Assembly (NCBI GenBank): GCA_021299375.1
Contig: JAJTGR010000022.1
Location: 1 to 64,000 of the forward strand
Source of the DNA: Gemmatimonadota bacterium
GTDB lineage: Bacteria > Gemmatimonadota > Gemmatimonadetes > Gemmatimonadales > Gemmatimonadaceae
Reading direction: 5' to 3'
Length of the DNA: 64,000 nucleotides
This document shows positions 1 to 64,000 of this stretch, piece after piece. Each line of letters begins with the position of its first letter. The stretch's first letter is position 1. The notes beneath the pieces were generated by a model. The model was not told where the DNA came from. It made no database searches and saw nothing but the letters and a program-made list of their open reading frames with translations. The position numbers and the translations under genes are program-made.

Positions 1-521
1 ACCGGGAACCCGATCTCGGCGTACTGAATGGCCGGCGCGAGAATGCGGGCGAACGGCACCCGCCCGAACCGGGCCCGCAGCGCCTCCCATCCCTTCACAG
101 CCCCCGGCACCGTCGCGGCATCGATGCCTCGCTGCGGCATGCGCCTGTGCGCCTTCGCCCGGAACTACTCCGCGGTGAGCGCCTTCGGCGCCCATCCGGA
201 CGCATTCAGTCCGTGCAGCGTGCCCGTCTTCGCCTCGTAGACGATCGCGAACAGGTCGCCGCCGATACTGTCGTTCATCGGGGCCACCAGCCCCAACATG
301 GCATTCATCGCCATCGCGGCATCCACCGCATTGCCGCCCTGTTCGAGGATGCGCGCCCCGACCTGCGACGCCAGCACACTCTCACTGGCCACCACGCCAC
401 GCTGGGACGGCACCACGGACCGCGACTGGGAGCGGTCCTGGGCGTGGAGGGCGGTGGACGGCGCGCCAAGTTGCGTGGTCAGGGCGACGGCGGCGAGCAT
501 CCGGTGATGGAGCACGGGCAT
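1..521 (-). pseudogene. ggt: gamma-glutamyltransferase, N-terminal part with in-frame amber stop
   Basis: The gene starts at 521 (MPVLHHRML...), has a signal peptide ending near ALHAQ, and runs off the left edge. The family hallmark region [12 protein letters not shown] and the downstream GGDLFAIVYE match gamma-glutamyltranspeptidases, which cleave glutathione-type gamma-glutamyl bonds in the periplasm and mature by self-cleavage. A TAG at 165-167 interrupts the frame. The same frame continues beyond it with unmistakable family sequence (MPQRGIDAATVPGAVKGW, then PAIQYAEIGFP), so this is one substitution and not an indel. The C-terminal nucleophile Thr lies outside the window. The gene is either a nonsense-mutated pseudogene or carries a base-call error; a second intact GGT lies at 23566-25515. 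Confidence 0.8.
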
Positions 522-584
522 GCGACGTGACCACGAAGGGGGCGACTGAGGGAACAGACGACGGAATATGACGTGGGGCCGGGG

Positions 585-590
585 TACATT
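585..590 (+). promoter_or_regulatory. -10-like hexamer, possibly leaderless start for the L,D-transpeptidase
   Basis: TACATT ends 6 nt before the ATG at 597. The spacing matches several other genes in this window (42999, 45565, 50230, 59908, 60574) and would place the transcription start at or next to the start codon. No convincing -35 was identified. Confidence 0.35.
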
Positions 591-596
591 TCGAGC

Positions 597-2157
597 ATGA
601 CGCGATTGTGGACGCCGTGGACCCGTCCAGCGGCAGCGCTGGTGTTGCTCATCGCAGCGCCGATGCTGCCAGCGCAGACGGTGACCGTACCACCGGTCGA
701 GGCCGTGCTGCGCGAGTTGGGGGCCACCGTGACCGGCGCGCACGACACGCGACTGCTGGCAGGGGTGCGGCGCTTTTATGCGCGGCGCGACCATGGGCCA
801 GCCTGGACGGACGCCGAGGGGTGGTCGCTGAGCGGCCGAACACTGCAGGGGGCGTTCACACACGCACCCGCGGAAGGACTCGACCCGACGTCCTATCTGG
901 TGCCGCCCATCAGCGGCTCATCCCCCCTCGCGCGCGCGCGCCGACGTGACGCTCTCCCTGCTCGCCCTGCGCTTCGCCGAAGATCTCGGCTGGGGTATCG
1001 CGGTGCCGGGCGAGGTGCATCGCGACAACGACTTCCCGCGGCGTCCCTTCCCCGCCGATTCGCTGCTCGCGGCGTGGGTCCGCGCGCCGGATGCGGGTCA
1101 GGCGCTGCTCGCCGTCACGCCGACGTCACTGGGCTACGTCAGGTTGCGCGAGGCGCTCGCGCAACTGCGAGGCATCCTGGCCACCAATGGTTGGTCACGC
1201 GTTGGTACGGGACCGACATTGCGCCGTGGTGCGAGCGGGCCGCAGGTACAGGAGCTCCGCCGCCTCCTGGCACAGCGCGGCGATCTCGACTCGGCCATGG
1301 TGGACGGCCCCCTGTTCGACGACGCCCTGGCGGCTGCGGTAGCCCGATTCCAGGCTCGCCACGGCCTACCGACAGACTCGGCCTTCGGGCCGCGGACGCG
1401 CGCCGCGTTCAACGTGCCAGTGCAGACCCGCATCCAACAGGTACAGCTGGGCATGGAGCGCGCGCGGTGGCTGCCCATCGTGACCGGCGACCGGTACATC
1501 GCCGTGAACCTTGCCGACTATCGCGCATTCGTGATCGAACGTGGACGCCCGCTCTTCGAGACACGGGTGGTCGTCGGGGCAACGAACCACAAGACGCCGA
1601 TGTTTACCGACACGCTCACCCACATCGTGTTCAATCCGGCGTGGAACGTGCCCCCGAGCATCGCCGCCAGGGAAATCGAGCCGAAGGTGCGGAAGGATCA
1701 CGCGTATCTGGCGCGGAATCACATGGTGCGCATCGGACGCGACATCCAACAGCTGCCGGGCCCGTGGAACGCGCTCGGTCAGGTCGCCTTCATGTTCCCC
1801 AACCGGCACAACGTGTACATGCACGACACGCCGGCCAAGGAGTTGTTTGCGTCGACCGATCGCGCGTTCTCGCACGGCTGCATCCGCCTGCAGCGTCCTC
1901 ACGAGCTGGCCGAGCTGCTGCTCGCGCCCGAGGGGTGGGACCGGACACGGATCGACGCGGTGATCGCCACCGGCGAACGCACCGTGGTCTGGCTCAAGAC
2001 GCGTGTGCCGGTGCGCATCAGCTACGCCACGGCGTTCGCGAGCGACGACGGCGCGCTCCATGTTCGCCCCGACATCTACGGGCGTGATGCGATGTTGCAG
2101 CAAGTGCTGGACGCGGAGCATCGGCGCGCGTTTCCCCAAACCCGAGGACGTCCCTGA
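597..2157 (+). pseudogene. L,D-transpeptidase (YcbB/LdtD-like) with peptidoglycan-binding domain, frameshifted
   Basis: The N-terminal part (597 to about 935) encodes a signal peptide (APMLPAQ) and the leading YcbB-type domain. The remainder (about 940-2157) is in another frame and encodes DVTLSLLALRF, a peptidoglycan-binding domain (about 1213-1430) and a YkuD catalytic domain with SHGCIRLQ; the Cys codon is at 1879-1881. These enzymes form 3-3 cross-links in periplasmic peptidoglycan. The frame changes inside an alternating CG run at about 929-942. One lost CG unit, or one extra base, explains it. All downstream motifs are intact, so the gene may be functional in the organism and the break a slippage or sequencing event. 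One nucleotide separates its stop from the next gene. Confidence 0.8.
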
Positions 2158-2158
2158 G

Positions 2159-2854
2159 ATGAATGCCGTGCACCGCGAACGTCACTTCACCGAACGCATC
2201 GGCTGGCTGCGTGCCGCCGTGCTTGGCGCCAACGACGGCATTGTCTCCACCGCGGCGCTCGTCGTGGGAGTGGCCGCCGCCAGCCCCGAGCGCTCGGCAG
2301 TACTCGTGGCTGGATTGGCCGGCCTCGTCGCCGGCGCCATGTCGATGGCGGCCGGCGAATACGTATCGGTGAGCTCGCAGGCCGACACGGAGCAGGCCGA
2401 CCTTGCGCGCGAGCGTGGCGAGTTGCGCGATGCGCCGGAACACGAATTGGAGGAACTGCGCGGCATCTACGTGCAGCGCGGACTCGACCCGGAGCTTGCG
2501 CTGCGTGTGGCCGAGCAGCTCACGGCCCGCGATGCCCTTGGCGCGCATGCCCGGGATGAGCTGGGCATCAGCGAGGTGCACTCGGCGCGTCCGGTGCAGG
2601 CGGCGCTGGCATCTGCCGGCACCTTTGCCGTGGGGGCTGCAGTACCGCTGGCTATCGCCGCCCTGGTCCCCGCGGAGCGCATCATCGTGATCGTCTCCGC
2701 CGTTTCCCTGGTGTCACTGGCAGGACTCGGTGCGCTGGCCGCGGGGGCAGGCGGTGCCGGGCGGCTGCGCGGCGCGTGGCGCGTGACATTCTGGGGAGCA
2801 CTGGCCCTGGCGCTCACCGCGGGCATCGGGCGGCTGTTCGGGACGACGGTGTAG
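2159..2854 (+). CDS. VIT1/CCC1 family iron/manganese transporter
   Basis: 231 aa integral membrane protein starting at 2159, one base after the transpeptidase stop. The N-terminus ERIGWLRAAVLGANDGIVSTAALVVGVAAA and the GAMSMAAGEYVSVSSQ segment are diagnostic of the VIT family, which moves Fe2+ or Mn2+ across membranes. An acidic cytosolic helix pair (about residues 65-125, with repeated ELR/EHELEELR) corresponds to the metal-binding domain of plant VIT1. The C-terminal membrane helices follow at about 140-230. The length is typical. It converges with the P450 gene 21 nt downstream. Confidence 0.9.
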   Translation: MNAVHRERHFTERIGWLRAAVLGANDGIVSTAALVVGVAAASPERSAVLVAGLAGLVAGAMSMAAGEYVSVSSQADTEQADLARERGELRDAPEHELEELRGIYVQRGLDPELALRVAEQLTARDALGAHARDELGISEVHSARPVQAALASAGTFAVGAAVPLAIAALVPAERIIVIVSAVSLVSLAGLGALAAGAGGAGRLRGAWRVTFWGALALALTAGIGRLFGTTV

Positions 2855-2875
2855 GGCGTGGGGTGATCGCACACG

Positions 2876-4117
2876 TCATGCCGTGCGCACCACCAGCCGC
2901 TCCCGCCCGTGAAAGTGCCAACTGTCCTTCACCGCAGGCGCCTCCGCCAAAACGAGTTTCGGGCACCGGCGGAACAACACCTGCAGCGCCACCCGCAGCT
3001 CCAGCCTCGCCAGCGGCGCCCCGACACAGTAGTGGAGGCCCGCCCCGAAACTGGTGTGCGCCGGCGCCACCCGCGTGATGTCGAACCGGGCAGGACACGC
3101 GTTGACGTGCGGGTCGTGCCCGGTGGCCCCGAGAATGAGCGCGACCTGTTCGCCCTTCCGAAGGAGAATGCCACGCTCCTCGGTGTCCTGCAGCGTGTAC
3201 CGCTTGAACAGATGCAATGGCGGCGCAACGCGCAGCACTTCCTCCACGACCCGCGTCATGGCGGCGTCGTCATCCACCACCGACACCATGTCGACCCCAT
3301 GGGTGAGCAGCGCATGCACCGCATTGCCCAACGCGTGCACCGTGGCCTCGTGGCCGGCGTTGAGGAGCAGAATCGCCGTCGACACCAGTTCATCCTCGCT
3401 CAACCGATCGCCCTGCTCCTCGGCAGCAATCAGCACCGAGAGCAGGTCGTCGCCCGGTGCACGGCGTCGTGCGGCCACGGTCTCGCGGATGAATCGGGCA
3501 AAATCGGCGGCGGCGGCATTGGCATCCTCCTCCACCGCACGCGTACGCCTCACACCGTACATGGCCACCATGCGATGCGACCAGTCGAGCAGCGCCGGTG
3601 CCATGGCTTCCGGCACCCCGAGCAGGCGGGCGATGACGCGTACCGGAATGGGCGTGGCGTAGGCGGCCAGCACGTCGAATGGCTCGTCGGGGAACGCATC
3701 GACGAGCGCATGGGCCAAGGCCTCGATGCCCGGGCGCAGCGCCTCCACCCGACGCGACACGAACGCCCGGTTGATGAGCGCGCGCAGCCGCGTGTGCACC
3801 GGCGGCTCCCGTTCGAGCAGCGAGTGGGCGTCGATGGCGTCGAAGTCCCGCGTGTGCACCGGCGGTTCCGGCCAGCCCAATTGCTCACGCGTGGCCACGT
3901 GCAGGATCTCCCGCCCGAAGCGACGGTCACGCAGCAGCCGGTGGACGTCGTCATGCGCGAAGAAGCACCACACCCCCAACTCCTCCCAGAACACCACCGG
4001 CGACTCGGCCAGGATGCGCGCATACGCCACGGAGGGGTCGTGGTAGAACGCCGGGCTGCGCGGGTCGAGCGACAGGCGGCGCGCGGCGATATCAAGCCGC
4101 ATTTCATCGTGCGGCAT
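2876..4117 (-). CDS. cytochrome P450
   Basis: 413 aa bacterial class I-type P450. It shows the I-helix motif LLNAGHEATVHAL, the K-helix ExxR in EEVLRV, and the heme-binding loop FGAGLHYCVGAPLARLE with the proximal Cys. It is a soluble mono-oxygenase needing ferredoxin and ferredoxin reductase, neither of which is adjacent (a ferredoxin lies at 48296-48559). Start chosen at 4117, where ATG overlaps the upstream aldehyde dehydrogenase stop (TGATG), implying translational coupling. With the ADH and ALDH upstream, it plausibly performs the first hydroxylation in an alcohol-to-aldehyde-to-acid sequence. The substrate cannot be read from sequence. Confidence 0.9.
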   Translation of the reverse strand: MPHDEMRLDIAARRLSLDPRSPAFYHDPSVAYARILAESPVVFWEELGVWCFFAHDDVHRLLRDRRFGREILHVATREQLGWPEPPVHTRDFDAIDAHSLLEREPPVHTRLRALINRAFVSRRVEALRPGIEALAHALVDAFPDEPFDVLAAYATPIPVRVIARLLGVPEAMAPALLDWSHRMVAMYGVRRTRAVEEDANAAAADFARFIRETVAARRRAPGDDLLSVLIAAEEQGDRLSEDELVSTAILLLNAGHEATVHALGNAVHALLTHGVDMVSVVDDDAAMTRVVEEVLRVAPPLHLFKRYTLQDTEERGILLRKGEQVALILGATGHDPHVNACPARFDITRVAPAHTSFGAGLHYCVGAPLARLELRVALQVLFRRCPKLVLAEAPAVKDSWHFHGRERLVVRTA

Positions 4118-5577
4118 CACACCGAGTCGATGCCGCCGAAGCACACGTACTTGAGTTCAAGGTAGGCGTCGAGCCCGTACTTGGAGCTCTCGCGCCCCAT
4201 TCCCGATGCCTTGATGCCACCGAAGGGTGCAACCTCGGTGGAAATCAGCCCCTCGTTCACCCCCACCATGCCGTACTCCAGCGCTTCGGCCACGCGCCAG
4301 CAGCGCCCGATATCGCGGCTGTACACATAGGCCGCCAATCCGAACGCAGTGTCGTTGGCCATCGCGATCGCCTCGGCTTCGTTGGAGAAGCGGAAGATCG
4401 CCGCCACCGGGCCGAACACCTCCTCCTGGGCGATGCGCATGGCGGATGTCGCGCCGGTGAGCACGGTTGGCTGGTAGAACAACCCCCCAAGGCGTTGGCC
4501 TCCATGCGCCACCGTGGCGCCGTGCTGCAACGCGTCGTGGAGGTGCGCGTCCACCGTGGTCACCGCACGCTCGCTGATGAGCGGCCCCACCTGTGTACCG
4601 GGGTCAAGCACGTCCCCGAGGCGCAGTGCCGCCACAGCGGCCGTGAATCGTGCCACGAATGCGTCGTACACGTCGTCGTGCACCAGCAGGCGGTTCACGC
4701 ACACGCACGTCTGCCCGGCATGCCTGTACTTCGCTGCCAGCGCTCCGCGCACGGCAGCCTCGAGGTCGGCGTCGTCGAAGACGAGGAAGGGCGCATTGCC
4801 ACCCAGCTCCAGCGAGAGCCTGGTCAGCGATGGCGCGCATTGCGCCATGAGCGTACGCCCCACCGCCGTCGAGCCGGTGAAGGACAGCTTGCGCACCAGC
4901 GGATGCTCGCAGAGTTCGAGCCCGACCGCACTCGCCTGCGCGGTGGTGACGACGTTGAACACGCCGGGCGGAAACCCGGCGCGATCGGCCAGCTCGGCCA
5001 GCGCGAGTGCCGTCAGCGGCGTCTCGGCCGCCGGCTTGATCACCACAGGGCACCCGGCCGCCAGCGCCGGCGCCACTTTGCGCGTGATCATGGCCAGCGG
5101 GAAGTTCCAGGGCGTGATGGCGGCCACGACCCCGATGGACTGCCGCAGCACCACGAGCCGGCGATCCCGCGCCGGCGACGGGATCACGTCGCCGTAGGCC
5201 CGCTTCGCCTCCTCGGCGAACCATTCCACGAACGACGCGCCGTAGGTGACCTCGCCGAGGCTCTCGGTGATCACCTTGCCCGACTCGTGTGTCATGAGGT
5301 GGGCCAGCTCGTCGCGGTGGTCAGTGATGAGGGCGAACCACGCGCGCAGGACTGCCGCCCGTTCCTTCGCGGGGCGGTCCCGCCACGCCGGCCACGCACT
5401 GGCCGCCGCCTCGATGGCACGGCGCGTTTCGACCCGGCCGAGGTCGGGCACGAGTGCCAGCCGCTCGCCCGTCGACGGACTGATGACCGCAAAGGTCGCC
5501 TCATCGTCAGCGCCAACCCACGCACCGTGCAGGTAGGCCCGTTGACGGAGCAGCGGCAGGTTGGCGACGCTTGCCAT
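4117..5577 (-). CDS. gabD: NAD(P)-dependent aldehyde dehydrogenase, succinate-semialdehyde dehydrogenase type
   Basis: 486 aa ALDH superfamily enzyme. Visible motifs are the Rossmann segment ITPWNFPLAMITRKVAPALAAG, the catalytic Glu motif LSLELGGNAP, the catalytic Cys in GQTCVCVNR and the C-terminal APFGGIKASGMGRE. These signatures are closest to the GabD/SSDH group. Start at 5577 (MASVANLPLL). An upstream extension in frame exists but overlaps the ADH gene and lacks family sequence. It lies between the ADH (38 nt gap) and the coupled P450, so it may oxidise an aldehyde generated by that pair and not only succinate semialdehyde. The gene symbol is tentative. Confidence 0.88.
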   Translation of the reverse strand: MASVANLPLLRQRAYLHGAWVGADDEATFAVISPSTGERLALVPDLGRVETRRAIEAAASAWPAWRDRPAKERAAVLRAWFALITDHRDELAHLMTHESGKVITESLGEVTYGASFVEWFAEEAKRAYGDVIPSPARDRRLVVLRQSIGVVAAITPWNFPLAMITRKVAPALAAGCPVVIKPAAETPLTALALAELADRAGFPPGVFNVVTTAQASAVGLELCEHPLVRKLSFTGSTAVGRTLMAQCAPSLTRLSLELGGNAPFLVFDDADLEAAVRGALAAKYRHAGQTCVCVNRLLVHDDVYDAFVARFTAAVAALRLGDVLDPGTQVGPLISERAVTTVDAHLHDALQHGATVAHGGQRLGGLFYQPTVLTGATSAMRIAQEEVFGPVAAIFRFSNEAEAIAMANDTAFGLAAYVYSRDIGRCWRVAEALEYGMVGVNEGLISTEVAPFGGIKASGMGRESSKYGLDAYLELKYVCFGGIDSV

Positions 5578-5614
5578 CACCGCAACCCGGGAAGGAAGAC
5601 GAGAAGCCGCGCCA

Positions 5615-6736
5615 TCAGAGCAGGACGACCTGGCGGATGGCGTCGCCGGCGGCCATGCGCTCGAACCCGGCGTTGATCTCGGCCAGCGGCATCCGGTGGG
5701 TGAGCAGCCGGTCCACCGGCAACCGGCCCGTCTGAAACAACGCGAGATAGGCCGGGATGTCACGGGCCGGCACCCCACCTCCGAGATACGATCCCACCAG
5801 CGACCGCTCTTCGGCGACCAGTTGCACTGGTGCCAACGCCACCGTTAGCGACGGATGCGGCAATCCCACGGTGACGGTGCGTCCGCCGCGTCGCGTGCCG
5901 CGATACGTGAAGTCGAGCGCCGCGACGGCGCCTGCGCACTCGAGACCCACGTCGGCGCCGCCGTTCGTCAGGTCACGCACGTGCACGAGTGCGTCGGTGG
6001 CCGTGCTGTCCACGGCCGAGTGCGCCCCCAGGGCGAGGGCCTGCGCGAGCTTGTGCTCGTGCACATCGGCCACCACCACGCGGCTGGCCCCGGCGGCGAG
6101 GGCACCCAGCAGCGCCGCGAAGCCGATGCCCCCCAGCCCCACGATCAGCACGCTCTCCCCGAGGCGAAGCCGGGCCGTGTTGGCGATGGCGCCCACCCCC
6201 GTCATCACGGCACAACCGAACAGCGCCGCAATGTCGAGCGGCACCGTCCGATCGATGCGCACCACCGACTGCCGTGCGGCCACCACATACTCGGCGAACC
6301 CCGACACGCCGAGATGATGGTGCAGCGGCTGATGGGTCGCATCGGCAAGCCGCGTGCCGCCGCCCAGCAACTCGCCGGCGCCGTTGGCCGCCGCGCCGCG
6401 TTCGCACAGCGCGGGGCGAGCCGTCATGCACGGCAGGCATGTACCGCAGGTCGGTACGAACGAGAACACCACATGGTCACCCACCCTGAGGTCGCGCACA
6501 CCGGGGCCGAGTTCGATCACTTCACCGGCGGCCTCGTGGCCGAGGACCATCGGCACCGGGCGCGGCCGGTTGCCCTCGATCACCGAGAGGTCCGAGTGAC
6601 ACAGCCCTGCCGCGCCGATGCGCACGACGACTTCGCCCTCGCGCGGCGGGGCCAGCGAGACGGACTCGATGCGCAGGGGAGACGATTCGGGATAGGGTCG
6701 CAGGAGACCCATCGCCCGCAACACGGCAGCACGCAT
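5615..6736 (-). CDS. zinc-dependent alcohol dehydrogenase (MDR family)
   Basis: 373 aa. Catalytic zinc ligands are visible as GLCHSD (Cys) and GHEAAGEV (His-Glu). The structural zinc loop has its four Cys in VPTCGTCLPCMTARPALCE. The NAD-binding motif is VGLGGIGFAALLGAL. The GHS-type sequence and VAARQSVVRIDRTVPLDIAALFGCAVMTGVGA resemble class III/aryl-alcohol type dehydrogenases. It is the first gene of the minus-strand ADH-ALDH-P450 cassette and probably oxidises an alcohol to the aldehyde used by the next gene. It diverges from the ATPase gene at 6816. Confidence 0.9.
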   Translation of the reverse strand: MRAAVLRAMGLLRPYPESSPLRIESVSLAPPREGEVVVRIGAAGLCHSDLSVIEGNRPRPVPMVLGHEAAGEVIELGPGVRDLRVGDHVVFSFVPTCGTCLPCMTARPALCERGAAANGAGELLGGGTRLADATHQPLHHHLGVSGFAEYVVAARQSVVRIDRTVPLDIAALFGCAVMTGVGAIANTARLRLGESVLIVGLGGIGFAALLGALAAGASRVVVADVHEHKLAQALALGAHSAVDSTATDALVHVRDLTNGGADVGLECAGAVAALDFTYRGTRRGGRTVTVGLPHPSLTVALAPVQLVAEERSLVGSYLGGGVPARDIPAYLALFQTGRLPVDRLLTHRMPLAEINAGFERMAAGDAIRQVVLL

Positions 6737-6815
6737 GGTGGAGTGTGCTAGCAGGAAAGCGCGCCGGGCGGAAGGGATGCCCGACGTGGCGCCTTCATGT
6801 TACCATCCGCACGTC

Positions 6816-7430
6816 ATGTCCGCCTCGTCCGTGCTGCTCCCGCTCGACGCCCTCGGTCGTCACCGCCTCAAGGTGGCGTTCGTCGGGACGCACGGCGTCG
6901 GCAAGACAACGCTCTGCTTCGACCTCGCGGCGCAGCTCAAGCGGCTCGACCTCGGTGTGGACATCGTGAAAGAGGTGGCGCGGCGCTGCCCGCTGCCGAT
7001 CAATGAGGAGACCACCTTCGACGCCCAGGCGTGGATTCTGCACACGCAGATTGCCGAGGAGATCGAGGCGTCGTCGGCGTACGAAGTCGTGGTGTGCGAC
7101 CGCTCGGTACTCGACAACTACGCGTATCTCGTGGCGCGCAGCGGCCGGCGCCCCGAGCTCGAGCCGCTGGTACGCCAGTGGGTGCGCGGCTACCACGCGC
7201 TCTTCAAGGTGCCGGTGCTTGGCGCCCCCACGTTCGACGGCAAGCGCGCGGTGAGCCCGGGTTTCCAGCTCGAGATCGACCAGATCATCGATGGCCTCGT
7301 GGCCGACCTCGGGGTCCCCGTGCACCATCTCGATCCCAATGACCGGGACGGCTGGACGGTGCATGCCCTCGAGCACCTCGGGCTGCCGACCCAGCCGCCG
7401 CAGATCGACCTGTTCGCATCACGCGAGTGA
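6816..7430 (+). CDS. AAA/P-loop ATPase, NadR/AAA_28-like kinase family
   Basis: 204 aa small nucleotide-binding protein. The Walker A motif GTHGVGKTTL sits near residue 20. A Walker B-like VVVCDRSVLDNYAYL appears near residue 95, with DR.S as in deoxynucleoside and ribosylnicotinamide kinases. The arrangement matches AAA_28 (NadR-like) proteins, whose substrate is usually unknown. Start taken at 6816; an in-frame ATG at 6777 would add 13 residues without family similarity. It converges with csoR, the two stops being about 25 nt apart with a short inverted repeat (GCAGCC/GGCTGC, 7447-7465) between them. Confidence 0.75.
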   Translation: MSASSVLLPLDALGRHRLKVAFVGTHGVGKTTLCFDLAAQLKRLDLGVDIVKEVARRCPLPINEETTFDAQAWILHTQIAEEIEASSAYEVVVCDRSVLDNYAYLVARSGRRPELEPLVRQWVRGYHALFKVPVLGAPTFDGKRAVSPGFQLEIDQIIDGLVADLGVPVHHLDPNDRDGWTVHALEHLGLPTQPPQIDLFASRE

Positions 7431-7454
7431 ACCGGCGTCGCGAACGGCAGCCAT

Positions 7455-7868
7455 CTATCGGCTGCTGCGATACATCATCGCCACGAGTTCGTCGTACATC
7501 GCCTCGGCCTCCGCAGGACCTTGCCGGATGGCCTCGGTGGCGCAGTGCTTGAGGTGATTGCGCATCAGTGCGCGCCCCACGGCCCGCAGTGCCTCGTGCA
7601 CGGAGGCGATCTGCGTGAGGATGTCGGCGCAGTAGCGATCCTCGTCGACCATCTTCTGCAAGCCGCGCACCTGCCCCTCGATGCGGCGCAGGCGTTTCCG
7701 GTTGCGCGCCTTCGCGTCGGCATCGACGGCGACGGCCTTGCGGCTCCTGTCGTGCGCCGTGCCACACCCGCATCCCACCATGGGGAGCGCGTCCGGCGCC
7801 GAGGGCTCGGCCGGTGACGTGTCCGGTGCCATCGCGACCGTGGCAGGGGGGCGCTTCGTTGCAGACAT
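7455..7868 (-). CDS. csoR: copper-sensing transcriptional repressor, CsoR family
   Basis: 137 aa. The all-helical CsoR/FrmR core runs from RRIEGQVRGLQKMV to the C-terminus and keeps the Cys-His-Cys ligand set: Cys in RYCADIL, then His and Cys in RNHLKHC. These bind Cu(I) and release DNA. An unusual N-terminal extension of about 45 residues contains GCGCG, an extra possible metal site. It is the last gene of copZ-copA-csoR, with 7 nt between the copA stop and its ATG. It likely controls its own operon through the palindrome at 10497-10513. Confidence 0.88.
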   Translation of the reverse strand: MSATKRPPATVAMAPDTSPAEPSAPDALPMVGCGCGTAHDRSRKAVAVDADAKARNRKRLRRIEGQVRGLQKMVDEDRYCADILTQIASVHEALRAVGRALMRNHLKHCATEAIRQGPAEAEAMYDELVAMMYRSSR

Positions 7869-7875
7869 GGAGAAC

Positions 7876-10230
7876 TCAGGCGAAGGTGGCGCGCCGCAGT
7901 CGCAGCGAGTTGCTGACCACACTGACGGAACTGAAGGCCATCGCGGCACTGGCGAGAATGGGGCTGAGCTGCACGCCGAACGCGGGATAGAGGGCACCCG
8001 CCGCGATCGGGATGCCGATGACGTTGTAGATGAACGCCCAGAACAGGTTCTGCTTCATGGTGCGCATCGTACGGCGCGACAGCGCGATCGCCCGCACCAC
8101 CCCCTGCAGATCGCCACGCATCAGCACTACGTCACCCGCTTCCATGGCAACGTCGGTGCCACTGCCGATCGCCATGCCGACATCGGCCTGCGCCAGCGCG
8201 GGGGCATCGTTGATGCCGTCGCCGACCATCGCCACCACGGCGCCGGCCTCCTGCAGGCGCTTGATTTCGGCCACCTTGCCCTCCGGCAACACACCGGCAA
8301 CGACGCGGTCGATTCCCGCCTCACCGGCAATGGCCCGCGCGGTGCGTTCATGATCACCGGTGAGCATCACCACCTGCAGCCCCAACGCGTGCAGTTGGGT
8401 GATCGCCGACCTCGAACTGTCACGCAACGGGTCCGCCACGGCCACAACCCCCGCGAGGGCGCCATCGATCGCCACGAAGACCGCCGTGCGTCCGTTCGCG
8501 GCCAACCGCGCGGCCTCCCCTTCGAGAGGCGCGACCGGCACCCCCCAGTCCTGCAGGAAGGCGGCGTTGCCCACGACCACGGCGTGTTCGCACACGACGC
8601 CGTGCACACCCCGGCCCGTCACCGACGCGAAGGCGTCTGGCGTCGTCAGGGCGAGCCCGCGCGCGCCTGCCTCGCGCACGAGGGCATCGGCGAGCGGATG
8701 CTCGCTGGACCGTTCGAGGGAAGCGACCAGTTGCAGCAGCTGGTCAGCGGTCAACGCCACACGCGGCGCCACGAGCAGGTCGGTCACGACTGGCGTCCCG
8801 GCGGTGACGGTGCCCGTCTTGTCCACCACCACCGTGGTGATGTCGCCCGCGCGCTGGAGCGCCTCGCCGCCCTTGATGAGCACACCGAGTTCGGCGCCCT
8901 TACCACTGGCGACCATCACCGCCGTGGGCACGGCGAGCCCCATCGCACAGGGACAGGCAATGATAAGCACCGCCACCGCCGAGGCGAACGCGCGCACGAG
9001 TGGCGCCTCGTCGACCGCGAGGTACCACGCGGCGAAGGTCAGGACAGCGATCCCGAGTACGACAGGCACGAAGATGCCGCTGAGGCGATCGGCGAGATGC
9101 TGAATGGGCGCTCGGCTGCCCTGCGCATCACGCATGAGCTTCACGATCTGTGCCAGCACACTGTCGGCACCGAGCGTGGTGGCGCGATAGCGGAAGGCCC
9201 CGGTGCGATTGATGGTGCCGCCGATGATCTGGTCCCCCGCTCGCTTGGCCACCGGCATCGACTCGCCGGTGAGCATGCTTTCGTCGACGGCACTCTCGCC
9301 GGACGTCACGACCCCATCCACCGGGATTCGCTCGCCGGGGCGGACGAGCACGATCTCGTCCGGCTCCACGGTGTCGATGGGGGCGTCAACCTCCTCGCCA
9401 AAGCGTTCGACGCGGGCGGTCTGCGGTTGGAGGTCCACCAGCGTCCGGAGCGCGGCCGACGTGCGCAGCTTGGCCCGCGCCTCGAACATGGAGCCCGTGA
9501 GGATGAGGGCGATGATCAGGATGACCGCTTCGTAGTACACGTCGGGCGCCACGCCGCGGTCGGTGAAGAAGCGCGGCGCCACCGTGGCGACGAACGAGTA
9601 GGCAAACGCCGCGAGCGTCCCGACCGACACCAGCGTGTTCATGTCGGCGGCCCCGTGTCGGAGCGCCGCCCAGGCGCGCGTGTAGAAGTGGCGTCCCGCC
9701 CACCCCATGACCCACAGGGTCGTGATCAGCAGGCCGCCGGTGAGCCACCTGACGGGCACCGCGTAGAGCGAGGGCATCAGGGCGCGCAGCGCCGGGTCGA
9801 GGGCCGTCATGCTCCAGCGCATGAAGGGATCGGCCACGGCGCCGTGGCCGTGCGCTCCCGCCACGGTCGCCGAGAGGGCGCTCATGAGGGGCATGCTGAG
9901 CACCATGGCCAGCCCCCCCAGCACGCCGCTCACGATGGCCTTGTGCCGCAGCTCGCGAAACTCCGTCTGCTGGGCCCGATCGCGCGCTTCCTGTTCTTCG
10001 AAGGCCGTCTGATCGGGATTGGCGAGGGACGCGCCGTAGCCACTGTCGACGATGGCGTTCACCAGCCGCTCTGGAGACACCACCGCCGGATCGAAGGTGA
10101 TGGTGGCGCTCTTCATCATCAGGTTCACGGTCGCGTCGGCAACGCCGGGCTGCTTCTGCAGCGTGCGTTGCACGCGCGACGAACAGGCCGCGCAGGTCAT
10201 GCCGGTGACGGGGAGCCGCAGCGTCTCCAT
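7876..10230 (-). CDS. copA: Cu(I)-translocating P1B-type ATPase
   Basis: 784 aa copper exporter of the inner membrane. An N-terminal heavy-metal-associated domain carries [12 protein letters not shown]. Then come the actuator TGES-type loop (LTGESMPV), the metal-pore motif [12 protein letters not shown], the phosphorylation site [11 protein letters not shown] and the hinge [20 protein letters not shown]. The Cu(I)-specific YN ([10 protein letters not shown]) and MxFSS ([16 protein letters not shown]) residues sit in the last two helices, supporting copper over zinc or cadmium. It is preceded by the chaperone copZ (31 nt) and followed by csoR, forming a compact copper-detoxification operon. 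Confidence 0.95.
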
Positions 10231-10261
10231 GGGCGCGCCTCCGCTCGGGGGGTCGCCGTGA

Positions 10262-10471
10262 TCAGCGCGTCGCGAGGACCTGGTAGCCTTCGTCCTCGAC
10301 GACCTGCGTGATCTGGGCGGCGCTGGTACGCGCGGGGTCGAAGGCCACCGTGGCGCTGCCGATGGCGACCTGCTCCACCGTGACGCCGTCCATGGCGGTG
10401 AGCGCCGTGTTCACGGCCTTCACACAGTGACCGCAGGACATGCCGCCGATTTCGATTGCGAGCTGTTGCAT
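10262..10471 (-). CDS. copZ: copper chaperone (HMA domain)
   Basis: 69 aa, a single heavy-metal-associated domain with the Cu(I) site [12 protein letters not shown]. The length is normal for CopZ. It would deliver cytosolic Cu(I) to CopA and possibly to CsoR. It is the first gene of the copper operon. The operator-like palindrome lies 26 bp upstream of its ATG. Confidence 0.92.
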
Positions 10472-10496
10472 GACGTGAGAGCCTGGGTTGGGATGG

Positions 10497-10513
10497 ATAC
10501 CCCCTGGGGGTAT
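10497..10513 (-). promoter_or_regulatory. CsoR-type operator palindrome upstream of copZ
   Basis: ATACCCCCTGGGGGTAT is a perfect 8-bp inverted repeat around one central base. Known CsoR operators are GC-rich pseudo-palindromes of the TACCC...GGGTA type. It lies just upstream of copZ and is the only such palindrome noticed here, so csoR autoregulation is the natural inference. Confidence 0.8.
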
Positions 10514-10562
10514 AGAGAAGCTAGTGTATTGCTTCCGTCGGGCAAGCGGCCCCAGCCAGCGG

Positions 10563-11501
10563 TCAGGCCGCAGACGTCACCCACAGCCGGGTGCCCCATG
10601 GGTCGGCAAGGAGTACGCCCTGATCGCTCCGGGTCACGTCGTACCCGGCGAGCCCCGCTGATCGCGCCAGCGCCGCAACGTCGGCGGCTGCCGGCAGCAC
10701 CAGCGTCCACCCGAGCAGTTGCGCCTCGTCGGGGCCAGGCGCCGCCGCCCCCGCCGCCCAGGTGTTGATGCCGAGATGGTGGTGATAGCCGCCAGCAGCG
10801 AGGAACAGCGCACCCGGATAGCGCCACACCATGCGATCGAAGCCCAGCGCCGCGTGATAGAAGGCGTTGGCGACGTCGAGATCGCCGACGTGCAGATGCA
10901 CGTGGCCGATGCTCGTCCCGGCGGGGGCGCCGGTCCACGCCCCCCCCTGCGCCGACGCGACCACCGCCGCAATGTCGAGCGGGTCGGTGGCCATCTGCAG
11001 TTCGCGCCCCGCGCGTCGCCAGTGGGCCGGCGAGCGATCGGCGTACACTTCGATGCCGAGCCCATCGGGGTCCTGCAGGTAGACCGCCTCGCTCACGAGG
11101 TGGTCGCTGGCCCCGGCGCGCAGACCATGCTGCGCCAGGTGCTGGATGAAGCGGCCCAGCGCGGCGCGGTCGGGAAGCAGGAGAGCGACATGGTACAAGC
11201 CCAGTCGCGAACCTGGGCGGACGGGGCGCGATCCGGCCCGGTGCTCGAGGATCATGAGCGGCTCGGCGTTGCCGGGCACCCCCAGGGCGGCAGCCGTGTC
11301 CTGCCGTGCGATCACCGCCAAACCAAGCACCTGCACATACCAGGCGATCGAGCGGTCGAGGTCGGTCACCTGCAGCCGGACCGTCCCGAGACGCGTCGCG
11401 GATGGCAGGCGAAAGCCTAACGGTGCCTCGCCATAGCTGCCCGGGAGGGCCGGCAGCGGACCCGCCGCATCGTCGGCGACCTGGGTATTGGGTGTGGGCA
11501 T
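10563..11501 (-). CDS. VOC superfamily ring-cleavage dioxygenase/glyoxalase-like protein (CatE-like)
   Basis: 312 aa with two vicinal-oxygen-chelate modules. The first, about residues 38-155, contains TVRLQVTDLDRSIAWYVQVLGL, GLYHVALLLP and DPDGLGIEVYAD. The second, about 195-310, contains IGHVHLHVGDLDVANAFYHAALGF and GYHHHLGINTW. Putative metal ligands are the His residues in YHVALL and VHLHVG and the Glu in GIEVYAD. The double-module layout matches catechol-2,3-dioxygenase CatE-type proteins. It is transcribed toward copZ but probably independent of it, since the CsoR box lies between them. The substrate is unknown. Confidence 0.82.
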   Translation of the reverse strand: MPTPNTQVADDAAGPLPALPGSYGEAPLGFRLPSATRLGTVRLQVTDLDRSIAWYVQVLGLAVIARQDTAAALGVPGNAEPLMILEHRAGSRPVRPGSRLGLYHVALLLPDRAALGRFIQHLAQHGLRAGASDHLVSEAVYLQDPDGLGIEVYADRSPAHWRRAGRELQMATDPLDIAAVVASAQGGAWTGAPAGTSIGHVHLHVGDLDVANAFYHAALGFDRMVWRYPGALFLAAGGYHHHLGINTWAAGAAAPGPDEAQLLGWTLVLPAAADVAALARSAGLAGYDVTRSDQGVLLADPWGTRLWVTSAA

Positions 11502-11633
11502 GATACATGGTCTCTGTGATCACGACCGTTAGCAACCTATGCTTTCGAGGTCAATGAAATCGGGCAGAGGCAGGCAATCCTGTGGGTTGGAATCGCGTGG
11601 CGTTCGGCTTCACAGAGTCGCCAGCGAGGGCGT

Positions 11634-11831
11634 ATGCGCACGGGTCCACTGATGAGCCGCTGCCGCAATCCTGTTGCCGTATCCTTCGCGATCCTGCTGG
11701 GCGTCGCGGCCTCCGGCTGCGGAAAGCCGAAGGCCACCCCCTTGGCCCCGAAGTCGTCGGCCGCTGTCGCGACCGTGCAATCGGGGCGACCCTTGGCCGG
11801 GACGCCCCTCCCGCTATCTTGCGCGGCATGA
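11634..11831 (+). CDS. possible small lipoprotein (uncertain)
   Basis: A 65-codon frame with a hydrophobic N-terminus and a lipobox-like VAASGCGKPKA. It ends in an ATGA overlap with the next gene. No recognisable domain. Against it, a promoter-like -35/-10 pair for the next gene lies inside this frame and the C-terminal sequence is featureless. Reported because the lipobox and the overlap are suggestive, but it may be chance. Confidence 0.3.
   Translation: MRTGPLMSRCRNPVAVSFAILLGVAASGCGKPKATPLAPKSSAAVATVQSGRPLAGTPLPLSCAA
11793..11820 (+). promoter_or_regulatory. promoter-like -35/-10 for the His/Met-rich exported protein
   Basis: TTGGCC (11793-11798) and TATCTT (11815-11820) are 16 nt apart, and the -10 ends 7 nt before the ATG at 11828. 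This geometry implies a leaderless transcript and repeats at other genes in the window. Confidence 0.5.
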
Positions 11832-12283
11832 CGCGTTGGATGTCCCGCTTCCGTCGCTCGGCCATGGTCCTGCTGGGAGTGCATCTCCTGCAGGCCACGG
11901 CCATGTTGGCGGGTCCCGTCTGTGAGCCGACGGGAGCGGTGGCGACGATGCCGTCCGCACCGGCGAGTGAGCGTGGTTCGGCAGCCGACCCCCCGGGACA
12001 TCGACACCACGCCATGGCGCATCACGCGGGTCACGGGGCGGGTGACGCCATCGCGGCATCCGTCGCTCTGCCAGACGTTCCGGAGCGGTCCCCGGCGCAT
12101 CCGCACGGGCCGTCGAATGTCGTGTGCCCGATGGCCATGACATGCACGGTTGTCGCCGTGGCAAGCACGACGCCCACGATCACCACGCGCGTCGTCGCCG
12201 TGCCCGATGCTCCGGCGATCGACGCCGGGTTCACGCCGCGCTCGATCCGCCGCGCGCCGGAACCGCCTCCGCCGCGAGCCTGA
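11828..12283 (+). CDS. hypothetical exported His/Met-containing protein
   Basis: 151 aa, no domain recognised. The N-terminus MTRWMSRFRRSAMVLLGVHLLQATAML is a plausible signal sequence. The body holds a His-rich stretch (GHRHHAMAHHAGHG) and a short CPMAMTC motif, a pattern often seen in periplasmic metal-binding proteins. It heads a plus-strand series of exported proteins and lies 1.4 kb from the copper operon, so a metal-related role is possible but not shown. A palindromic hairpin follows it. Confidence 0.6.
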   Translation: MTRWMSRFRRSAMVLLGVHLLQATAMLAGPVCEPTGAVATMPSAPASERGSAADPPGHRHHAMAHHAGHGAGDAIAASVALPDVPERSPAHPHGPSNVVCPMAMTCTVVAVASTTPTITTRVVAVPDAPAIDAGFTPRSIRRAPEPPPPRA

Positions 12284-12291
12284 CACGCCCC

Positions 12292-12311
12292 GGAACGGCG
12301 TACGCCGTTCC
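12292..12311 (+). terminator. perfect palindromic hairpin (terminator or attenuator)
   Basis: GGAACGGCG and CGCCGTTCC form a 9-bp stem around TA in the 101-nt gap after the His/Met-rich gene. A pyrimidine-rich tract (TCCCTCC) follows instead of a T run. It may partly separate this gene from the downstream ones. Confidence 0.5.
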
Positions 12312-12384
12312 TCCCTCCTGATCGGCCGGCACCACCTGCGCCCGAGGCGCCCCCGGTCGTCGCGTGTCTCCAACTCACCAGATC

Positions 12385-13218
12385 ATGCTCGCGTGTCATA
12401 CGCGCGCCGCCGTGGCAGCCCTGCTGCTGCTCGGTGGCGTGCTGCCGTCCGTTGCGCTGGCGCAGACGGACTACTTCAACACCGATGCCGGACGCCCTGT
12501 CCGCATCGAAGACGCCTATGCCATCGAACGGCGGGCGATCGAACTGCAGGTTGCGCCGCTGCGCCTCGAGCGTGAACGAGGCGGTGGCTATCGCTGGGGG
12601 CTCGAGCCAGAGATCGCGGTGGGGTTGCTGCCGCGCACGCAGGTCGAGATCGGCTTTCCGCTGGTGCACACCGAGGGCGCCGCTGGCGTCCGGACCACCG
12701 CCCTCGCGGGGCTCGAGATGTCGGCGCTGTACAACCTGAATGCCGAGACGCGACTGCCGGCGCTGGCGCTGGTGGCCGACGTCGTGGTGCCGGCCGGACC
12801 GCTCGGCCCGTCCACCACCATCCCGTCGCTCAAGGCGATCGCCACCAAGACGTTCGCGTGGGCGCGCTTCCACGTGAACGGCCAAGTGACCTTCGCCGAT
12901 GATCCCCTCGCCACGGGAAGTCGGAACGCTGGCGTCGCGCCGGCCAACGCGGAGTTCACGCGCTGGCTCGGCGGCATCGCGATCGACAAGGCACTGCCGC
13001 TGCGCTCGATGTTGCTCACCGCCGAGGTGGTCACCAGCCAGCCGCTCGTGCGGTCGGCGGCGCGGCGTTGGGACGTGGCGGGCGGTACGCGCGTACAGCT
13101 TTCGCCGCGCGTGGCGTTCGACGCCGGCGGCGGGTACCGCCTGGCCGGCGACGAACCGGGGTGGTTCGTGACGACCGGTGCCGCCGTGGCGATCGGTCTG
13201 CCCTGGTCCACCCGATGA
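12385..13218 (+). CDS. exported outer-membrane beta-barrel-like transporter protein
   Basis: 277 aa from ATG 12385; an in-frame GTG at 12364 could add 7 residues. Signal peptide cleaved after SVALAQ. The mature part alternates polar and hydrophobic residues in short strands (EIAVGLLPRTQVEIGFPL, VEL-type segments) and ends with an aromatic/basic strand, as in MetA/phenol-pathway-like outer-membrane proteins. That assignment is structural guesswork. Its stop overlaps the next start (ATGA at 13215), so the two are coupled. Confidence 0.65.
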   Translation: MLACHTRAAVAALLLLGGVLPSVALAQTDYFNTDAGRPVRIEDAYAIERRAIELQVAPLRLERERGGGYRWGLEPEIAVGLLPRTQVEIGFPLVHTEGAAGVRTTALAGLEMSALYNLNAETRLPALALVADVVVPAGPLGPSTTIPSLKAIATKTFAWARFHVNGQVTFADDPLATGSRNAGVAPANAEFTRWLGGIAIDKALPLRSMLLTAEVVTSQPLVRSAARRWDVAGGTRVQLSPRVAFDAGGGYRLAGDEPGWFVTTGAAVAIGLPWSTR

Positions 13219-14822
13219 CGGAGCCCAGCATGAACATGTCCCGTCCCGCGCGCGCACTCCGCCACGCTGCGGTCACGATGTCGCTGTTGGGGAGTGCCCT
13301 CGCCACCACGCCCGCGGTGCTGCCGGCCCAGTGGTCGACGGTCTACGAACAGTTCTATTTGCAGGCCCCGCACAACTGGCAGTTCCGCACGCACTACGCG
13401 CATGCGGACCGGCTGTTCAACGCCTTCGACTTCGGGCACGCCATTCTGTACGAAACGCTGTGGCGCTTCCCCGACAAGCCGGCCGAAGAACTGGAGGTGC
13501 GTCGCTACGACCAGCTCGTGAAGCGTGTGCTCCCGAAGCCGCCTCGCCTGCCGCTCGACGAAGGCGCCATCGAACCGAAGTATGCGCAGCTTGCCCCCGA
13601 GGCCAAGGTCATGTTCGACTGGGCGCATCTCCTGCACCGCCAGTTGTACGACGTGCTGGCCGACGAGCGACTCGACTGGCCGCGCAAGGACGCCGAGGTG
13701 GCGCGCCTGCTCACGTACTATCGCACTCGCCCGGAGCTGGCGTTCAGCCGCAAGCCGAAGACCATGGCGCTCATGCAGGAACAGTCCTACTCACTGGCCT
13801 TCCGCAAGAAGTATCCGAAGTTCAATGGGCTCATCTGGGGCTATCACTGGCTGCAGATGGGACTGTATGAGCCGTTCATGGTGGGCCGCACCGTCGAGGA
13901 AAAGCAGGCCGGGGTGCGGGCCACGGTGACGCGTTTCTGGCAGATGCTGCAGGATGCGCCGCGCTCGCTGCCGCACCAGATGCCGATGACGGTCGTCGTG
14001 GCCCCGAGGTTCGCCGAGCGCTACCCCGAGGCGGCCATCATCTTCGACAACCTGCATTCGATGCACGATGTCGTCTCCGACATCCTCACCAACCCGGCGG
14101 TCCCGCGGTCGCGCAAGCGCGCCGAGATTCTGCTGGCAGCGCAACGCTACCGTGACGACACCACCGAGGTGATGAGTGTGCCCGCCTGGCGTGTGATGTC
14201 GGAGCACATGGGGGCCGAGAACATGGGTGGGCCGGCGGTCGGCTTCCTCCCGGCGCTTCCAATACCGTCGGTCACGTACGGCGCGGTGATGCGGCATGAT
14301 GCCCAGTCGGGGGCGATGATCGGCTTCGGCTACGGCAGCGCGATCGGCGATGCGCACGCGGGGCACAACATGGTCGCCATGCCCGCCACACCCGTGAAGG
14401 GCGCGGCGGCCGATCCTCACGCCGGGCATGCGGCGCCCACCGCCAGCGACTCGGCGCAAGTCGCCGCGCTGGTGGCGGGATTTCACGAGGCGCTCGCCCA
14501 GGGCGATAGCACGGCGGCCCTCGCCCTGCTGACGCCCGACGTCGTGATCGTGGAGAGCGGTGCGGTGGAGTCGCTTGCCGAGTATCGCGCGCACCATCTG
14601 CCAGCCGACGTCGCCTTCGCGCGCGCCGTCAAGGCGGAACGGGCGCCGCGGCAGGTAACGGTGGCGGGTGACGTTGCCTACAGCGTAGCCACGTGGGCCA
14701 GTCGGGGCCCCCTCGAGGCCCGCGCAGCAGACGCCGCCGGCGCGGAGCTGATCGTGGCCCGCCGCACGGCCGCCGGCTGGCGAATTGCCGCCATCCACTG
14801 GAGCGCGCCGCGACCGCGATGA
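13215..14822 (+). CDS. exported two-domain protein: unknown N-terminal domain plus NTF2/SnoaL-like C-terminal domain
   Basis: 535 aa with a signal peptide (...LPAQW). Residues about 40-400 form a large soluble region rich in Trp, Tyr and His (QFRTHYAHADRLFNAFDFGHAILYETL) that I do not recognise. A linker with repeated DAHAGHNM/DPHAGH motifs leads to a C-terminal domain from about 418 to 535 (VAGFHEALAQGDSTAALALLTPDVVIVESG...) typical of DUF4440/SnoaL-like folds. The His/Met linker motif recurs in the neighbouring DUF305 protein (GHDAHAMHAMHG), suggesting a shared metal-binding theme. Translationally coupled to the upstream gene. Confidence 0.7.
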   Translation: MTEPSMNMSRPARALRHAAVTMSLLGSALATTPAVLPAQWSTVYEQFYLQAPHNWQFRTHYAHADRLFNAFDFGHAILYETLWRFPDKPAEELEVRRYDQLVKRVLPKPPRLPLDEGAIEPKYAQLAPEAKVMFDWAHLLHRQLYDVLADERLDWPRKDAEVARLLTYYRTRPELAFSRKPKTMALMQEQSYSLAFRKKYPKFNGLIWGYHWLQMGLYEPFMVGRTVEEKQAGVRATVTRFWQMLQDAPRSLPHQMPMTVVVAPRFAERYPEAAIIFDNLHSMHDVVSDILTNPAVPRSRKRAEILLAAQRYRDDTTEVMSVPAWRVMSEHMGAENMGGPAVGFLPALPIPSVTYGAVMRHDAQSGAMIGFGYGSAIGDAHAGHNMVAMPATPVKGAAADPHAGHAAPTASDSAQVAALVAGFHEALAQGDSTAALALLTPDVVIVESGAVESLAEYRAHHLPADVAFARAVKAERAPRQVTVAGDVAYSVATWASRGPLEARAADAAGAELIVARRTAAGWRIAAIHWSAPRPR

Positions 14823-14929
14823 CCGGGACCCAGCCCGGGCCACCGATGCCCGGGCTGGCGGTAGATTGGCCGGCCTTCCCACGCGCGGGCCGCTCCAGTG
14901 TAGGTTCCAGTGACCTGACGGAGTCCTCC

Positions 14930-15562
14930 ATGAACCGCCTCGCCATCCGATCGCTGGTGCTGGTGCTCGCCGCCGCGGCCCTGCTTGCGGCCCCTGCGGC
15001 GCCTCTGCGCGCGCAACGCCAGCCTCCCGCCATCCCTGCCGGCGCCAACTACACTGCCGCCGACGTGGCCTTCATGCAGGGGATGATCGGTCACCACGCC
15101 CAGGCGCTGACCATGTCGGCGCTGGTGGCCGAGCGCTCGACCACGCCGGCCATGGCCCTGCTCGCCGAACGCATCACCGTGTCCCAGCAGGACGAGATCG
15201 CGATCATGCGGCGCTGGCTTGTCGAGCGGCAGCAGACCGTGCCCTCGGTGGGGGCGGGGCACGATGCCCACGCCATGCACGCGATGCATGGCGCGGCGGG
15301 AGCGACCGCCCGTGCCATGCCCGGCATGCTGACCCCCGCCCAGATCGACTCCCTCGTCGCGGCGCGCGGGACTGCGTTCGATCGCCTCTTCCTCCGGTAC
15401 ATGATCCAGCACCACGAGGGGGCGCTGACGATGGTCACGGACCTCCTCAAGACCCCCGGCGCGGCCCGCGACCCCATGGTCTTCCAGTTCGTGTCCGACG
15501 TCGACACCGACCAGCGCGCCGAGATCCGCCGGATGCAGGCGCTGCTCACCTCCCTGCCATGA
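14930..15562 (+). CDS. DUF305 domain-containing exported protein
   Basis: 210 aa with a signal peptide (APLRAQ). DUF305 is a ferritin-like four-helix family built from two halves. Here they are FMQGMIGHHAQALTMSAL and FLRYMIQHHEGALTMV, each with the conserved HH. Between them is a His/Met-rich loop (GHDAHAMHAMHG). DUF305 proteins are periplasmic, often near copper or other metal-handling genes, and their function is unsettled. Its TGA overlaps the next ATG at 15559. Confidence 0.9.
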   Translation: MNRLAIRSLVLVLAAAALLAAPAAPLRAQRQPPAIPAGANYTAADVAFMQGMIGHHAQALTMSALVAERSTTPAMALLAERITVSQQDEIAIMRRWLVERQQTVPSVGAGHDAHAMHAMHGAAGATARAMPGMLTPAQIDSLVAARGTAFDRLFLRYMIQHHEGALTMVTDLLKTPGAARDPMVFQFVSDVDTDQRAEIRRMQALLTSLP

Positions 15563-17331
15563 TCCTTTCCTCCCTTCATCCTCCCATGATCGCTTTCGAC
15601 TCCCTGCGGCACACTGTGCGCCGCACCACGCTGGCCGCGACGGCGCTTGCTCTCGTTGCATCGGTTGTCGGGGCGCAGGACCCGCGCGTCGCCCTCAAGG
15701 GCGGTTTCAACGACGCGGGCGAGGCCATCAAGCACCTCGAACTCGTCTCCCACACGCCCAAGCGCGACGGCTGGTTCAACCCGCAGAATCTCGGCGACTT
15801 CGGCTTCGCCAACTCCGACCTCGCCTTCCAGAAGAATCTCGTCTTCCAGGGTGGCTGGCACGGCTGGCAGGCCTGGGACATCTCGAACCCGAAGGCGCCG
15901 ACCCTGCGCAAGGCGTTTGTCTGCCAGGGGGGCCAGGGCGACCTCTCCATCCACGGCACCCTGCTGTTCATGTCCGTCGAGGATCTGGTGGGGCGCGTGG
16001 ACTGCGGCACACAAGGAGTGGCCGACTCGGTCAGCACCGAGCGCTTCCGCGGTGTGCGCATCTTCGACATCAGTGACCTCGACAATCCGAAGCAGGTCGC
16101 GGCCATCCAGACATGCCGCGGGTCGCACACGCACACGCTCGTCACCGACCGGAATGACCGGGCCAATGTGTACGTGTACGTGCAGGGCACCGGTCCGGTG
16201 CGCTCGCCCAACGAGCTGGTGGGGTGCAACCGCGCCGTGACCGACACGGGCACCTCGTACTTCCGCATCGAGGTGATCAAGGTGCCGCTGGCCGCACCGC
16301 AGAACGCGCAGATCGTGAACATGCCGCGCATCTTCGCCGACGCGCAGGGCAACGTGGCCGGCCTCTGGAAGGGCGGCGCGCACGGTGAGGGCACGCAGAA
16401 CACCGGCCGCACCGACCAGTGCCACGACATCACGGCGTATCCCGAGATCGGGCTCGCGGCGGGCGCCTGCTCGGGCAACGGCATCCTGCTCGACATCCGC
16501 GACCCGGCCAACCCGAAGCGGATCGACGAGGTGATCGATCCGAACTTCGCGTACTGGCACTCGGCCACCTTCAACAACGCGGGCACCACGGTGCTCTTTA
16601 CCGACGAGTGGGGCGGCGGCACCGCGCCGCGCTGCCGCGCCACCGACAAGTCGACGTGGGGGGCAAACGCCCTCTTCACTCTGGGGACCGACCGGACGCT
16701 GAAGCAGGTGGGCTACTACAAGATTCCCGCCGCACAGGGCACCAATGAGAACTGCGTGGCCCACAACGGCTCGCTCATTCCCGTGCCGGGTCGCGACATC
16801 ATGGCCCAGGCGTGGTATCAGGGCGGCCTGTCGGTACTCGACTTCACCGATCCCGCGAAGCCGGTGGAGATCGCGTATTTCGATCGCGGCCCGATTGCCG
16901 AACAGCTCACGCTCGCCGGCTACTGGAGCACGTACTGGTACAACGGTCACATCATCGGCTCCGAAATCGGGCGCGGGCTCGACATCTTCACGCTGCAGCC
17001 CAGCGAGTTCCTCTCGAAGAACGAAATCGAGGCGGCCAGGCTGGTGGTCAACACCGAGGTGAACCCGCAGCTGCAGACCCGGATCGTCTGGCCGGCGCAC
17101 TTTGCGGTGGCGCGCAGCTACGTCGATCAACTCGATCGCGCCAACGCGCTTCCCGATGCCCGCATCGCGGCCATCAACAAGACGCTGGATGCCGCCGAGA
17201 AAGCCACGACCACCGCCCGCCGGCAGGCGCTGTCGCTGCTCGCGTCGCAGCTGGCCGGTGACATCGGCAAGTCGAGCGATGCGGCCCGCGTCCGGCTGCT
17301 GCAGGACGTGGTGAGGCAGCTCGCCAGGTGA
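15559..17331 (+). CDS. LVIVD-repeat exported beta-propeller protein
   Basis: 590 aa. A signal peptide ends near SVVGAQ. The body carries repeated blades of the form WQAWDISNPKAPTLRKAF, VRIFDISDLDNPKQVAA, GILLDIRDPANPKRIDEV and LSVLDFTDPAKPVEIAYF, which are LVIVD repeats that build a propeller. Cys residues recur at the blade ends (CQGG, DCGT, TCRGSHTH), unusual for a cytosolic protein and consistent with export. The last 90 residues are helical. Coupled by ATGA to DUF305, suggesting a partnership. The biochemical role is unknown. Confidence 0.88.
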   Translation: MILSSLHPPMIAFDSLRHTVRRTTLAATALALVASVVGAQDPRVALKGGFNDAGEAIKHLELVSHTPKRDGWFNPQNLGDFGFANSDLAFQKNLVFQGGWHGWQAWDISNPKAPTLRKAFVCQGGQGDLSIHGTLLFMSVEDLVGRVDCGTQGVADSVSTERFRGVRIFDISDLDNPKQVAAIQTCRGSHTHTLVTDRNDRANVYVYVQGTGPVRSPNELVGCNRAVTDTGTSYFRIEVIKVPLAAPQNAQIVNMPRIFADAQGNVAGLWKGGAHGEGTQNTGRTDQCHDITAYPEIGLAAGACSGNGILLDIRDPANPKRIDEVIDPNFAYWHSATFNNAGTTVLFTDEWGGGTAPRCRATDKSTWGANALFTLGTDRTLKQVGYYKIPAAQGTNENCVAHNGSLIPVPGRDIMAQAWYQGGLSVLDFTDPAKPVEIAYFDRGPIAEQLTLAGYWSTYWYNGHIIGSEIGRGLDIFTLQPSEFLSKNEIEAARLVVNTEVNPQLQTRIVWPAHFAVARSYVDQLDRANALPDARIAAINKTLDAAEKATTTARRQALSLLASQLAGDIGKSSDAARVRLLQDVVRQLAR

Positions 17332-17364
17332 ACCCCTCGCCACACGGCCGACCGTGACTGGCCC

Positions 17365-18459
17365 ATGACCCTCCCTCCCTCGACTCACGCGGATGACCTC
17401 CGTGAGCGTCTGCGGCGTCAGCTGGCCGGCAACTTCACGATCATGCGCGAGCTGGGTGGAGGCGGGTCGGCCCGGGTGTTTCTTGCGACCGAACGGTCCC
17501 TTGGCCGTACCGTAGTGCTCAAGGTCCTGCCCACCGAACTCGCGTCGGGGATCGACGCCGAGCGCTTTCGTCGCGAGATCCTGATCGCCGCGCGGCTGCA
17601 GCATCCGCATTTGGTGCCGCTGCTGGCGGCCGGCTCGCCCGAGGAGGATGCCGGCGCCGGCGAGCGGCCGCTGCGCTGGTTCAGCATGCCCTTCGTGGAG
17701 GGGCAGACGCTGCGTGAGCATCTCGAGATGCATGCCCCGCTGCCCCTGCCCGAAACCACGCGCCTGCTGCGCGCCCTTGCCTCGGCGCTGGCCTACGCGC
17801 ACGGCCGCGGGGTGATGCATCGCGACATCAAGCCCGAGAACATCCTGCTCAGCGACGGCGTCGCCATGATTGCCGACTTCGGGGTAGCGAGGGCGCTGGA
17901 CGATGCCAGTGGCGCCGCGCTGCGCACCGGCCGCCGCCTTACCTCGGTGAGTTCGACGCTGGGGACTCCCGCCTACATGGCCCCGGAACAGATCACCGGG
18001 GCGCTCGATGTCGATCACCGTGCCGATCTATATGCGCTCGGGTGCGTGGCGTACGAGATGCTGACGGGCGCGCCGCCCCTCGCGCGAGGGTCGCTGCGGG
18101 CCACGATGGCGGCCCAGGTCAACGATCAGCCCGTGCGGGTCGGCCAGTTGCGACCCGACGTGCCCGCGGCACTGGATGCCCTGATCATGAGGTGCCTCCA
18201 GAAGGAGGCCGCGCAACGGCCGTCGTCAGGGATGGCGATCGTAGAGGTGCTCGATGTCCTTGCCGGTGGCGTCGGGTCCGGCGCGAGGCCCGCGCTCCCG
18301 GCGATGCCGGCCTCCGCCCAGCCTTCCGCAGCGTCGCTGGCACGGCTGCACGAGGAGCAACCGTCGGCACATCGAGGGCACGGGCCGCTGCTCCTCGCCA
18401 TCGCGCTGCTGGCCCTGGCCATCGCGGTGCTGTGGGGCGCGGGCGTCTCCATCCGGTAA
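17365..18459 (+). CDS. membrane-anchored Ser/Thr protein kinase
   Basis: 364 aa Hanks-type kinase. Gly loop LGGGGSARVFLA, invariant Lys in VVLKVL, catalytic loop HRDIKPENIL, DFG in IADFGVARAL, and APE in GTPAYMAPEQ occupy residues about 20-290. A Pro/Ala-rich linker and one C-terminal transmembrane helix (LLLAIALLALAIAVLW) follow, with essentially no extracytoplasmic sensor. It starts 33 nt after the LVIVD gene, so it is likely co-transcribed with the exported cluster and could report on it. Confidence 0.9.
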   Translation: MTLPPSTHADDLRERLRRQLAGNFTIMRELGGGGSARVFLATERSLGRTVVLKVLPTELASGIDAERFRREILIAARLQHPHLVPLLAAGSPEEDAGAGERPLRWFSMPFVEGQTLREHLEMHAPLPLPETTRLLRALASALAYAHGRGVMHRDIKPENILLSDGVAMIADFGVARALDDASGAALRTGRRLTSVSSTLGTPAYMAPEQITGALDVDHRADLYALGCVAYEMLTGAPPLARGSLRATMAAQVNDQPVRVGQLRPDVPAALDALIMRCLQKEAAQRPSSGMAIVEVLDVLAGGVGSGARPALPAMPASAQPSAASLARLHEEQPSAHRGHGPLLLAIALLALAIAVLWGAGVSIR

Positions 18460-18533
18460 GGCTCGCCACACGGCAGCCTTGTGTCGGGGGCGACAGACCC
18501 AAACGTTCATCGGATCCACCAGAGGCGTCGCCG

Positions 18534-18968
18534 ATGTCGCGCGCCATCGCCCGTCCCCGACGTGCGTTCCTGCGGCTGATCCTGGCGGCGGCAACCGTGC
18601 CCGTCGTTTCGCGTCGCGCGCTTGCGGCCGGAGCACCCTACGCCCCGTAAAGGCATCACGGCCGAAAAGGGGCTCACCGCCAGCCAGCTGGCGCACGCGC
18701 CGAACCAGGTGCCGATCTTCGAGGGCGTGCGCGCGATCCCGCACATCATCGACGGCATTCGCTGTCCCTGCGGCGGTGCCGACCTCAACGGCCACTACTC
18801 CCTGCTCAGCTGCTCCGAGAACGACGACGCCATGGCGAAGAGCTACCCCACCTGTCAGGGGGTAGATCGGGTCGCGGCGCGCCTCCCGAAGGCGGGCCAG
18901 TCGCTCCACGAAATCCGCGCGGCCATCGACGCCCAGTTCGGCGGCCCCGCTTCCCTCGCCACCGTGAC
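18534..18968 (+). pseudogene. PCYCGC-motif protein with Tat-like leader, frameshifted
   Basis: The leader MSRAIARPRRAFLRLILAAA has a twin-arginine look and runs into TAA at 18648-18650. The following sequence, in another frame from about 18650, encodes IDGIRCPCGGADLNGHYSLLSC and later SYPTCQGV...GQSLHEIRAAID, matching the PCYCGC-motif family of exported Cys-rich proteins. A frameshift near 18640-18655 therefore separates the export signal from the body. The frame then runs without a stop into the DUF2911 gene. A TGA in a different frame at 18965 may mark the former end. Probably decayed. Confidence 0.7.
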
Positions 18969-18969
18969 C

Positions 18970-19886
18970 ATGCCCCGCTTCGCCGCCGCGGCACGTGCCC
19001 TGACCTTCCTCCGCATTCCGCTCGCTCCGGCCGCTGCCCAGATCAGGGCGCGCGAGTGGCAGACCATCTCGCACACCGTCGACGGGACCACCATCACGCT
19101 GTCCCACTCGCGACCGCGACTCCGCGGACGGACCAACGTGTGGGGCACGCGCATCGTCAACTGGGGCGAACTGTGGACGCCGGGAGCCAGCGACGCCACG
19201 GGGCTCGAGAGCAACGAGGCGGTCACCATCGGCGGGGTGGCCGTACCGAAGGGCAAGTACAGCGTCTGGATGATCGTCTCGCAGGACACCACCTGAACGA
19301 TGCTGCTCGACCCGAAGTGGAAGCAGTACCACACCGATCATCCGAAACCGAACGACACGATGATTCGGGTTCCAGTCAGTGCCACGCTGCAGGCGCCCAT
19401 CGTGGAGGAGGCGCTGACGTGGACGTTCCCCACCATACAGCGCGCGGTGGCAGCATCGCTATGCAGGGGGAGCGGACCCGGGTCAGCATGCTGTTCACCG
19501 TGACGCCGACCCTGACGGAACGGCTCCCCGAGGCCGAAGCGAAGCCCGACCTCGGCACCTACCTGTTCAAGAACCCGAAGCGCGGCAAGGAAGACAGCCG
19601 GCTGTTCGTGACCTACGAGCGCGGGGGACTGAAAAGCCGGTTCGAGCCGAAGGAATGCTACCTGCAGACGTTCGCGCTCATGAAGGTCGCCCCTGATCGC
19701 TTCACCGTCGGGCTGTTCATGAGCGCCCAGGTGTACGCCGACGGCGAGATCTACGAAGTGTTGCGCCCGGACTTCATGATCATGTTCACCGTGAAGGACG
19801 GACAGGCCACCGTCGAGGCGCGCAGCGTCAGCGACGAGCTGTACGTCACCGGCAGGCGGACGAAATCGGCGCGACGGTCAGACTGA
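18970..19886 (+). pseudogene. DUF2911 protein, broken by a stop codon and a frameshift
   Basis: From ATG 18970 a degenerate leader is followed by DUF2911 sequence (ISHTVDGTTITLSHSRPRLRGR, GELWTPGASDATGLE, VPKGKYSVWMIVSQDTT). TGA at 19294-19296 sits where family members normally have Trp, and the frame continues with TMLLDPKWKQYHTDHP. Near 19440-19460 the frame changes again, and the remainder (RTRVSMLFTVTPTLTERL... to 19886) encodes the domain end plus a C-terminal region. One substitution plus one indel in one gene points to decay. The 3' end overlaps the convergent kinase gene by 9 nt. Confidence 0.75.
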
Positions 19887-22145
19887 CGGTGCCAGTCCGT
19901 TGGCCGGCAGGTGCATCGCCGCCTCGAGCTCAGGCCAGAACTCGAGCGATCGCAGCGCCTCCTCGTGCGCCGCCCCCGGCACCGTGAGGATGGAGGGATC
20001 ACGGCGGCGGATGGCGTCACGCGACAGCCGCGCGGCCTCGCTGATGTCACCCAGCTCGGCGGCGGTGCAGGCCAGCATCCACGGTGCCCGCTCTCCATTG
20101 TTTGTGAGCGCGATCATCTCGGTCTGGATGGCGCGCGCCGCCGACACATCGCCGAGGCGATGCAAGGCCAGCGCGTGCAGCACGAGCGGAATGACCGTGC
20201 GGCCGCCGAGCGCGAAGAGCGCCTCTCCGGCCGCCAGCCCACGCTTCCAGTCACCGGTCGCGCACGCCGCCGCCTGATGCGACAGGAGAGAGAGAAAGGT
20301 GTCGGGTTCGATACCGATGGCGCGCATGGCGGACTCCGGTGCCGACGGATCGTTTCGGCGCCCGATCAGCATCGCGAACATGCCGTGCAGATAGGCTGAC
20401 AGTTCGTCGCGCGCGATCAGCTCCCGCATGCCCCGGACACCGTCGTCCTGACGACCACAGGCACCCGCCACGTAATTGAAGTAGTACCAGACAGCGCCCT
20501 GCGTCGACGGACCGAGTGCCATGCCGCGCTCGAAGGCCTGGGCGGTGCGCACACGCGCCTCGTAGTCGAACACGAGCAGGGTGATGCCGAGCACACACTG
20601 CACGTCGGCGACGTCCGGTGCGAACTGCACCGCCTTCTCGACGGCAGGGAGGGCCTTGGCACGGGCCACCTCGGGGGAAATGACCCCGTAGATGCCCAGC
20701 GTCATGAAGGCTTCGGCAATGCCGGCCCAGGCCGGCCCGTACTCGGGATCGAGGGCCAGCGCGCGTTCCATGCAGGTGACGCCTTCAAGCAGCCCCTTGC
20801 CGCGCCGCGCGATCATCGCCCGACCCTTGAGGTACAGTTCGTAGGCTTCGATGGAGTGGGTGGCCCGCTGCGCCCGTCCGGCCGTGCTGACCACGAGCGT
20901 CGTCTCCAGCTTGGCGGCGATGGCGGCCGCAATGTCGTCCTGGAGCGCGAACACGTCTTCGATCTCACGATCGTACTTCTCGGACCAGAGCTGGTACCCA
21001 TCCGCCGCGTCGGTCAGCTGCGCCGTGACGCGCACGCGCTTGCCCGAGCGCCGTACCTGACCCTCCAGAATCGTGCGCACGTTGAGTTGCTCCGCCACCT
21101 TTCGCAGTTCGAGCTTGTGCCCCTTGAACGAGAAGCTCGAGCTGCGCCCCGCCACCTTCAGGTTCTCGATGTGCGAGAGGGAAGTCAGCACCTCATCGGT
21201 GATCCCGTCGGCGAAGTACTCGTTCTCCGGGTCCGCACTCATGTTTGCGAAGGGCAGCACGGCGATCGAGCGCTCGGGGGCGTCGATTCGCACGACCGCC
21301 GGAGTATCGTCCGGCGCCTGCATCGCCATGGCGAATTCAGCGGCCGTATCGAAGCGATCGATCGGGGTCCGAGCCAGCGCCTTCTGGAGAGCCCGGGCGA
21401 CCGGGCGTCGAATCCCGTCGCGCATGGCCGTCACATCGGCCGGCGTCAACACGAATCGCTTCGCGATCACCGCCTGCGCCGTCGGTCCGGTGAAGGGAGG
21501 TTCACCAACCAGCGTCTCATACAGGACACAGCCGAGGGAGTACAGGTCGCTTCGACCGTCGACCGCGTCACCGACCGCCTGCTCCGGGCTCATGTAGGCC
21601 GGCGTCCCGACCGCCATGCCTGCCTGCGTGACCGCCTCACCATCAACCGTACTCAACGCCTTGCCGATGCCGAAATCGGCCAGCAGCGCATGGCCGTCCT
21701 GCAGCAAGATGTTGTCCGGCTTGATGTCCCGGTGCACCACGCCGTTGCGGTGGGCATAGTCCAGGGCACCGGCCACCTCACTCGTGATGCGCACCGCTTC
21801 CTCTACGGGCAGCTGCCGGGATTCATTCAGACGATCGCGCAGCGACAGCCCGGCGACGCGCGGCATGACGTAGTACAGCAGTCCATCCGCGTCGCCCGAG
21901 TCGAACAGCGGCAGGATGTGCGGATGACTCAACTTGGCCGCAAGCTGGATTTCGCGAAGGAACCGCTCGCCGCCGAGAGTGCGCCCCAGCTCGGGCTTGA
22001 GCACCTTGATCGCCACCTCACGGCCGTGCTTCAGGTCACGGGCCAGAAAGACGGTCGCCATACCGCCCTGTCCGAGTTCGCCGGCGATCTCGTATCGATC
22101 AGCCAGCGACACCCGCAGGGACTGCAGTGTCTCATCGTTCGTCAT
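19878..22145 (-). CDS. Ser/Thr protein kinase with TolB-like and TPR regions
   Basis: 755 aa. Kinase domain, residues about 15-275: GQGGMATVFLA, AIKVLKPE, HRDIKPDNIL, ADFGIGKAL, GTPAYMSPEQ. From about 293 to 420 a TolB/FlgO-like segment starts SIAVLPFANMSADPENEYFADG and includes RTILEGQVRRSGKRVRVTAQL. The rest, about 440-750, is helical TPR-like repeat. This architecture is common in Gemmatimonadota and Acidobacteriota. No transmembrane helix is evident between the kinase and TolB parts. Start at 22145 (MTNDETL); an upstream in-frame start at 22223 adds unrelated sequence. Substrates are unknown. Confidence 0.88.
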   Translation of the reverse strand: MTNDETLQSLRVSLADRYEIAGELGQGGMATVFLARDLKHGREVAIKVLKPELGRTLGGERFLREIQLAAKLSHPHILPLFDSGDADGLLYYVMPRVAGLSLRDRLNESRQLPVEEAVRITSEVAGALDYAHRNGVVHRDIKPDNILLQDGHALLADFGIGKALSTVDGEAVTQAGMAVGTPAYMSPEQAVGDAVDGRSDLYSLGCVLYETLVGEPPFTGPTAQAVIAKRFVLTPADVTAMRDGIRRPVARALQKALARTPIDRFDTAAEFAMAMQAPDDTPAVVRIDAPERSIAVLPFANMSADPENEYFADGITDEVLTSLSHIENLKVAGRSSSFSFKGHKLELRKVAEQLNVRTILEGQVRRSGKRVRVTAQLTDAADGYQLWSEKYDREIEDVFALQDDIAAAIAAKLETTLVVSTAGRAQRATHSIEAYELYLKGRAMIARRGKGLLEGVTCMERALALDPEYGPAWAGIAEAFMTLGIYGVISPEVARAKALPAVEKAVQFAPDVADVQCVLGITLLVFDYEARVRTAQAFERGMALGPSTQGAVWYYFNYVAGACGRQDDGVRGMRELIARDELSAYLHGMFAMLIGRRNDPSAPESAMRAIGIEPDTFLSLLSHQAAACATGDWKRGLAAGEALFALGGRTVIPLVLHALALHRLGDVSAARAIQTEMIALTNNGERAPWMLACTAAELGDISEAARLSRDAIRRRDPSILTVPGAAHEEALRSLEFWPELEAAMHLPANGLAPSV

Positions 22146-22317
22146 CCGGCCATCTCGATCATCGGCGTGGCATGTCCGGACCCGGCGCGCGCCGAGCGTG
22201 CCATTTTCCGGAGCACCGTCCATCGTGGACTACAGCTGAGCGTACACGATGGCGAGGTCGAACCTACCCTGCGACGTCCGGATGTGGAAGCCTGCCGGAA
22301 TAGCAGACGGTCGCCCG

Positions 22318-23505
22318 TTACCCCACCATTGGCCGCACGCGCAACACCCGCCCGTTGCCGCTGTCGGTGACCACGTACACGAACCCGTCGGGGCCGACGG
22401 TCACGTCGCGGATGCGCTCGCCGAGCTCGCCGAGATAGCGCTCTTCCCTCACCACGCGCCCGTCGCGCAGTTCGAGGCGCACCAGCGCGCCCGGACTGAG
22501 CGAGCCGATCAGCACACTGTTCTGCCACCCGGGAATGGCGGTGGCCGTGTAGAACGCCATGCCGCTCGGCGCGATGACCGGATCCCAGTAATACACCGGC
22601 TGCTCCATGCCGGCCTTGGCCGTCCCTTCGCCGATCGTCGCGCCCGAGTAGTCCACGCCATAGGTGATGACGGGCCAGCCGTAGTTCTTGCCCCGCTCGG
22701 GGTGATTGAGCTCATCGCCGCCGCGGGCGCCGTGTTCCACCGTCCAGAGCTGCCCCGTCTCCGGATGCAGCGCTGCCGCCTGCACGTTGCGGTGGCCATA
22801 CGACCAGATCTCGGCGCGCGCGTCGTTGCGCCCGGCGAACGGGTTGTCGGCCGGCACGCTGCCGTCGGTGGCGATGCGCATGATCTTGCCCTGCCCCATG
22901 GCGAGGTCCTGCGCGCGCTCCTTCCAGTTCATGCGGTCACCCTGCGTCACGAACAGCCGGCCGTCTCGGGCGAACACAAGGCGTGATCCGTAGTGCCCGC
23001 CGCCGTTGAGCTTGGGCTGCTGCCGGTAGATCACCCGCACGTCCTGCAGGCCGCCCTCCGTGAAGCGCGCCCGCGCCACCGCCGTCCCCGCGCCGCCCTC
23101 ACCACTTTCGGCAAACGACAGGTACAGCAGCTGGTTCTGCGCGAACTGCGGGTCGAGTGCCACGTCGAGCAGGCCGCCCTGCCCCTGCGCGAACACGGCG
23201 GGGACGCCGCTGAGCGGCGCCGACAGCTGGCCCGTGCGGCTCACGAGGCGGAGACGCCCGGGACGCTCCGTCACCAGGGCCCGCCCGTCGGGGAGGAACT
23301 CGATGGCCCACGGATTCACGAGCCCGGTGGCGAACGTCTCTGCCGTCACCACGCCGCGGGTGCTTGCCGGCGTGGGGGAGCGCTGGGCCTGCTCGGGCGC
23401 TGGCGTCCCCCGCGGCGTATCGTCGGAGGCCGACGGGACGGCGGTGCCGCCGCAGGCGCAGAACAGGAGAGCCGCGAGTGGTACGGGAGGCAAGCGTCGG
23501 TGCAT
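22318..23505 (-). CDS. PQQ-dependent sugar dehydrogenase family lipoprotein
   Basis: 395 aa. The N-terminus is lipoprotein-like (LLFCAC lipobox). After a Pro/Thr-rich linker comes a GSDH/YliI-type six-bladed propeller: [101 protein letters not shown]. Enzymes of this family oxidise aldose sugars in the periplasm using PQQ and Ca2+. PQQ synthesis genes are not in the window. It diverges from the GGT gene at 23566. Confidence 0.9.
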
Positions 23506-23524
23506 GGGGCGTCCGTGGTGACCG

Positions 23525-23530
23525 TATAAT
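23525..23530 (+). promoter_or_regulatory. consensus -10 box upstream of the second gamma-glutamyltransferase
   Basis: TATAAT at 23525-23530 is a perfect -10 hexamer with a TG-like CG dinucleotide before it and 35 nt to the ATG at 23566. No good -35 is found at the expected spacing. Confidence 0.45.
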
Positions 23531-23565
23531 TGGGCGTCGTCTCCACTCTACCACCGCGAGCGCCC

Positions 23566-25515
23566 ATGTCGTTCCCTCCGCTTCGCCCGCTGCTGGCTGG
23601 CCTCGTCACGCTGGCCGCCCTCACCGCCCCGGCCGTCCATGCGCAGGACGCCGCCGGCCGGCCGATCCTCGCCGCCGATCCCCGGACGGGTCCCACCCAA
23701 AAGCCGCCCCTGCACGGCCGCCACTGGATGGCCATCACCGGCAAGCCACTCGGCGCCACCGCCGGGGCCATGATGTTCCAGAAGGGTGGCAACGCGGTCG
23801 ACGCGGCCGCGGCCATGCTGGCAGCTACCTGCACCATGTGGGACACCCTGCACTGCGGCGGCGAGACGCAAGCCCTGATCTATCACCCGAAGCTCCGAAA
23901 GGTCATCGGCATCAACGCCCTGGGGGTCGCGCCCACCGGGGCCACGGCCGAGTTCTATCGCAGCAAGGGGTACGACCATCCCCCCGAGTTCGGACCGCTC
24001 GCCGCCCTCACGCCGGGCACGCCGGGCGGCCTGATGGTGATGCTGGCAGAGTACGGCACGCTGTCGCTGCAGGAGGTGCTGGGGCCAGCCATCCAACTCG
24101 CCGACGGCTTCCCCATCGAGGCCCAACTGGCCAACACCATCGAGCGGCAGAAGAGCTGGATCAAGCAGTGGAAGACCGCCCCGGGCATCATGCTGCCGCA
24201 CGCCGGCAGCGGCGGGCGCGAGGCCCCCGAACCCGGCGAAGTGTTCGTGCAGCAGGACCTCGCGGCGACGTTCCGCAAGCTCGTGGCCACCGAGCAGGCC
24301 GCGCGCAAGGCGGGCAAGAGCCGCAAGGCGGCCATCATGGCGGCGTACGACCGCTTCTACACAGGCGATATCGCCCAGGAGCTCGTGCGCGGGATGCGCG
24401 AGGAGGGCGGCCTGTTCACGATGGCCGACCTCGCCAACTGGCGGGTGAAGATCGAGGAGCCCCTGTGCACCACGTACAAGGGCATCGAGGTGTGCAAGCT
24501 GCAGCAGTGGCAGCAGGGGCCGGCCATGCTGCAGGCGCTCAACATCCTCGAGAACGCCGAGGTGAAGGCGATGGGCTACAACTCGCCGCAGTACGTGCAC
24601 CTGGTCTACCAGGCCATGAACCTCGCGTTCGCCGATCGCGACTTCTACTACGGCGATCCGGCGTTTCCGCCCGAGGAGCCCATGAAGGGGCTGCTGTCCA
24701 AGGAGTACGCCACGGCGCGTTTCGCCAGTATCGACCGGCTGCGGAACGACGCCGCCGCCAAGCCCGGCGATCCGTATCCGTACCAGGGCGGCACGAACCC
24801 CTTCGCGGGGCTGCTGGCCACGTGGGACAACCGCAATTTCCTGCCGAAGGACACGACACGGCGGAGCGGGCAGCAGGACCGCCCGACACGTCCCGATACG
24901 TCGTTCGAGGCGCAGCGGCGCGAGGCATTCCACGGCGGCACCACCAGCATCGAGGCCGCCGACAGCGCCGGCTGGGTGGTGTCCATCACGCCGAGCGGCG
25001 GCTGGGTGCCGGCGGTCATCGCGGGGCGCACGGGCATCGGCCTCAGCCAGCGCGGGCAAAGCTTCGTGACCCGCCCCGAGGATGGGCCGTTCAACGTGAT
25101 CGAACCGGGCAAGCGGCCACGGGTGACGCTCACGCCCACCATGGCGCTCAAGGACGGCGAGCCCTATCTGAGCTTCGCCGTGCAGGGGGGCGATACGCAG
25201 GACCAGAACCTGCTGCAGTTCTTTCTCAACGTGGTGGAGTTCGGCATGACGGTACAGCAGGCAGCCGAGGCGCCCAACATCAACTCGTACCAGATGCGGA
25301 ATTCGTTCGGCGTCCACGAGACCCAGCCCGGACTCATGGAGATCGGCACCAGCATGCCCGAAAGTACGCGGGCGGCGCTGCGAGCCATGGGGTATCGGCT
25401 GCGACCGATGGAGCGTACTTCGGGCCCCATCAATGCCATCTGGTTCGACCGGAAGCACCGCACCATGTGGGGTGGATCGAGCAACCATGGCGAGGACTAC
25501 GGCATCGCCTGGTGA
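23566..25515 (+). CDS. ggt: gamma-glutamyltransferase family protein
   Basis: 649 aa with a signal peptide (APAVHAQ). The GGT hallmarks are [19 protein letters not shown] and, at the processing site, [25 protein letters not shown], where the Thr of GGTT would become the N-terminal nucleophile of the small subunit. [16 protein letters not shown] and the C-terminal [13 protein letters not shown] also fit. It is longer than E. coli Ggt because of insertions in the large subunit. It is periplasmic, hydrolysing or transferring gamma-glutamyl groups. This copy is intact, unlike the one at the left edge. Confidence 0.92.
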
Positions 25516-25628
25516 ATCCGGTCACCGCGAGTGGCCGATCGTCGCTGGACTCGCCGTCCCGCGGGGGTGACATTTCAAGGGTTGCCGACGGTCCCGCCTC
25601 TTCTCCGCCCTCCTCGGGGTTTTCCGCC

Positions 25629-26138
25629 ATGCCGATCTCACTGAAGGTCAACGGCACCACGCGTACGGTCGATGTGCCGCCCGACATGCCCCTGCTCTGG
25701 GTGCTTCGTGACGAACTCGACCTCAAGGGCACCAAGTTCGGCTGCGGCGCCAACCGCTGCGGCGCCTGCACGGTGCACATCAACGGGGTCGCCCAGCGCA
25801 CGTGTACGCTGCCGGTGTCGCGCGCCGCCGGTGCCGACATCACGACCATCGAGGGACTCTCCCCCGTTGGCGCGCATGCCGTGCAGCAGGCGTGGGAAGA
25901 GCTCGACGTCCCGCAGTGCGGCTACTGCCAGGCGGGCCAGATGATGGCGGCGGCCGCGCTCATCGAGAAAACGCCCAAGCCCACCGACGCGCAGATCGAC
26001 ACGGCGCTCAACACGAACCTGTGCCGTTGCGCCACCTACCTGCGCATCCGGGCCGCGGTGCATCGCGCCGCCGCGATCAAGACGGGCGCGGGTGCGGTGG
26101 GCGGCAGCGGCCCATCCAGAAACGATGGGGAGGACTGA
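25629..26138 (+). CDS. (2Fe-2S)-binding small subunit of a molybdenum hydroxylase (IorA/CoxS-like)
   Basis: 169 aa. The plant-type ferredoxin domain has Cys in [24 protein letters not shown]. The second, helical [2Fe-2S] domain has [11 protein letters not shown] and [12 protein letters not shown]. This is the electron-transfer subunit of two-subunit xanthine-oxidase-family enzymes such as isoquinoline 1-oxidoreductase and aldehyde dehydrogenase. It is followed 3 nt later by the molybdopterin subunit. No FAD subunit is adjacent, as expected for the Ior type, which passes electrons to a cytochrome or quinone. Confidence 0.92.
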
Positions 26139-26141
26139 GCC

Positions 26142-30072
<3,931 letters not shown>

Positions 30073-30087
30073 GCGGCTGGATCGTCG

Positions 30088-30189
30088 AACAGCCCACACG
30101 GAGGGCAGGGAGGACAGTGAGGGCACTGAGGACTGCCACGGCAGTTCTTCGTGCCCTCACTGTCCTCCCTGCCCTCCGTGTGGGCTGTT
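30088..30189. repeat. 39-bp perfect inverted repeat built from 9-bp direct repeats (giant hairpin)
   Basis: Arms 30088-30126 and 30151-30189 are exact reverse complements, with a 24-nt centre that itself pairs partly (ACTGCC/GGCAGT). Within the left arm and centre, 30099-30134 is four tandem 9-mers: CGGAGGGCA, GGGAGGACA, GTGAGGGCA, CTGAGGACT. It sits between the convergent pgm and PP2C genes, where it could terminate transcription from both sides. The internal repetition is unlike an ordinary terminator and resembles an intergenic dispersed-repeat family. Confidence 0.9.
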
Positions 30190-30206
30190 GACGACCTCGG
30201 AAGACA

Positions 30207-32157
<1,951 letters not shown>

Positions 32158-32208
32158 TCACCGTCCTACGACGCGGCAGCCGGTGAAGAGCACCCCGCTG
32201 ACCCGCGC

Positions 32209-32604
32209 CTACTCCTGCGGCCCCCGTGGCGGTTCGCCCTGGGCCTCGAGCCGCGCCCACTCCTCGTCGGAGTAGAGTCGGCTGCGGGTGAGGAAGCGCA
32301 GCCCTTCGGGCGTTTCCACCGAGAAACCGGCACCGCGCCCAGGCACCACATCGATGGTGAGGTGCGTGTGCTGCCAGTACAGGTACTGGTCGCCGCCGAT
32401 ATAGAACGGCGTGTCCGCAATGGCACCCAGGTAGACATCCCGGGCACCAATGCGGAACTCGCTGCGGGGGTAGCACATGGGTGTGCTGCCATCGCAGCAG
32501 CCGCCCGACTGATGAAACAGCAGCGGACCGTGCAGCGCCTGCAGCTTGTGCAGCAGGGCGGCGGCAGCCGGCGTCACGCTGACACGGGCCACCGGTGTGT
32601 GCAT
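32209..32604 (-). CDS. DUF779 domain protein
   Basis: 131 aa. The signature HGPLLFHQSGGCCDGSTPMCYP with its adjacent Cys pair, and IGGDQYLYWQHTHLTIDVVPGRGAGFSVE, identify DUF779. The family is regularly found next to acetaldehyde dehydrogenases of the ExaC/AcoD type, and this gene follows one here. It lies downstream on the same strand, its start 36 nt beyond the dehydrogenase stop so that the genes overlap slightly if an upstream start is used. A metal-linked accessory role is suspected but unproven. Confidence 0.85.
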   Translation of the reverse strand: MHTPVARVSVTPAAAALLHKLQALHGPLLFHQSGGCCDGSTPMCYPRSEFRIGARDVYLGAIADTPFYIGGDQYLYWQHTHLTIDVVPGRGAGFSVETPEGLRFLTRSRLYSDEEWARLEAQGEPPRGPQE

Positions 32605-32639
32605 CGGATCGGGCGTCACGACGTTGTGCACGAGCCGGC

Positions 32640-34193
32640 TCAGAAGAAGCCGAGTGCGTTCGGGCTGTAGCTCACCAGCAGGTTCTTGGTCTGCTGGTAG
32701 TGGCTCAGCATCATCTTGTGATTCTCGCGGCCGATGCCGCTCTGCTTGTAGCCGCCGAAGGCCGCGTGCGCCGGATACAGGTGGTAGCAGTTGGTCCACA
32801 CCCGTCCGGCCTTGATGGCACGGCCGGCACGATACGCCGTATTCATGTCGCGCGACCACACGCCGGCGCCGAGGCCGTACAGTGAATCGTTGGCGATGGC
32901 CATGGCATCATCGAAGTCCTTGAACGTCGTCACCGACACCACGGGACCGAAGATCTCCTCCTGGAAGACGCGCATCGCGTTGTGCCCGGCCAGCACGGTC
33001 GGCTCCACGTAGTAGCCACCGGCCAGTTCCCCGTCGTGCATGGCCCGCTTGCCACCGGCCAGCACCGTGGCGCCTTCCTTGGCGCCGATGTCGAAGTAGC
33101 TGAGAATCTTCTCGAGCTGATCGTTGCTGGCCTGCGCACCGATCATGGTATCGGCGTCGAGCGGATGCCCCATGCGGATCTTCGCCACGCGGTCGAGCGC
33201 GCGCTCCATGAACCGGTCGTAAATGCTCTCATGCACCAGCGCCCGCGACGGGCACGTGCACACCTCGCCCTGATTGAGCGCGAACATCGCGAACCCCTCG
33301 AGCACCTTGTCGAAGAAGGCGTCGTCGGCCTCCATCACGTCGGGGAAGAAGATGTTCGGACTCTTGCCGCCGAGTTCGAGCGTGACCGGCAGCAGATTCT
33401 CCGCCGCGTACTGCATGATGAGCCGGCCGGTGGTGGTCTCGCCGGTAAAGGCCACCTTGGCCACCCGGTTGCTCTGCGCCAGTGGCTTGCCCGCCTCCAC
33501 GCCAAAGCCCTGCACGACGTTCACCACCCCAGGCGGCAGCAGGTCGGCGATGAGCTCCACAAACACCATGATCGCCACCGGTGTCTGCTCGGCGGGCTTG
33601 AGCACCACCGCGTTTCCGGCAGCCAGCGCCGGCGCGAGCTTCCACACCGCCATGAGCAGCGGGAAGTTCCACGGAATGATCTGCGCCACCACGCCGAGCG
33701 GCTCGTGGAAGTGATAGGCCACCGTGTCGACGTCGAGTTCACCGGCGCTCCCTTCCTGGGCGCGCAACACCCCGGCGAAGTAGCGGAAGTGATCGATGGC
33801 CAGCGGCAGGTCGGCGGCCTTGGTCTCGCGAATCGGCTTGCCGTTGTCGATGGTCTCGATGACGGCAAGCGCGTCCAGATTCTCCTCGAGGCGGTCGGCA
33901 ATGCGATTCAGGATGATCGCGCGCTGCGTCGCCGACGTGCGTCCCCAGGCCGGCGCGGCGCGGTGCGCGGCATCGAGCGCCAGTTCGACATCTTCGGCCG
34001 TGGAGCGCGCCACATCGCACAGGTGTTGGCCGGTGATGGGCGTGGGATTGCTGAAGTACTGGCCGCGCACGGGGGCCCGGAAGCCGCCGTCGATCCAGTT
34101 GTCGTAGCGGGACTTGATCGGAATGGTGATCGCGTACTGGGCAGCGCCCTGCGGCAAGGTGGCGCTGAGGTCGGGGCGGGCGGTCGATGCCAT
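32640..34193 (-). CDS. NAD-dependent aldehyde dehydrogenase, ExaC/AcoD acetaldehyde type
   Basis: 517 aa. [23 protein letters not shown], the Glu motif [12 protein letters not shown], the nucleophile in [11 protein letters not shown], and the ending [29 protein letters not shown] are characteristic of ExaC/AcoD-type enzymes that oxidise acetaldehyde and similar short aldehydes. A DUF779 gene follows, the usual partner. Start at 34193 (MASTARPDL). Its upstream side borders insertion-sequence debris, but the coding region is intact. Confidence 0.92.
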
Positions 34194-34329
34194 GGTGCGT
34201 GTGCCTCGGTGGGAATGCCGGTTGCGGGAAGTCGTCGGGTCTGTCCCCGATCTCATTGAACGTTGGGCGGTGCCCCCAACCTGCAGCGATGGTCCCTGCC
34301 GGGATTTGCGCTACGACTGGCCCCCCCCA

Positions 34330-34575
34330 TGCAAAGAGTACGAACGAAGTCGCCGGTCCACCAGTCGCCGAAGCCGTACCGGAGGCGTTCGGCCTGACCA
34401 CGTCGAGCGTGTCGCGCCGCTTCGTGCGCGCCAGCGCCAAGGCGCTCCAGACGCTCCACACGCGGTGGCGTGAGGATGAGGCGTGTCTGGTGCTGCTGCT
34501 CGATGGGCAGTCGTTTGCGGGCGATCAGGTGGCCATCGCGCTCGGTGTCACGACGACGGGGGAGAAGCGCAACGC
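34330..34575 (+). mobile_element. IS256/mutator-type transposase fragment
   Basis: About 80 codons on the plus strand read VAEAVPEAFGLTTSSVSRRFVRASAKALQTL followed by LLLDGQSFAGDQVAIALGVTTTGEK. This is the central region of mutator-type transposases, with the helix-turn-helix SSVSRRF and the DG.xFAGDxxVIALG segment holding the first catalytic Asp. Both ends of the gene are missing and no terminal inverted repeats were found. The boundaries are approximate. It abuts a second, oppositely oriented transposase remnant. Confidence 0.75.
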
Positions 34576-34988
34576 CTGCGCGGCTCGGTGTAGGTCCGGT
34601 CAGCGCGATGCGTGAGGCGTTCGTACTCCGCCTTCCGGACCTGATTCATGGCCTCGTTCAGCTGCCGCAGCACGTGAAACGTGTCGGACGGAATCGCCGC
34701 CTGAGGCGCATGCGCTTTGGTGGCGTCGCGAAGGGCCTGCCACCTATCCATCACGGCGAGGCGAATGCCCTGACTCCCCTCGGGGCCGAGCGCCGCGAAG
34801 AACTTGGCCGTGCTGGCCTCGGACCGATCCACGACCCCGAACCAGATCGGTCGGCCCAGCGCCAGCTCGCTGACGAGGAGACGAGAGACATGGTCGGCAC
34901 GAATGGAGAGCTCGTCCATCCCGATGACGGCCGGGCGCGGCTCGCCGGCAACCGCCAACGGCTCGCGCATAGCCAGCTTGTCCATCTC
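34575..34988 (-). mobile_element. ISL3-type transposase fragment (DDE domain)
   Basis: A minus-strand frame of about 135 codons reads AVIGMDELSIRADHVSRLLVSEL...GVVDRSEASTAKFFAALGPE...AVMDRWQALRDATKAHAPQAAI..DTFHVLRQLNEAMNQVRKAEYERL. This is the DDE catalytic half of ISL3-family transposases: the IGMDE Asp, the MDRW Asp and the DTFHV segment. The N-terminal zinc-finger/HTH part and the C-terminus are absent. At about 34986 it joins the PepSY gene directly, so this element or a rearrangement through it cut that gene. Confidence 0.8.
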
Positions 34989-35490
34989 TGAACGCGAGAT
35001 TCGACCAGCCGGTGATGGCCTTGCCCGACTTGCGCGACGCGTCCTTCGTGGCGAGGTAGCAGTGCCCGTCGGTGGCCATCTGGAACACCGTGTGCACGCT
35101 GGCGTTGCCGGTGCCCACGCCGGCGCCGGTATGGGCGCTCAGGTACTGCCGCCCTTCGCGCCCGAACTGCACCTCCACCGGCATGTCCGTGCCGTTTCGC
35201 CAGACGACCGCGCTGGGCGTCCGGCTCTCTCGCGCAGCCACGAGCGCCAGCAGCGAGTCCGGCGCAAGCCGCCCAGCTCCGGGCGTCGGGGGGGCCGCGT
35301 TCACGCCGCGCAGGTCCGCCCAGAGCGTCATCTGTTGCTGGTTGGTGAGCCGCACACCGGTGACCGACATGATCAGGACCACGGCGCCGGCCACGACACC
35401 GGCCACCAGGTGGGCCCAGAAGCGCGCAGGGCGAAGGCGACGCATGGCGGAACGCGCGCAATGGATGAGAGCGCCTCTCAACAAGAACAC
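34986..35490 (-). pseudogene. PepSY-associated membrane protein, 3' truncated by IS remnant
   Basis: The 5' part of a PepSY-TM family gene. FWAHLVAGVVAGAVVLIMSVTGVRLT is the first membrane helix, then a periplasmic PepSY-like region (DSLLALVAARESRTPSAVVWRNGTDMPVEVQFG) and a second membrane approach (DASRKSGKAITGWSNLAF). At about 34986 the sequence changes into transposase. Full-length relatives have four helices and about 380-500 residues, often linked to siderophore or metal uptake. Start is ATG 35445 or GTG 35490. The remnant is probably non-functional. Confidence 0.75.
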
Positions 35491-35581
35491 CGTGCGCTAG
35501 ACACTGAGACCGACCATGTCACTCGGAATTGGTGAACTGCCCGACCCGTTCGTTTCGCCGCGGGCTTGACCAGATTCCGGC

Positions 35582-36646
35582 ATGTCCCGCCACCTCCTCA
35601 CCCTCCGCGCCGGCCCTCAGGCGCTGGCCCTGCTCCGCGAACGCGGGTTGCGGGCCGAGGATGTCGAGATTCTCCCCGGCGCCTCGGGCGGCGCCAAATG
35701 GCTCGCCATTGCCGGACTCGACCGGTACCTCTTCGGCACCGTTCTCCAGGCACCACGTTCGCGCCCGCTCCATGGCATCGGCAGCTCCATCGGCAGTTGG
35801 CGCCTGGCCTGCCTTGGCCAGCGCGATCCGCTTGCCGCCCTTGCCCGGGGCCACGAGGCGTACATCCATCGGCAGCGCTACTCGAGGCGCCCCAGTACGC
35901 GCGAAGTCACGGCCGTACTCGCGGGCTGTCTCGATCACCTGCTTGGCCCCTCCGGCGTCGAGGAAATCATCAGCCACCCGACGTTGCGAGTGCATGTCAT
36001 CACTGCCGAAGGGCGCGGCCTTGCCGCGAGTTCGCGGCGTCTGGTGCTCGCGACGGCATTGGCCGCGGCGGCCACGGCCAACCTCATGTCCCGCCGCACA
36101 CTCGCCCTGCAGGTACGGCGCACGATCTTCCACTCCGCCGGCGATACGTCACCGTTCCTCCACCTGCGTGACCTGCCCACGGTGCACCGGCCGCTCACGG
36201 CGGCCAACGCCCGTGCCGTGCTGCTGGCCTCGGGCTCGATTCCCCTGCTGCTCGACGGGGTGCGCATCCCCGACACCCCCGGTGTGCACTGGGACGGCGG
36301 GGTCACCGATTACCATCTCGATCTCGACTTCGGCACCGGCGCTGGCCTCGTGCTCTTTCCGCACTTCTACGATCACGTCGTGCCCGGCTGGTTCGACAAG
36401 TCACTCCCCTGGCGCCGCGCCGGTGCCGCCAACTTCTCCCGCACGTTGCTCATCGCGCCGAGTGCCCACTTCGTGGCCGGGCTGCCGGGGGGCAAGATCC
36501 CCGACCGGCGGGATTTCTATGCGCTCTCCGAACGAGAGCGCCTCGCGCGGTGGCAGCGCGTGAACGAACTCTCGAGCGCGCTTGGGGAGGAACTCCACGA
36601 ACTGATCGTCACCGGCCGGTTGGCCGACGCGGTGCAGCCATGGTGA
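35582..36646 (+). CDS. patatin-like phospholipase family protein
   Basis: 354 aa. The nucleophile elbow is GASGGAKWLA (GxSxG) near residue 35 and the catalytic Asp is in WDGGVTDYH (DGG) near residue 240, the Ser-Asp dyad of patatin acyl hydrolases. An oxyanion-type glycine-rich stretch precedes the Ser. No signal peptide, so it is probably cytosolic or peripheral. It overlaps the following alpha/beta hydrolase gene by 7 nt (ATGGTGA), so the pair is co-translated. Confidence 0.85.
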   Translation: MSRHLLTLRAGPQALALLRERGLRAEDVEILPGASGGAKWLAIAGLDRYLFGTVLQAPRSRPLHGIGSSIGSWRLACLGQRDPLAALARGHEAYIHRQRYSRRPSTREVTAVLAGCLDHLLGPSGVEEIISHPTLRVHVITAEGRGLAASSRRLVLATALAAAATANLMSRRTLALQVRRTIFHSAGDTSPFLHLRDLPTVHRPLTAANARAVLLASGSIPLLLDGVRIPDTPGVHWDGGVTDYHLDLDFGTGAGLVLFPHFYDHVVPGWFDKSLPWRRAGAANFSRTLLIAPSAHFVAGLPGGKIPDRRDFYALSERERLARWQRVNELSSALGEELHELIVTGRLADAVQPW

Positions 36647-37581
36647 ACGCGCTCTCGCGCTATCTCGCCTTCCGGCGCACGCTGCCCCCTCGGCCGCCAC
36701 TCGAACGTCTCACGGTGCGGGCGCGCGGCCTCGACTTCGCCGTGTACCGCACACCGCGTGTCGGCGACGCGCTGCCCCTGCTGTGCATCAACGGCGGATT
36801 GATCTACGATCACACGCTCCTCTGGCCGGCCCTCGCGCCGCTGGCGCAGCATCGGCAGCTCATCCTGTACGACCAGCGCGGGCGCGGCGCGTCGCAGGTG
36901 CCGCCCGGCATGCTGGCCTCGCGCATCGAGTTCGACGCCGGCGATGTGGCGGCGCTGCGCGAGGCCCTTGGCATTCCCCGCTGGGATGTGCTCGGCCACT
37001 CCTGGGGCGGCGGCATTGCCATGCTGGCGACCGCCCTCGACACGGCGGCGCAGCCGGACGCCGTGCGCCGCCTGGTGCTGGTGAACGCCGTGGGCGTGAC
37101 GAGCCGGTGGCTGGCGCCGCTGCATCAGGCGGGACTCGACCGGCTTCACCACGCGGGGAGCGCCGAGGCGTACGCGCGGCTCCGGGAGCAGGATGTCCGC
37201 TCGCTCGAGTCGCCCGACCTTGCCGCGCATGTGGCCTACACGCAGGCCTACTTCCCGGCATGGTTCGCCGACCAGCATTTCGCCCGCAACGTCACGCCAC
37301 CGGCCGGTGACAGTGCGACCGGTGCCGTGGTCGTTGCCCGTCTGCGGCGGGAGGGCTACGACTGGACGGAACGCCTGCGTGACCTCGCCGTTCCGACGCT
37401 CGTCGTGCACGGTGCGGCAGATGTGCTGCCGCTGTCGGAAGCGGAACACACGACCCGGTTCCTGCGGAAGGCGCGGCTGGTGCCGATTGCTGACGCAGGT
37501 CACAATCCGTTCTGGGAAGCTCCCGACGCGTTCTTCCATGCGGTGGACGCCTTTCTTGCGGAGGGCGCACCGGCTTCCTGA
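36640..37581 (+). CDS. alpha/beta hydrolase, proline iminopeptidase-like
   Basis: 313 aa. The oxyanion strand LPLLCINGGLIYDH, the DQRGRGAS motif, the nucleophile elbow VLGHSWGGGIAM, the Asp region LVVHGAADVLPLSEA and the catalytic His in DAGHNPFWEAP complete a canonical triad. The IYDQRG and GGxx pattern resembles prolyl aminopeptidase and related hydrolases, but the substrate is uncertain. Start at 36640 overlaps the patatin stop. Confidence 0.85.
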   Translation: MVNALSRYLAFRRTLPPRPPLERLTVRARGLDFAVYRTPRVGDALPLLCINGGLIYDHTLLWPALAPLAQHRQLILYDQRGRGASQVPPGMLASRIEFDAGDVAALREALGIPRWDVLGHSWGGGIAMLATALDTAAQPDAVRRLVLVNAVGVTSRWLAPLHQAGLDRLHHAGSAEAYARLREQDVRSLESPDLAAHVAYTQAYFPAWFADQHFARNVTPPAGDSATGAVVVARLRREGYDWTERLRDLAVPTLVVHGAADVLPLSEAEHTTRFLRKARLVPIADAGHNPFWEAPDAFFHAVDAFLAEGAPAS

Positions 37582-37590
37582 TGCGCCGCA

Positions 37591-38406
37591 ATGAAGTCCA
37601 CCGAAACGCTTCTCGCGTGCTGTGTCGTAGGCCTCGCCTGCTTCGTCGTTGGCCAGTCGATCGGGTCGTCCACCACGACGGTGCTCAGCGAGGCCGGTGG
37701 AGCGATCGAGGCGCGCGTCTCGACGGCGCAGTCACGCGGTGACGGTGACGACGGCGAACGCCGCGCCGCCCACGGCGTGGAGCTGCTCGTGAGCGCCCCC
37801 CCGCTCCCCGTCACACCGGAGCGCCCCTCGATGCCCGCCGCCGACGTGCGCCGCCGGCTCTCGCTGGCCAGCGAGCGGCACTACCTCGACGAAATCCTGC
37901 TGGCGCGCGATTCCGCCCTCGCCCGGTGGCCCGAACGCACCACGCGCCCGCTGCGGGTATTCGTGCATGAAGCCGATTCGCTGGCGGCGTGGAACCCCGA
38001 GTTTCTTCCCGCGGTACGCGATGCCTTCGGCACGTGGGTGCAGGCCGGCATCCCGGTGCGCTTCACGTTCGTGGCCAGCGCCGAAGGCGCCGACGTGCAG
38101 GTGTCCTTCGTCGAGCGCTTCGGCAACGACATCAGCGGCAAGACGGTGTGGAGCCGCGATGCAGCCTACTGGCTCGTGTCGAGCACCATCGATCTCGCGG
38201 TGGCGCATCCGGACGGCAGTACGGTGACCCCGCCGCAGATGCGCGCCGTTGCGCTCCACGAAGTCGGACACCTGCTCGGCCTCGATCATACGGCCGCTCC
38301 GGATCACATCATGTCCGCCCGCATCCGGGTGCGGGAACTGAGCGAGGCGGATCGGGCGACCGTGCGACTGCTGTACTCGGTACCGGCGGGGAATGTGAAG
38401 CAGTAA
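37591..38406 (+). CDS. matrixin-type zinc metalloprotease
   Basis: 271 aa. An N-terminal hydrophobic segment (LLACCVVGLACFVVGQSIG) is a signal anchor or leader. The C-terminal half contains the zincin signature HEVGHLLGLDHT (HExxHxxGxxH), followed by the Met-turn in DHIMSARIRV, the metzincin/matrixin pattern. The preceding region (VRDAFGTWVQAGIPVRFTFV) is the usual N-subdomain. An exported protease with unknown targets; there is no separate propeptide cysteine switch that I can identify. 9 nt after the hydrolase gene. Confidence 0.88.
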   Translation: MKSTETLLACCVVGLACFVVGQSIGSSTTTVLSEAGGAIEARVSTAQSRGDGDDGERRAAHGVELLVSAPPLPVTPERPSMPAADVRRRLSLASERHYLDEILLARDSALARWPERTTRPLRVFVHEADSLAAWNPEFLPAVRDAFGTWVQAGIPVRFTFVASAEGADVQVSFVERFGNDISGKTVWSRDAAYWLVSSTIDLAVAHPDGSTVTPPQMRAVALHEVGHLLGLDHTAAPDHIMSARIRVRELSEADRATVRLLYSVPAGNVKQ

Positions 38407-38526
38407 CGGCGGGGACCGCCGGGTGGGGGTGAGGGTGGGGCGCCACCGCCGGGTGCACGCGCTACGCCGAGGCGGCGGTGTTCCTGGACTGCCGTGGCCG
38501 TTGTCGTTCCCCCCTCCCCTGCACCA

Positions 38527-39810
38527 TCACCGACCGGGTCCCGTCGGTTTTCGCGTGCACCAGCAGTCGAACCTCACCGTCCGGGTCCCGTTGGTCTTGG
38601 AGTGCACCAGCAGCTGTACTTCACGATCGCTCATGGCCCGACGCAATGCATTCGCGTCGCGCACCGCCGCGCCGTTCACCGCCCGGACCACATCGCCCGC
38701 CCGCAGCCCGGCATCGGCGGCCGGCGTGCCGGGCGGTGCACGCAGGACCAGCATGCCCGGTTCGACGCCGAGGCGTCGGGCGACCTCGTCGTCGAGAGGG
38801 GCGAACTGCGCCCCGGCAATCAGGACGAGCCCGGCGCTGTTGGCGGTCCCTTGCCGAGTCGGCGGGGCCAGCGGCGTGGCCGGCGCCGGCGCGCGCAGCA
38901 AGGCCGTCACGCGGCCCGACTCGTCGTCCACCCGCGGCGCCACCAGCACCGGCAACTCGCGAGTGCGCCCGCCGCGGCGCACACGCACCCGCACCATTTC
39001 GCCGGGTGCCAGCAGTTCCGGATAATTCACCGCCACCTGCAGCACGTCGCGCCCGTTGTACCCCGTGAGCGTGTCCCCCGCGTTCAGACCGGCCTGCGCG
39101 GCCGGTGAGCCCACGTCGACCGTTTCCACCAGCGGATACTCACAGTGACTGGTGAGTACGCCCTCGGGCGTTACGGTGCGCAACTGCGCGCCTGAGAGCG
39201 ACAAGCCCATGTAGCCGGCAGGCACGGCCCCGCGCGGAATGCGCCCCTCGGCTTCCCCGATGAACGCCGCCACCACGGGCTGCAGCGACCGGATGACAGC
39301 GACGACCTGCGGCGACATCGTCCGCATGCTGCTGTCCATGGTGGGTACCACAATCCGGAGCGTGCTGTCGACGGCCCCGAAGACGCGCGGCGCATCGATG
39401 GTCCGGCCGTCCACGACGCGCAGCGGATCACCGCGGCGTATGGTCACGGTCGGCCCGGGTGTGCCATCCTCGCGGACGTAGCGCACCACCACCTGCATCA
39501 GCGAATCCATGCCGCGCTGCACCTGCGAGAGGCGCTGGACCTGCAGGTTGTCGAGTTGCCGTTCCTTCTCGAGCGTGAACGCCGCGCTCTCGAGCTCCCG
39601 CTTGAGACGCAACACCGCCATCCCCTCCGGTGCGTTCACCAGCGCCGACGGCGACGCCTGCAGCTCCGCACAGGCGTTGACCGGGGCCGCCGAGCGGATG
39701 CGCACTCCACTGCGCGATCGCGTCTGGGCCGCGAGTTCCGCGCTCGCCAGGCAGGAGACCCCGCCCGCAAGCATCGTGAGGCCTGCCCGCCATGTCGATA
39801 GCCGCGTCAT
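38527..39810 (-). CDS. exported protein with two PDZ domains
   Basis: 427 aa. Signal peptide ending near AELAAQ, a helical/coiled N-terminal region (LKRELESAAFTLEKERQLDNLQVQRLSQ), then PDZ-1 (about residues 200-285, GYMGLSLSGAQL ... GSPAAQAGLNAGDTLTGYNG) and PDZ-2 (about 320-410, GTPAADAGLRAGDVVRAVNG). No protease domain. Third gene of the sigma/anti-sigma/PDZ operon, its ATG overlapping the anti-sigma stop (TGATG). The last 15 or so codons are an out-of-frame reading of a duplicated 47-bp segment, so the natural C-terminus is probably altered. Confidence 0.85.
   Translation of the reverse strand: MTRLSTWRAGLTMLAGGVSCLASAELAAQTRSRSGVRIRSAAPVNACAELQASPSALVNAPEGMAVLRLKRELESAAFTLEKERQLDNLQVQRLSQVQRGMDSLMQVVVRYVREDGTPGPTVTIRRGDPLRVVDGRTIDAPRVFGAVDSTLRIVVPTMDSSMRTMSPQVVAVIRSLQPVVAAFIGEAEGRIPRGAVPAGYMGLSLSGAQLRTVTPEGVLTSHCEYPLVETVDVGSPAAQAGLNAGDTLTGYNGRDVLQVAVNYPELLAPGEMVRVRVRRGGRTRELPVLVAPRVDDESGRVTALLRAPAPATPLAPPTRQGTANSAGLVLIAGAQFAPLDDEVARRLGVEPGMLVLRAPPGTPAADAGLRAGDVVRAVNGAAVRDANALRRAMSDREVQLLVHSKTNGTRTVRFDCWCTRKPTGPGR
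38532..38625. repeat. imperfect 47-bp tandem duplication at the 3' end of the PDZ gene
   Basis: Two copies offset by exactly 47 bp share GGGTCCCGT..GGT..T..GTGCACCAGCAG. On the minus strand, copy 1 encodes VQLLVHSKTNGTRTV in the gene's frame. Copy 2 would encode VRLLVHAKTDGTRSV in the shifted frame, but 47 is not a multiple of 3, so it is read as FDCWCTRKPTGPGR and then stops. Confidence 0.85.
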
Positions 39811-40604
39811 CAGTAGCGCTCGATCGTCTTGTCCACGCGCAGCGTACCACCGAGCTGCTGGAGCGTGGCCTCACGCGCGGTGTAGGCGGCGAGGAAGTAG
39901 TGGTTGAGCACGGGATCCTGAGGCGCATCACGCAGCGCGGCCCGCGACGCCGCCATCATCTGGTCGAGCGCGGCCAACCGAGCCCGATACACGTCCGAAT
40001 CGTGGGCCGTGGTGTCATTGGCAGCCAGCCACAGTGATGCCCGCTCGTAATCGCGCTGGGCACGCTCGAGCACCGCCGTGGCCTGCTCGATGGTCGCGTA
40101 GCCTTCCGTCGGGACCATATCCCCCCGCGTCGCCGGGCGCGCGGCTGCCACGGTGCCGGCCATCGCGACGTCAGCGCTCACGGTCCGAGCCGCGGTGACC
40201 TCGCCGCTCAGGCGTCCGAGCAGCGCGCCGCCCGTCAGCAGCACCACAGCCGCCGCCCACCGACGCCGTGCGGGCCGCGCCAGCCATCGCGCGGGAGGCA
40301 TCGACCGCGCGAACGGCACGGGCGGTCGCTCCGACTGGCGCAACCCCTCGGCAATGGCATCCCACGTGACCAGACGGGGCGCGTCGGCCTCGAGATCGCG
40401 CCGCCCGGCCTCGGCGCCAAGGGCCAGCAGGGCCACATAGCCCTCCTGCTCGGCGCGGCATGCCGCACAGACGGCCACATGCGCGCGCTCCTCGACGGAC
40501 AACGGGTCGTGGTCGAATGCCGCCAGGCGCTCCGCGCTCAGGTGGCCCGCGCCCGCCAGCGACGAAGGCTCGCGCTCCATCTCCCCCTGCTTATCCACCT
40601 GCAT
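39810..40604 (-). CDS. anti-sigma factor with zinc-finger motif
   Basis: 264 aa. The N-terminal zf-HC2-type anti-sigma domain has LSAERLAAFDHDPLSVEERAHVAVCAACRAEQ (HxxxCxxC). One membrane segment (AAVVLLTGGALLGRL, about residue 140) follows, then a helical periplasmic region with YERASLWLAAND and AALDQMMAASRAAL. It would hold the adjacent ECF sigma factor at the membrane. Its start lies 14 nt inside the sigma gene, and its stop overlaps the PDZ start, the standard coupled arrangement. Confidence 0.88.
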   Translation of the reverse strand: MQVDKQGEMEREPSSLAGAGHLSAERLAAFDHDPLSVEERAHVAVCAACRAEQEGYVALLALGAEAGRRDLEADAPRLVTWDAIAEGLRQSERPPVPFARSMPPARWLARPARRRWAAAVVLLTGGALLGRLSGEVTAARTVSADVAMAGTVAAARPATRGDMVPTEGYATIEQATAVLERAQRDYERASLWLAANDTTAHDSDVYRARLAALDQMMAASRAALRDAPQDPVLNHYFLAAYTAREATLQQLGGTLRVDKTIERY

Positions 40605-41178
40605 AGCTGCGATCCAGGCCGGTTGAAGAAACGGATAGCGAGTCCACGAGCGGGGCGAGCAACCGGCGCAATTTCGCCCTGGCCTTGAAGAGCTGCGACT
40701 TGGACCCGCCGGGCGTAATTCCCAGCTCGGCCGCGATCTCCTCGTGGGTGTAGCCTTCCACATCATGCAACAGGAACACCGTGCGCGCACCCGGTGACAG
40801 CTGACGCGCTGCCGCCTCGATACTCTGGGCCAGCATGCTCTGATCCGCATCCTGTTCGACCACCGCCGAGTCCTCCTCGATGCCCGTCTCCGCCGCGGCG
40901 AGCCGCTTCACCCGCCGCAGGGCGTTGAGGGTGCGATTGATGGCCACCCGATGAATCCACGTGCTGAACTTCGCGTCCCCCCGAAACGAGGGGAGGGCGC
41001 GGAAGATCTGGATCCAGACCTCCTGCGCGATATCCTCGGCGAGGTCGGGATCACCGGCGAGTCGGCGGACGACGGCGTCGACATGCGGGGCATGCTGATT
41101 CCACAGCAGCCGCATGGCCCGCTCGTCGCCCTCGATCGCCCGGCGGACGATGGCAGCATCGGTTTCCATGGGTTCCAT
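40591..41178 (-). CDS. ECF-family RNA polymerase sigma factor
   Basis: 195 aa from ATG 41178 (MEPMETDAAIV); an upstream in-frame start at 41250 would add 24 residues of non-family sequence. Sigma region 2 reads DPDLAEDIAQEVWIQIFRALPSFRG..FSTWIHRVAINRTLNALRR, and region 4 reads LSPGARTVFLLHDVEGYTHEEIAAELGITPGGSKSQLFKARAKLRRLL. An acidic linker joins them, and there is no region 1.1 or 3. It is the first gene of the sigma/anti-sigma/PDZ operon and presumably responds to an envelope signal. Confidence 0.92.
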   Translation of the reverse strand: MEPMETDAAIVRRAIEGDERAMRLLWNQHAPHVDAVVRRLAGDPDLAEDIAQEVWIQIFRALPSFRGDAKFSTWIHRVAINRTLNALRRVKRLAAAETGIEEDSAVVEQDADQSMLAQSIEAAARQLSPGARTVFLLHDVEGYTHEEIAAELGITPGGSKSQLFKARAKLRRLLAPLVDSLSVSSTGLDRSYAGG

Positions 41179-41270
41179 CGAATGTGTCACTCGCCCGCCC
41201 GATTCGGTTGCCTCGGGGCGTATGCGTCCGTCCGGGGTATTGACGGGCACTCCAGCCCGGCTTAGATGGT

Positions 41271-42899
41271 TTGGTCAGGAGAACGGGTCCTGCCAGCCCG
41301 GGCACCGCGCACGCCACTTTCCCCACCCCCTACGGACGGCTGCTCCTGGTGTTCCTGCTCACCGCACTTGCCTTCGCCGCGGCCGACGTCACCCGCGTCG
41401 CGCTCCCGGCAGACGGCGGACTCCCCGAACGGGCGCCCGCTGCGGTCGGCATGTCCGCCGAACGGCTGTCGACCATCGACCGGGTCGTGCAGCGAGGGGT
41501 GGATGCGGGTGGCTTTCCGGGCGCGTCCGTCGTGGTCGGGCGCAAGGGCTTCGCCGTGTGGTCCAAGGGGTTCGGTACGCTCGACTGGACCCGGCGTACG
41601 CGGGTCAGCTCGCAGGAAAGCCTCTTCGATCTGGCCTCCCTCACCAAGGTGGTGGCGACGACCACCGCCATCATGGTCCTCTATGATCGCGGCCAGCTCG
41701 ACCTGAACGCCCCGGTTTCGCGCTACCTCCCGGAGTTTTCCGGTGGCCTGAAGGACAAGGTCACCATCGTGCACCTCCTCACCCACCGTGCGGGCTTGCC
41801 GGCCGGGCGGGAGCTGTGGCGCATTGCCGATTCCCCGGCGGCCGCCCGCGCCGCCGTGCTGGCCTCGCCGGTGCAGTGCGTCCCCGGGTCCTGCTACGAG
41901 TACTCGGATCTGGGCGCCGACCTGCTCGGCTTCGTGGCCGAAGCGATCAGCGGGCAGCCGCTCGACGTGTTCCTGCAGCGGCAGGTTTTCGACAAGCTGG
42001 CCATGACGGATACGCGGTTCCGGCTGTCGGAGGCCGACGCCGCCCGGACCGCGCCCACCGAGATCGCACCGCCGCGTGGCTATCCGCTCCGCGGTGAAGT
42101 GCACGACGAGAACGCCTTTGCGCTCGGCGGCGTGGCGGGGCATGCGGGGCTCTTCAGCACGGCAGCCGACCTGTCGGTGTTCGCGCAGATGCTGCTGGAT
42201 GGCGGCGAGTATCACGGGGTGCGCGTCGTGGCGGATTCCACGGTCGCCCTCTTCACCCGGCGCACGGCCGGCCATCGGGCCCTCGGCTGGGACACCTGCG
42301 ACGGTGGCGCCGGCTGCGGTCAGTTCATGTCCGAGCGGGCGTACGGGCATACGGGGTTCACCGGCACATCCCTCTGGATCGATCCCGACCGGCAGATGTT
42401 CGTGATCCTGCTGACGAACCGTGTGCACGCCGCCAAGGCGCGCCGGCCATCTCAGGTCATTGCCGATGTGCGCAACGACCTGGCCGATGCCGCGGTGCTG
42501 GCCGTCATGGACGACCCGGACGGGGTGCGCGCGATGCCGGTGAGCTTCCGGGCCGATCTGGCGAAGGACTGGAATCGTCCCCTGCGCTCGTCCCGTGCCT
42601 CGAGGGCGGCCGCCCGGCGGCGCGCCGCTGCCGCCAGGCGTGCAGCGGCGGCAAAAAAAGCGACGACCGCCAAGGCCAACACCAAGGCCGCTCCCGCCGG
42701 GAAGGCCACCGCGACGAAGTCCAAGGGCACGTCGCCGACGGTCAAGAAGGCGACCGCGAAGAAAGTGACCGCGAAGAAAGTGACCGCGAAGAAGGCAACC
42801 GCGAAGAAGGCAACCGCCAGCAAGGCGACCGCGAAGAAGGTGACCGCGAAGAAGGCAACCGCGAAGACGTCCGCGGCCGGCAAGGCCGCCACGTCGTAG
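41271..42899 (+). CDS. beta-lactamase-fold serine hydrolase with histone H1-like C-terminal tail
   Basis: 542 aa if TTG 41271 is used; no ATG lies near and the true start is unsure. A signal or anchor helix (LLLVFLLTALAFAAA) leads to a class-C-like domain: SxxK in LASLTKVV, the YSD motif (CYEYSDLGADLL) and HTG (GHTGFTG), with the fold ending near residue 440. Then come about 95 residues of Lys/Ala-rich sequence, including eight consecutive pentads of the KKATA/KKVTA type. Such H1-like tails normally bind nucleic acids or other polyanions. On an exported hydrolase the tail may bind wall or extracellular polymers. Confidence 0.85.
   Translation: MVRRTGPASPGTAHATFPTPYGRLLLVFLLTALAFAAADVTRVALPADGGLPERAPAAVGMSAERLSTIDRVVQRGVDAGGFPGASVVVGRKGFAVWSKGFGTLDWTRRTRVSSQESLFDLASLTKVVATTTAIMVLYDRGQLDLNAPVSRYLPEFSGGLKDKVTIVHLLTHRAGLPAGRELWRIADSPAAARAAVLASPVQCVPGSCYEYSDLGADLLGFVAEAISGQPLDVFLQRQVFDKLAMTDTRFRLSEADAARTAPTEIAPPRGYPLRGEVHDENAFALGGVAGHAGLFSTAADLSVFAQMLLDGGEYHGVRVVADSTVALFTRRTAGHRALGWDTCDGGAGCGQFMSERAYGHTGFTGTSLWIDPDRQMFVILLTNRVHAAKARRPSQVIADVRNDLADAAVLAVMDDPDGVRAMPVSFRADLAKDWNRPLRSSRASRAAARRRAAAARRAAAAKKATTAKANTKAAPAGKATATKSKGTSPTVKKATAKKVTAKKVTAKKATAKKATASKATAKKVTAKKATAKTSAAGKAATS
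42744..42863 (+). repeat. 15-bp tandem repeat (8 units) encoding KK(A/V)TA
   Basis: Eight consecutive 15-bp units, all in frame, encode KKATA, KKVTA, KKVTA, KKATA, KKATA, SKATA, KKVTA and KKATA. Synonymous differences (AAA/AAG, GCA/GCG) between units show some divergence. A size-variable coding minisatellite inside the hydrolase tail. Confidence 0.92.
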
Positions 42900-42985
42900 C
42901 GCCATCCCCCGACCGTCCACGAGGGGCGACGCCCTGACCCGGCCGTTGGGTGACCATGGGCGTAGGCACACTCGGGAATGACGAG

Positions 42986-42991
42986 TATAAT
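42986..42991 (+). promoter_or_regulatory. consensus -10 box, leaderless start for the SufT-like gene
   Basis: TATAAT is followed by 7 nt (TGTCGCT) and ATG 42999. Transcription would begin at or next to the start codon. It supports choosing 42999 over the in-frame ATG at 42978, which lies upstream of the -10. Confidence 0.6.
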
Positions 42992-42998
42992 TGTCGCT

Positions 42999-43394
42999 AT
43001 GAGCGAACACGCGGACATTCAGGATGTCGCACCCGACGTGACGGCCGGCGGCCCGCTGGAGACCAGCGCGGCCCTCGGCGGCGACCCCGAGACCGGCGTG
43101 GTCTCGCCCGATCAGGCGAAGCTGGTCCTCCGTCGGGTGAAGGACCCGGAGCTGAATCTGAACATCGTCGACCTCGGGCTCATCTACGACGTACAGGTCG
43201 AGGGGTCGGCGGTGCGAGTGGACATGAGTCTCACCTCGCCAGGGTGTCCGTCCGGCCCTGAGATCATGGGAGAGGCGGAGCAGCAGTTGCGGACGTTGCC
43301 GGGGGTGACCGACGTGGTCATGAATCTCGTCTGGTCGCCGCCCTGGACCCCGGAGCGCATCGAGCCGCGTGTGCGCGCGTACATGGGATTCTGA
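42999..43394 (+). CDS. MIP18/DUF59 family Fe-S assembly protein, SufT-like
   Basis: 131 aa. After an acidic N-terminal extension, the DUF59 core reads LRRVKDPELNLNIVDLGLIYDVQVEG...VDMSLTSPGCPSGPEIMGEAEQQL...VVMNLVWSPPWTPERI. DPE, DLGLIY, the Cys in SPGCP, and the final WxPxW are the family landmarks. Such proteins help mature Fe-S enzymes and often sit in suf operons; this one is about 7 kb from the suf operon. A terminator hairpin follows. Confidence 0.88.
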   Translation: MSEHADIQDVAPDVTAGGPLETSAALGGDPETGVVSPDQAKLVLRRVKDPELNLNIVDLGLIYDVQVEGSAVRVDMSLTSPGCPSGPEIMGEAEQQLRTLPGVTDVVMNLVWSPPWTPERIEPRVRAYMGF

Positions 43395-43403
43395 GACGCC
43401 CTG

Positions 43404-43436
43404 CGATCGGGCCGAGGTTGTGCCCCGGCCCGATCG
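43404..43436. terminator. bidirectional terminator hairpin between convergent genes
   Basis: CGATCGGGCCG (43404-43414) and CGGCCCGATCG (43426-43436) form a perfect 11-bp stem with an 11-nt loop, lying in the 47-nt gap between the SufT-like gene and the LspA-like gene, which end toward each other. Confidence 0.75.
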
Positions 43437-43441
43437 TGCTG

Positions 43442-43999
43442 TCAGGCGAGAGGCGCCACCGTGCGCACGACCGCGCGTTCGGCGCGCACGAGGCGAACGA
43501 GCGTCAGGAACACCGGGGCGAGCAGCACGGCGCCTGTCCAGAGCGCGAAGTCCGCGACATTCGCCACCATCGTCGTCTCGGGCGTCAGCCGGATCCCGAT
43601 GAAGTCGGCCACCCCCGGTGGTCCGGCCATCATGCTCGCGAGGTTGCCGATCGCGCCTCCCGTCACCAGCCCGAACGCGACGGTGGCGCGGCGATCGACG
43701 GCCGCGATCGGGCCGACCACCGTGAACACCAGCCCCACCGCCAGCGCCGTCACCAGGGCGCTGAGCTGCCACGTGACTGCGCTCACAAGGTTGCCCCCGA
43801 CCGAGCCGGTGTTCCACACCAGCATCAGCGCGAGCCGATCGGTCAACGCGACCACGCCGGTGGATCCCAAGGCGCGGACCGCCATCTCCTTCGAGGCGAG
43901 ATCGACCAGGCACGCGGCGGCGGCCCACGCCACGAAGCGACGCTGGGGCTGATCGCGGAAGGACAGCGTGCGGAGGAAGGACGGCAGGTTGGCTCGCAT
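43442..43999 (-). CDS. signal peptidase II (LspA)-like membrane protein, divergent
   Basis: 185 aa with four predicted membrane helices. It keeps the LspA pattern of DLASKEMA (usually D..TK), GGAIGNL, then GVADFIG and NVADFALWTG carrying the two catalytic Asp. However the usual NLIDR is NLASM, and the N.G.A.G motif is WNTGSVGG, so it departs at conserved positions. It may still process lipoproteins or be a paralogue of a canonical LspA elsewhere. Convergent with the SufT-like gene. Confidence 0.7.
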   Translation of the reverse strand: MRANLPSFLRTLSFRDQPQRRFVAWAAAACLVDLASKEMAVRALGSTGVVALTDRLALMLVWNTGSVGGNLVSAVTWQLSALVTALAVGLVFTVVGPIAAVDRRATVAFGLVTGGAIGNLASMMAGPPGVADFIGIRLTPETTMVANVADFALWTGAVLLAPVFLTLVRLVRAERAVVRTVAPLA

Positions 44000-44316
44000 G
44001 AGTCCGGGGCGGGAGCGGAAGCTGTGTCTGGCTCACCCGCCTCCAATGCAGCGCTCATGCCGGCCGCGTTGTTCTGGCACCGGGGCCCGGCCGAGCTCGC
44101 CAGGCCAGCCGCACCGATCGTAAGCCACTGCAATTCAACCAACTAGACAAAGCCAGCGCATGCAGGCCCGCTCACCGAGGCCGAACGGCGGGACACGTCC
44201 CTTCTGGATCTGTGGCGTGGCCACCTCGATCGGCGTGGCGTTGGCGCGACGGTGTGCACCGCGATCCGCGCGACGCGCACCCGCCCCGCACCGCGGAGCG
44301 GGAACGCGGGTGGGAC
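44000..44316. other. intergenic region, nothing recognised
   Basis: 317 bp between lspA-like (starts 43999, minus) and RNase D (ends 44317, minus). No credible gene, tRNA or repeat was seen. A short AT-richer patch at about 44130-44160 may hold the lspA promoter or an old mobile-element end, but I cannot assign it. Confidence 0.5.
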
Positions 44317-45489
44317 TCAGCCCGGCTTGTACGGCGAGTCCGGAGCGGCGAAGCGCGCCAGCGCCTTCACGAAATCCTGACCGAGCACTTCCCGCTGCCA
44401 GGCGCGGAGTTCGGGGATGGTCGCAAGCTCGTCGACATGCCGCGGCGTTCGACGGGCGACGGCTTCCATGCGATCCCGCGAGCAGAGGACGCCGGGGTCG
44501 AGATCGAGGTCGGCGGCGACGGCGTCGCGCACCGCCTTGAGGCGCGCCACGCGGTCATCGAAGTCCGGTTCGCGGTCCCATCGCGCCGATTTCGGAAAGC
44601 GCGGCAGGTCACTCTCGGCAACCGCATTGCCACGTGCGATGGCCTGCAGCGCCTCCTGCGCCCGCGCCTCGTGCATCCCGCGCGGGAAGCCCTTCACGGC
44701 GAACAGGGCGTCGCGCGTGGTGGGCGCCAGCCGCGCGAGATCGAGGAGCGTCTCATTGCCGGCCACGCGGAAGGTCGCGCGATCGAGTTCGGCGGCGATG
44801 GCATCGCGCCACTTCACGAGCTCCCGCAGGCGCGCGAGCTCGCGCCGCGTGAGATCGCGAGCCCCCTTCATCCGCAGAAATGCGCTGTCGGCAGCATCGG
44901 CGTCCCAGCGTGTGCCTTCGGCGCGCTGAAACTCCTCCTGTGCCCAGTGCAGGCGCCCCTTCCGCTCGAGCTGCTCGTGCAACCGATCGCGCAGTCCGAG
45001 CAGATGCCGCGTGTCCTGGGCCGCGTAGTCGAGCATGTCCGGCGTCAGGGGACGCATGCTCCAATCGGCGCGCTGATGTTTCTTGTCGAGCTTCACGCCG
45101 AAAAACTGCTCAAGGAGCGCCGCGAGGCCAAAGGCACGAATGCCAAGCAACTGGGCCGCCACACGCGTGTCGAAGAGATTGCGCACCTGCCAGCCGTAGT
45201 CCTGGTGCAGGAGGCGCAGATCGTAGTCCGCGTCGTGCAGCACCACTTCGACCTGCGGATCCTCGATCAGTGCCCCCAGTCGCTGCGGGGTGCCGATGGG
45301 CAGCGGGTCGATGACGGCTTCGTGATGGGCCGTAGACAGCTGCAGGAGGTAAATCCGGTCGACGAATCGATGAAAGCTGGCGCCTTCCGTATCGAGAGCG
45401 AGGGCCCGCACACCGGACAGGCCGGACAGGAAGCGATCCACGGCATCGGCCGTGTCGAGGTAGAGTGGTGCGGGCGCGGGCAATGGCAT
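44317..45489 (-). CDS. rnd: ribonuclease D
   Basis: 390 aa. DEDD exonuclease motifs are present: ExoI LALDTEGASFHRF, ExoII VVLHDADYDLRLL, ExoIII MLDYAAQDTRHLLGL. A C-terminal HRDC-type domain follows (RELARLRELVKWRDAIAAELDRA; VAADLDLDPGVL), as in RNase D that trims tRNA 3' ends. Start at 45489 (MPLPAPAPL); an upstream ATG at 45543 is possible. It diverges from the permease gene. Confidence 0.92.
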   Translation of the reverse strand: MPLPAPAPLYLDTADAVDRFLSGLSGVRALALDTEGASFHRFVDRIYLLQLSTAHHEAVIDPLPIGTPQRLGALIEDPQVEVVLHDADYDLRLLHQDYGWQVRNLFDTRVAAQLLGIRAFGLAALLEQFFGVKLDKKHQRADWSMRPLTPDMLDYAAQDTRHLLGLRDRLHEQLERKGRLHWAQEEFQRAEGTRWDADAADSAFLRMKGARDLTRRELARLRELVKWRDAIAAELDRATFRVAGNETLLDLARLAPTTRDALFAVKGFPRGMHEARAQEALQAIARGNAVAESDLPRFPKSARWDREPDFDDRVARLKAVRDAVAADLDLDPGVLCSRDRMEAVARRTPRHVDELATIPELRAWQREVLGQDFVKALARFAAPDSPYKPG

Positions 45490-45551
45490 GGCTCCGGGAA
45501 AGGTACATCGGTGGGGTGTTCCGAGGGCACCCGCAATGGCCACAGCCGCGC

Positions 45552-45557
45552 TAGTTT
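45552..45557 (+). promoter_or_regulatory. -10-like hexamer, leaderless start for the AI-2E permease gene
   Basis: TAGTTT ends 7 nt before ATG 45565. Same geometry as at 42999 and 11828. Confidence 0.4.
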
Positions 45558-45564
45558 CGTGGGC

Positions 45565-46785
45565 ATGTCTTCCACCGACGAGTTGCAGCCCCCCGCCTCC
45601 CTGCCCCCCGTCCGTCGGGGCTGGCGCACCGCCGACGTGGTCCGGATCGCCTTTGCCGTGCTCGCGGTGTGGTTCGGGCTGCAGCTCCTCTGGTCCGTCA
45701 GGTCGCTGGTGTTTCTGGTGTTCCTCGCCACCCTCTTCGGCCTCGCGGTCGGCCGTGGCGTGGATGTCCTGACGCGCTACCGCATCCGCGCCGGGGTTGC
45801 CTCGGCGCTCATCGTGCTCGGGACGCTGGCCGTGATCGGCGGGGCCTTGGCGTGGACCGCCCCGACACTCGTGCGGGAAGGGCGAGTCCTGAAAGAGGAA
45901 GTCCCGGCGGCCCTCTCGAAGCTCGAGGTGTGGCTCGACAGCCGGCGAGGCGGCATTGTGGGCACCCTACTGCAGCCGGCCCTTGCCACCGACAGCAGCG
46001 CCACGACAGCAGCGCCCGAGCGCCCGACCGCCGCCCTCAAGCGGCGGCTGAGCGAGGGGCTCGGGAGCGCCACGACGGTGCTGTTCTCGTTCCTCTCGAA
46101 CACGCTGGCGGCCGTGACCGGATTCGTGCTGCTGGTCTTCCTGGCCATGTACATCGGGGCCGAGCCCGAAGTGTACCGCGGGTGGATTCTGGCAGTCGTT
46201 CCCGCCTCGTCGCGGGCACAGGTCCGCATCGTGCTCGCGGAGATGGCGTCGGTGCTGCGCAAATGGCTCGTCACGCAGCTCGTCGCGATGGCGGTGATCG
46301 GGACGGTGAGCATGGTCGTGCTGCTGGTGCTCGACGTGAAAGCGGCGTTCGCCCTGGCCTTCATCGCCGGCCTGCTCGAGTTCATCCCGACGGTCGGCCC
46401 GATCCTCAGCGCCGTCCCCGCGGTGCTCATGGGCTTCGTCGATTCGCCGGAAAAGGCGCTCGCGGTCGTGGTCGCGTACTGGGGCATCCAGTTCATCGAG
46501 AACAACCTGCTCATTCCGTACCTCATGCGGGGTGAGATGGACCTGCCGCCAGCGATCACGCTCGTGGCCCAGACGCTGATGACGCTGGTGTTCGGCTTCC
46601 TCGGTCTCATGGTCGCCGTGCCGCTCACGGCGGCCATCCTCGTGCCGCTGCGCATGGTGGCCGAACGGGAGAACGCGTTGGAGAAGACGCTGCTGCGTGT
46701 CGGGCGGCGGCCCGCCAGCCTGATGGAGGCGCGCGGTCGCCCCGACGACGTGATGAGCGAGGCCGACGCGGGGCCGATGCCGTGA
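45565..46785 (+). CDS. AI-2E family transporter (PerM/UPF0118)
   Basis: 406 aa, about eight membrane helices. The pattern LVFLVFLATLFGLAVGRGVDVL, the helical insertion in the middle, FIAGLLEFIPTVGPILSAVPAVLMGF and the ENNLLIPYLMRGEM stretch are typical of the AI-2E/PerM family, which includes autoinducer-2 exporters and Na+/H+ antiporter-like proteins. The C-terminal tail is charged. Its stop overlaps the GTG of the downstream hydrolase. Confidence 0.88.
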   Translation: MSSTDELQPPASLPPVRRGWRTADVVRIAFAVLAVWFGLQLLWSVRSLVFLVFLATLFGLAVGRGVDVLTRYRIRAGVASALIVLGTLAVIGGALAWTAPTLVREGRVLKEEVPAALSKLEVWLDSRRGGIVGTLLQPALATDSSATTAAPERPTAALKRRLSEGLGSATTVLFSFLSNTLAAVTGFVLLVFLAMYIGAEPEVYRGWILAVVPASSRAQVRIVLAEMASVLRKWLVTQLVAMAVIGTVSMVVLLVLDVKAAFALAFIAGLLEFIPTVGPILSAVPAVLMGFVDSPEKALAVVVAYWGIQFIENNLLIPYLMRGEMDLPPAITLVAQTLMTLVFGFLGLMVAVPLTAAILVPLRMVAERENALEKTLLRVGRRPASLMEARGRPDDVMSEADAGPMP

Positions 46786-47579
46786 TCGCCCAGCTCCCCG
46801 GCTTCCAGGTTGGCTATGACGACCAGGGCGACGGGTTGCCGGTGGTGTTCCTGCACGGATTCCCGCACGACCGCACGCTCTGGGCTGCGCAGCGTGCATC
46901 CCTGGCGCCGCACGCCCGCTGCATTGTGCCCGACCTGCGCGGATTCGGCCAGTCGTCGACGCACGGGCCGTTTTCCATGGACCAATACGCCGACGACGTG
47001 GTCGGGCTGCTCGACTGGCTGGCCATCGAGTCGGCCGTCGTCTGTGGCCTCTCGATGGGCGGCTATGTGGCGATGGCGCTCTGGCGGCGGCACCCGGACC
47101 GCGCCCGGGCCTTCGTGTTCTGCGATACGCGCCTGGGAGCGGACAGCGAGGAGGGCCAACGTCGCCGCGACGAACTGGCAGCGTTGGTGAAGCGGGACGG
47201 CGCCCGGGCGATCGCCGACGCGCAAATCACGGGCATGGTCGGCCCGACCACGCGGGAGCGGCGCCCCGAGGTCATGGCCACCCTGCGCGCCATGATGGGG
47301 CGACAGTCGGTCGCGGGAATCGTCGGGGCGCTGCAGGCGATGCGCGACCGCCCGGACTCACGGGATACGCTGAGGACGATTAGCGTTCCCTCGCTGGTGA
47401 TCGTGGGGGAAGACGACGTGCTCACTCCGATCAAGGAAGCGCGCGCCATTGCCGAGGCCCTGCCGTCGGTGGCGCGTGTCCGCCTCGAGATCATCGCCGG
47501 CGCGGGTCATGTGCCATGCCTCGAGCGGCCCGCGGCGACCACGCACGCCTTATCCGACTTTCTCTCCACGCTGTCATGA
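46782..47579 (+). CDS. alpha/beta fold hydrolase
   Basis: 265 aa from GTG 46782 (GTGA overlap with the permease). The oxyanion motif VVFLHGFPHDRTLW, the PDLRGFGQS turn, the nucleophile elbow CGLSMGGYVAM, the Asp in VIVGEDDVLTP, and the His in GAGHVPCLERP give a complete triad. Closest in style to 3-oxoadipate enol-lactone hydrolase and other small esterases; substrate uncertain. Overlaps the methyltransferase gene (ATGA). Confidence 0.88.
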   Translation: MIAQLPGFQVGYDDQGDGLPVVFLHGFPHDRTLWAAQRASLAPHARCIVPDLRGFGQSSTHGPFSMDQYADDVVGLLDWLAIESAVVCGLSMGGYVAMALWRRHPDRARAFVFCDTRLGADSEEGQRRRDELAALVKRDGARAIADAQITGMVGPTTRERRPEVMATLRAMMGRQSVAGIVGALQAMRDRPDSRDTLRTISVPSLVIVGEDDVLTPIKEARAIAEALPSVARVRLEIIAGAGHVPCLERPAATTHALSDFLSTLS

Positions 47580-48178
47580 CCGCCCCCACGATCTCCGACG
47601 CTGAACGTTCCACCGCGGCCCGTATCGGGCAGATCCTGTTCAAGCATCGCGGCTGGCTGCCGGTGCCGTTTCTTGCCGTACCGCTACTGGTGCCGGGACA
47701 GCAGACGGCCCGCACATGGATCGCCGGCCTGGTGCTGGTGGCGCTGGGTGAGCTGATCCGCACGGCCGGCGTGGCCGCGGCCGGCACCGTCACGCGCCGC
47801 CGGTCACGTGACGTGCAGCGCCTGGTCACGTATGGCGCGTTCGCGTGGTGCCGGAACCCGCTGTACGTGGGGAACTTCCTGGCGTGGATCGGCTTCACGG
47901 TCGTCTCGGGTGTGTTCTGGTTCATCCCGGTGGCGATCGTGATCTTTGCGATCGAGTACACGCTCATCGTGCGGTACGAGGAGGGCGTCCTGGAGTCGAT
48001 CTTCGGGCAGGAGTACCTGGACTACAAGCAGCGTACGCCGCGGTGGTTCGGTCGTCCGCCAGCGGGATCCACGCACGGGCCGCACGATTGGAAGGAGGCC
48101 ATCTGGAGCGAGCGGTCGACGCTCCTGCAGTACGTGGTGCTGGTGGGAGCGTTCTGGTACAAGGGGACGCTCTCCTGA
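47576..48178 (+). CDS. isoprenylcysteine carboxyl methyltransferase / phospholipid methyltransferase family protein
   Basis: 200 aa integral membrane protein. The C-terminal signature LVTYGAFAWCRNPLYVGNFLAWIG...VIVIFAIEYTLIVRYEEGVLESIFGQEYLDYKQRTPRW matches the ICMT/PEMT family, with the RNPLYVGNF SAM-binding stretch and E-x-x-L..FG..Y..Y. It likely methylates a lipid or another small membrane acceptor with SAM. Last gene of the permease-hydrolase-methyltransferase run, followed by a hairpin. Confidence 0.85.
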   Translation: MTAPTISDAERSTAARIGQILFKHRGWLPVPFLAVPLLVPGQQTARTWIAGLVLVALGELIRTAGVAAAGTVTRRRSRDVQRLVTYGAFAWCRNPLYVGNFLAWIGFTVVSGVFWFIPVAIVIFAIEYTLIVRYEEGVLESIFGQEYLDYKQRTPRWFGRPPAGSTHGPHDWKEAIWSERSTLLQYVVLVGAFWYKGTLS

Positions 48179-48220
48179 CGCGGCGGTGCGGGAGCCCGGC
48201 CTTCGGGGTGGGAATGGAAA

Positions 48221-48246
48221 CGCCGACCGGCCTGGGCCGGTCGGCG
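48221..48246. terminator. GC-rich terminator hairpin
   Basis: CGCCGACCGGCC (48221-48232) and GGCCGGTCGGCG (48235-48246) make a 12-bp stem with a 2-nt loop, followed by GTGTTG. It lies between the methyltransferase gene (plus) and ferredoxin (minus), and can serve both. Confidence 0.75.
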
Positions 48247-48295
48247 TGTGTTGCGCCGTGCGGGGTGAGCCCCGGAACCGGGGCGGCCCTTGCCG

Positions 48296-48559
48296 TCAGC
48301 GCGTCGGGCGCCCCGGCGGGTTCGCCCCACTGAACACGTCCTTGTTCTTGCCAATGAAGCTCTTGAGCTGCACGGGCACGTCTTCCTCGGGGAAGATGGC
48401 AGTCACGGGGCACTCCGGCTCGCACGCGCCGCAATCGATGCACTCATCCGGGTGGATGTAGAGCTGGTCCTCGCCTTCGTAGATGCAATCCACGGGGCAG
48501 ACGTCCACGCACGACTTGTCCTTGACGGAAATGCAGGCTTCGGTAATGACGTAGGGCAT
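48296..48559 (-). CDS. ferredoxin, 7Fe/8Fe bacterial type
   Basis: 87 aa. [27 protein letters not shown] and [17 protein letters not shown] are the two cluster motifs of FdxA-type ferredoxins. The first motif has an irregular spacing (C..C..D-type), consistent with a [3Fe-4S]/[4Fe-4S] pair. A short C-terminal tail is basic. A possible electron donor for the P450 at 2876, but this is speculation. Confidence 0.92.
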
Positions 48560-48620
48560 GTGACGAGGTCTCGGGTCGAGTGCGACCGAAAGGGATTCGC
48601 GGAACGGAGCGAAGTATAGC

Positions 48621-48926
48621 TCAGCGACGCCAAGGGGGAAGTTCGCCCCGCTTGAGCTCCGGATTGCGCCGGTAGACAGTGAACGTGCGACCGATGACCT
48701 GCACGACCTCCGCGCCCAACGCATCCGCTGCGGCGTTGGCGGCGTCCTTGGCCGACAGGTCGCCCCCCTTGGCCACTTGCGCCTTCACCAGTTCGCGGGT
48801 GCGCAGCACGTCATCGAGGCTCTGGAGCAGGGCCGGTGTGAGGCCCGCGTGGCCGACGTGGACCAGCACGTCGAGGTGGTGTGCTTCGGCACGCAGGTCC
48901 GCGCGCGCCTTGCCGGTCATGCTCAT
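48621..48926 (-). CDS. YhbY/CRS1-YhbY (CRM) domain RNA-binding protein
   Basis: 101 aa. The CRM-domain pattern [41 protein letters not shown] matches YhbY, a ribosome-assembly-associated RNA-binding protein, with a GxxG-like VGHAGL loop. The downstream [14 protein letters not shown] is the typical end. Start at ATG 48926; 48920 is also possible. A frame extension to 48992 overlaps the M23 gene and is not preferred. Confidence 0.85.
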
Positions 48927-48966
48927 GAATGCCTCGGGTCCTGTCGCACGCGCTCCGACCTGTCCA

Positions 48967-49620
48967 TCACGGGCGGATACCGTCGAGCGCAAAAAAGGAA
49001 TACGGATTGATCGGCGGGCCGTCCCACCAAACTCGCCCGCGCCCCCGTTTCATCACCTGGAAATGCAAGTGCGGCGTGTCGGGCGGCGCGTTCCCCGTGG
49101 TTCCAACGTAGCCGATCACGGACCCCTTGGCGACTCGGTCGCCGACGGCGAGCCCCCGGCGGTAGCGCTGCAGGTGCGCGTAGTAGTACACGAACCGCTG
49201 CGCCACGTCGTGGGCATAGATGACGATCCCGCCAACCGGTCCCTCTGCCAGCCGCCCGATGACGTGATCGTCGGCCGCCAGCACCGGCGTCGACTTGGGG
49301 GCCAGGATATCGAGGGCGGCGTGAATGCGGCCGTTACCGCGACCAGCCGTGAAGTTGTCCTGCAGGGCCTGACGCGTGATGCCGTCCACCGGAATCATGA
49401 GCTGCCGCGCCCACAGGGCGTCCAGATCCTCGGGCCCCAAGGCCGCGTCGAGTGGGCCGGCATGGGCCGGGGTCGGCGGGAGCCGAGCCGGCACGGGAGC
49501 GGGCACTGGGGCGGGAAGGGCGCCCGGAGCGGAGACCGCCCCTCGTGAGCACGCCGCGAGTACCCACAGACCAGCGTAGGAACACCACCGGGCCACCACG
49601 TTGCCGCAGCGAAACGGCAC
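48967..49620 (-). CDS. M23-family peptidoglycan endopeptidase
   Basis: 217 aa from GTG 49620. A leader with a lipobox-like LWVLAACSRG, a Pro/Ala linker, then an LytM/M23 domain: GRIHAALDILAPKSTPVLAADDHVIG (HxxxD), YYAHLQRY and TPHLHFQVMK (HxH) supply the zinc ligands. It cleaves peptidoglycan cross-bridges or acts as a wall-binding factor in the periplasm. The start overlaps the stop of the preceding membrane gene by one base. Confidence 0.88.
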   Translation of the reverse strand: MPFRCGNVVARWCSYAGLWVLAACSRGAVSAPGALPAPVPAPVPARLPPTPAHAGPLDAALGPEDLDALWARQLMIPVDGITRQALQDNFTAGRGNGRIHAALDILAPKSTPVLAADDHVIGRLAEGPVGGIVIYAHDVAQRFVYYYAHLQRYRRGLAVGDRVAKGSVIGYVGTTGNAPPDTPHLHFQVMKRGRGRVWWDGPPINPYSFFALDGIRP

Positions 49621-50033
49621 TAGCCCTTCACCACCTCGGGGCGAAAGAACGGTTCGAGGTACCGCAGCAGATCCTCGACCGTGTGAACGCCGGCCTTGAG
49701 CTCGTCGAGCTCGATCGCGCGGGGCAAACGGGCACCGGCCCGGTCGGCAATGACCAGCACGGCGTCCTCGAGGTCGAGGTCGACCAGTCCATACACCCGC
49801 TGCAGATCATCGGTCGGCCTGACGATGTAGTGCGGCGCCACGGCGCCGTGTCGCTCCGCCAGATAGCGGTACACGTGGGCGAGCAGGATCTCGGGGAAGC
49901 GCCCGCGGAAGGTGTCGCGGAACCGGGACAGGCCGTCCCGCTCGATCGACGCCCGATTGATGCGCTGCGCCCGTAGGAGGGCGAGTACGCCAGCCAGCAA
50001 CACAGCCACGGCCACGACGACGGTCAGACGCAC
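49620..50033 (-). CDS. hypothetical membrane protein with acyl-carrier-like C-terminus
   Basis: 137 aa from GTG 50033; an in-frame longer form to 50177 would read through the suf promoter region and is not preferred. One N-terminal transmembrane helix (VVVAVAVLLAGVLALL) is followed by a soluble part whose ending, LVDLDLEDAVLVIADRAGARL..IELDELKAGVHTVEDLLRYL, recalls DUF1493/acyl-carrier-like helices. The phosphopantetheine Ser is not obvious. Function unknown. It precedes the M23 gene, overlapping its start. Confidence 0.55.
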   Translation of the reverse strand: MRLTVVVAVAVLLAGVLALLRAQRINRASIERDGLSRFRDTFRGRFPEILLAHVYRYLAERHGAVAPHYIVRPTDDLQRVYGLVDLDLEDAVLVIADRAGARLPRAIELDELKAGVHTVEDLLRYLEPFFRPEVVKG

Positions 50034-50179
50034 GGCTGCGCAATCCTCGTCAAAGTACGCAAAGAGCGGTGGGGAGCGGTCCGGCCCCGTGATCCCGACG
50101 ACACGGGGGCGATCGACCTTCGGAAGATACAGTACCACGGAGTCGGCCCCCGCGAAACGGTCATCGCCTCGGCCCAATT

Positions 50180-50223
50180 CGTCAACGCTTTTGTTGACGT
50201 ATGTGGTAAAGCCGAGTTATACT
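50180..50223 (+). promoter_or_regulatory. sufR promoter with SufR-type operator (CAAC-N6-GTTG)
   Basis: A perfect 7-bp inverted repeat CGTCAAC-GCTTTT-GTTGACG spans 50180-50199. Its core CAAC-N6-GTTG equals the published SufR recognition sequence of cyanobacteria. The right half overlaps the -35 TTGACG (50194-50199); the -10 TATACT is at 50218-50223 (18-nt spacer), and the sufR ATG follows 6 nt later, so transcription is probably leaderless. Bound SufR would block the polymerase directly. Confidence 0.88.
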
Positions 50224-50229
50224 GTCCCC

Positions 50230-50892
50230 ATGGAGGACGTCGTCGGCGCACTGGGGGGATTTCGGGGAGTCCGGGCGGAGTTGCTGGTCGCGCTCAAGAA
50301 GGCGCAGCCGCTGACCGCCGGCGAGCTGGGCGAGCAGTTCGGCCTCACGGCCAACGCGCTCCGCCGGCACCTGAAAGCCCTCGAGGAGGACGGCTTGGTG
50401 CGCTACCAGCGCGAAGTGCGCGGGGTGGGCGCGCCGGTCTACGCCTACAGCCTGTCTCAGGCGGGCGAGGCGCTGTTTCCGCGGAGTTACGTGCAGGTGC
50501 TGGCCACCGCGCTCGATGCCCTGCGAGCCCAGCGGGGCGATCAGGCGGTCGAGGCGGTGCTGGAGGCGGAGTGGCGCCGGCTGGCGGAGGAGGCGGGGCC
50601 GGTGCTGGAGGCGCTCCCGCTCGAGGAGCGGGTGCCGCTGGTGGCGGAGTTGCTGACGGCCAAGGGCTACATGGCCGAAGTGGAGCCGACGTCGCTCACG
50701 CTGCGCATTCACAATTGCGCCATGCGTGAGATCGCCGAGCGGTTTCCCGAAGCGTGTGCAGTGGAAGCGAAGTTCGTGGAGCGACTGCTCGGGGTGCCGC
50801 TGGTGCGCAATGCCCACCGGCGCGACGGCTGCGGTCGCTGTGAATACGGTGTGTCCGGTCACCTTTCGGCGGTGCAACAGGAGCAGGCATGA
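50230..50892 (+). CDS. sufR: SufR-like Fe-S-sensing transcriptional repressor of the suf operon
   Basis: 220 aa. The N-terminal winged helix ([30 protein letters not shown]) resembles SufR and related ArsR/DeoR-type regulators. The C-terminal half has four Cys in [20 protein letters not shown] and [15 protein letters not shown]. In SufR these bind a [4Fe-4S] cluster that tells the protein when assembly capacity is adequate. It is the first gene of the suf operon and overlaps sufB by ATGA. Confidence 0.9.
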
Positions 50893-52322
50893 GTTCGAGC
50901 ATCGAGGCGCTCGTCAATCGCGAGTACCAGTACGGCTTCACCACGGACATCGAGGCGGAGACGCTGCCGCCCGGCCTCTCCGAGGACACGGTCCGCTTCA
51001 TCTCGGCCAAGAAGGAGGAGCCGGAATGGCTCCTCGAGTGGCGCCTCAAGGCGTTCCGCCGCTGGCAGACGATGACGGAACCGCACTGGGGGAACGTCTC
51101 CTATCCGCCCATCGACTACCAGGCGGCCAGCTACTGGAGCGCCCCCAAGTCGGTCAAGCCGCTGGCCTCGCTCGACGAGGTCGATCCCGCGCTGCTCGAG
51201 ACGTACAAGAAGCTTGGCATCTCGCTCACCGAACAGAAGCGTCTGGCCGGCGTCGCCGTCGACGCCGTCTTCGATTCCGTTTCGGTGGGCACGACCTACC
51301 GCGAGGAACTCGCCAAGCACGGCATCATCTTCATGTCGTTCGGCGAGGCGGTGCGCGAGCATCCGGAGCTGGTGCGCCAGTACCTCGGCTCGGTGGTGCC
51401 GTACAGCGACAATTTCTTCGCCGCGCTCAACAGCGCGGTGTTCTCCGACGGCTCGTTCTGCTACATCCCCAAGGGTGTGACCTGCCCGATGGAGCTGTCC
51501 ACGTACTTCCGCATCAATTCGGCGGGCACGGGCCAGTTCGAGCGCACGCTCATCGTCGCCGACGAGGGCTCGTCGGTAAGCTACCTCGAGGGGTGCACGG
51601 CGCCGAAGCGCGACACCAACCAGCTGCACGCCGCCGTGGTCGAGATCGTGGCGCTCGACCGCGCCACGGTGAAGTACAGCACCGTGCAGAACTGGTACGC
51701 CGGCGATGAGCACGGGCTGGGCGGCATCTACAACTTCGTCACCAAGCGGGCCAAGGCGCTGACCAACGCCAAGGTGTCGTGGACGCAGGTCGAAACCGGC
51801 TCGGCGATCACCTGGAAGTATCCCAGCGTCATCCTGCAGGGTGACCACAGCGTCGGCGAGTTCTACTCGGTGGCGGTCGCCAGCAAGAAGCAGCAGGCCG
51901 ACACGGGCACCAAGATGATCCACATCGGCCGCAACACGAAGAGCACCATCGTGTCGAAGGGCATCAGCGCCATGCAGGGGCAGAACAGCTACCGCGGCAA
52001 GGTGCAGATCCTGCCCAAGGCCGAGGGCGCGCGCAACTACACCCAGTGCGACTCGATGCTGGTGGGCAACGCCTGCGGCGCGCACACCTTCCCGTACGTG
52101 GAGGTGGGCAACAACAGCGCGACGCTGGAGCACGAGGCCTCGACCTCGAAGATCGGCGAGGACCAGATCTTCTACCTCAAGGCACGCGGTCTCGACGCCG
52201 AACAGGCCGTCTCGATGATCGTGAGCGGCTTCTGCAAGGAAGTGTTCAAGGAGCTGCCGATGGAGTTCGCCCTCGAGGCGCAGCAACTGCTTGGCATTAC
52301 GCTCGAAGGCTCGGTCGGCTGA
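50889..52322 (+). CDS. sufB: Fe-S cluster assembly scaffold protein SufB
   Basis: 477 aa. The SufB signature runs the length of the protein, including [68 protein letters not shown] and [23 protein letters not shown]. The Cys in these conserved stretches are candidates for cluster binding. It forms a complex with SufC and SufD that assembles clusters. Length is standard, and the ATG overlaps the sufR stop. Confidence 0.95.
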
Positions 52323-52383
52323 CGCGACCGTCGGCCGCCCTGCACACAACACCCCGACAACACACCACCTGGTGGTTCCCCAT

Positions 52384-53129
<746 letters not shown>

Positions 53130-53133
<4 letters not shown>

Positions 53134-54440
53134 GCGCGGGTCTCCGTTTTGCCGAGCAGGCGATCGCGGCCTCGGTCGCCGACGCGCCCCGCTCACTCAA
53201 GTCGCTGCGCGAGGCGGGGGCGGAGGCGTTCAAGACGCTCGGCTTCCCGACCACGCGCAACGAGGACTGGCATTACACGAGCGTGTCGAGCATCGCGTCG
53301 GCCCGGTATGCACCGGCCATCGAGCGCGGGGTCGGTACGCTCGACGCGGCCGCGCTTGCGCCGTACACGTTCGGCGGCACGTGGCCGCTGGTGGTGTTCC
53401 TCAACGGCCGGTTTGCGCCGGCGCTGTCGAAGCTGGATGCGCTGCCGGCCGGCATCCGGGTGATGGACCTGGCCACGGCCTCGGTGGAGGAGCCGGAGCT
53501 GCTGGGCAAGGTCCTTGGCGCGGCAGCTCCCGCCGAGCGCGATGGATTCACGGCCCTCAACGCGGCGTTCGCCGGTGAGGGTACGCTGATTCATGTGGCC
53601 AAGGAGATGGTCATCGAGCATCCGGTGCACGTGCTGCATGTCATGGATGCCCACGGGGCGAACCTCATGAGCCATCCCCGGCACGTCATGGTGGTGGAGC
53701 GCCACGCCAAGGCGTCGGTGGTGGAGAGCTACGTGGCGCTCGCCGACGTGCCGTACTTCACGAACGCCGTGGTGGAAGCATTCGTCGAGGACGGGGCCAC
53801 GCTGCAGGTGGTGCGCATCCAGCGCGAGTCGCGCCAGGCGCAGCACATCGGCACGGTGGAGGCGCGCCAGGGGCGCGACAGCCATTTCCTCACGTTCACC
53901 TTCCAGACGGGCGCGGCGCTCTCGCGCAGCAATGTGTACACGGTGCTTGGCGGCGAGGGGTGCGGCTGCACGATCAACGGGCTGTACATGCTCGATGGCG
54001 AGCAGCACGGCGACCACCAGACGCGGGTGGAGCACGTGAAGGAGAACTGCTTCAGCCGCGAGGCCTACAAGGGGCTGATCGACAATCGCGCGCACGGCGT
54101 GTTCAACGGCAAGGTGTATGTGCACCCCGAAGCCCAGAAGACCGACGGCAAGCAGACCAACCACACCCTGCTGCTGTCGGAGCAGGCGCAGATCGACACC
54201 AAGCCGCAGCTCGAGATCTTCGCCGACGACGTCAAGTGCACCCACGGCGCGACCGTGGGGCGGATGGACGCGACGGCGCTGTTCTACCTCAAGAGCCGCG
54301 GCGTGGGCAAGGTGCTGGCCAAGCAGCTGCTCATGTACGCCTTCGCGGCCGACGTGCTGGAGACGATCGACAACCCGACGATCGTGGAGGCGCTCGAGAC
54401 GTTGACGGTGGAGCGGTTCACGGGGAACACGCAGCACTGA
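53130..54440 (+). CDS. sufD: Fe-S cluster assembly protein SufD
   Basis: 436 aa from GTG 53130, overlapping sufC (GTGA). The C-terminal beta-helix has the family pattern CGCTINGLYMLDGEQHGDHQTRVEHV, SREAYKGLIDNRAHGVFNGKVYV and FADDVKCTHGATVGRMDATALFYLKSRGV. The N-terminus (TLGFPTTRNEDWHYTS) is also typical. It partners SufB and SufC. Length is normal. Confidence 0.95.
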
Positions 54441-54448
54441 GCGGCATC

Positions 54449-54898
54449 ATGTCCGACCTCCAGGAGCTGTACCAGTCGGTCATCCTCGACCACAACCGGA
54501 AACCGCGCAATTTCGGCGCCCTGCCGGAGGCGAACCGGGAGGCGGATGGCCGCAATCCGCTCTGCGGCGACGAAGTGCACGTGGCCCTCGTGGTCGCCGA
54601 CGAGGTGATCACGGACGTGAAGTTCACCGGGCACGGCTGTGCGATCTCCAAGGCGTCGGCGTCACTCATGACCGCCGCCGTCAAGGGCAAGTCGCGCCGC
54701 GAGGCGGAGGCGTTGTTCCACCGTTTTCACGCCCTCGTGCTCGGCCAGGACCCCGAGGGCGGCAAGGACCTGGGGCCGCTGGTGGTGTTCTCGGGGGTGT
54801 CCCGGTTTCCGGTGCGCGTGAAATGCGCGTCGCTGGCGTGGCACACACTGCAGGCGGCGCTGGCGTCGGATTCGGCCGCGCCGGTGAGTACGGAGTAG
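54449..54898 (+). CDS. sufU: SufU-type Fe-S/sulfur-transfer scaffold, first copy
   Basis: 149 aa, 8 nt after sufD. The SufU pattern is DLQELYQSVILDHNRKPRNFG, NPLCGDEV, GHGCAISKASASLM, and RVKCASLAWHTL. It carries the three Cys plus the Asp of CGDE that bind zinc in SufU and receive sulfur from SufS. It is soluble. A second, more divergent copy closes the operon at 56511. Confidence 0.93.
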   Translation: MSDLQELYQSVILDHNRKPRNFGALPEANREADGRNPLCGDEVHVALVVADEVITDVKFTGHGCAISKASASLMTAAVKGKSRREAEALFHRFHALVLGQDPEGGKDLGPLVVFSGVSRFPVRVKCASLAWHTLQAALASDSAAPVSTE

Positions 54899-54901
54899 CC
54901 C

Positions 54902-55243
54902 GTGGAGCAGATGGAAACCGCGGGCCAGTCGTTCGTCCGGGTGGCGCGTATCCATGAGGTGGAGCCCGGCCTTCCGCTCGGGGTGATCCTGGACGATGGC
55001 CGCCGTATCTGCCTGGTGCGGGACGGCGAAACCATTCACGCCGTCGAAGATCGTTGTCCGCACCGGGACTTCGCCCTGTCCGGTGGCGATGTCGTGGCGC
55101 CGTGTGTGGTGGAGTGTCCATGGCACGGCGCCCGCTTCGACGTGCGGACCGGTGCGGTGCTCCAGGGGCCGGCCACCGACGCCCTTGCCACATTCGTCGT
55201 ACGTCTCGCGGACGGCGAGGTCCTCGTCGGCCCGCGTCGCTGA
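54902..55243 (+). CDS. Rieske-type [2Fe-2S] ferredoxin
   Basis: 113 aa from GTG 54902, 3 nt after sufU. Cluster motifs are RCPHRDFALSGG (CxH) and CPWHGARFD (CxxH), as in soluble Rieske ferredoxins of the NirD/BphF kind. It is placed between sufU and sufS, a position also found in many actinobacterial and related suf operons, so it may supply electrons to cluster assembly or report cluster status. The role is inferred from context only. Confidence 0.9.
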   Translation: MEQMETAGQSFVRVARIHEVEPGLPLGVILDDGRRICLVRDGETIHAVEDRCPHRDFALSGGDVVAPCVVECPWHGARFDVRTGAVLQGPATDALATFVVRLADGEVLVGPRR

Positions 55244-55279
55244 CGGTCCGCCGGTTCTTCGCCTTTCGCCGGGAATCCC

Positions 55280-56503
55280 ATGTCTGCCTCGCTCGCCCCC
55301 CGCTCCGACTTCCCGCTGCTCGCGGCCGACCCCGGGTTGCACTACCTCGATTCGGCGGCGACCTCGCAAAAGCCGGTGGTGGTACTCGACGCCGTGCGCG
55401 CCTTCTACACCACGGCCAACGCCAACCCGCATCGTGGCGCGTATGCACTGGCGGCGCGGGCAACCGATCAGTATCACGAGGCCCGGGCCACGATCGCCCG
55501 CTTTGTGGGGGCCGCCGACAGCGACGGGGTGCTCTTCACGCGCGGAACCACCGAAGCCATGAATCTCGTGGCGTCGAGCTGGGGGCACAGCAATGTGCGC
55601 GCCGGTGACGAGATCGTGGTCACGGCCCTCGAGCACCACGCCAACTTCGTGCCGTGGCAACAGCTCGCCCGGGCCACAGGCGCGACGCTGCGCATCGTGG
55701 AGCTCACGCCGCAACAAACCATCGACCTCGACCACCTGCGGACGCTCGTCACCACGCGCACCAAGCTCGTGGCCATCACGCATGTGTCGAACGCCGTGGG
55801 GGCGATCACGCCCCTTGAGGACGCCGTGCACATCATTCGCGCGCGATCGGCGGCGGTGATCGTGGTGGACGGGGCGCAGGCCGTACCGCACCTGCCGGTG
55901 GCGTTCGATGCCCTTGGCATCGACTTCTATGCCTTCAGCGGGCACAAGCTGCTTGGCCCAATGGGTATCGGCTGCCTGATCGGCAACCGCGCTGTGCTCG
56001 AGTCCATGCCCCCGTACCAGTTCGGCGGCGACATGATCGAGTGGGTTCGCGACACCGACAGCACGTGGAACGTGCTGCCGCACAAGTTCGAGGCGGGGAC
56101 GCCGAATGCGGCGGATGCGGTGGGGCTCGCCGCCGCCGTTCGGTACCTGGACAGCCTGGGCATGGATCGTGTGCGGACGCACGAGGTGGCCCTGCTCGAG
56201 CTCGCGGAGTCGCGCATCCGCACCTTGCCGGGGGTCACGGTCTACGGGCCACCGGCCGCGCAGCGGAGCGGCGTACTCAGTTTCTCACTCGCGGACGTGC
56301 ACCCGCACGACCTGGCGACGATCCTCGACCAGCACGGCGTCTGCATCCGGGCCGGCCACCATTGTGCCCAGCCGCTGATGCGGCGCCTTGGCGTCAGCGC
56401 CACCGCGCGGGCCTCGTTCTACGTGTACAGCGACGCCGCGGATGTCGAGGCGCTGGTGGAGGCGTTGACGGCCGCGCAGGGCATCTTTGCCACGGCCGAC
56501 TGA
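55280..56503 (+). CDS. sufS: cysteine desulfurase SufS
   Basis: 407 aa PLP enzyme of the group II (SufS/CsdA) type. YLDSAATSQKPVVVLDAVRAFY opens the fold. GHKLLGPMGIGCLIG gives the PLP Lys, and RAGHHCAQPLMRRLG gives the catalytic Cys on a short, SufS-type loop. RGTTEAMNLVA and THVSNAVGAITPL support it. It removes sulfur from cysteine and passes it to SufU. The normal length and operon position confirm the call. Confidence 0.95.
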   Translation: MSASLAPRSDFPLLAADPGLHYLDSAATSQKPVVVLDAVRAFYTTANANPHRGAYALAARATDQYHEARATIARFVGAADSDGVLFTRGTTEAMNLVASSWGHSNVRAGDEIVVTALEHHANFVPWQQLARATGATLRIVELTPQQTIDLDHLRTLVTTRTKLVAITHVSNAVGAITPLEDAVHIIRARSAAVIVVDGAQAVPHLPVAFDALGIDFYAFSGHKLLGPMGIGCLIGNRAVLESMPPYQFGGDMIEWVRDTDSTWNVLPHKFEAGTPNAADAVGLAAAVRYLDSLGMDRVRTHEVALLELAESRIRTLPGVTVYGPPAAQRSGVLSFSLADVHPHDLATILDQHGVCIRAGHHCAQPLMRRLGVSATARASFYVYSDAADVEALVEALTAAQGIFATAD

Positions 56504-56510
56504 GACTGCG

Positions 56511-56978
56511 GTGCCCATCGCGCCTGGCGATCCCGTGGGGCCGGTCGCGCCGACGGCGTCGATCGGCGCCATGTACCAGGAGGCGTTGCTGGCCCATTAT
56601 CGGGCGCCACACAACCGGCGGGAGCTGCCCGACGCCACCGGCGTCGCCACGCACCGCAATCCCGTTTGCGGGGACGAAATCCGGGTCATGGTGCGACTCG
56701 ACGGTCACCGCGTGGTGGACGTGGCGTTCAGCGGTCGTGGCTGCTCGATCGCCACGGCCTCGGCGTCGATGATGACGGAGGCCGTGACCGGGCGAACGGT
56801 GCGCGAGGCGATGGCGGTGGCGGATGCGGTGGACCGGATGCTGGCTGGGGGCGAGGAGGGGGCACTGCCGGTATCGCTCACGCCACTCCTTGGGGTGGCG
56901 CCGTTTGCCGGGCGGCACGGCTGCGCGAGGATGCCATGGCAGGCATTGCGGGACGCAGTGCACGGCGGGTCGGGGTGA
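56511..56978 (+). CDS. SufU/NifU-N-like scaffold, second copy
   Basis: 155 aa from GTG 56511; a TTG at 56487 or the ATG at 56571 are alternatives. The core YQEALLAHYRAPHNRRELPDATG, NPVCGDEIRVMVRLDG, GRGCSIATASASMMTEAV and GRHGCARMPWQAL retains the three Cys and the Asp of SufU. It lacks the exact FGALPEAN-type beginning and has an Ala/Gly-rich loop, so it is a diverged paralogue of the sufU at 54449. It may deliver sulfur or clusters to a different target. Confidence 0.85.
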   Translation: MPIAPGDPVGPVAPTASIGAMYQEALLAHYRAPHNRRELPDATGVATHRNPVCGDEIRVMVRLDGHRVVDVAFSGRGCSIATASASMMTEAVTGRTVREAMAVADAVDRMLAGGEEGALPVSLTPLLGVAPFAGRHGCARMPWQALRDAVHGGSG

Positions 56979-57659
56979 GTGGGGACCACGGTGCGAGACG
57001 GTCCCTGCTGTGCAGGATGGACCGCCACCGCGCGGACAGGTCCTCCGGAACGGCGGTCGTACTCCCCACCGCCGGTACGCTCCGGTACGCTCCGGTACGC
57101 TCCGGTACGCTCATGTCGCTGCAGCCGCGAGACACAGAGCGCACGCTCGCCCGTTCCTCGCGGGCAGGCACGCGGGTGATACCGGACGTCATCCGGTGCC
57201 CCCGCGCGGCATACGGCGAGGGCGCGAGCGGGTACGGCGGATTCGCGAGCGGGGTCTGCGCTCGTGAAGCCGGAGACGAGCCGACGTCGCTCGGTGCCAG
57301 CAAACAGGGCGTTGCGGGCAACGAGTTCGCGCCGTCGCGGAATCCGGTGCAGCGGCTGGCACCCGGAGTCCAGTGTGGTGCGCTGGGCGCCGGTGTCGGT
57401 GGATGGCACGCGCGTGAGGGCGCCGAATGCTGCGAGCGACGCGGCGCTCATGGCTGGAATCGGCGCCGGGACCGCGCTGCCGTGGGCCACGCGCGGCCTG
57501 CGCCAGAGGCTGGCGGCGGCGAGTCGGGTACCGGCCCCCGGACGGGGTCTTCCGTGGATGACCGAGCCCCGATCGGTGCCTCGCCGTGGTGTGCAGACGA
57601 CGCGGATTGGCAACGATCCACCGGTTGACGGCGTCGACCCGCAGCGTTCGTTTGCAGCC
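56979..57659. other. 681-bp intergenic region with a 10-bp tandem repeat
   Basis: Between sufU2 and the YCII gene there is no recognisable gene. Frames of more than 200 codons exist on both strands because GC content is high, but their translations are Arg/Pro/Ala-rich and show no family pattern. It contains a 10-bp repeat at 57072-57111. It may be a decayed gene or variable DNA. Confidence 0.6.
57072..57111. repeat. 10-bp tandem repeat, 4 exact copies
   Basis: CCGGTACGCT is repeated four times without change in the gap after the suf operon. A perfect, short minisatellite that may vary in copy number. Confidence 0.9.
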
Positions 57660-57953
57660 ATGTACGCTCTTGCCATCATCCGCTACCGCCGGCCGTTCGA
57701 GGAGATCGCGCCGCACGTCGACGAACACCGCGCCTACCTGCGTGAACTCAAGGCCGCCGGGGTGCTGCTGGCATCCGGGCCGTTCGATCCCCGCACGGGT
57801 GGCGGGTTGCTGCTGCGCCTGCCGGACACCGAGGGGCCAGCGGCGCTCGATCGCATTCGCGACGGCGACCCGTTCACGAAGCGGGCGTTGGCGCAGTACG
57901 AACTGCTGCCGTGGAACCCGGTGATCGGGAAGGACGATCTGGATCGGTTGTGA
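57660..57953 (+). CDS. YCII-related protein
   Basis: 97 aa. The fold MYALAIIRYRRPFEEIAPHVDEHRAYLRELKAAGVLLASGPFDP matches the YCII family (dimeric alpha/beta ferredoxin-like proteins), including the HxxYL and LLxSGP landmarks. RIRDGDPFTKRALAQYEL..W is the usual ending. Function unknown; some homologues have weak dehydrochlorinase-like activity. Its promoter is not evident. Confidence 0.88.
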   Translation: MYALAIIRYRRPFEEIAPHVDEHRAYLRELKAAGVLLASGPFDPRTGGGLLLRLPDTEGPAALDRIRDGDPFTKRALAQYELLPWNPVIGKDDLDRL

Positions 57954-57984
57954 GCGAGTGATGTCGGGAGCGTGAACGGCTTCC

Positions 57985-58015
57985 GGCGTCGGACATCGGA
58001 TTGACGCCCGACGCC
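57985..58015 (+). terminator. possible terminator hairpin after YCII gene
   Basis: GGCGTCGG (57985-57992) and CCGACGCC (58008-58015) form an 8-bp stem with a 15-nt loop, 32 nt after the stop. No T run. Weak. Confidence 0.35.
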
Positions 58016-58172
58016 CGCCATCGGCTCAAGGCGCAGTGCGCCCCGTCTCCTGCCGTACGCGTCGCGACGGAGTGCGCGTTGGGGTGCCGTGTGTGGTGTT
58101 ACGGCTCTTCGGCTATTCGGCGTGGGTGGGTCTGGCCACATCGCGGTCCTCTGGATAGCTGGCCACGCGGGC

Positions 58173-58326
58173 GCCGTGAGGCGGGCGCCGTGAGGCGGGC
58201 GCCGTGAGGCGGGCGCCGTGAGGCGGGGGCCGTGAGGCGGGCGCCGTGAGGCGGGCGCCGTGAGGCGGGCGCCGTGAGGCGGGGGCCGTGAGGCGGGGGC
58301 CGTGAGGCGGGGGCCGTGAGGCGGGC
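58173..58326. repeat. 14-bp minisatellite, 11 copies
   Basis: Eleven head-to-tail copies of GCCGTGAGGCGGGC occur with one variable position (GGGC or GGGG at the last base), covering 154 bp, plus a degenerate partial copy to about 58335. The period of 14 bp is not a multiple of 3, so it is non-coding. A second 14-bp array occurs at 60452. Confidence 0.95.
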
Positions 58327-58635
58327 GCCGCCTTCGGCGTCGCGATCGACAACGGGAGAACAGCCGGATCGCCCTGCCCAGCAGGCCACCCGCGCGCGCT
58401 CCGCGGGTGGCGAACCCGGGGTGATCCGATCGGGCCTCCCGTCGTGGATCGCCCCCCGCAGGGGGGCCAGGACGCCATCGCGCCGGGCACCTACGACCGG
58501 GCGCGCAGGACCGGGCGCGATTCGCACGGCGCGTGATGCTGGGGTGGCGCCTGACGCCCCGACCGCCGGAGGGCGCGCGATGCTGGCCGCCGCCCAACCG
58601 AACGCCACCCCACGCGAAACCCCGAAGAGCCGGTG

Positions 58636-59856
58636 TTACTTCCGACCGCTGCAGGTGGAGAGGACCGCGAGCGCATTGCCCACCGGCCGTTCCACCGGAT
58701 CGGACGGCGTGTTCACCACGCGAACCTCACCGCTGACAAGGTCACGCAGTGCCAGCGCGCTCGACCCGCCGCCATCGAGGTTGAGAGCGGAGGTCGCACC
58801 CAGCGCCTGCAGCAGGGCGCCAGTCTGTCGCAGCGTCATCCCCATGCTGCGCCCGGGCTGCCGCCCGTCGACAACGGCCAGCCACATGCGCGTCCCCTGG
58901 CGATTGAGCCCGGCGGCCGTTCGGGGGTTGAGACCGCGAAACCCGGCGTTGCCCTCGGTCTCGACGTCGGCCGTGATCACGCTGTCGCGCAGCAGGATGG
59001 GGCGCCCTCCGACGGCCTGCTGAATGCCCCCTGACGCGGCCGCCGGTGCGCTGCCGTTGAGCCGGACACTGAGCGTCACGGTGTCCCCGATTCCCGCCGA
59101 CATCAGCGCCGGAGACGCGACGTGCAGCAGCAACGTATCGCCTTGCACCACCGAGTCACGCGCCACCGGTTCGCGGACCGCGAATCGTCCGTCAAGCGAC
59201 GGCCCGATGCGGCGCAGGGTGCCCGCCACCGGGTCGAGACGCCAGCTGCGGCGACGGATGACGGTGTCGACGACGACCCCCCAATGACGGTCGACGATGC
59301 CACTGGTGCCGGCAGCCGGACGGTTCCATGCCGTGAGCGGCAGGGATCGCCCGTCGGCGCGCAGCACTCCCTGCACACGCAACGTGTCAAAGCCCATGGT
59401 GCGCCCTGCACCCGCCCAGAGGACCGGTCGCGAATCCGGGCCGGCGAGCAGCATCCCGTTTTCGACGTGGGCATTGGTCGGCACACCCGGCGGCGTGAAG
59501 AGGAAGAAGTCGGCGTTGACCGCCGCCATTGCGCTGGCACTCGCCGGCAACCCGGCCAGCAAGGCGCTGGTGGTGGTGCGCCCCACCGCGGTGGCCCCGC
59601 CCTTCACCGCCCGCAGTGCCGCACAGGTGAGATCCACCTCGAGCACGAACGCCCGCCACGGCGCCGATAGGTTGACGATGGTATGCAACACGGCGCCCGG
59701 GGCCACGCGCACGCTGCGGACCGTATCAGCCATCGTCGCCGGCAGGCGCACCGGCACCGGCGCCCCCGCGACCGGGCTCGGGCCGCGACACGAGGCAAGC
59801 AGCAGCAGGGCGAGCGTGGGCAGCGAGGACACACGCGGATGCCAAGCGCGAAGCAT
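58636..59856 (-). CDS. phosphodiester glycosidase family (NAGPA-like) lipoprotein
   Basis: 406 aa from ATG 59856. The N-terminus ALLLLASCRG is a lipobox. The body has the NAGPA pattern: AMAAVNADFFLFTPPGVPTNAHVENGMLL, GIVDRHWGVVVDT, and the C-terminal TLRQTGALLQALGATSALNLDGGGSSALAL. These identify the family of exported enzymes and relatives that hydrolyse GlcNAc-phosphodiester or exopolysaccharide links. A catalytic Asp lies in NLDGGGSS. Outer-envelope location is expected. Diverges from the YqaA-like gene. Confidence 0.88.
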   Translation of the reverse strand: MLRAWHPRVSSLPTLALLLLASCRGPSPVAGAPVPVRLPATMADTVRSVRVAPGAVLHTIVNLSAPWRAFVLEVDLTCAALRAVKGGATAVGRTTTSALLAGLPASASAMAAVNADFFLFTPPGVPTNAHVENGMLLAGPDSRPVLWAGAGRTMGFDTLRVQGVLRADGRSLPLTAWNRPAAGTSGIVDRHWGVVVDTVIRRRSWRLDPVAGTLRRIGPSLDGRFAVREPVARDSVVQGDTLLLHVASPALMSAGIGDTVTLSVRLNGSAPAAASGGIQQAVGGRPILLRDSVITADVETEGNAGFRGLNPRTAAGLNRQGTRMWLAVVDGRQPGRSMGMTLRQTGALLQALGATSALNLDGGGSSALALRDLVSGEVRVVNTPSDPVERPVGNALAVLSTCSGRK

Positions 59857-59895
59857 GAGCGAGAAGGGCGGGGGGAGAGTCGGCGGCGTGGGAGT

Positions 59896-59901
59896 GACTA
59901 T
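59896..59901 (+). promoter_or_regulatory. -10-like hexamer, leaderless start for the YqaA-like gene
   Basis: TATGTT ends 6 nt before ATG 59908, matching the leaderless spacing seen elsewhere. Confidence 0.4.
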
Positions 59902-59907
59902 GTTTGG

Positions 59908-60462
59908 GGAATGTACCGTGTCGGCGTGTTCTCCCGTGTGCTCACCAGATTGCAGCAATGGTCCGACGCTGGCTGGTCGGGGAGCGTGGTGTTCGGCTGG
60001 GGCCTGCTGCAAGGGTGTGTGTTCCCCGGCCTCGCCGACCTGTTCTTCCTCCCGTTGGCGATCGCTCGGCCGGCGCGTGCATATACGCTTGCCCTCATCG
60101 CCACGGCGGGAACGCTCATCGGGAGTGTGATGCTGTACGTCGTGGGCGCCGAGGCGCAGCAGCTGCTCGAGGGGCCGCTGGCGCGGTGGCTGGGGCTGAC
60201 GACGGCGGCGCTGGACAGCTATCGCACGCGGCTCGCCGAGTACGGCGGCTGGGCGATCTTCGCCAGCACCATGAGCCCGCTGTCGACGAAGCTCACGAGC
60301 ATCGCGTCGGGGGCGATGGGGGTGCCCTTCGGCCAGTTCGTGGCCGCGCTGCTGGCGGGCCGGTTGGCGCGGACGCTGGTGTTTGCGTGGCTGGTGCGGA
60401 ACGGGGGCGCGGAGGCGGTGGCGCGGTGGGTGAAGGTGGGTGAGGTGAAGGGCGCGAGCTAG
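59908..60462 (+). CDS. DedA/YqaA-like membrane protein (SNARE-associated type)
   Basis: 184 aa with about four membrane helices. GLLQGCVFPGLADLFFLPLAIARPARAY is the YqaA-type start, and AEYGGWAIFASTMSPLSTKLTSIASGAMGVPFGQFVAALLAGRLAR is the second half, equivalent to the amphipathic repeats of DedA proteins. The family supports membrane-lipid homeostasis. Substrate unknown. The stop region overlaps the first copy of the 14-bp array at 60452. Confidence 0.82.
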   Translation, partial: GMYRVGVFSRVLTRLQQWSDAGWSGSVVFGWGLLQGCVFPGLADLFFLPLAIARPARAYTLALIATAGTLIGSVMLYVVGAEAQQLLEGPLARWLGLTTAALDSYRTRLAEYGGWAIFASTMSPLSTKLTSIASGAMGVPFGQFVAALLAGRLARTLVFAWLVRNGGAEAVARWVKVGEVKGAS

Positions 60463-60521
60463 ACGGCGCGAGCGAAACAGCGCGAGCGACACAGCGCGAG
60501 CGAACGGGCGCGAGCTGTTGA
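60452..60521. repeat. second 14-bp array, 5 degenerate copies
   Basis: Five 14-mers begin with GCGCGAGC and differ in the last six bases. The first copy contains the stop codon of the YqaA-like gene. Different sequence from the 58173 array but the same period. Confidence 0.8.
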
Positions 60522-60561
60522 CGGGCGCGACGGTGGGGCGCGCGAGGGGCGGAGGGGGCTT

Positions 60562-60567
60562 TAGCTT
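60562..60567 (+). promoter_or_regulatory. -10-like hexamer, leaderless start for the HD hydrolase
   Basis: TAGCTT ends 6 nt before ATG 60574. Confidence 0.35.
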
Positions 60568-60573
60568 TGTGGC

Positions 60574-61182
60574 ATGACTCTGCCAGCGGACGACCTGCAC
60601 GGCATTCTGGCCTTCCTGCGGCATGCGGAGGCCCTCAAGCACACCACACGGGTGGCGTGGACGAGCACGGGACAGCAGGAGAGCGTGGCCGAACACACGT
60701 GGCGGCTATGCCTCATGGGGCTGGTGCTGGCGCCGCGGTTTCCGGGCATCGACGTGGGCAAGCTGCTGCGTATCTGCATCGTGCACGATCTGGGCGAAGC
60801 CATTGGCGGTGACATCTCCGCCGTGCTGCAAGCGGACATGCCGAACAAGGCCGAGCAGGAGCGGGCGGACCTGCTGGAACTGGTGACACCGCTGCCGCAG
60901 GCCACCCGCGACGAGATCGTCGCCCTGTGGGATGAGTACGAGCAGGCGGCGTCGCCGGAAGCGAGGATCGCCAAGGGGCTCGACAAGCTCGAGACGATCC
61001 TGCAGCACAACCAGGGGGCGATGCCCGAAGGCTTCGACTTCCGCTTCAACCTCCAGTACGGCACCAGATACACCACCGACGATCCGGTGCTGCGGGTGAT
61101 TCGTGCCGTGCTGGACGACGAGACGGAGCGGCGGGCGCGCGAGTCGGAGGCCGCCCGGCGCGATCGCCCCGCGGCGTCGTGA
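60574..61182 (+). CDS. HD-domain phosphohydrolase (YfbR/HDDC2-like)
   Basis: 202 aa. ESVAEHTWRLCLMGLVL gives the first His (H...HD pattern), IVHDLGEAIGGDISA gives the HD pair and Asp, and KGLDKLETILQHNQGAMP gives the last Asp. These match the HDDC2/5'-nucleotidase YfbR group that removes phosphate from deoxynucleoside monophosphates. It overlaps the tgt gene by 4 nt, suggesting co-expression with tRNA modification. Confidence 0.88.
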   Translation: MTLPADDLHGILAFLRHAEALKHTTRVAWTSTGQQESVAEHTWRLCLMGLVLAPRFPGIDVGKLLRICIVHDLGEAIGGDISAVLQADMPNKAEQERADLLELVTPLPQATRDEIVALWDEYEQAASPEARIAKGLDKLETILQHNQGAMPEGFDFRFNLQYGTRYTTDDPVLRVIRAVLDDETERRARESEAARRDRPAAS

Positions 61183-62447
61183 ACGACTCGTTGGATGACT
61201 CGTGGAAGAGCTCGTCGCACGACTCGTTCAACGACGCGCCGAGCCGGTTTGCCTTTCGTACGAGTCACGCCGACGGCGCCGCGCGACTGGGCTGGTTCAC
61301 CACGCCCCATGGCACCGTGGAGACCCCGGCCTTCATGCCGGTGGGGACACATGCGTCGGTGCGCGGCCTGGCCATGCACGAAATCGCACAGGCGGGCGCC
61401 CAGATGGTGCTGGCCAACGCCTATCACCTCTACCAGCGGCCAGGCGACCAGATGGTACGCGCGCTGGGCGGGGTGCACGCGTTCGCGCGCTGGAGTGGCC
61501 CGATGCTGACCGACTCGGGCGGCTATCAGGTGTTCTCGCTGTCGCGCTATCGTACGGTGACCGAAGCGGGCGTTGAGTTCCGCAGCACGCTCGACGGGTC
61601 GCGGCACCAGTACACGCCCGAGAGAGTGATGCAGATCGAGCGCAACATCGGTGCCGACGTCATCATGCAACTCGACGAACTGATCGAGGGCGGCTCCGAC
61701 CGGGCGGCGTCAGGACGAGCGATGGAACGCAGCCTGCGCTGGCTCGAACGCTGTCGCGTCGAGTTCGACCGTCTGTCGCACGAAGGACGCGCGCCCGTGC
61801 ATGGACTGGCGGTCCCTGAGGGCGCCCCACCGCTGGACGTGCATGACGTCGAGCGCGACCTGGTGGCACCGCCGCAGGCACTGTTTCCCATCGTGCAGGG
61901 GGGGACCTACGCTGACCTGCGCACCGCCAGCATCACCGGCATTCTGCAAACCGGCGATTGGCACGGCATCGCGGTCGGCGGCCTGTCGGTGGGCGAAGCC
62001 AAGTCCGCCATGTACGACACGTTCGACACGTGCGCGCCGCTGCTGCCCTGGGACAAACCCCGCTATCTCATGGGCGTCGGCTTTCCTGATGACCTGCTGG
62101 AGGCGGTGGGCCGCGGGATGGACCTGTTCGACTGCGTGGCGCCCACGCGCATGGGGCGACACGGAACGGTGTTCACGCCCACGGGCAAGGTGCAGGTGCA
62201 GAAGAGCAGCCATCGCACAGACCGACGCCCGCTGACAGACGAATGCCCGTGTCCGGCGTGTACACACTACGACCGAGCCTATCTGCGGCACCTCATGGTG
62301 ACCGACGAACCGCTGGGCCCGCGACTGCTGGCACTGCACAACCTCACATTTCTCCTGACGCTGATGGCGCGGGCGCGCCGGATGCTGCGGGAGGGGAGGT
62401 TCACGTCGTGGCGTTCCGAGTGGTTGGAGCGGTATCGGGCGCGGTGA
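61179..62447 (+). CDS. tgt: tRNA-guanine(34) transglycosylase (queuosine)
   Basis: 422 aa from GTG 61179, overlapping the HD gene. FMPVGTHASVRGLAMHEIAQAGAQMVLANAYHLYQRPG, MLTDSGGYQVFSLS (catalytic Asp), FPIVQGGTYADLR, GIAVGGLSVGE, GMDLFDCVAPTRMGRHG (second catalytic Asp) and the zinc site CPCPAC...H are all present. It exchanges guanine-34 for preQ1. The N-terminal 20 residues are Ser/Asp-rich and built from repeats of a GACTCGT-type DNA word, unlike other Tgt proteins; a later start may be real. Confidence 0.95.
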   Translation: MNDSLDDSWKSSSHDSFNDAPSRFAFRTSHADGAARLGWFTTPHGTVETPAFMPVGTHASVRGLAMHEIAQAGAQMVLANAYHLYQRPGDQMVRALGGVHAFARWSGPMLTDSGGYQVFSLSRYRTVTEAGVEFRSTLDGSRHQYTPERVMQIERNIGADVIMQLDELIEGGSDRAASGRAMERSLRWLERCRVEFDRLSHEGRAPVHGLAVPEGAPPLDVHDVERDLVAPPQALFPIVQGGTYADLRTASITGILQTGDWHGIAVGGLSVGEAKSAMYDTFDTCAPLLPWDKPRYLMGVGFPDDLLEAVGRGMDLFDCVAPTRMGRHGTVFTPTGKVQVQKSSHRTDRRPLTDECPCPACTHYDRAYLRHLMVTDEPLGPRLLALHNLTFLLTLMARARRMLREGRFTSWRSEWLERYRAR

Positions 62448-62533
62448 CATGGCGAACGCTTCCCGCGTTTCGGGCGGACCGGCCGTGCTGACCTGGCGAA
62501 ACCTTCCCGCGTTTCGGGAGGACCGGCCGCGCT
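62446..62533. repeat. 44-bp direct repeat, two copies
   Basis: Two tandem 44-bp units (from 62446 and 62490) share TGAC.TGGCGAA.CCTTCCCGCGTTTCGGG.GGACCGGCCG.GC. The first unit contains the stop of tgt. Each unit carries a short hairpin, CCCG-CGTTT-CGGG, so two stem-loops stand in a row after the gene. Confidence 0.88.
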
Positions 62534-62753
62534 GACGTGCACGCGATGCCGCCGCGCCTGGCGTGTTGCCGGACCTCGAGGTGGCCATGCTCGGCCATGC
62601 CCCACGACGGGGCGACGGCGGAGTGTGAGCGATGTGCCGCGGCCCCTCACCTCCCGCCGCTCGGCCCCCCGCCGTAATGCGCGACTGCCGGGGCCTTCGC
62701 GCACCGCTTTGACGGCATCGGTACCGCCGGGGCCGTACCGATGCCGTCCACCT
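62448..62753. other. intergenic region between tgt and the aquaporin gene
   Basis: 306 bp. Apart from the 44-bp direct repeats (62446-62533) and the terminator-type hairpin at 62711-62748, nothing recognisable was seen. Confidence 0.6.
62711..62748 (-). terminator. 14-bp stem hairpin after the aquaporin gene
   Basis: GACGGCATCGGTAC (62711-62724) and GTACCGATGCCGTC (62735-62748) pair perfectly around a 10-nt loop, starting 6 nt beyond the stop of the aquaporin gene. A strong terminator candidate, without a T run. Confidence 0.8.
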
Positions 62754-63482
62754 TCAGGACGCCACCCCCGACCACAGCGCCGCCGCCAGCGCCCCACCGA
62801 TCACCGGCCCCGCCACCGGGACCCAGGCGTACCCCCAGTCGCTGCCACCCTTCCCCGCGATGGGAAGCAACGCATGGGCGATACGCGGCCCCAGATCGCG
62901 CGCGGGATTGATGGCATACCCCGTCGGCCCACCGAGCGAAAGGCCGATACCCCAGACGAGTGCACCGACGAGCGCCGGTCCGAGATTGGTGGCTGGCGTA
63001 TCGCCGGCTACCCCACGCGACGCGATGGCACTGGCCACGAGCACCAGCACCATGGTGCCGATCATCTCGCTCACCACATTCGCCCCGCCCTCGCGGACCG
63101 CCGGCGAGGTACAGAAGCAGGCCCGAATGGCGTCGGGGTCACGCGTGAGCCGCCAGTGCGACTGATAGTGCACCCACACGAGTGTCGCACCGAGTATCGC
63201 GCCCAACAGCTGTGCCCCGACGTGTGCCACGGCATCGGCCACCGTCCGTGTCCCCGCCACCACGTTCGCGACCGTCACGGCAGGATTGAGTTCGCCCGGC
63301 GCGCCGAGCGCAACCGCCACCAGCACACCGCAGAGCACCGCGAAGGCCCAGCCGGCGGTGACCACGATCCAGCCGCTGCCCTTGGCCTTGGACTCGTCGA
63401 GCAGCACACCGGCCACGACGCCGTTACCGAGCAGAATGAGGATGAGCGTCCCGAGCAGTTCGCCGAGGGCACTGGTTGGCAT
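62754..63482 (-). CDS. aquaporin family, glycerol facilitator-like channel
   Basis: 242 aa from ATG 63482 with six helices and two NPA loops: GELNPAVTVANVVAG and GYAINPARDLGPRI. The Asp right after NPAR (NPARD) is the aquaglyceroporin marker, suggesting glycerol or small-polyol passage. ELLGTLILILLGNGVVAG is the typical first helix. No glycerol kinase lies adjacent. It diverges from the metallo-beta-lactamase gene. Confidence 0.92.
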   Translation of the reverse strand: MPTSALGELLGTLILILLGNGVVAGVLLDESKAKGSGWIVVTAGWAFAVLCGVLVAVALGAPGELNPAVTVANVVAGTRTVADAVAHVGAQLLGAILGATLVWVHYQSHWRLTRDPDAIRACFCTSPAVREGGANVVSEMIGTMVLVLVASAIASRGVAGDTPATNLGPALVGALVWGIGLSLGGPTGYAINPARDLGPRIAHALLPIAGKGGSDWGYAWVPVAGPVIGGALAAALWSGVAS

Positions 63483-63542
63483 GCAGTCTCCGGAAGAGGG
63501 GTAGGCTAGCGCAGATTGTACCGTGCACACCACATTCGCGGA

Positions 63543-64000
63543 ATGCTCCCGACCCGCCTGTTACGCACGATGGCCGCGACCGCTGCGCTGGCCGCCGTCC
63601 TCCCCCTGGTCGCAGCCCGCGCGCAGCCGCGCACTGCGGACCCCGCCGTCCGCGGCGTGCCGCTCAGCGCCTTTCCGCGTTTCGTAAAGCTCGCCGAGCA
63701 CGTCTACGGCTACGAGGACATTCGCCAGCCCGGCTTCACAACGGTGAGCCTCGTGGTGATCGGCCGCGAGGGCGTGCTCATCGCCGACGGTCAGGGGTCG
63801 CCGGCAGCCACCAGAACGCTGCTCGACCGCATCCGCACCCTCACGCCGCTGCCGGTACGGTGGTATGTGGTGGGCTCCGATCACGGCGACCACACAGCCG
63901 GCAACAGCGAGCTGCCGCCCGGCATCACTTACATCGTGCACCCAACGTCGCGCGCGCAGCTCGTGCGCGACTCGGCCACCGCCGCCGCAAGCGGTCGGGC
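63543..64000 (+). CDS. metallo-beta-lactamase fold hydrolase, partial
   Basis: N-terminal 152 codons; the gene continues past the window. Signal peptide (...VAARAQP), then GFTTVSLVVIGREGVLIADGQGSPA and SDHGDHTAGN, the HxHxDH-type zinc motif in the variant SDHGDH form. Exported MBL-fold hydrolase of unknown substrate. Confidence 0.85.
   Translation, partial: MLPTRLLRTMAATAALAAVLPLVAARAQPRTADPAVRGVPLSAFPRFVKLAEHVYGYEDIRQPGFTTVSLVVIGREGVLIADGQGSPAATRTLLDRIRTLTPLPVRWYVVGSDHGDHTAGNSELPPGITYIVHPTSRAQLVRDSATAAASGR

What the first reader, a model, noticed from the sequence alone, without database searches (positions are those of the whole stretch)
50180..50229. A textbook SufR operator overlapping the -35 box of sufR
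CGTCAAC-GCTTTT-GTTGACG contains CAAC-N6-GTTG, the box described for cyanobacterial SufR, and overlaps TTGACG of a promoter TTGACG-18-TATACT that ends 6 nt from the ATG. The site, the promoter and the Cys-containing regulator agree, predicting simple steric repression of an eight-gene operon by a 4Fe-4S SufR in a non-cyanobacterial phylum.
Basis: partly seen in the sequence, partly recalled or inferred. Interest (0 to 1): 0.7.

Follow-up and report, generated by a model that had tools for sequence, protein, structure and literature searches.

The report
SufR-type operator of a suf operon
A bacterium of the phylum Gemmatimonadota carries, on the promoter of its iron-sulfur-cluster assembly operon, a conserved 26-base palindrome that is very likely the landing site of the operon's own SufR-like repressor; this extends a known control switch to another phylum but is not a new kind of switch.

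Summary
In detail: CGTCAAC-N6-GTTGACG lies at 50180-50199, its right arm shares bases with -35 TTGACG, -10 TATACT follows after 18 nt, and ATG starts 6 nt later. CAAC-N6-GTTG alone is no better than chance (29 sites in the genome, 24 for a control pattern). Comparison makes it real. Of 53 Gemmatimonadaceae sufR promoters, 52 carry a 24-26 bp box, ATTCG(T/C)nnAC-N6-GTTGACG(A/T)A, in otherwise unconserved DNA; 28 suf operons of the same family without sufR lack it (50/53 against 0/28 at 11 or more of 14 bases, p about 1e-18). It occurs once in the genome. A second family has it 7/7 times, in five downstream of the apparent -10, which favours repression by occlusion. Two corrections: 'textbook CAAC-N6-GTTG' is not what is conserved (21/53 exact; outer TTCG and inner AC..GT are kept), and SufR looks like a one-operon regulator. 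The regulator is SufR-like (winged helix, three invariant cysteines at M. tuberculosis SufR spacing, first gene of the operon) but below the cyanobacterial SufR cut-off. Binding, cluster and repression are untested. Verdict: new member of a known kind, with a longer, drifting operator.

The parts
50177..50202 (.). SufR-type operator, 26 bp, arms ATTCGTCAAC / GTTGACGTAT with 6-nt centre
   Evidence: conserved positions -13 to +12 around the centre, flanks near 0 bits; unique in genome; absent from sufR-less suf operons
50194..50199 (+). -35 hexamer TTGACG, inside the right arm
50218..50223 (+). -10 hexamer TATACT; predicted transcript start at or next to A of ATG (50230)
   Evidence: same layout in relatives
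50230..50892 (+). sufR: 220-aa winged-helix regulator with C163-x12-C176-x27-C204 (C201 extra)
   Evidence: only SufR_cyano match in the genome
50889..52322 (+). sufB, overlaps sufR stop by 4 nt
   Evidence: SUFBD_core 5.9e-78
52384..53133 (+). sufC
   Evidence: ABC_tran 2.2e-22
53130..54440 (+). sufD
   Evidence: SUFBD_core 1.7e-81
54449..54898 (+). sufU-like scaffold, first copy
   Evidence: NifU_N 2e-18
54902..55243 (+). Rieske-type ferredoxin (start 54902 or 54911)
   Evidence: Rieske 5.3e-18
55280..56503 (+). sufS cysteine desulfurase
   Evidence: Aminotran_5 1.3e-141
56487..56978 (+). sufU-like scaffold, second copy (start uncertain: 56487 or 56571)
   Evidence: NifU_N 1.1e-23

Best explanation
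The palindrome at 50177-50202 is the autoregulatory operator of the SufR-like protein encoded just downstream. A SufR dimer, most likely only when it carries its Fe-S cluster, binds both arms and covers the -35 and the DNA just upstream, so RNA polymerase cannot load and the whole sufR-sufB-C-D-U-Rieske-S-U transcript, which starts at the sufR ATG, is kept low. When clusters are scarce or damaged, apo-SufR lets go and the operon is transcribed until cluster supply is restored. Shown here: box, promoter, gene order, conservation, linkage of box to sufR, uniqueness in the genome, invariant cysteines. Inferred: dimer binding, cluster dependence, repression, leaderless start.
For: Box conserved in sufR promoters of Gemmatimonadaceae, 52/53 at 10 or more of 14 positions, with no conservation in flanking DNA. 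28 suf operons of the same family without sufR: 0/28 at 11 or more, against 50/53 (Fisher about 1e-18). In 149 relatives nearly every exact hit of the box lies at sufR. Second family 7/7, a test independent of how the box was defined, about 5% expected per promoter; in five of them the box lies 12-22 nt before the start codon, downstream of the apparent -10. sufB follows sufR on the same strand wherever the contig reaches it. C163, C176, C204 invariant in 89/89, with the x12 and x27 spacing of C203/C216/C244 that M. tuberculosis SufR needs (PMC6034842). Modelled N-terminal winged helix, mean pLDDT 87.
Against: No binding or expression data. 27 of the 32 sufR promoters tested in family f2 do not carry this box although sufR heads the suf operon there; a related variant TTCGyACCAA-N4-TTGGTrCGAA is seen in only about 8. 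The right arm is partly constrained by the -35. In the 53, the box was defined and counted on the same sequences, and about half are from one genus. An operator centre at about -40.5 is also where class II activators sit.
Confidence: 0.8

Rival explanations
1. SufR binds the box but activates: a site centred near -40.5 is the class II activator position, and apo- or holo-SufR would recruit polymerase.
For: Position of the centre relative to the predicted start.
Against: -35 and -10 are near consensus (10/12) and need no help; in five family-f3 promoters the box lies downstream of the apparent -10, where only hindrance is plausible; characterised SufR proteins repress (PMC6034842, PMC8593673, PMC13421787).
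Confidence: 0.07
2. The operator is real but is read mainly by another factor (for example an iron or redox regulator) and SufR acts elsewhere.
For: Most f2 sufR genes lack this box; no protein-DNA data.
Against: Box presence tracks sufR presence within one family; the box is found only at sufR in the genome.
Confidence: 0.08
3. There is no operator; conservation reflects only the -35 region of a strong promoter plus a chance repeat.
For: GTTGAC in the right arm is the -35; CAAC-N6-GTTG is about as frequent as its control genome-wide.
Against: The left arm ATTCG..AC lies outside any promoter element and is strongly conserved (1.2-1.95 bits at most positions); sufR-less suf operons of the family lack it; f3 keeps the palindrome away from the -35.
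Confidence: 0.05

Closest known systems
Cyanobacterial SufR (Synechocystis sll0088) and its CAAC-N6-GTTG sites
   Same: Winged-helix Fe-S regulator linked to suf genes; inverted repeat containing CAAC-N6-GTTG in the window copy.
   Different: Below the SufR_cyano equivalog cut-off (110 vs 178.8 bits); sufR heads the operon; the conserved box is longer and the exact CAAC is not kept in most relatives.
Streptomyces avermitilis / Corynebacterium glutamicum SufR
   Same: One autoregulatory site at the sufR promoter of the suf operon, CAAC-N6-GTTG (S. avermitilis) or GAAC-N6-GTTG (C. glutamicum; PMC11995493); the GAAC form also occurs in nine family members here.
   Different: Their site overlaps the -10 and the start site; here it overlaps the -35 (in family f3 of the same order it mostly lies downstream of the -10).
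Mycobacterium tuberculosis SufR (Rv1460)
   Same: Cysteine spacing C-x12-C-x27-C identical to C203/C216/C244, leaderless first gene, suf repressor (PMC6034842).
   Different: No N-terminal extension; the M. tuberculosis operator was not compared here.

Membership tests
SufR (broad, suf-operon Fe-S repressors) | N-terminal winged HTH | tested here: met
   HTH_20 3.5e-11, HTH_5 4.3e-9; model; best Foldseek hits are winged-helix regulators
SufR (broad, suf-operon Fe-S repressors) | three conserved C-terminal cluster cysteines | tested here: met
   C163, C176, C204 in 89/89, spacing as Rv1460 (PMC6034842)
SufR (broad, suf-operon Fe-S repressors) | linked to sufBCDS | tested here: met
SufR (broad, suf-operon Fe-S repressors) | inverted-repeat operator CAAC-N6-GTTG at the suf promoter | tested here: inconclusive
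   present in the window copy; exact in only 21/53 relatives, though a longer box containing it is conserved
SufR (broad, suf-operon Fe-S repressors) | binds a [4Fe-4S] cluster and represses when holo | not testable with these tools
   needs biochemistry
SufR_cyano equivalog TIGR02702 | score above the curated cut-off of 178.8 bits | tested here: not met
   110 bits, E 1.3e-31

The most novel reading that the evidence does not exclude
SufR in Gemmatimonadales reads a 24-26 bp operator defined by outer TTCG..CGAA arms, and this operator has slid between promoter positions (over the -35 in one family, downstream of the -10 in another) and changed its inner half-site (CAAC-N6-GTTG to CCAA-N4-TTGG) while keeping the outer arms: operator turnover under one local repressor, implying that the published CAAC-N6-GTTG is only part of the SufR site.
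Probability: 0.4. Interest if true: 0.5.

Novelty: new member of a known kind. Interest (0 to 1): 0.35.

Why it matters
[quoted passage not shown] That can be tested directly and may correct the working consensus used to search for SufR sites.

Tried and rejected
CAAC-N6-GTTG as a genome-wide search motif: rejected, 29 against 24 control. Further SufR targets in the genome: none with the full box; the 2-3 mismatch sites examined all fall inside long open frames, though in such GC-rich DNA that is weak. Relatives in viral contigs: none. The f1 box as a universal box of the order: rejected for f2. PDB sequence search: no SufR structure; fold search gave mainly winged-helix hits with poor overall overlap. 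The S. avermitilis paper was not held.

Full report
WHAT IS THERE. The stretch reads ATTCGTCAAC-GCTTTT-GTTGACGTAT (50177-50202), then GTGGTAAAGCCGAGT, TATACT (50218-50223), GTCCCC, ATG (50230). The inner 7-6-7 repeat is perfect; extended to ten-base arms, 9 of 10 positions pair. The promoter scan finds this as the only promoter-like site in 4 kb, 10 of 12 consensus bases. With six bases between -10 and ATG the transcript would start at or beside the ATG, so the messenger is probably leaderless (inference; M. tuberculosis sufR is also leaderless, PMC6034842).

CHANCE. CAACN6GTTG is expected 0.5 times per window and occurs 29 times in the genome against 24 for the reversed pattern. So the short motif proves nothing. 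The evidence has to come from comparison.

CONSERVATION. Relatives of the regulator were fetched from 149 genomes; named records of the same proteins are Gemmatimonadota, the closest being Gemmatimonadaceae and Gemmatimonas. sufB follows on the same strand at the expected distance wherever the contig reaches that far. Anchored on the right arm, 47 promoters of the window's family (f1) show high information from -13 to +12 around the centre and near zero over most of -30 to -17. In 53 promoters the box scores 10 or more of 14 symmetric positions in 52, and 11 or more in 50; shuffled upstream sequences reach 10 in about 7%.

THE CONTROL. Members of the same family without a close sufR were searched for sufB and 28 upstream regions examined: none reaches 11, Fisher p about 1e-18. 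Phylogeny makes the p-value optimistic, since one genus supplies about half of the positives, and the box was defined on those positives. The independent check is family f3 of the same order: 7 of 7 promoters carry the box at 11-14 of 14, with about 5% expected each.

WHAT IS CONSERVED. Left arm T53 T46 C50 G46 (T/C)51 of 53, then two variable positions (C23 G15 A13; A31 C20), then A53 C52. Right arm G52 T53 T53 G47 A46 C51, then G38, A or T, A52. So 'CAAC' is exact in 21 of 53. The right-hand TG is kept in 47 of 53, but there it is also the -35. In f3, where the box is mostly away from the -35, both outer arms TTCG (6/7) and CGAA (7/7) are kept, and exact CAAC-N6-GTTG occurs in 2 of 7. The C. 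glutamicum GAAC-N6-GTTG (PMC11995493) fits this.

POSITION. In the window's family the box ends 23-39 nt before the start codon and overlaps the -35. In five of seven f3 promoters it lies 12-22 nt before the ATG, just after a TTAGAT- or TAATCT-like -10. A site that can sit on either side of the -10 fits a steric repressor and not an activator. In S. avermitilis the site overlaps the -10 and the start (PMC11995493).

LIMITS. In family f2 only 5 of 32 promoters reach 10 of 14, which is not far above chance. Several carry TTCGyACCAA-N4-TTGGTrCGAA, same length and same outer arms (4 of 32 at 15 or more of 18, against 0.03% of shuffles), and more carry the left half. Whether this is the f2 SufR site is unproven.

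THE REGULATOR. 220 residues, winged helix, SufR_cyano as best curated family but under its cut-off, and the only such match in the genome. C163, C176 and C204 are invariant in 89 sequences; C201 is not (76/89). Rv1460 shows the same pattern: C203, C216 and C244 needed, C242 not (PMC6034842). The AlphaFold model has mean pLDDT 87. A phylum-wide sample shows strong hits only within the order of the window; weaker hits elsewhere (E about 1e-39 and weaker) look like paralogues, not tested.

REGULON. The full box occurs once in this genome. Across 149 genomes the exact box hits sit at sufR with a handful of exceptions, one of them a duplicated operator fragment in G026. SufR here appears to be a one-operon regulator.

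MECHANISM. Holo-SufR dimer on the box blocks polymerase at the -35; loss of the cluster frees the operon; the operon rebuilds clusters and restores repression. Steps shown: site, promoter, linkage, cysteines. Steps inferred: binding, cluster type, direction of control.

NOVELTY. No held paper contains both SufR and Gemmatimonadetes, and a 2021 review limits SufR to Cyanobacteria and some Actinobacteria (PMC8593673). The kind of system is known; the phylum, the longer box and its mobility are the new parts.

Noticed in passing
L230:1754-1790 and 8350-8386 (genome G026): A second exact copy of the sufR operator plus about 11 nt lies 6.6 kb upstream of the real one; the block between holds a 1403-aa hybrid sensor/response regulator, as if an insertion split off or duplicated the old operator edge.
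   Followed up: partly
window 50212-50215; similar in L065-L067, L201, L209, L215, L226: A CCGA element just upstream of the -10 is shared by suf promoters with and without SufR, so it looks like a lineage promoter feature rather than part of the operator.
   Followed up: no
window 54449-54898 and 56487-56978: The operon carries two SufU/NifU_N-type scaffold genes, with a Rieske-type ferredoxin and sufS between them.
   Followed up: no
L200-L227: Suf operons without sufR often start sufB after a Shine-Dalgarno-like GGAG, whereas sufR-led operons look leaderless.
   Followed up: no
L187 (record named Candidatus Kuenenia), L145 (record named Solirubrobacterales): Both contigs carry typical Gemmatimonadaceae sufR operators and genes, suggesting misbinned or misnamed records.
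   Followed up: no
L231:1559-1582 (genome G104): A perfect TTCGTCAAC-N6-GTTGACGAA palindrome in an f2 genome that has no close sufR; context not examined.
   Followed up: no
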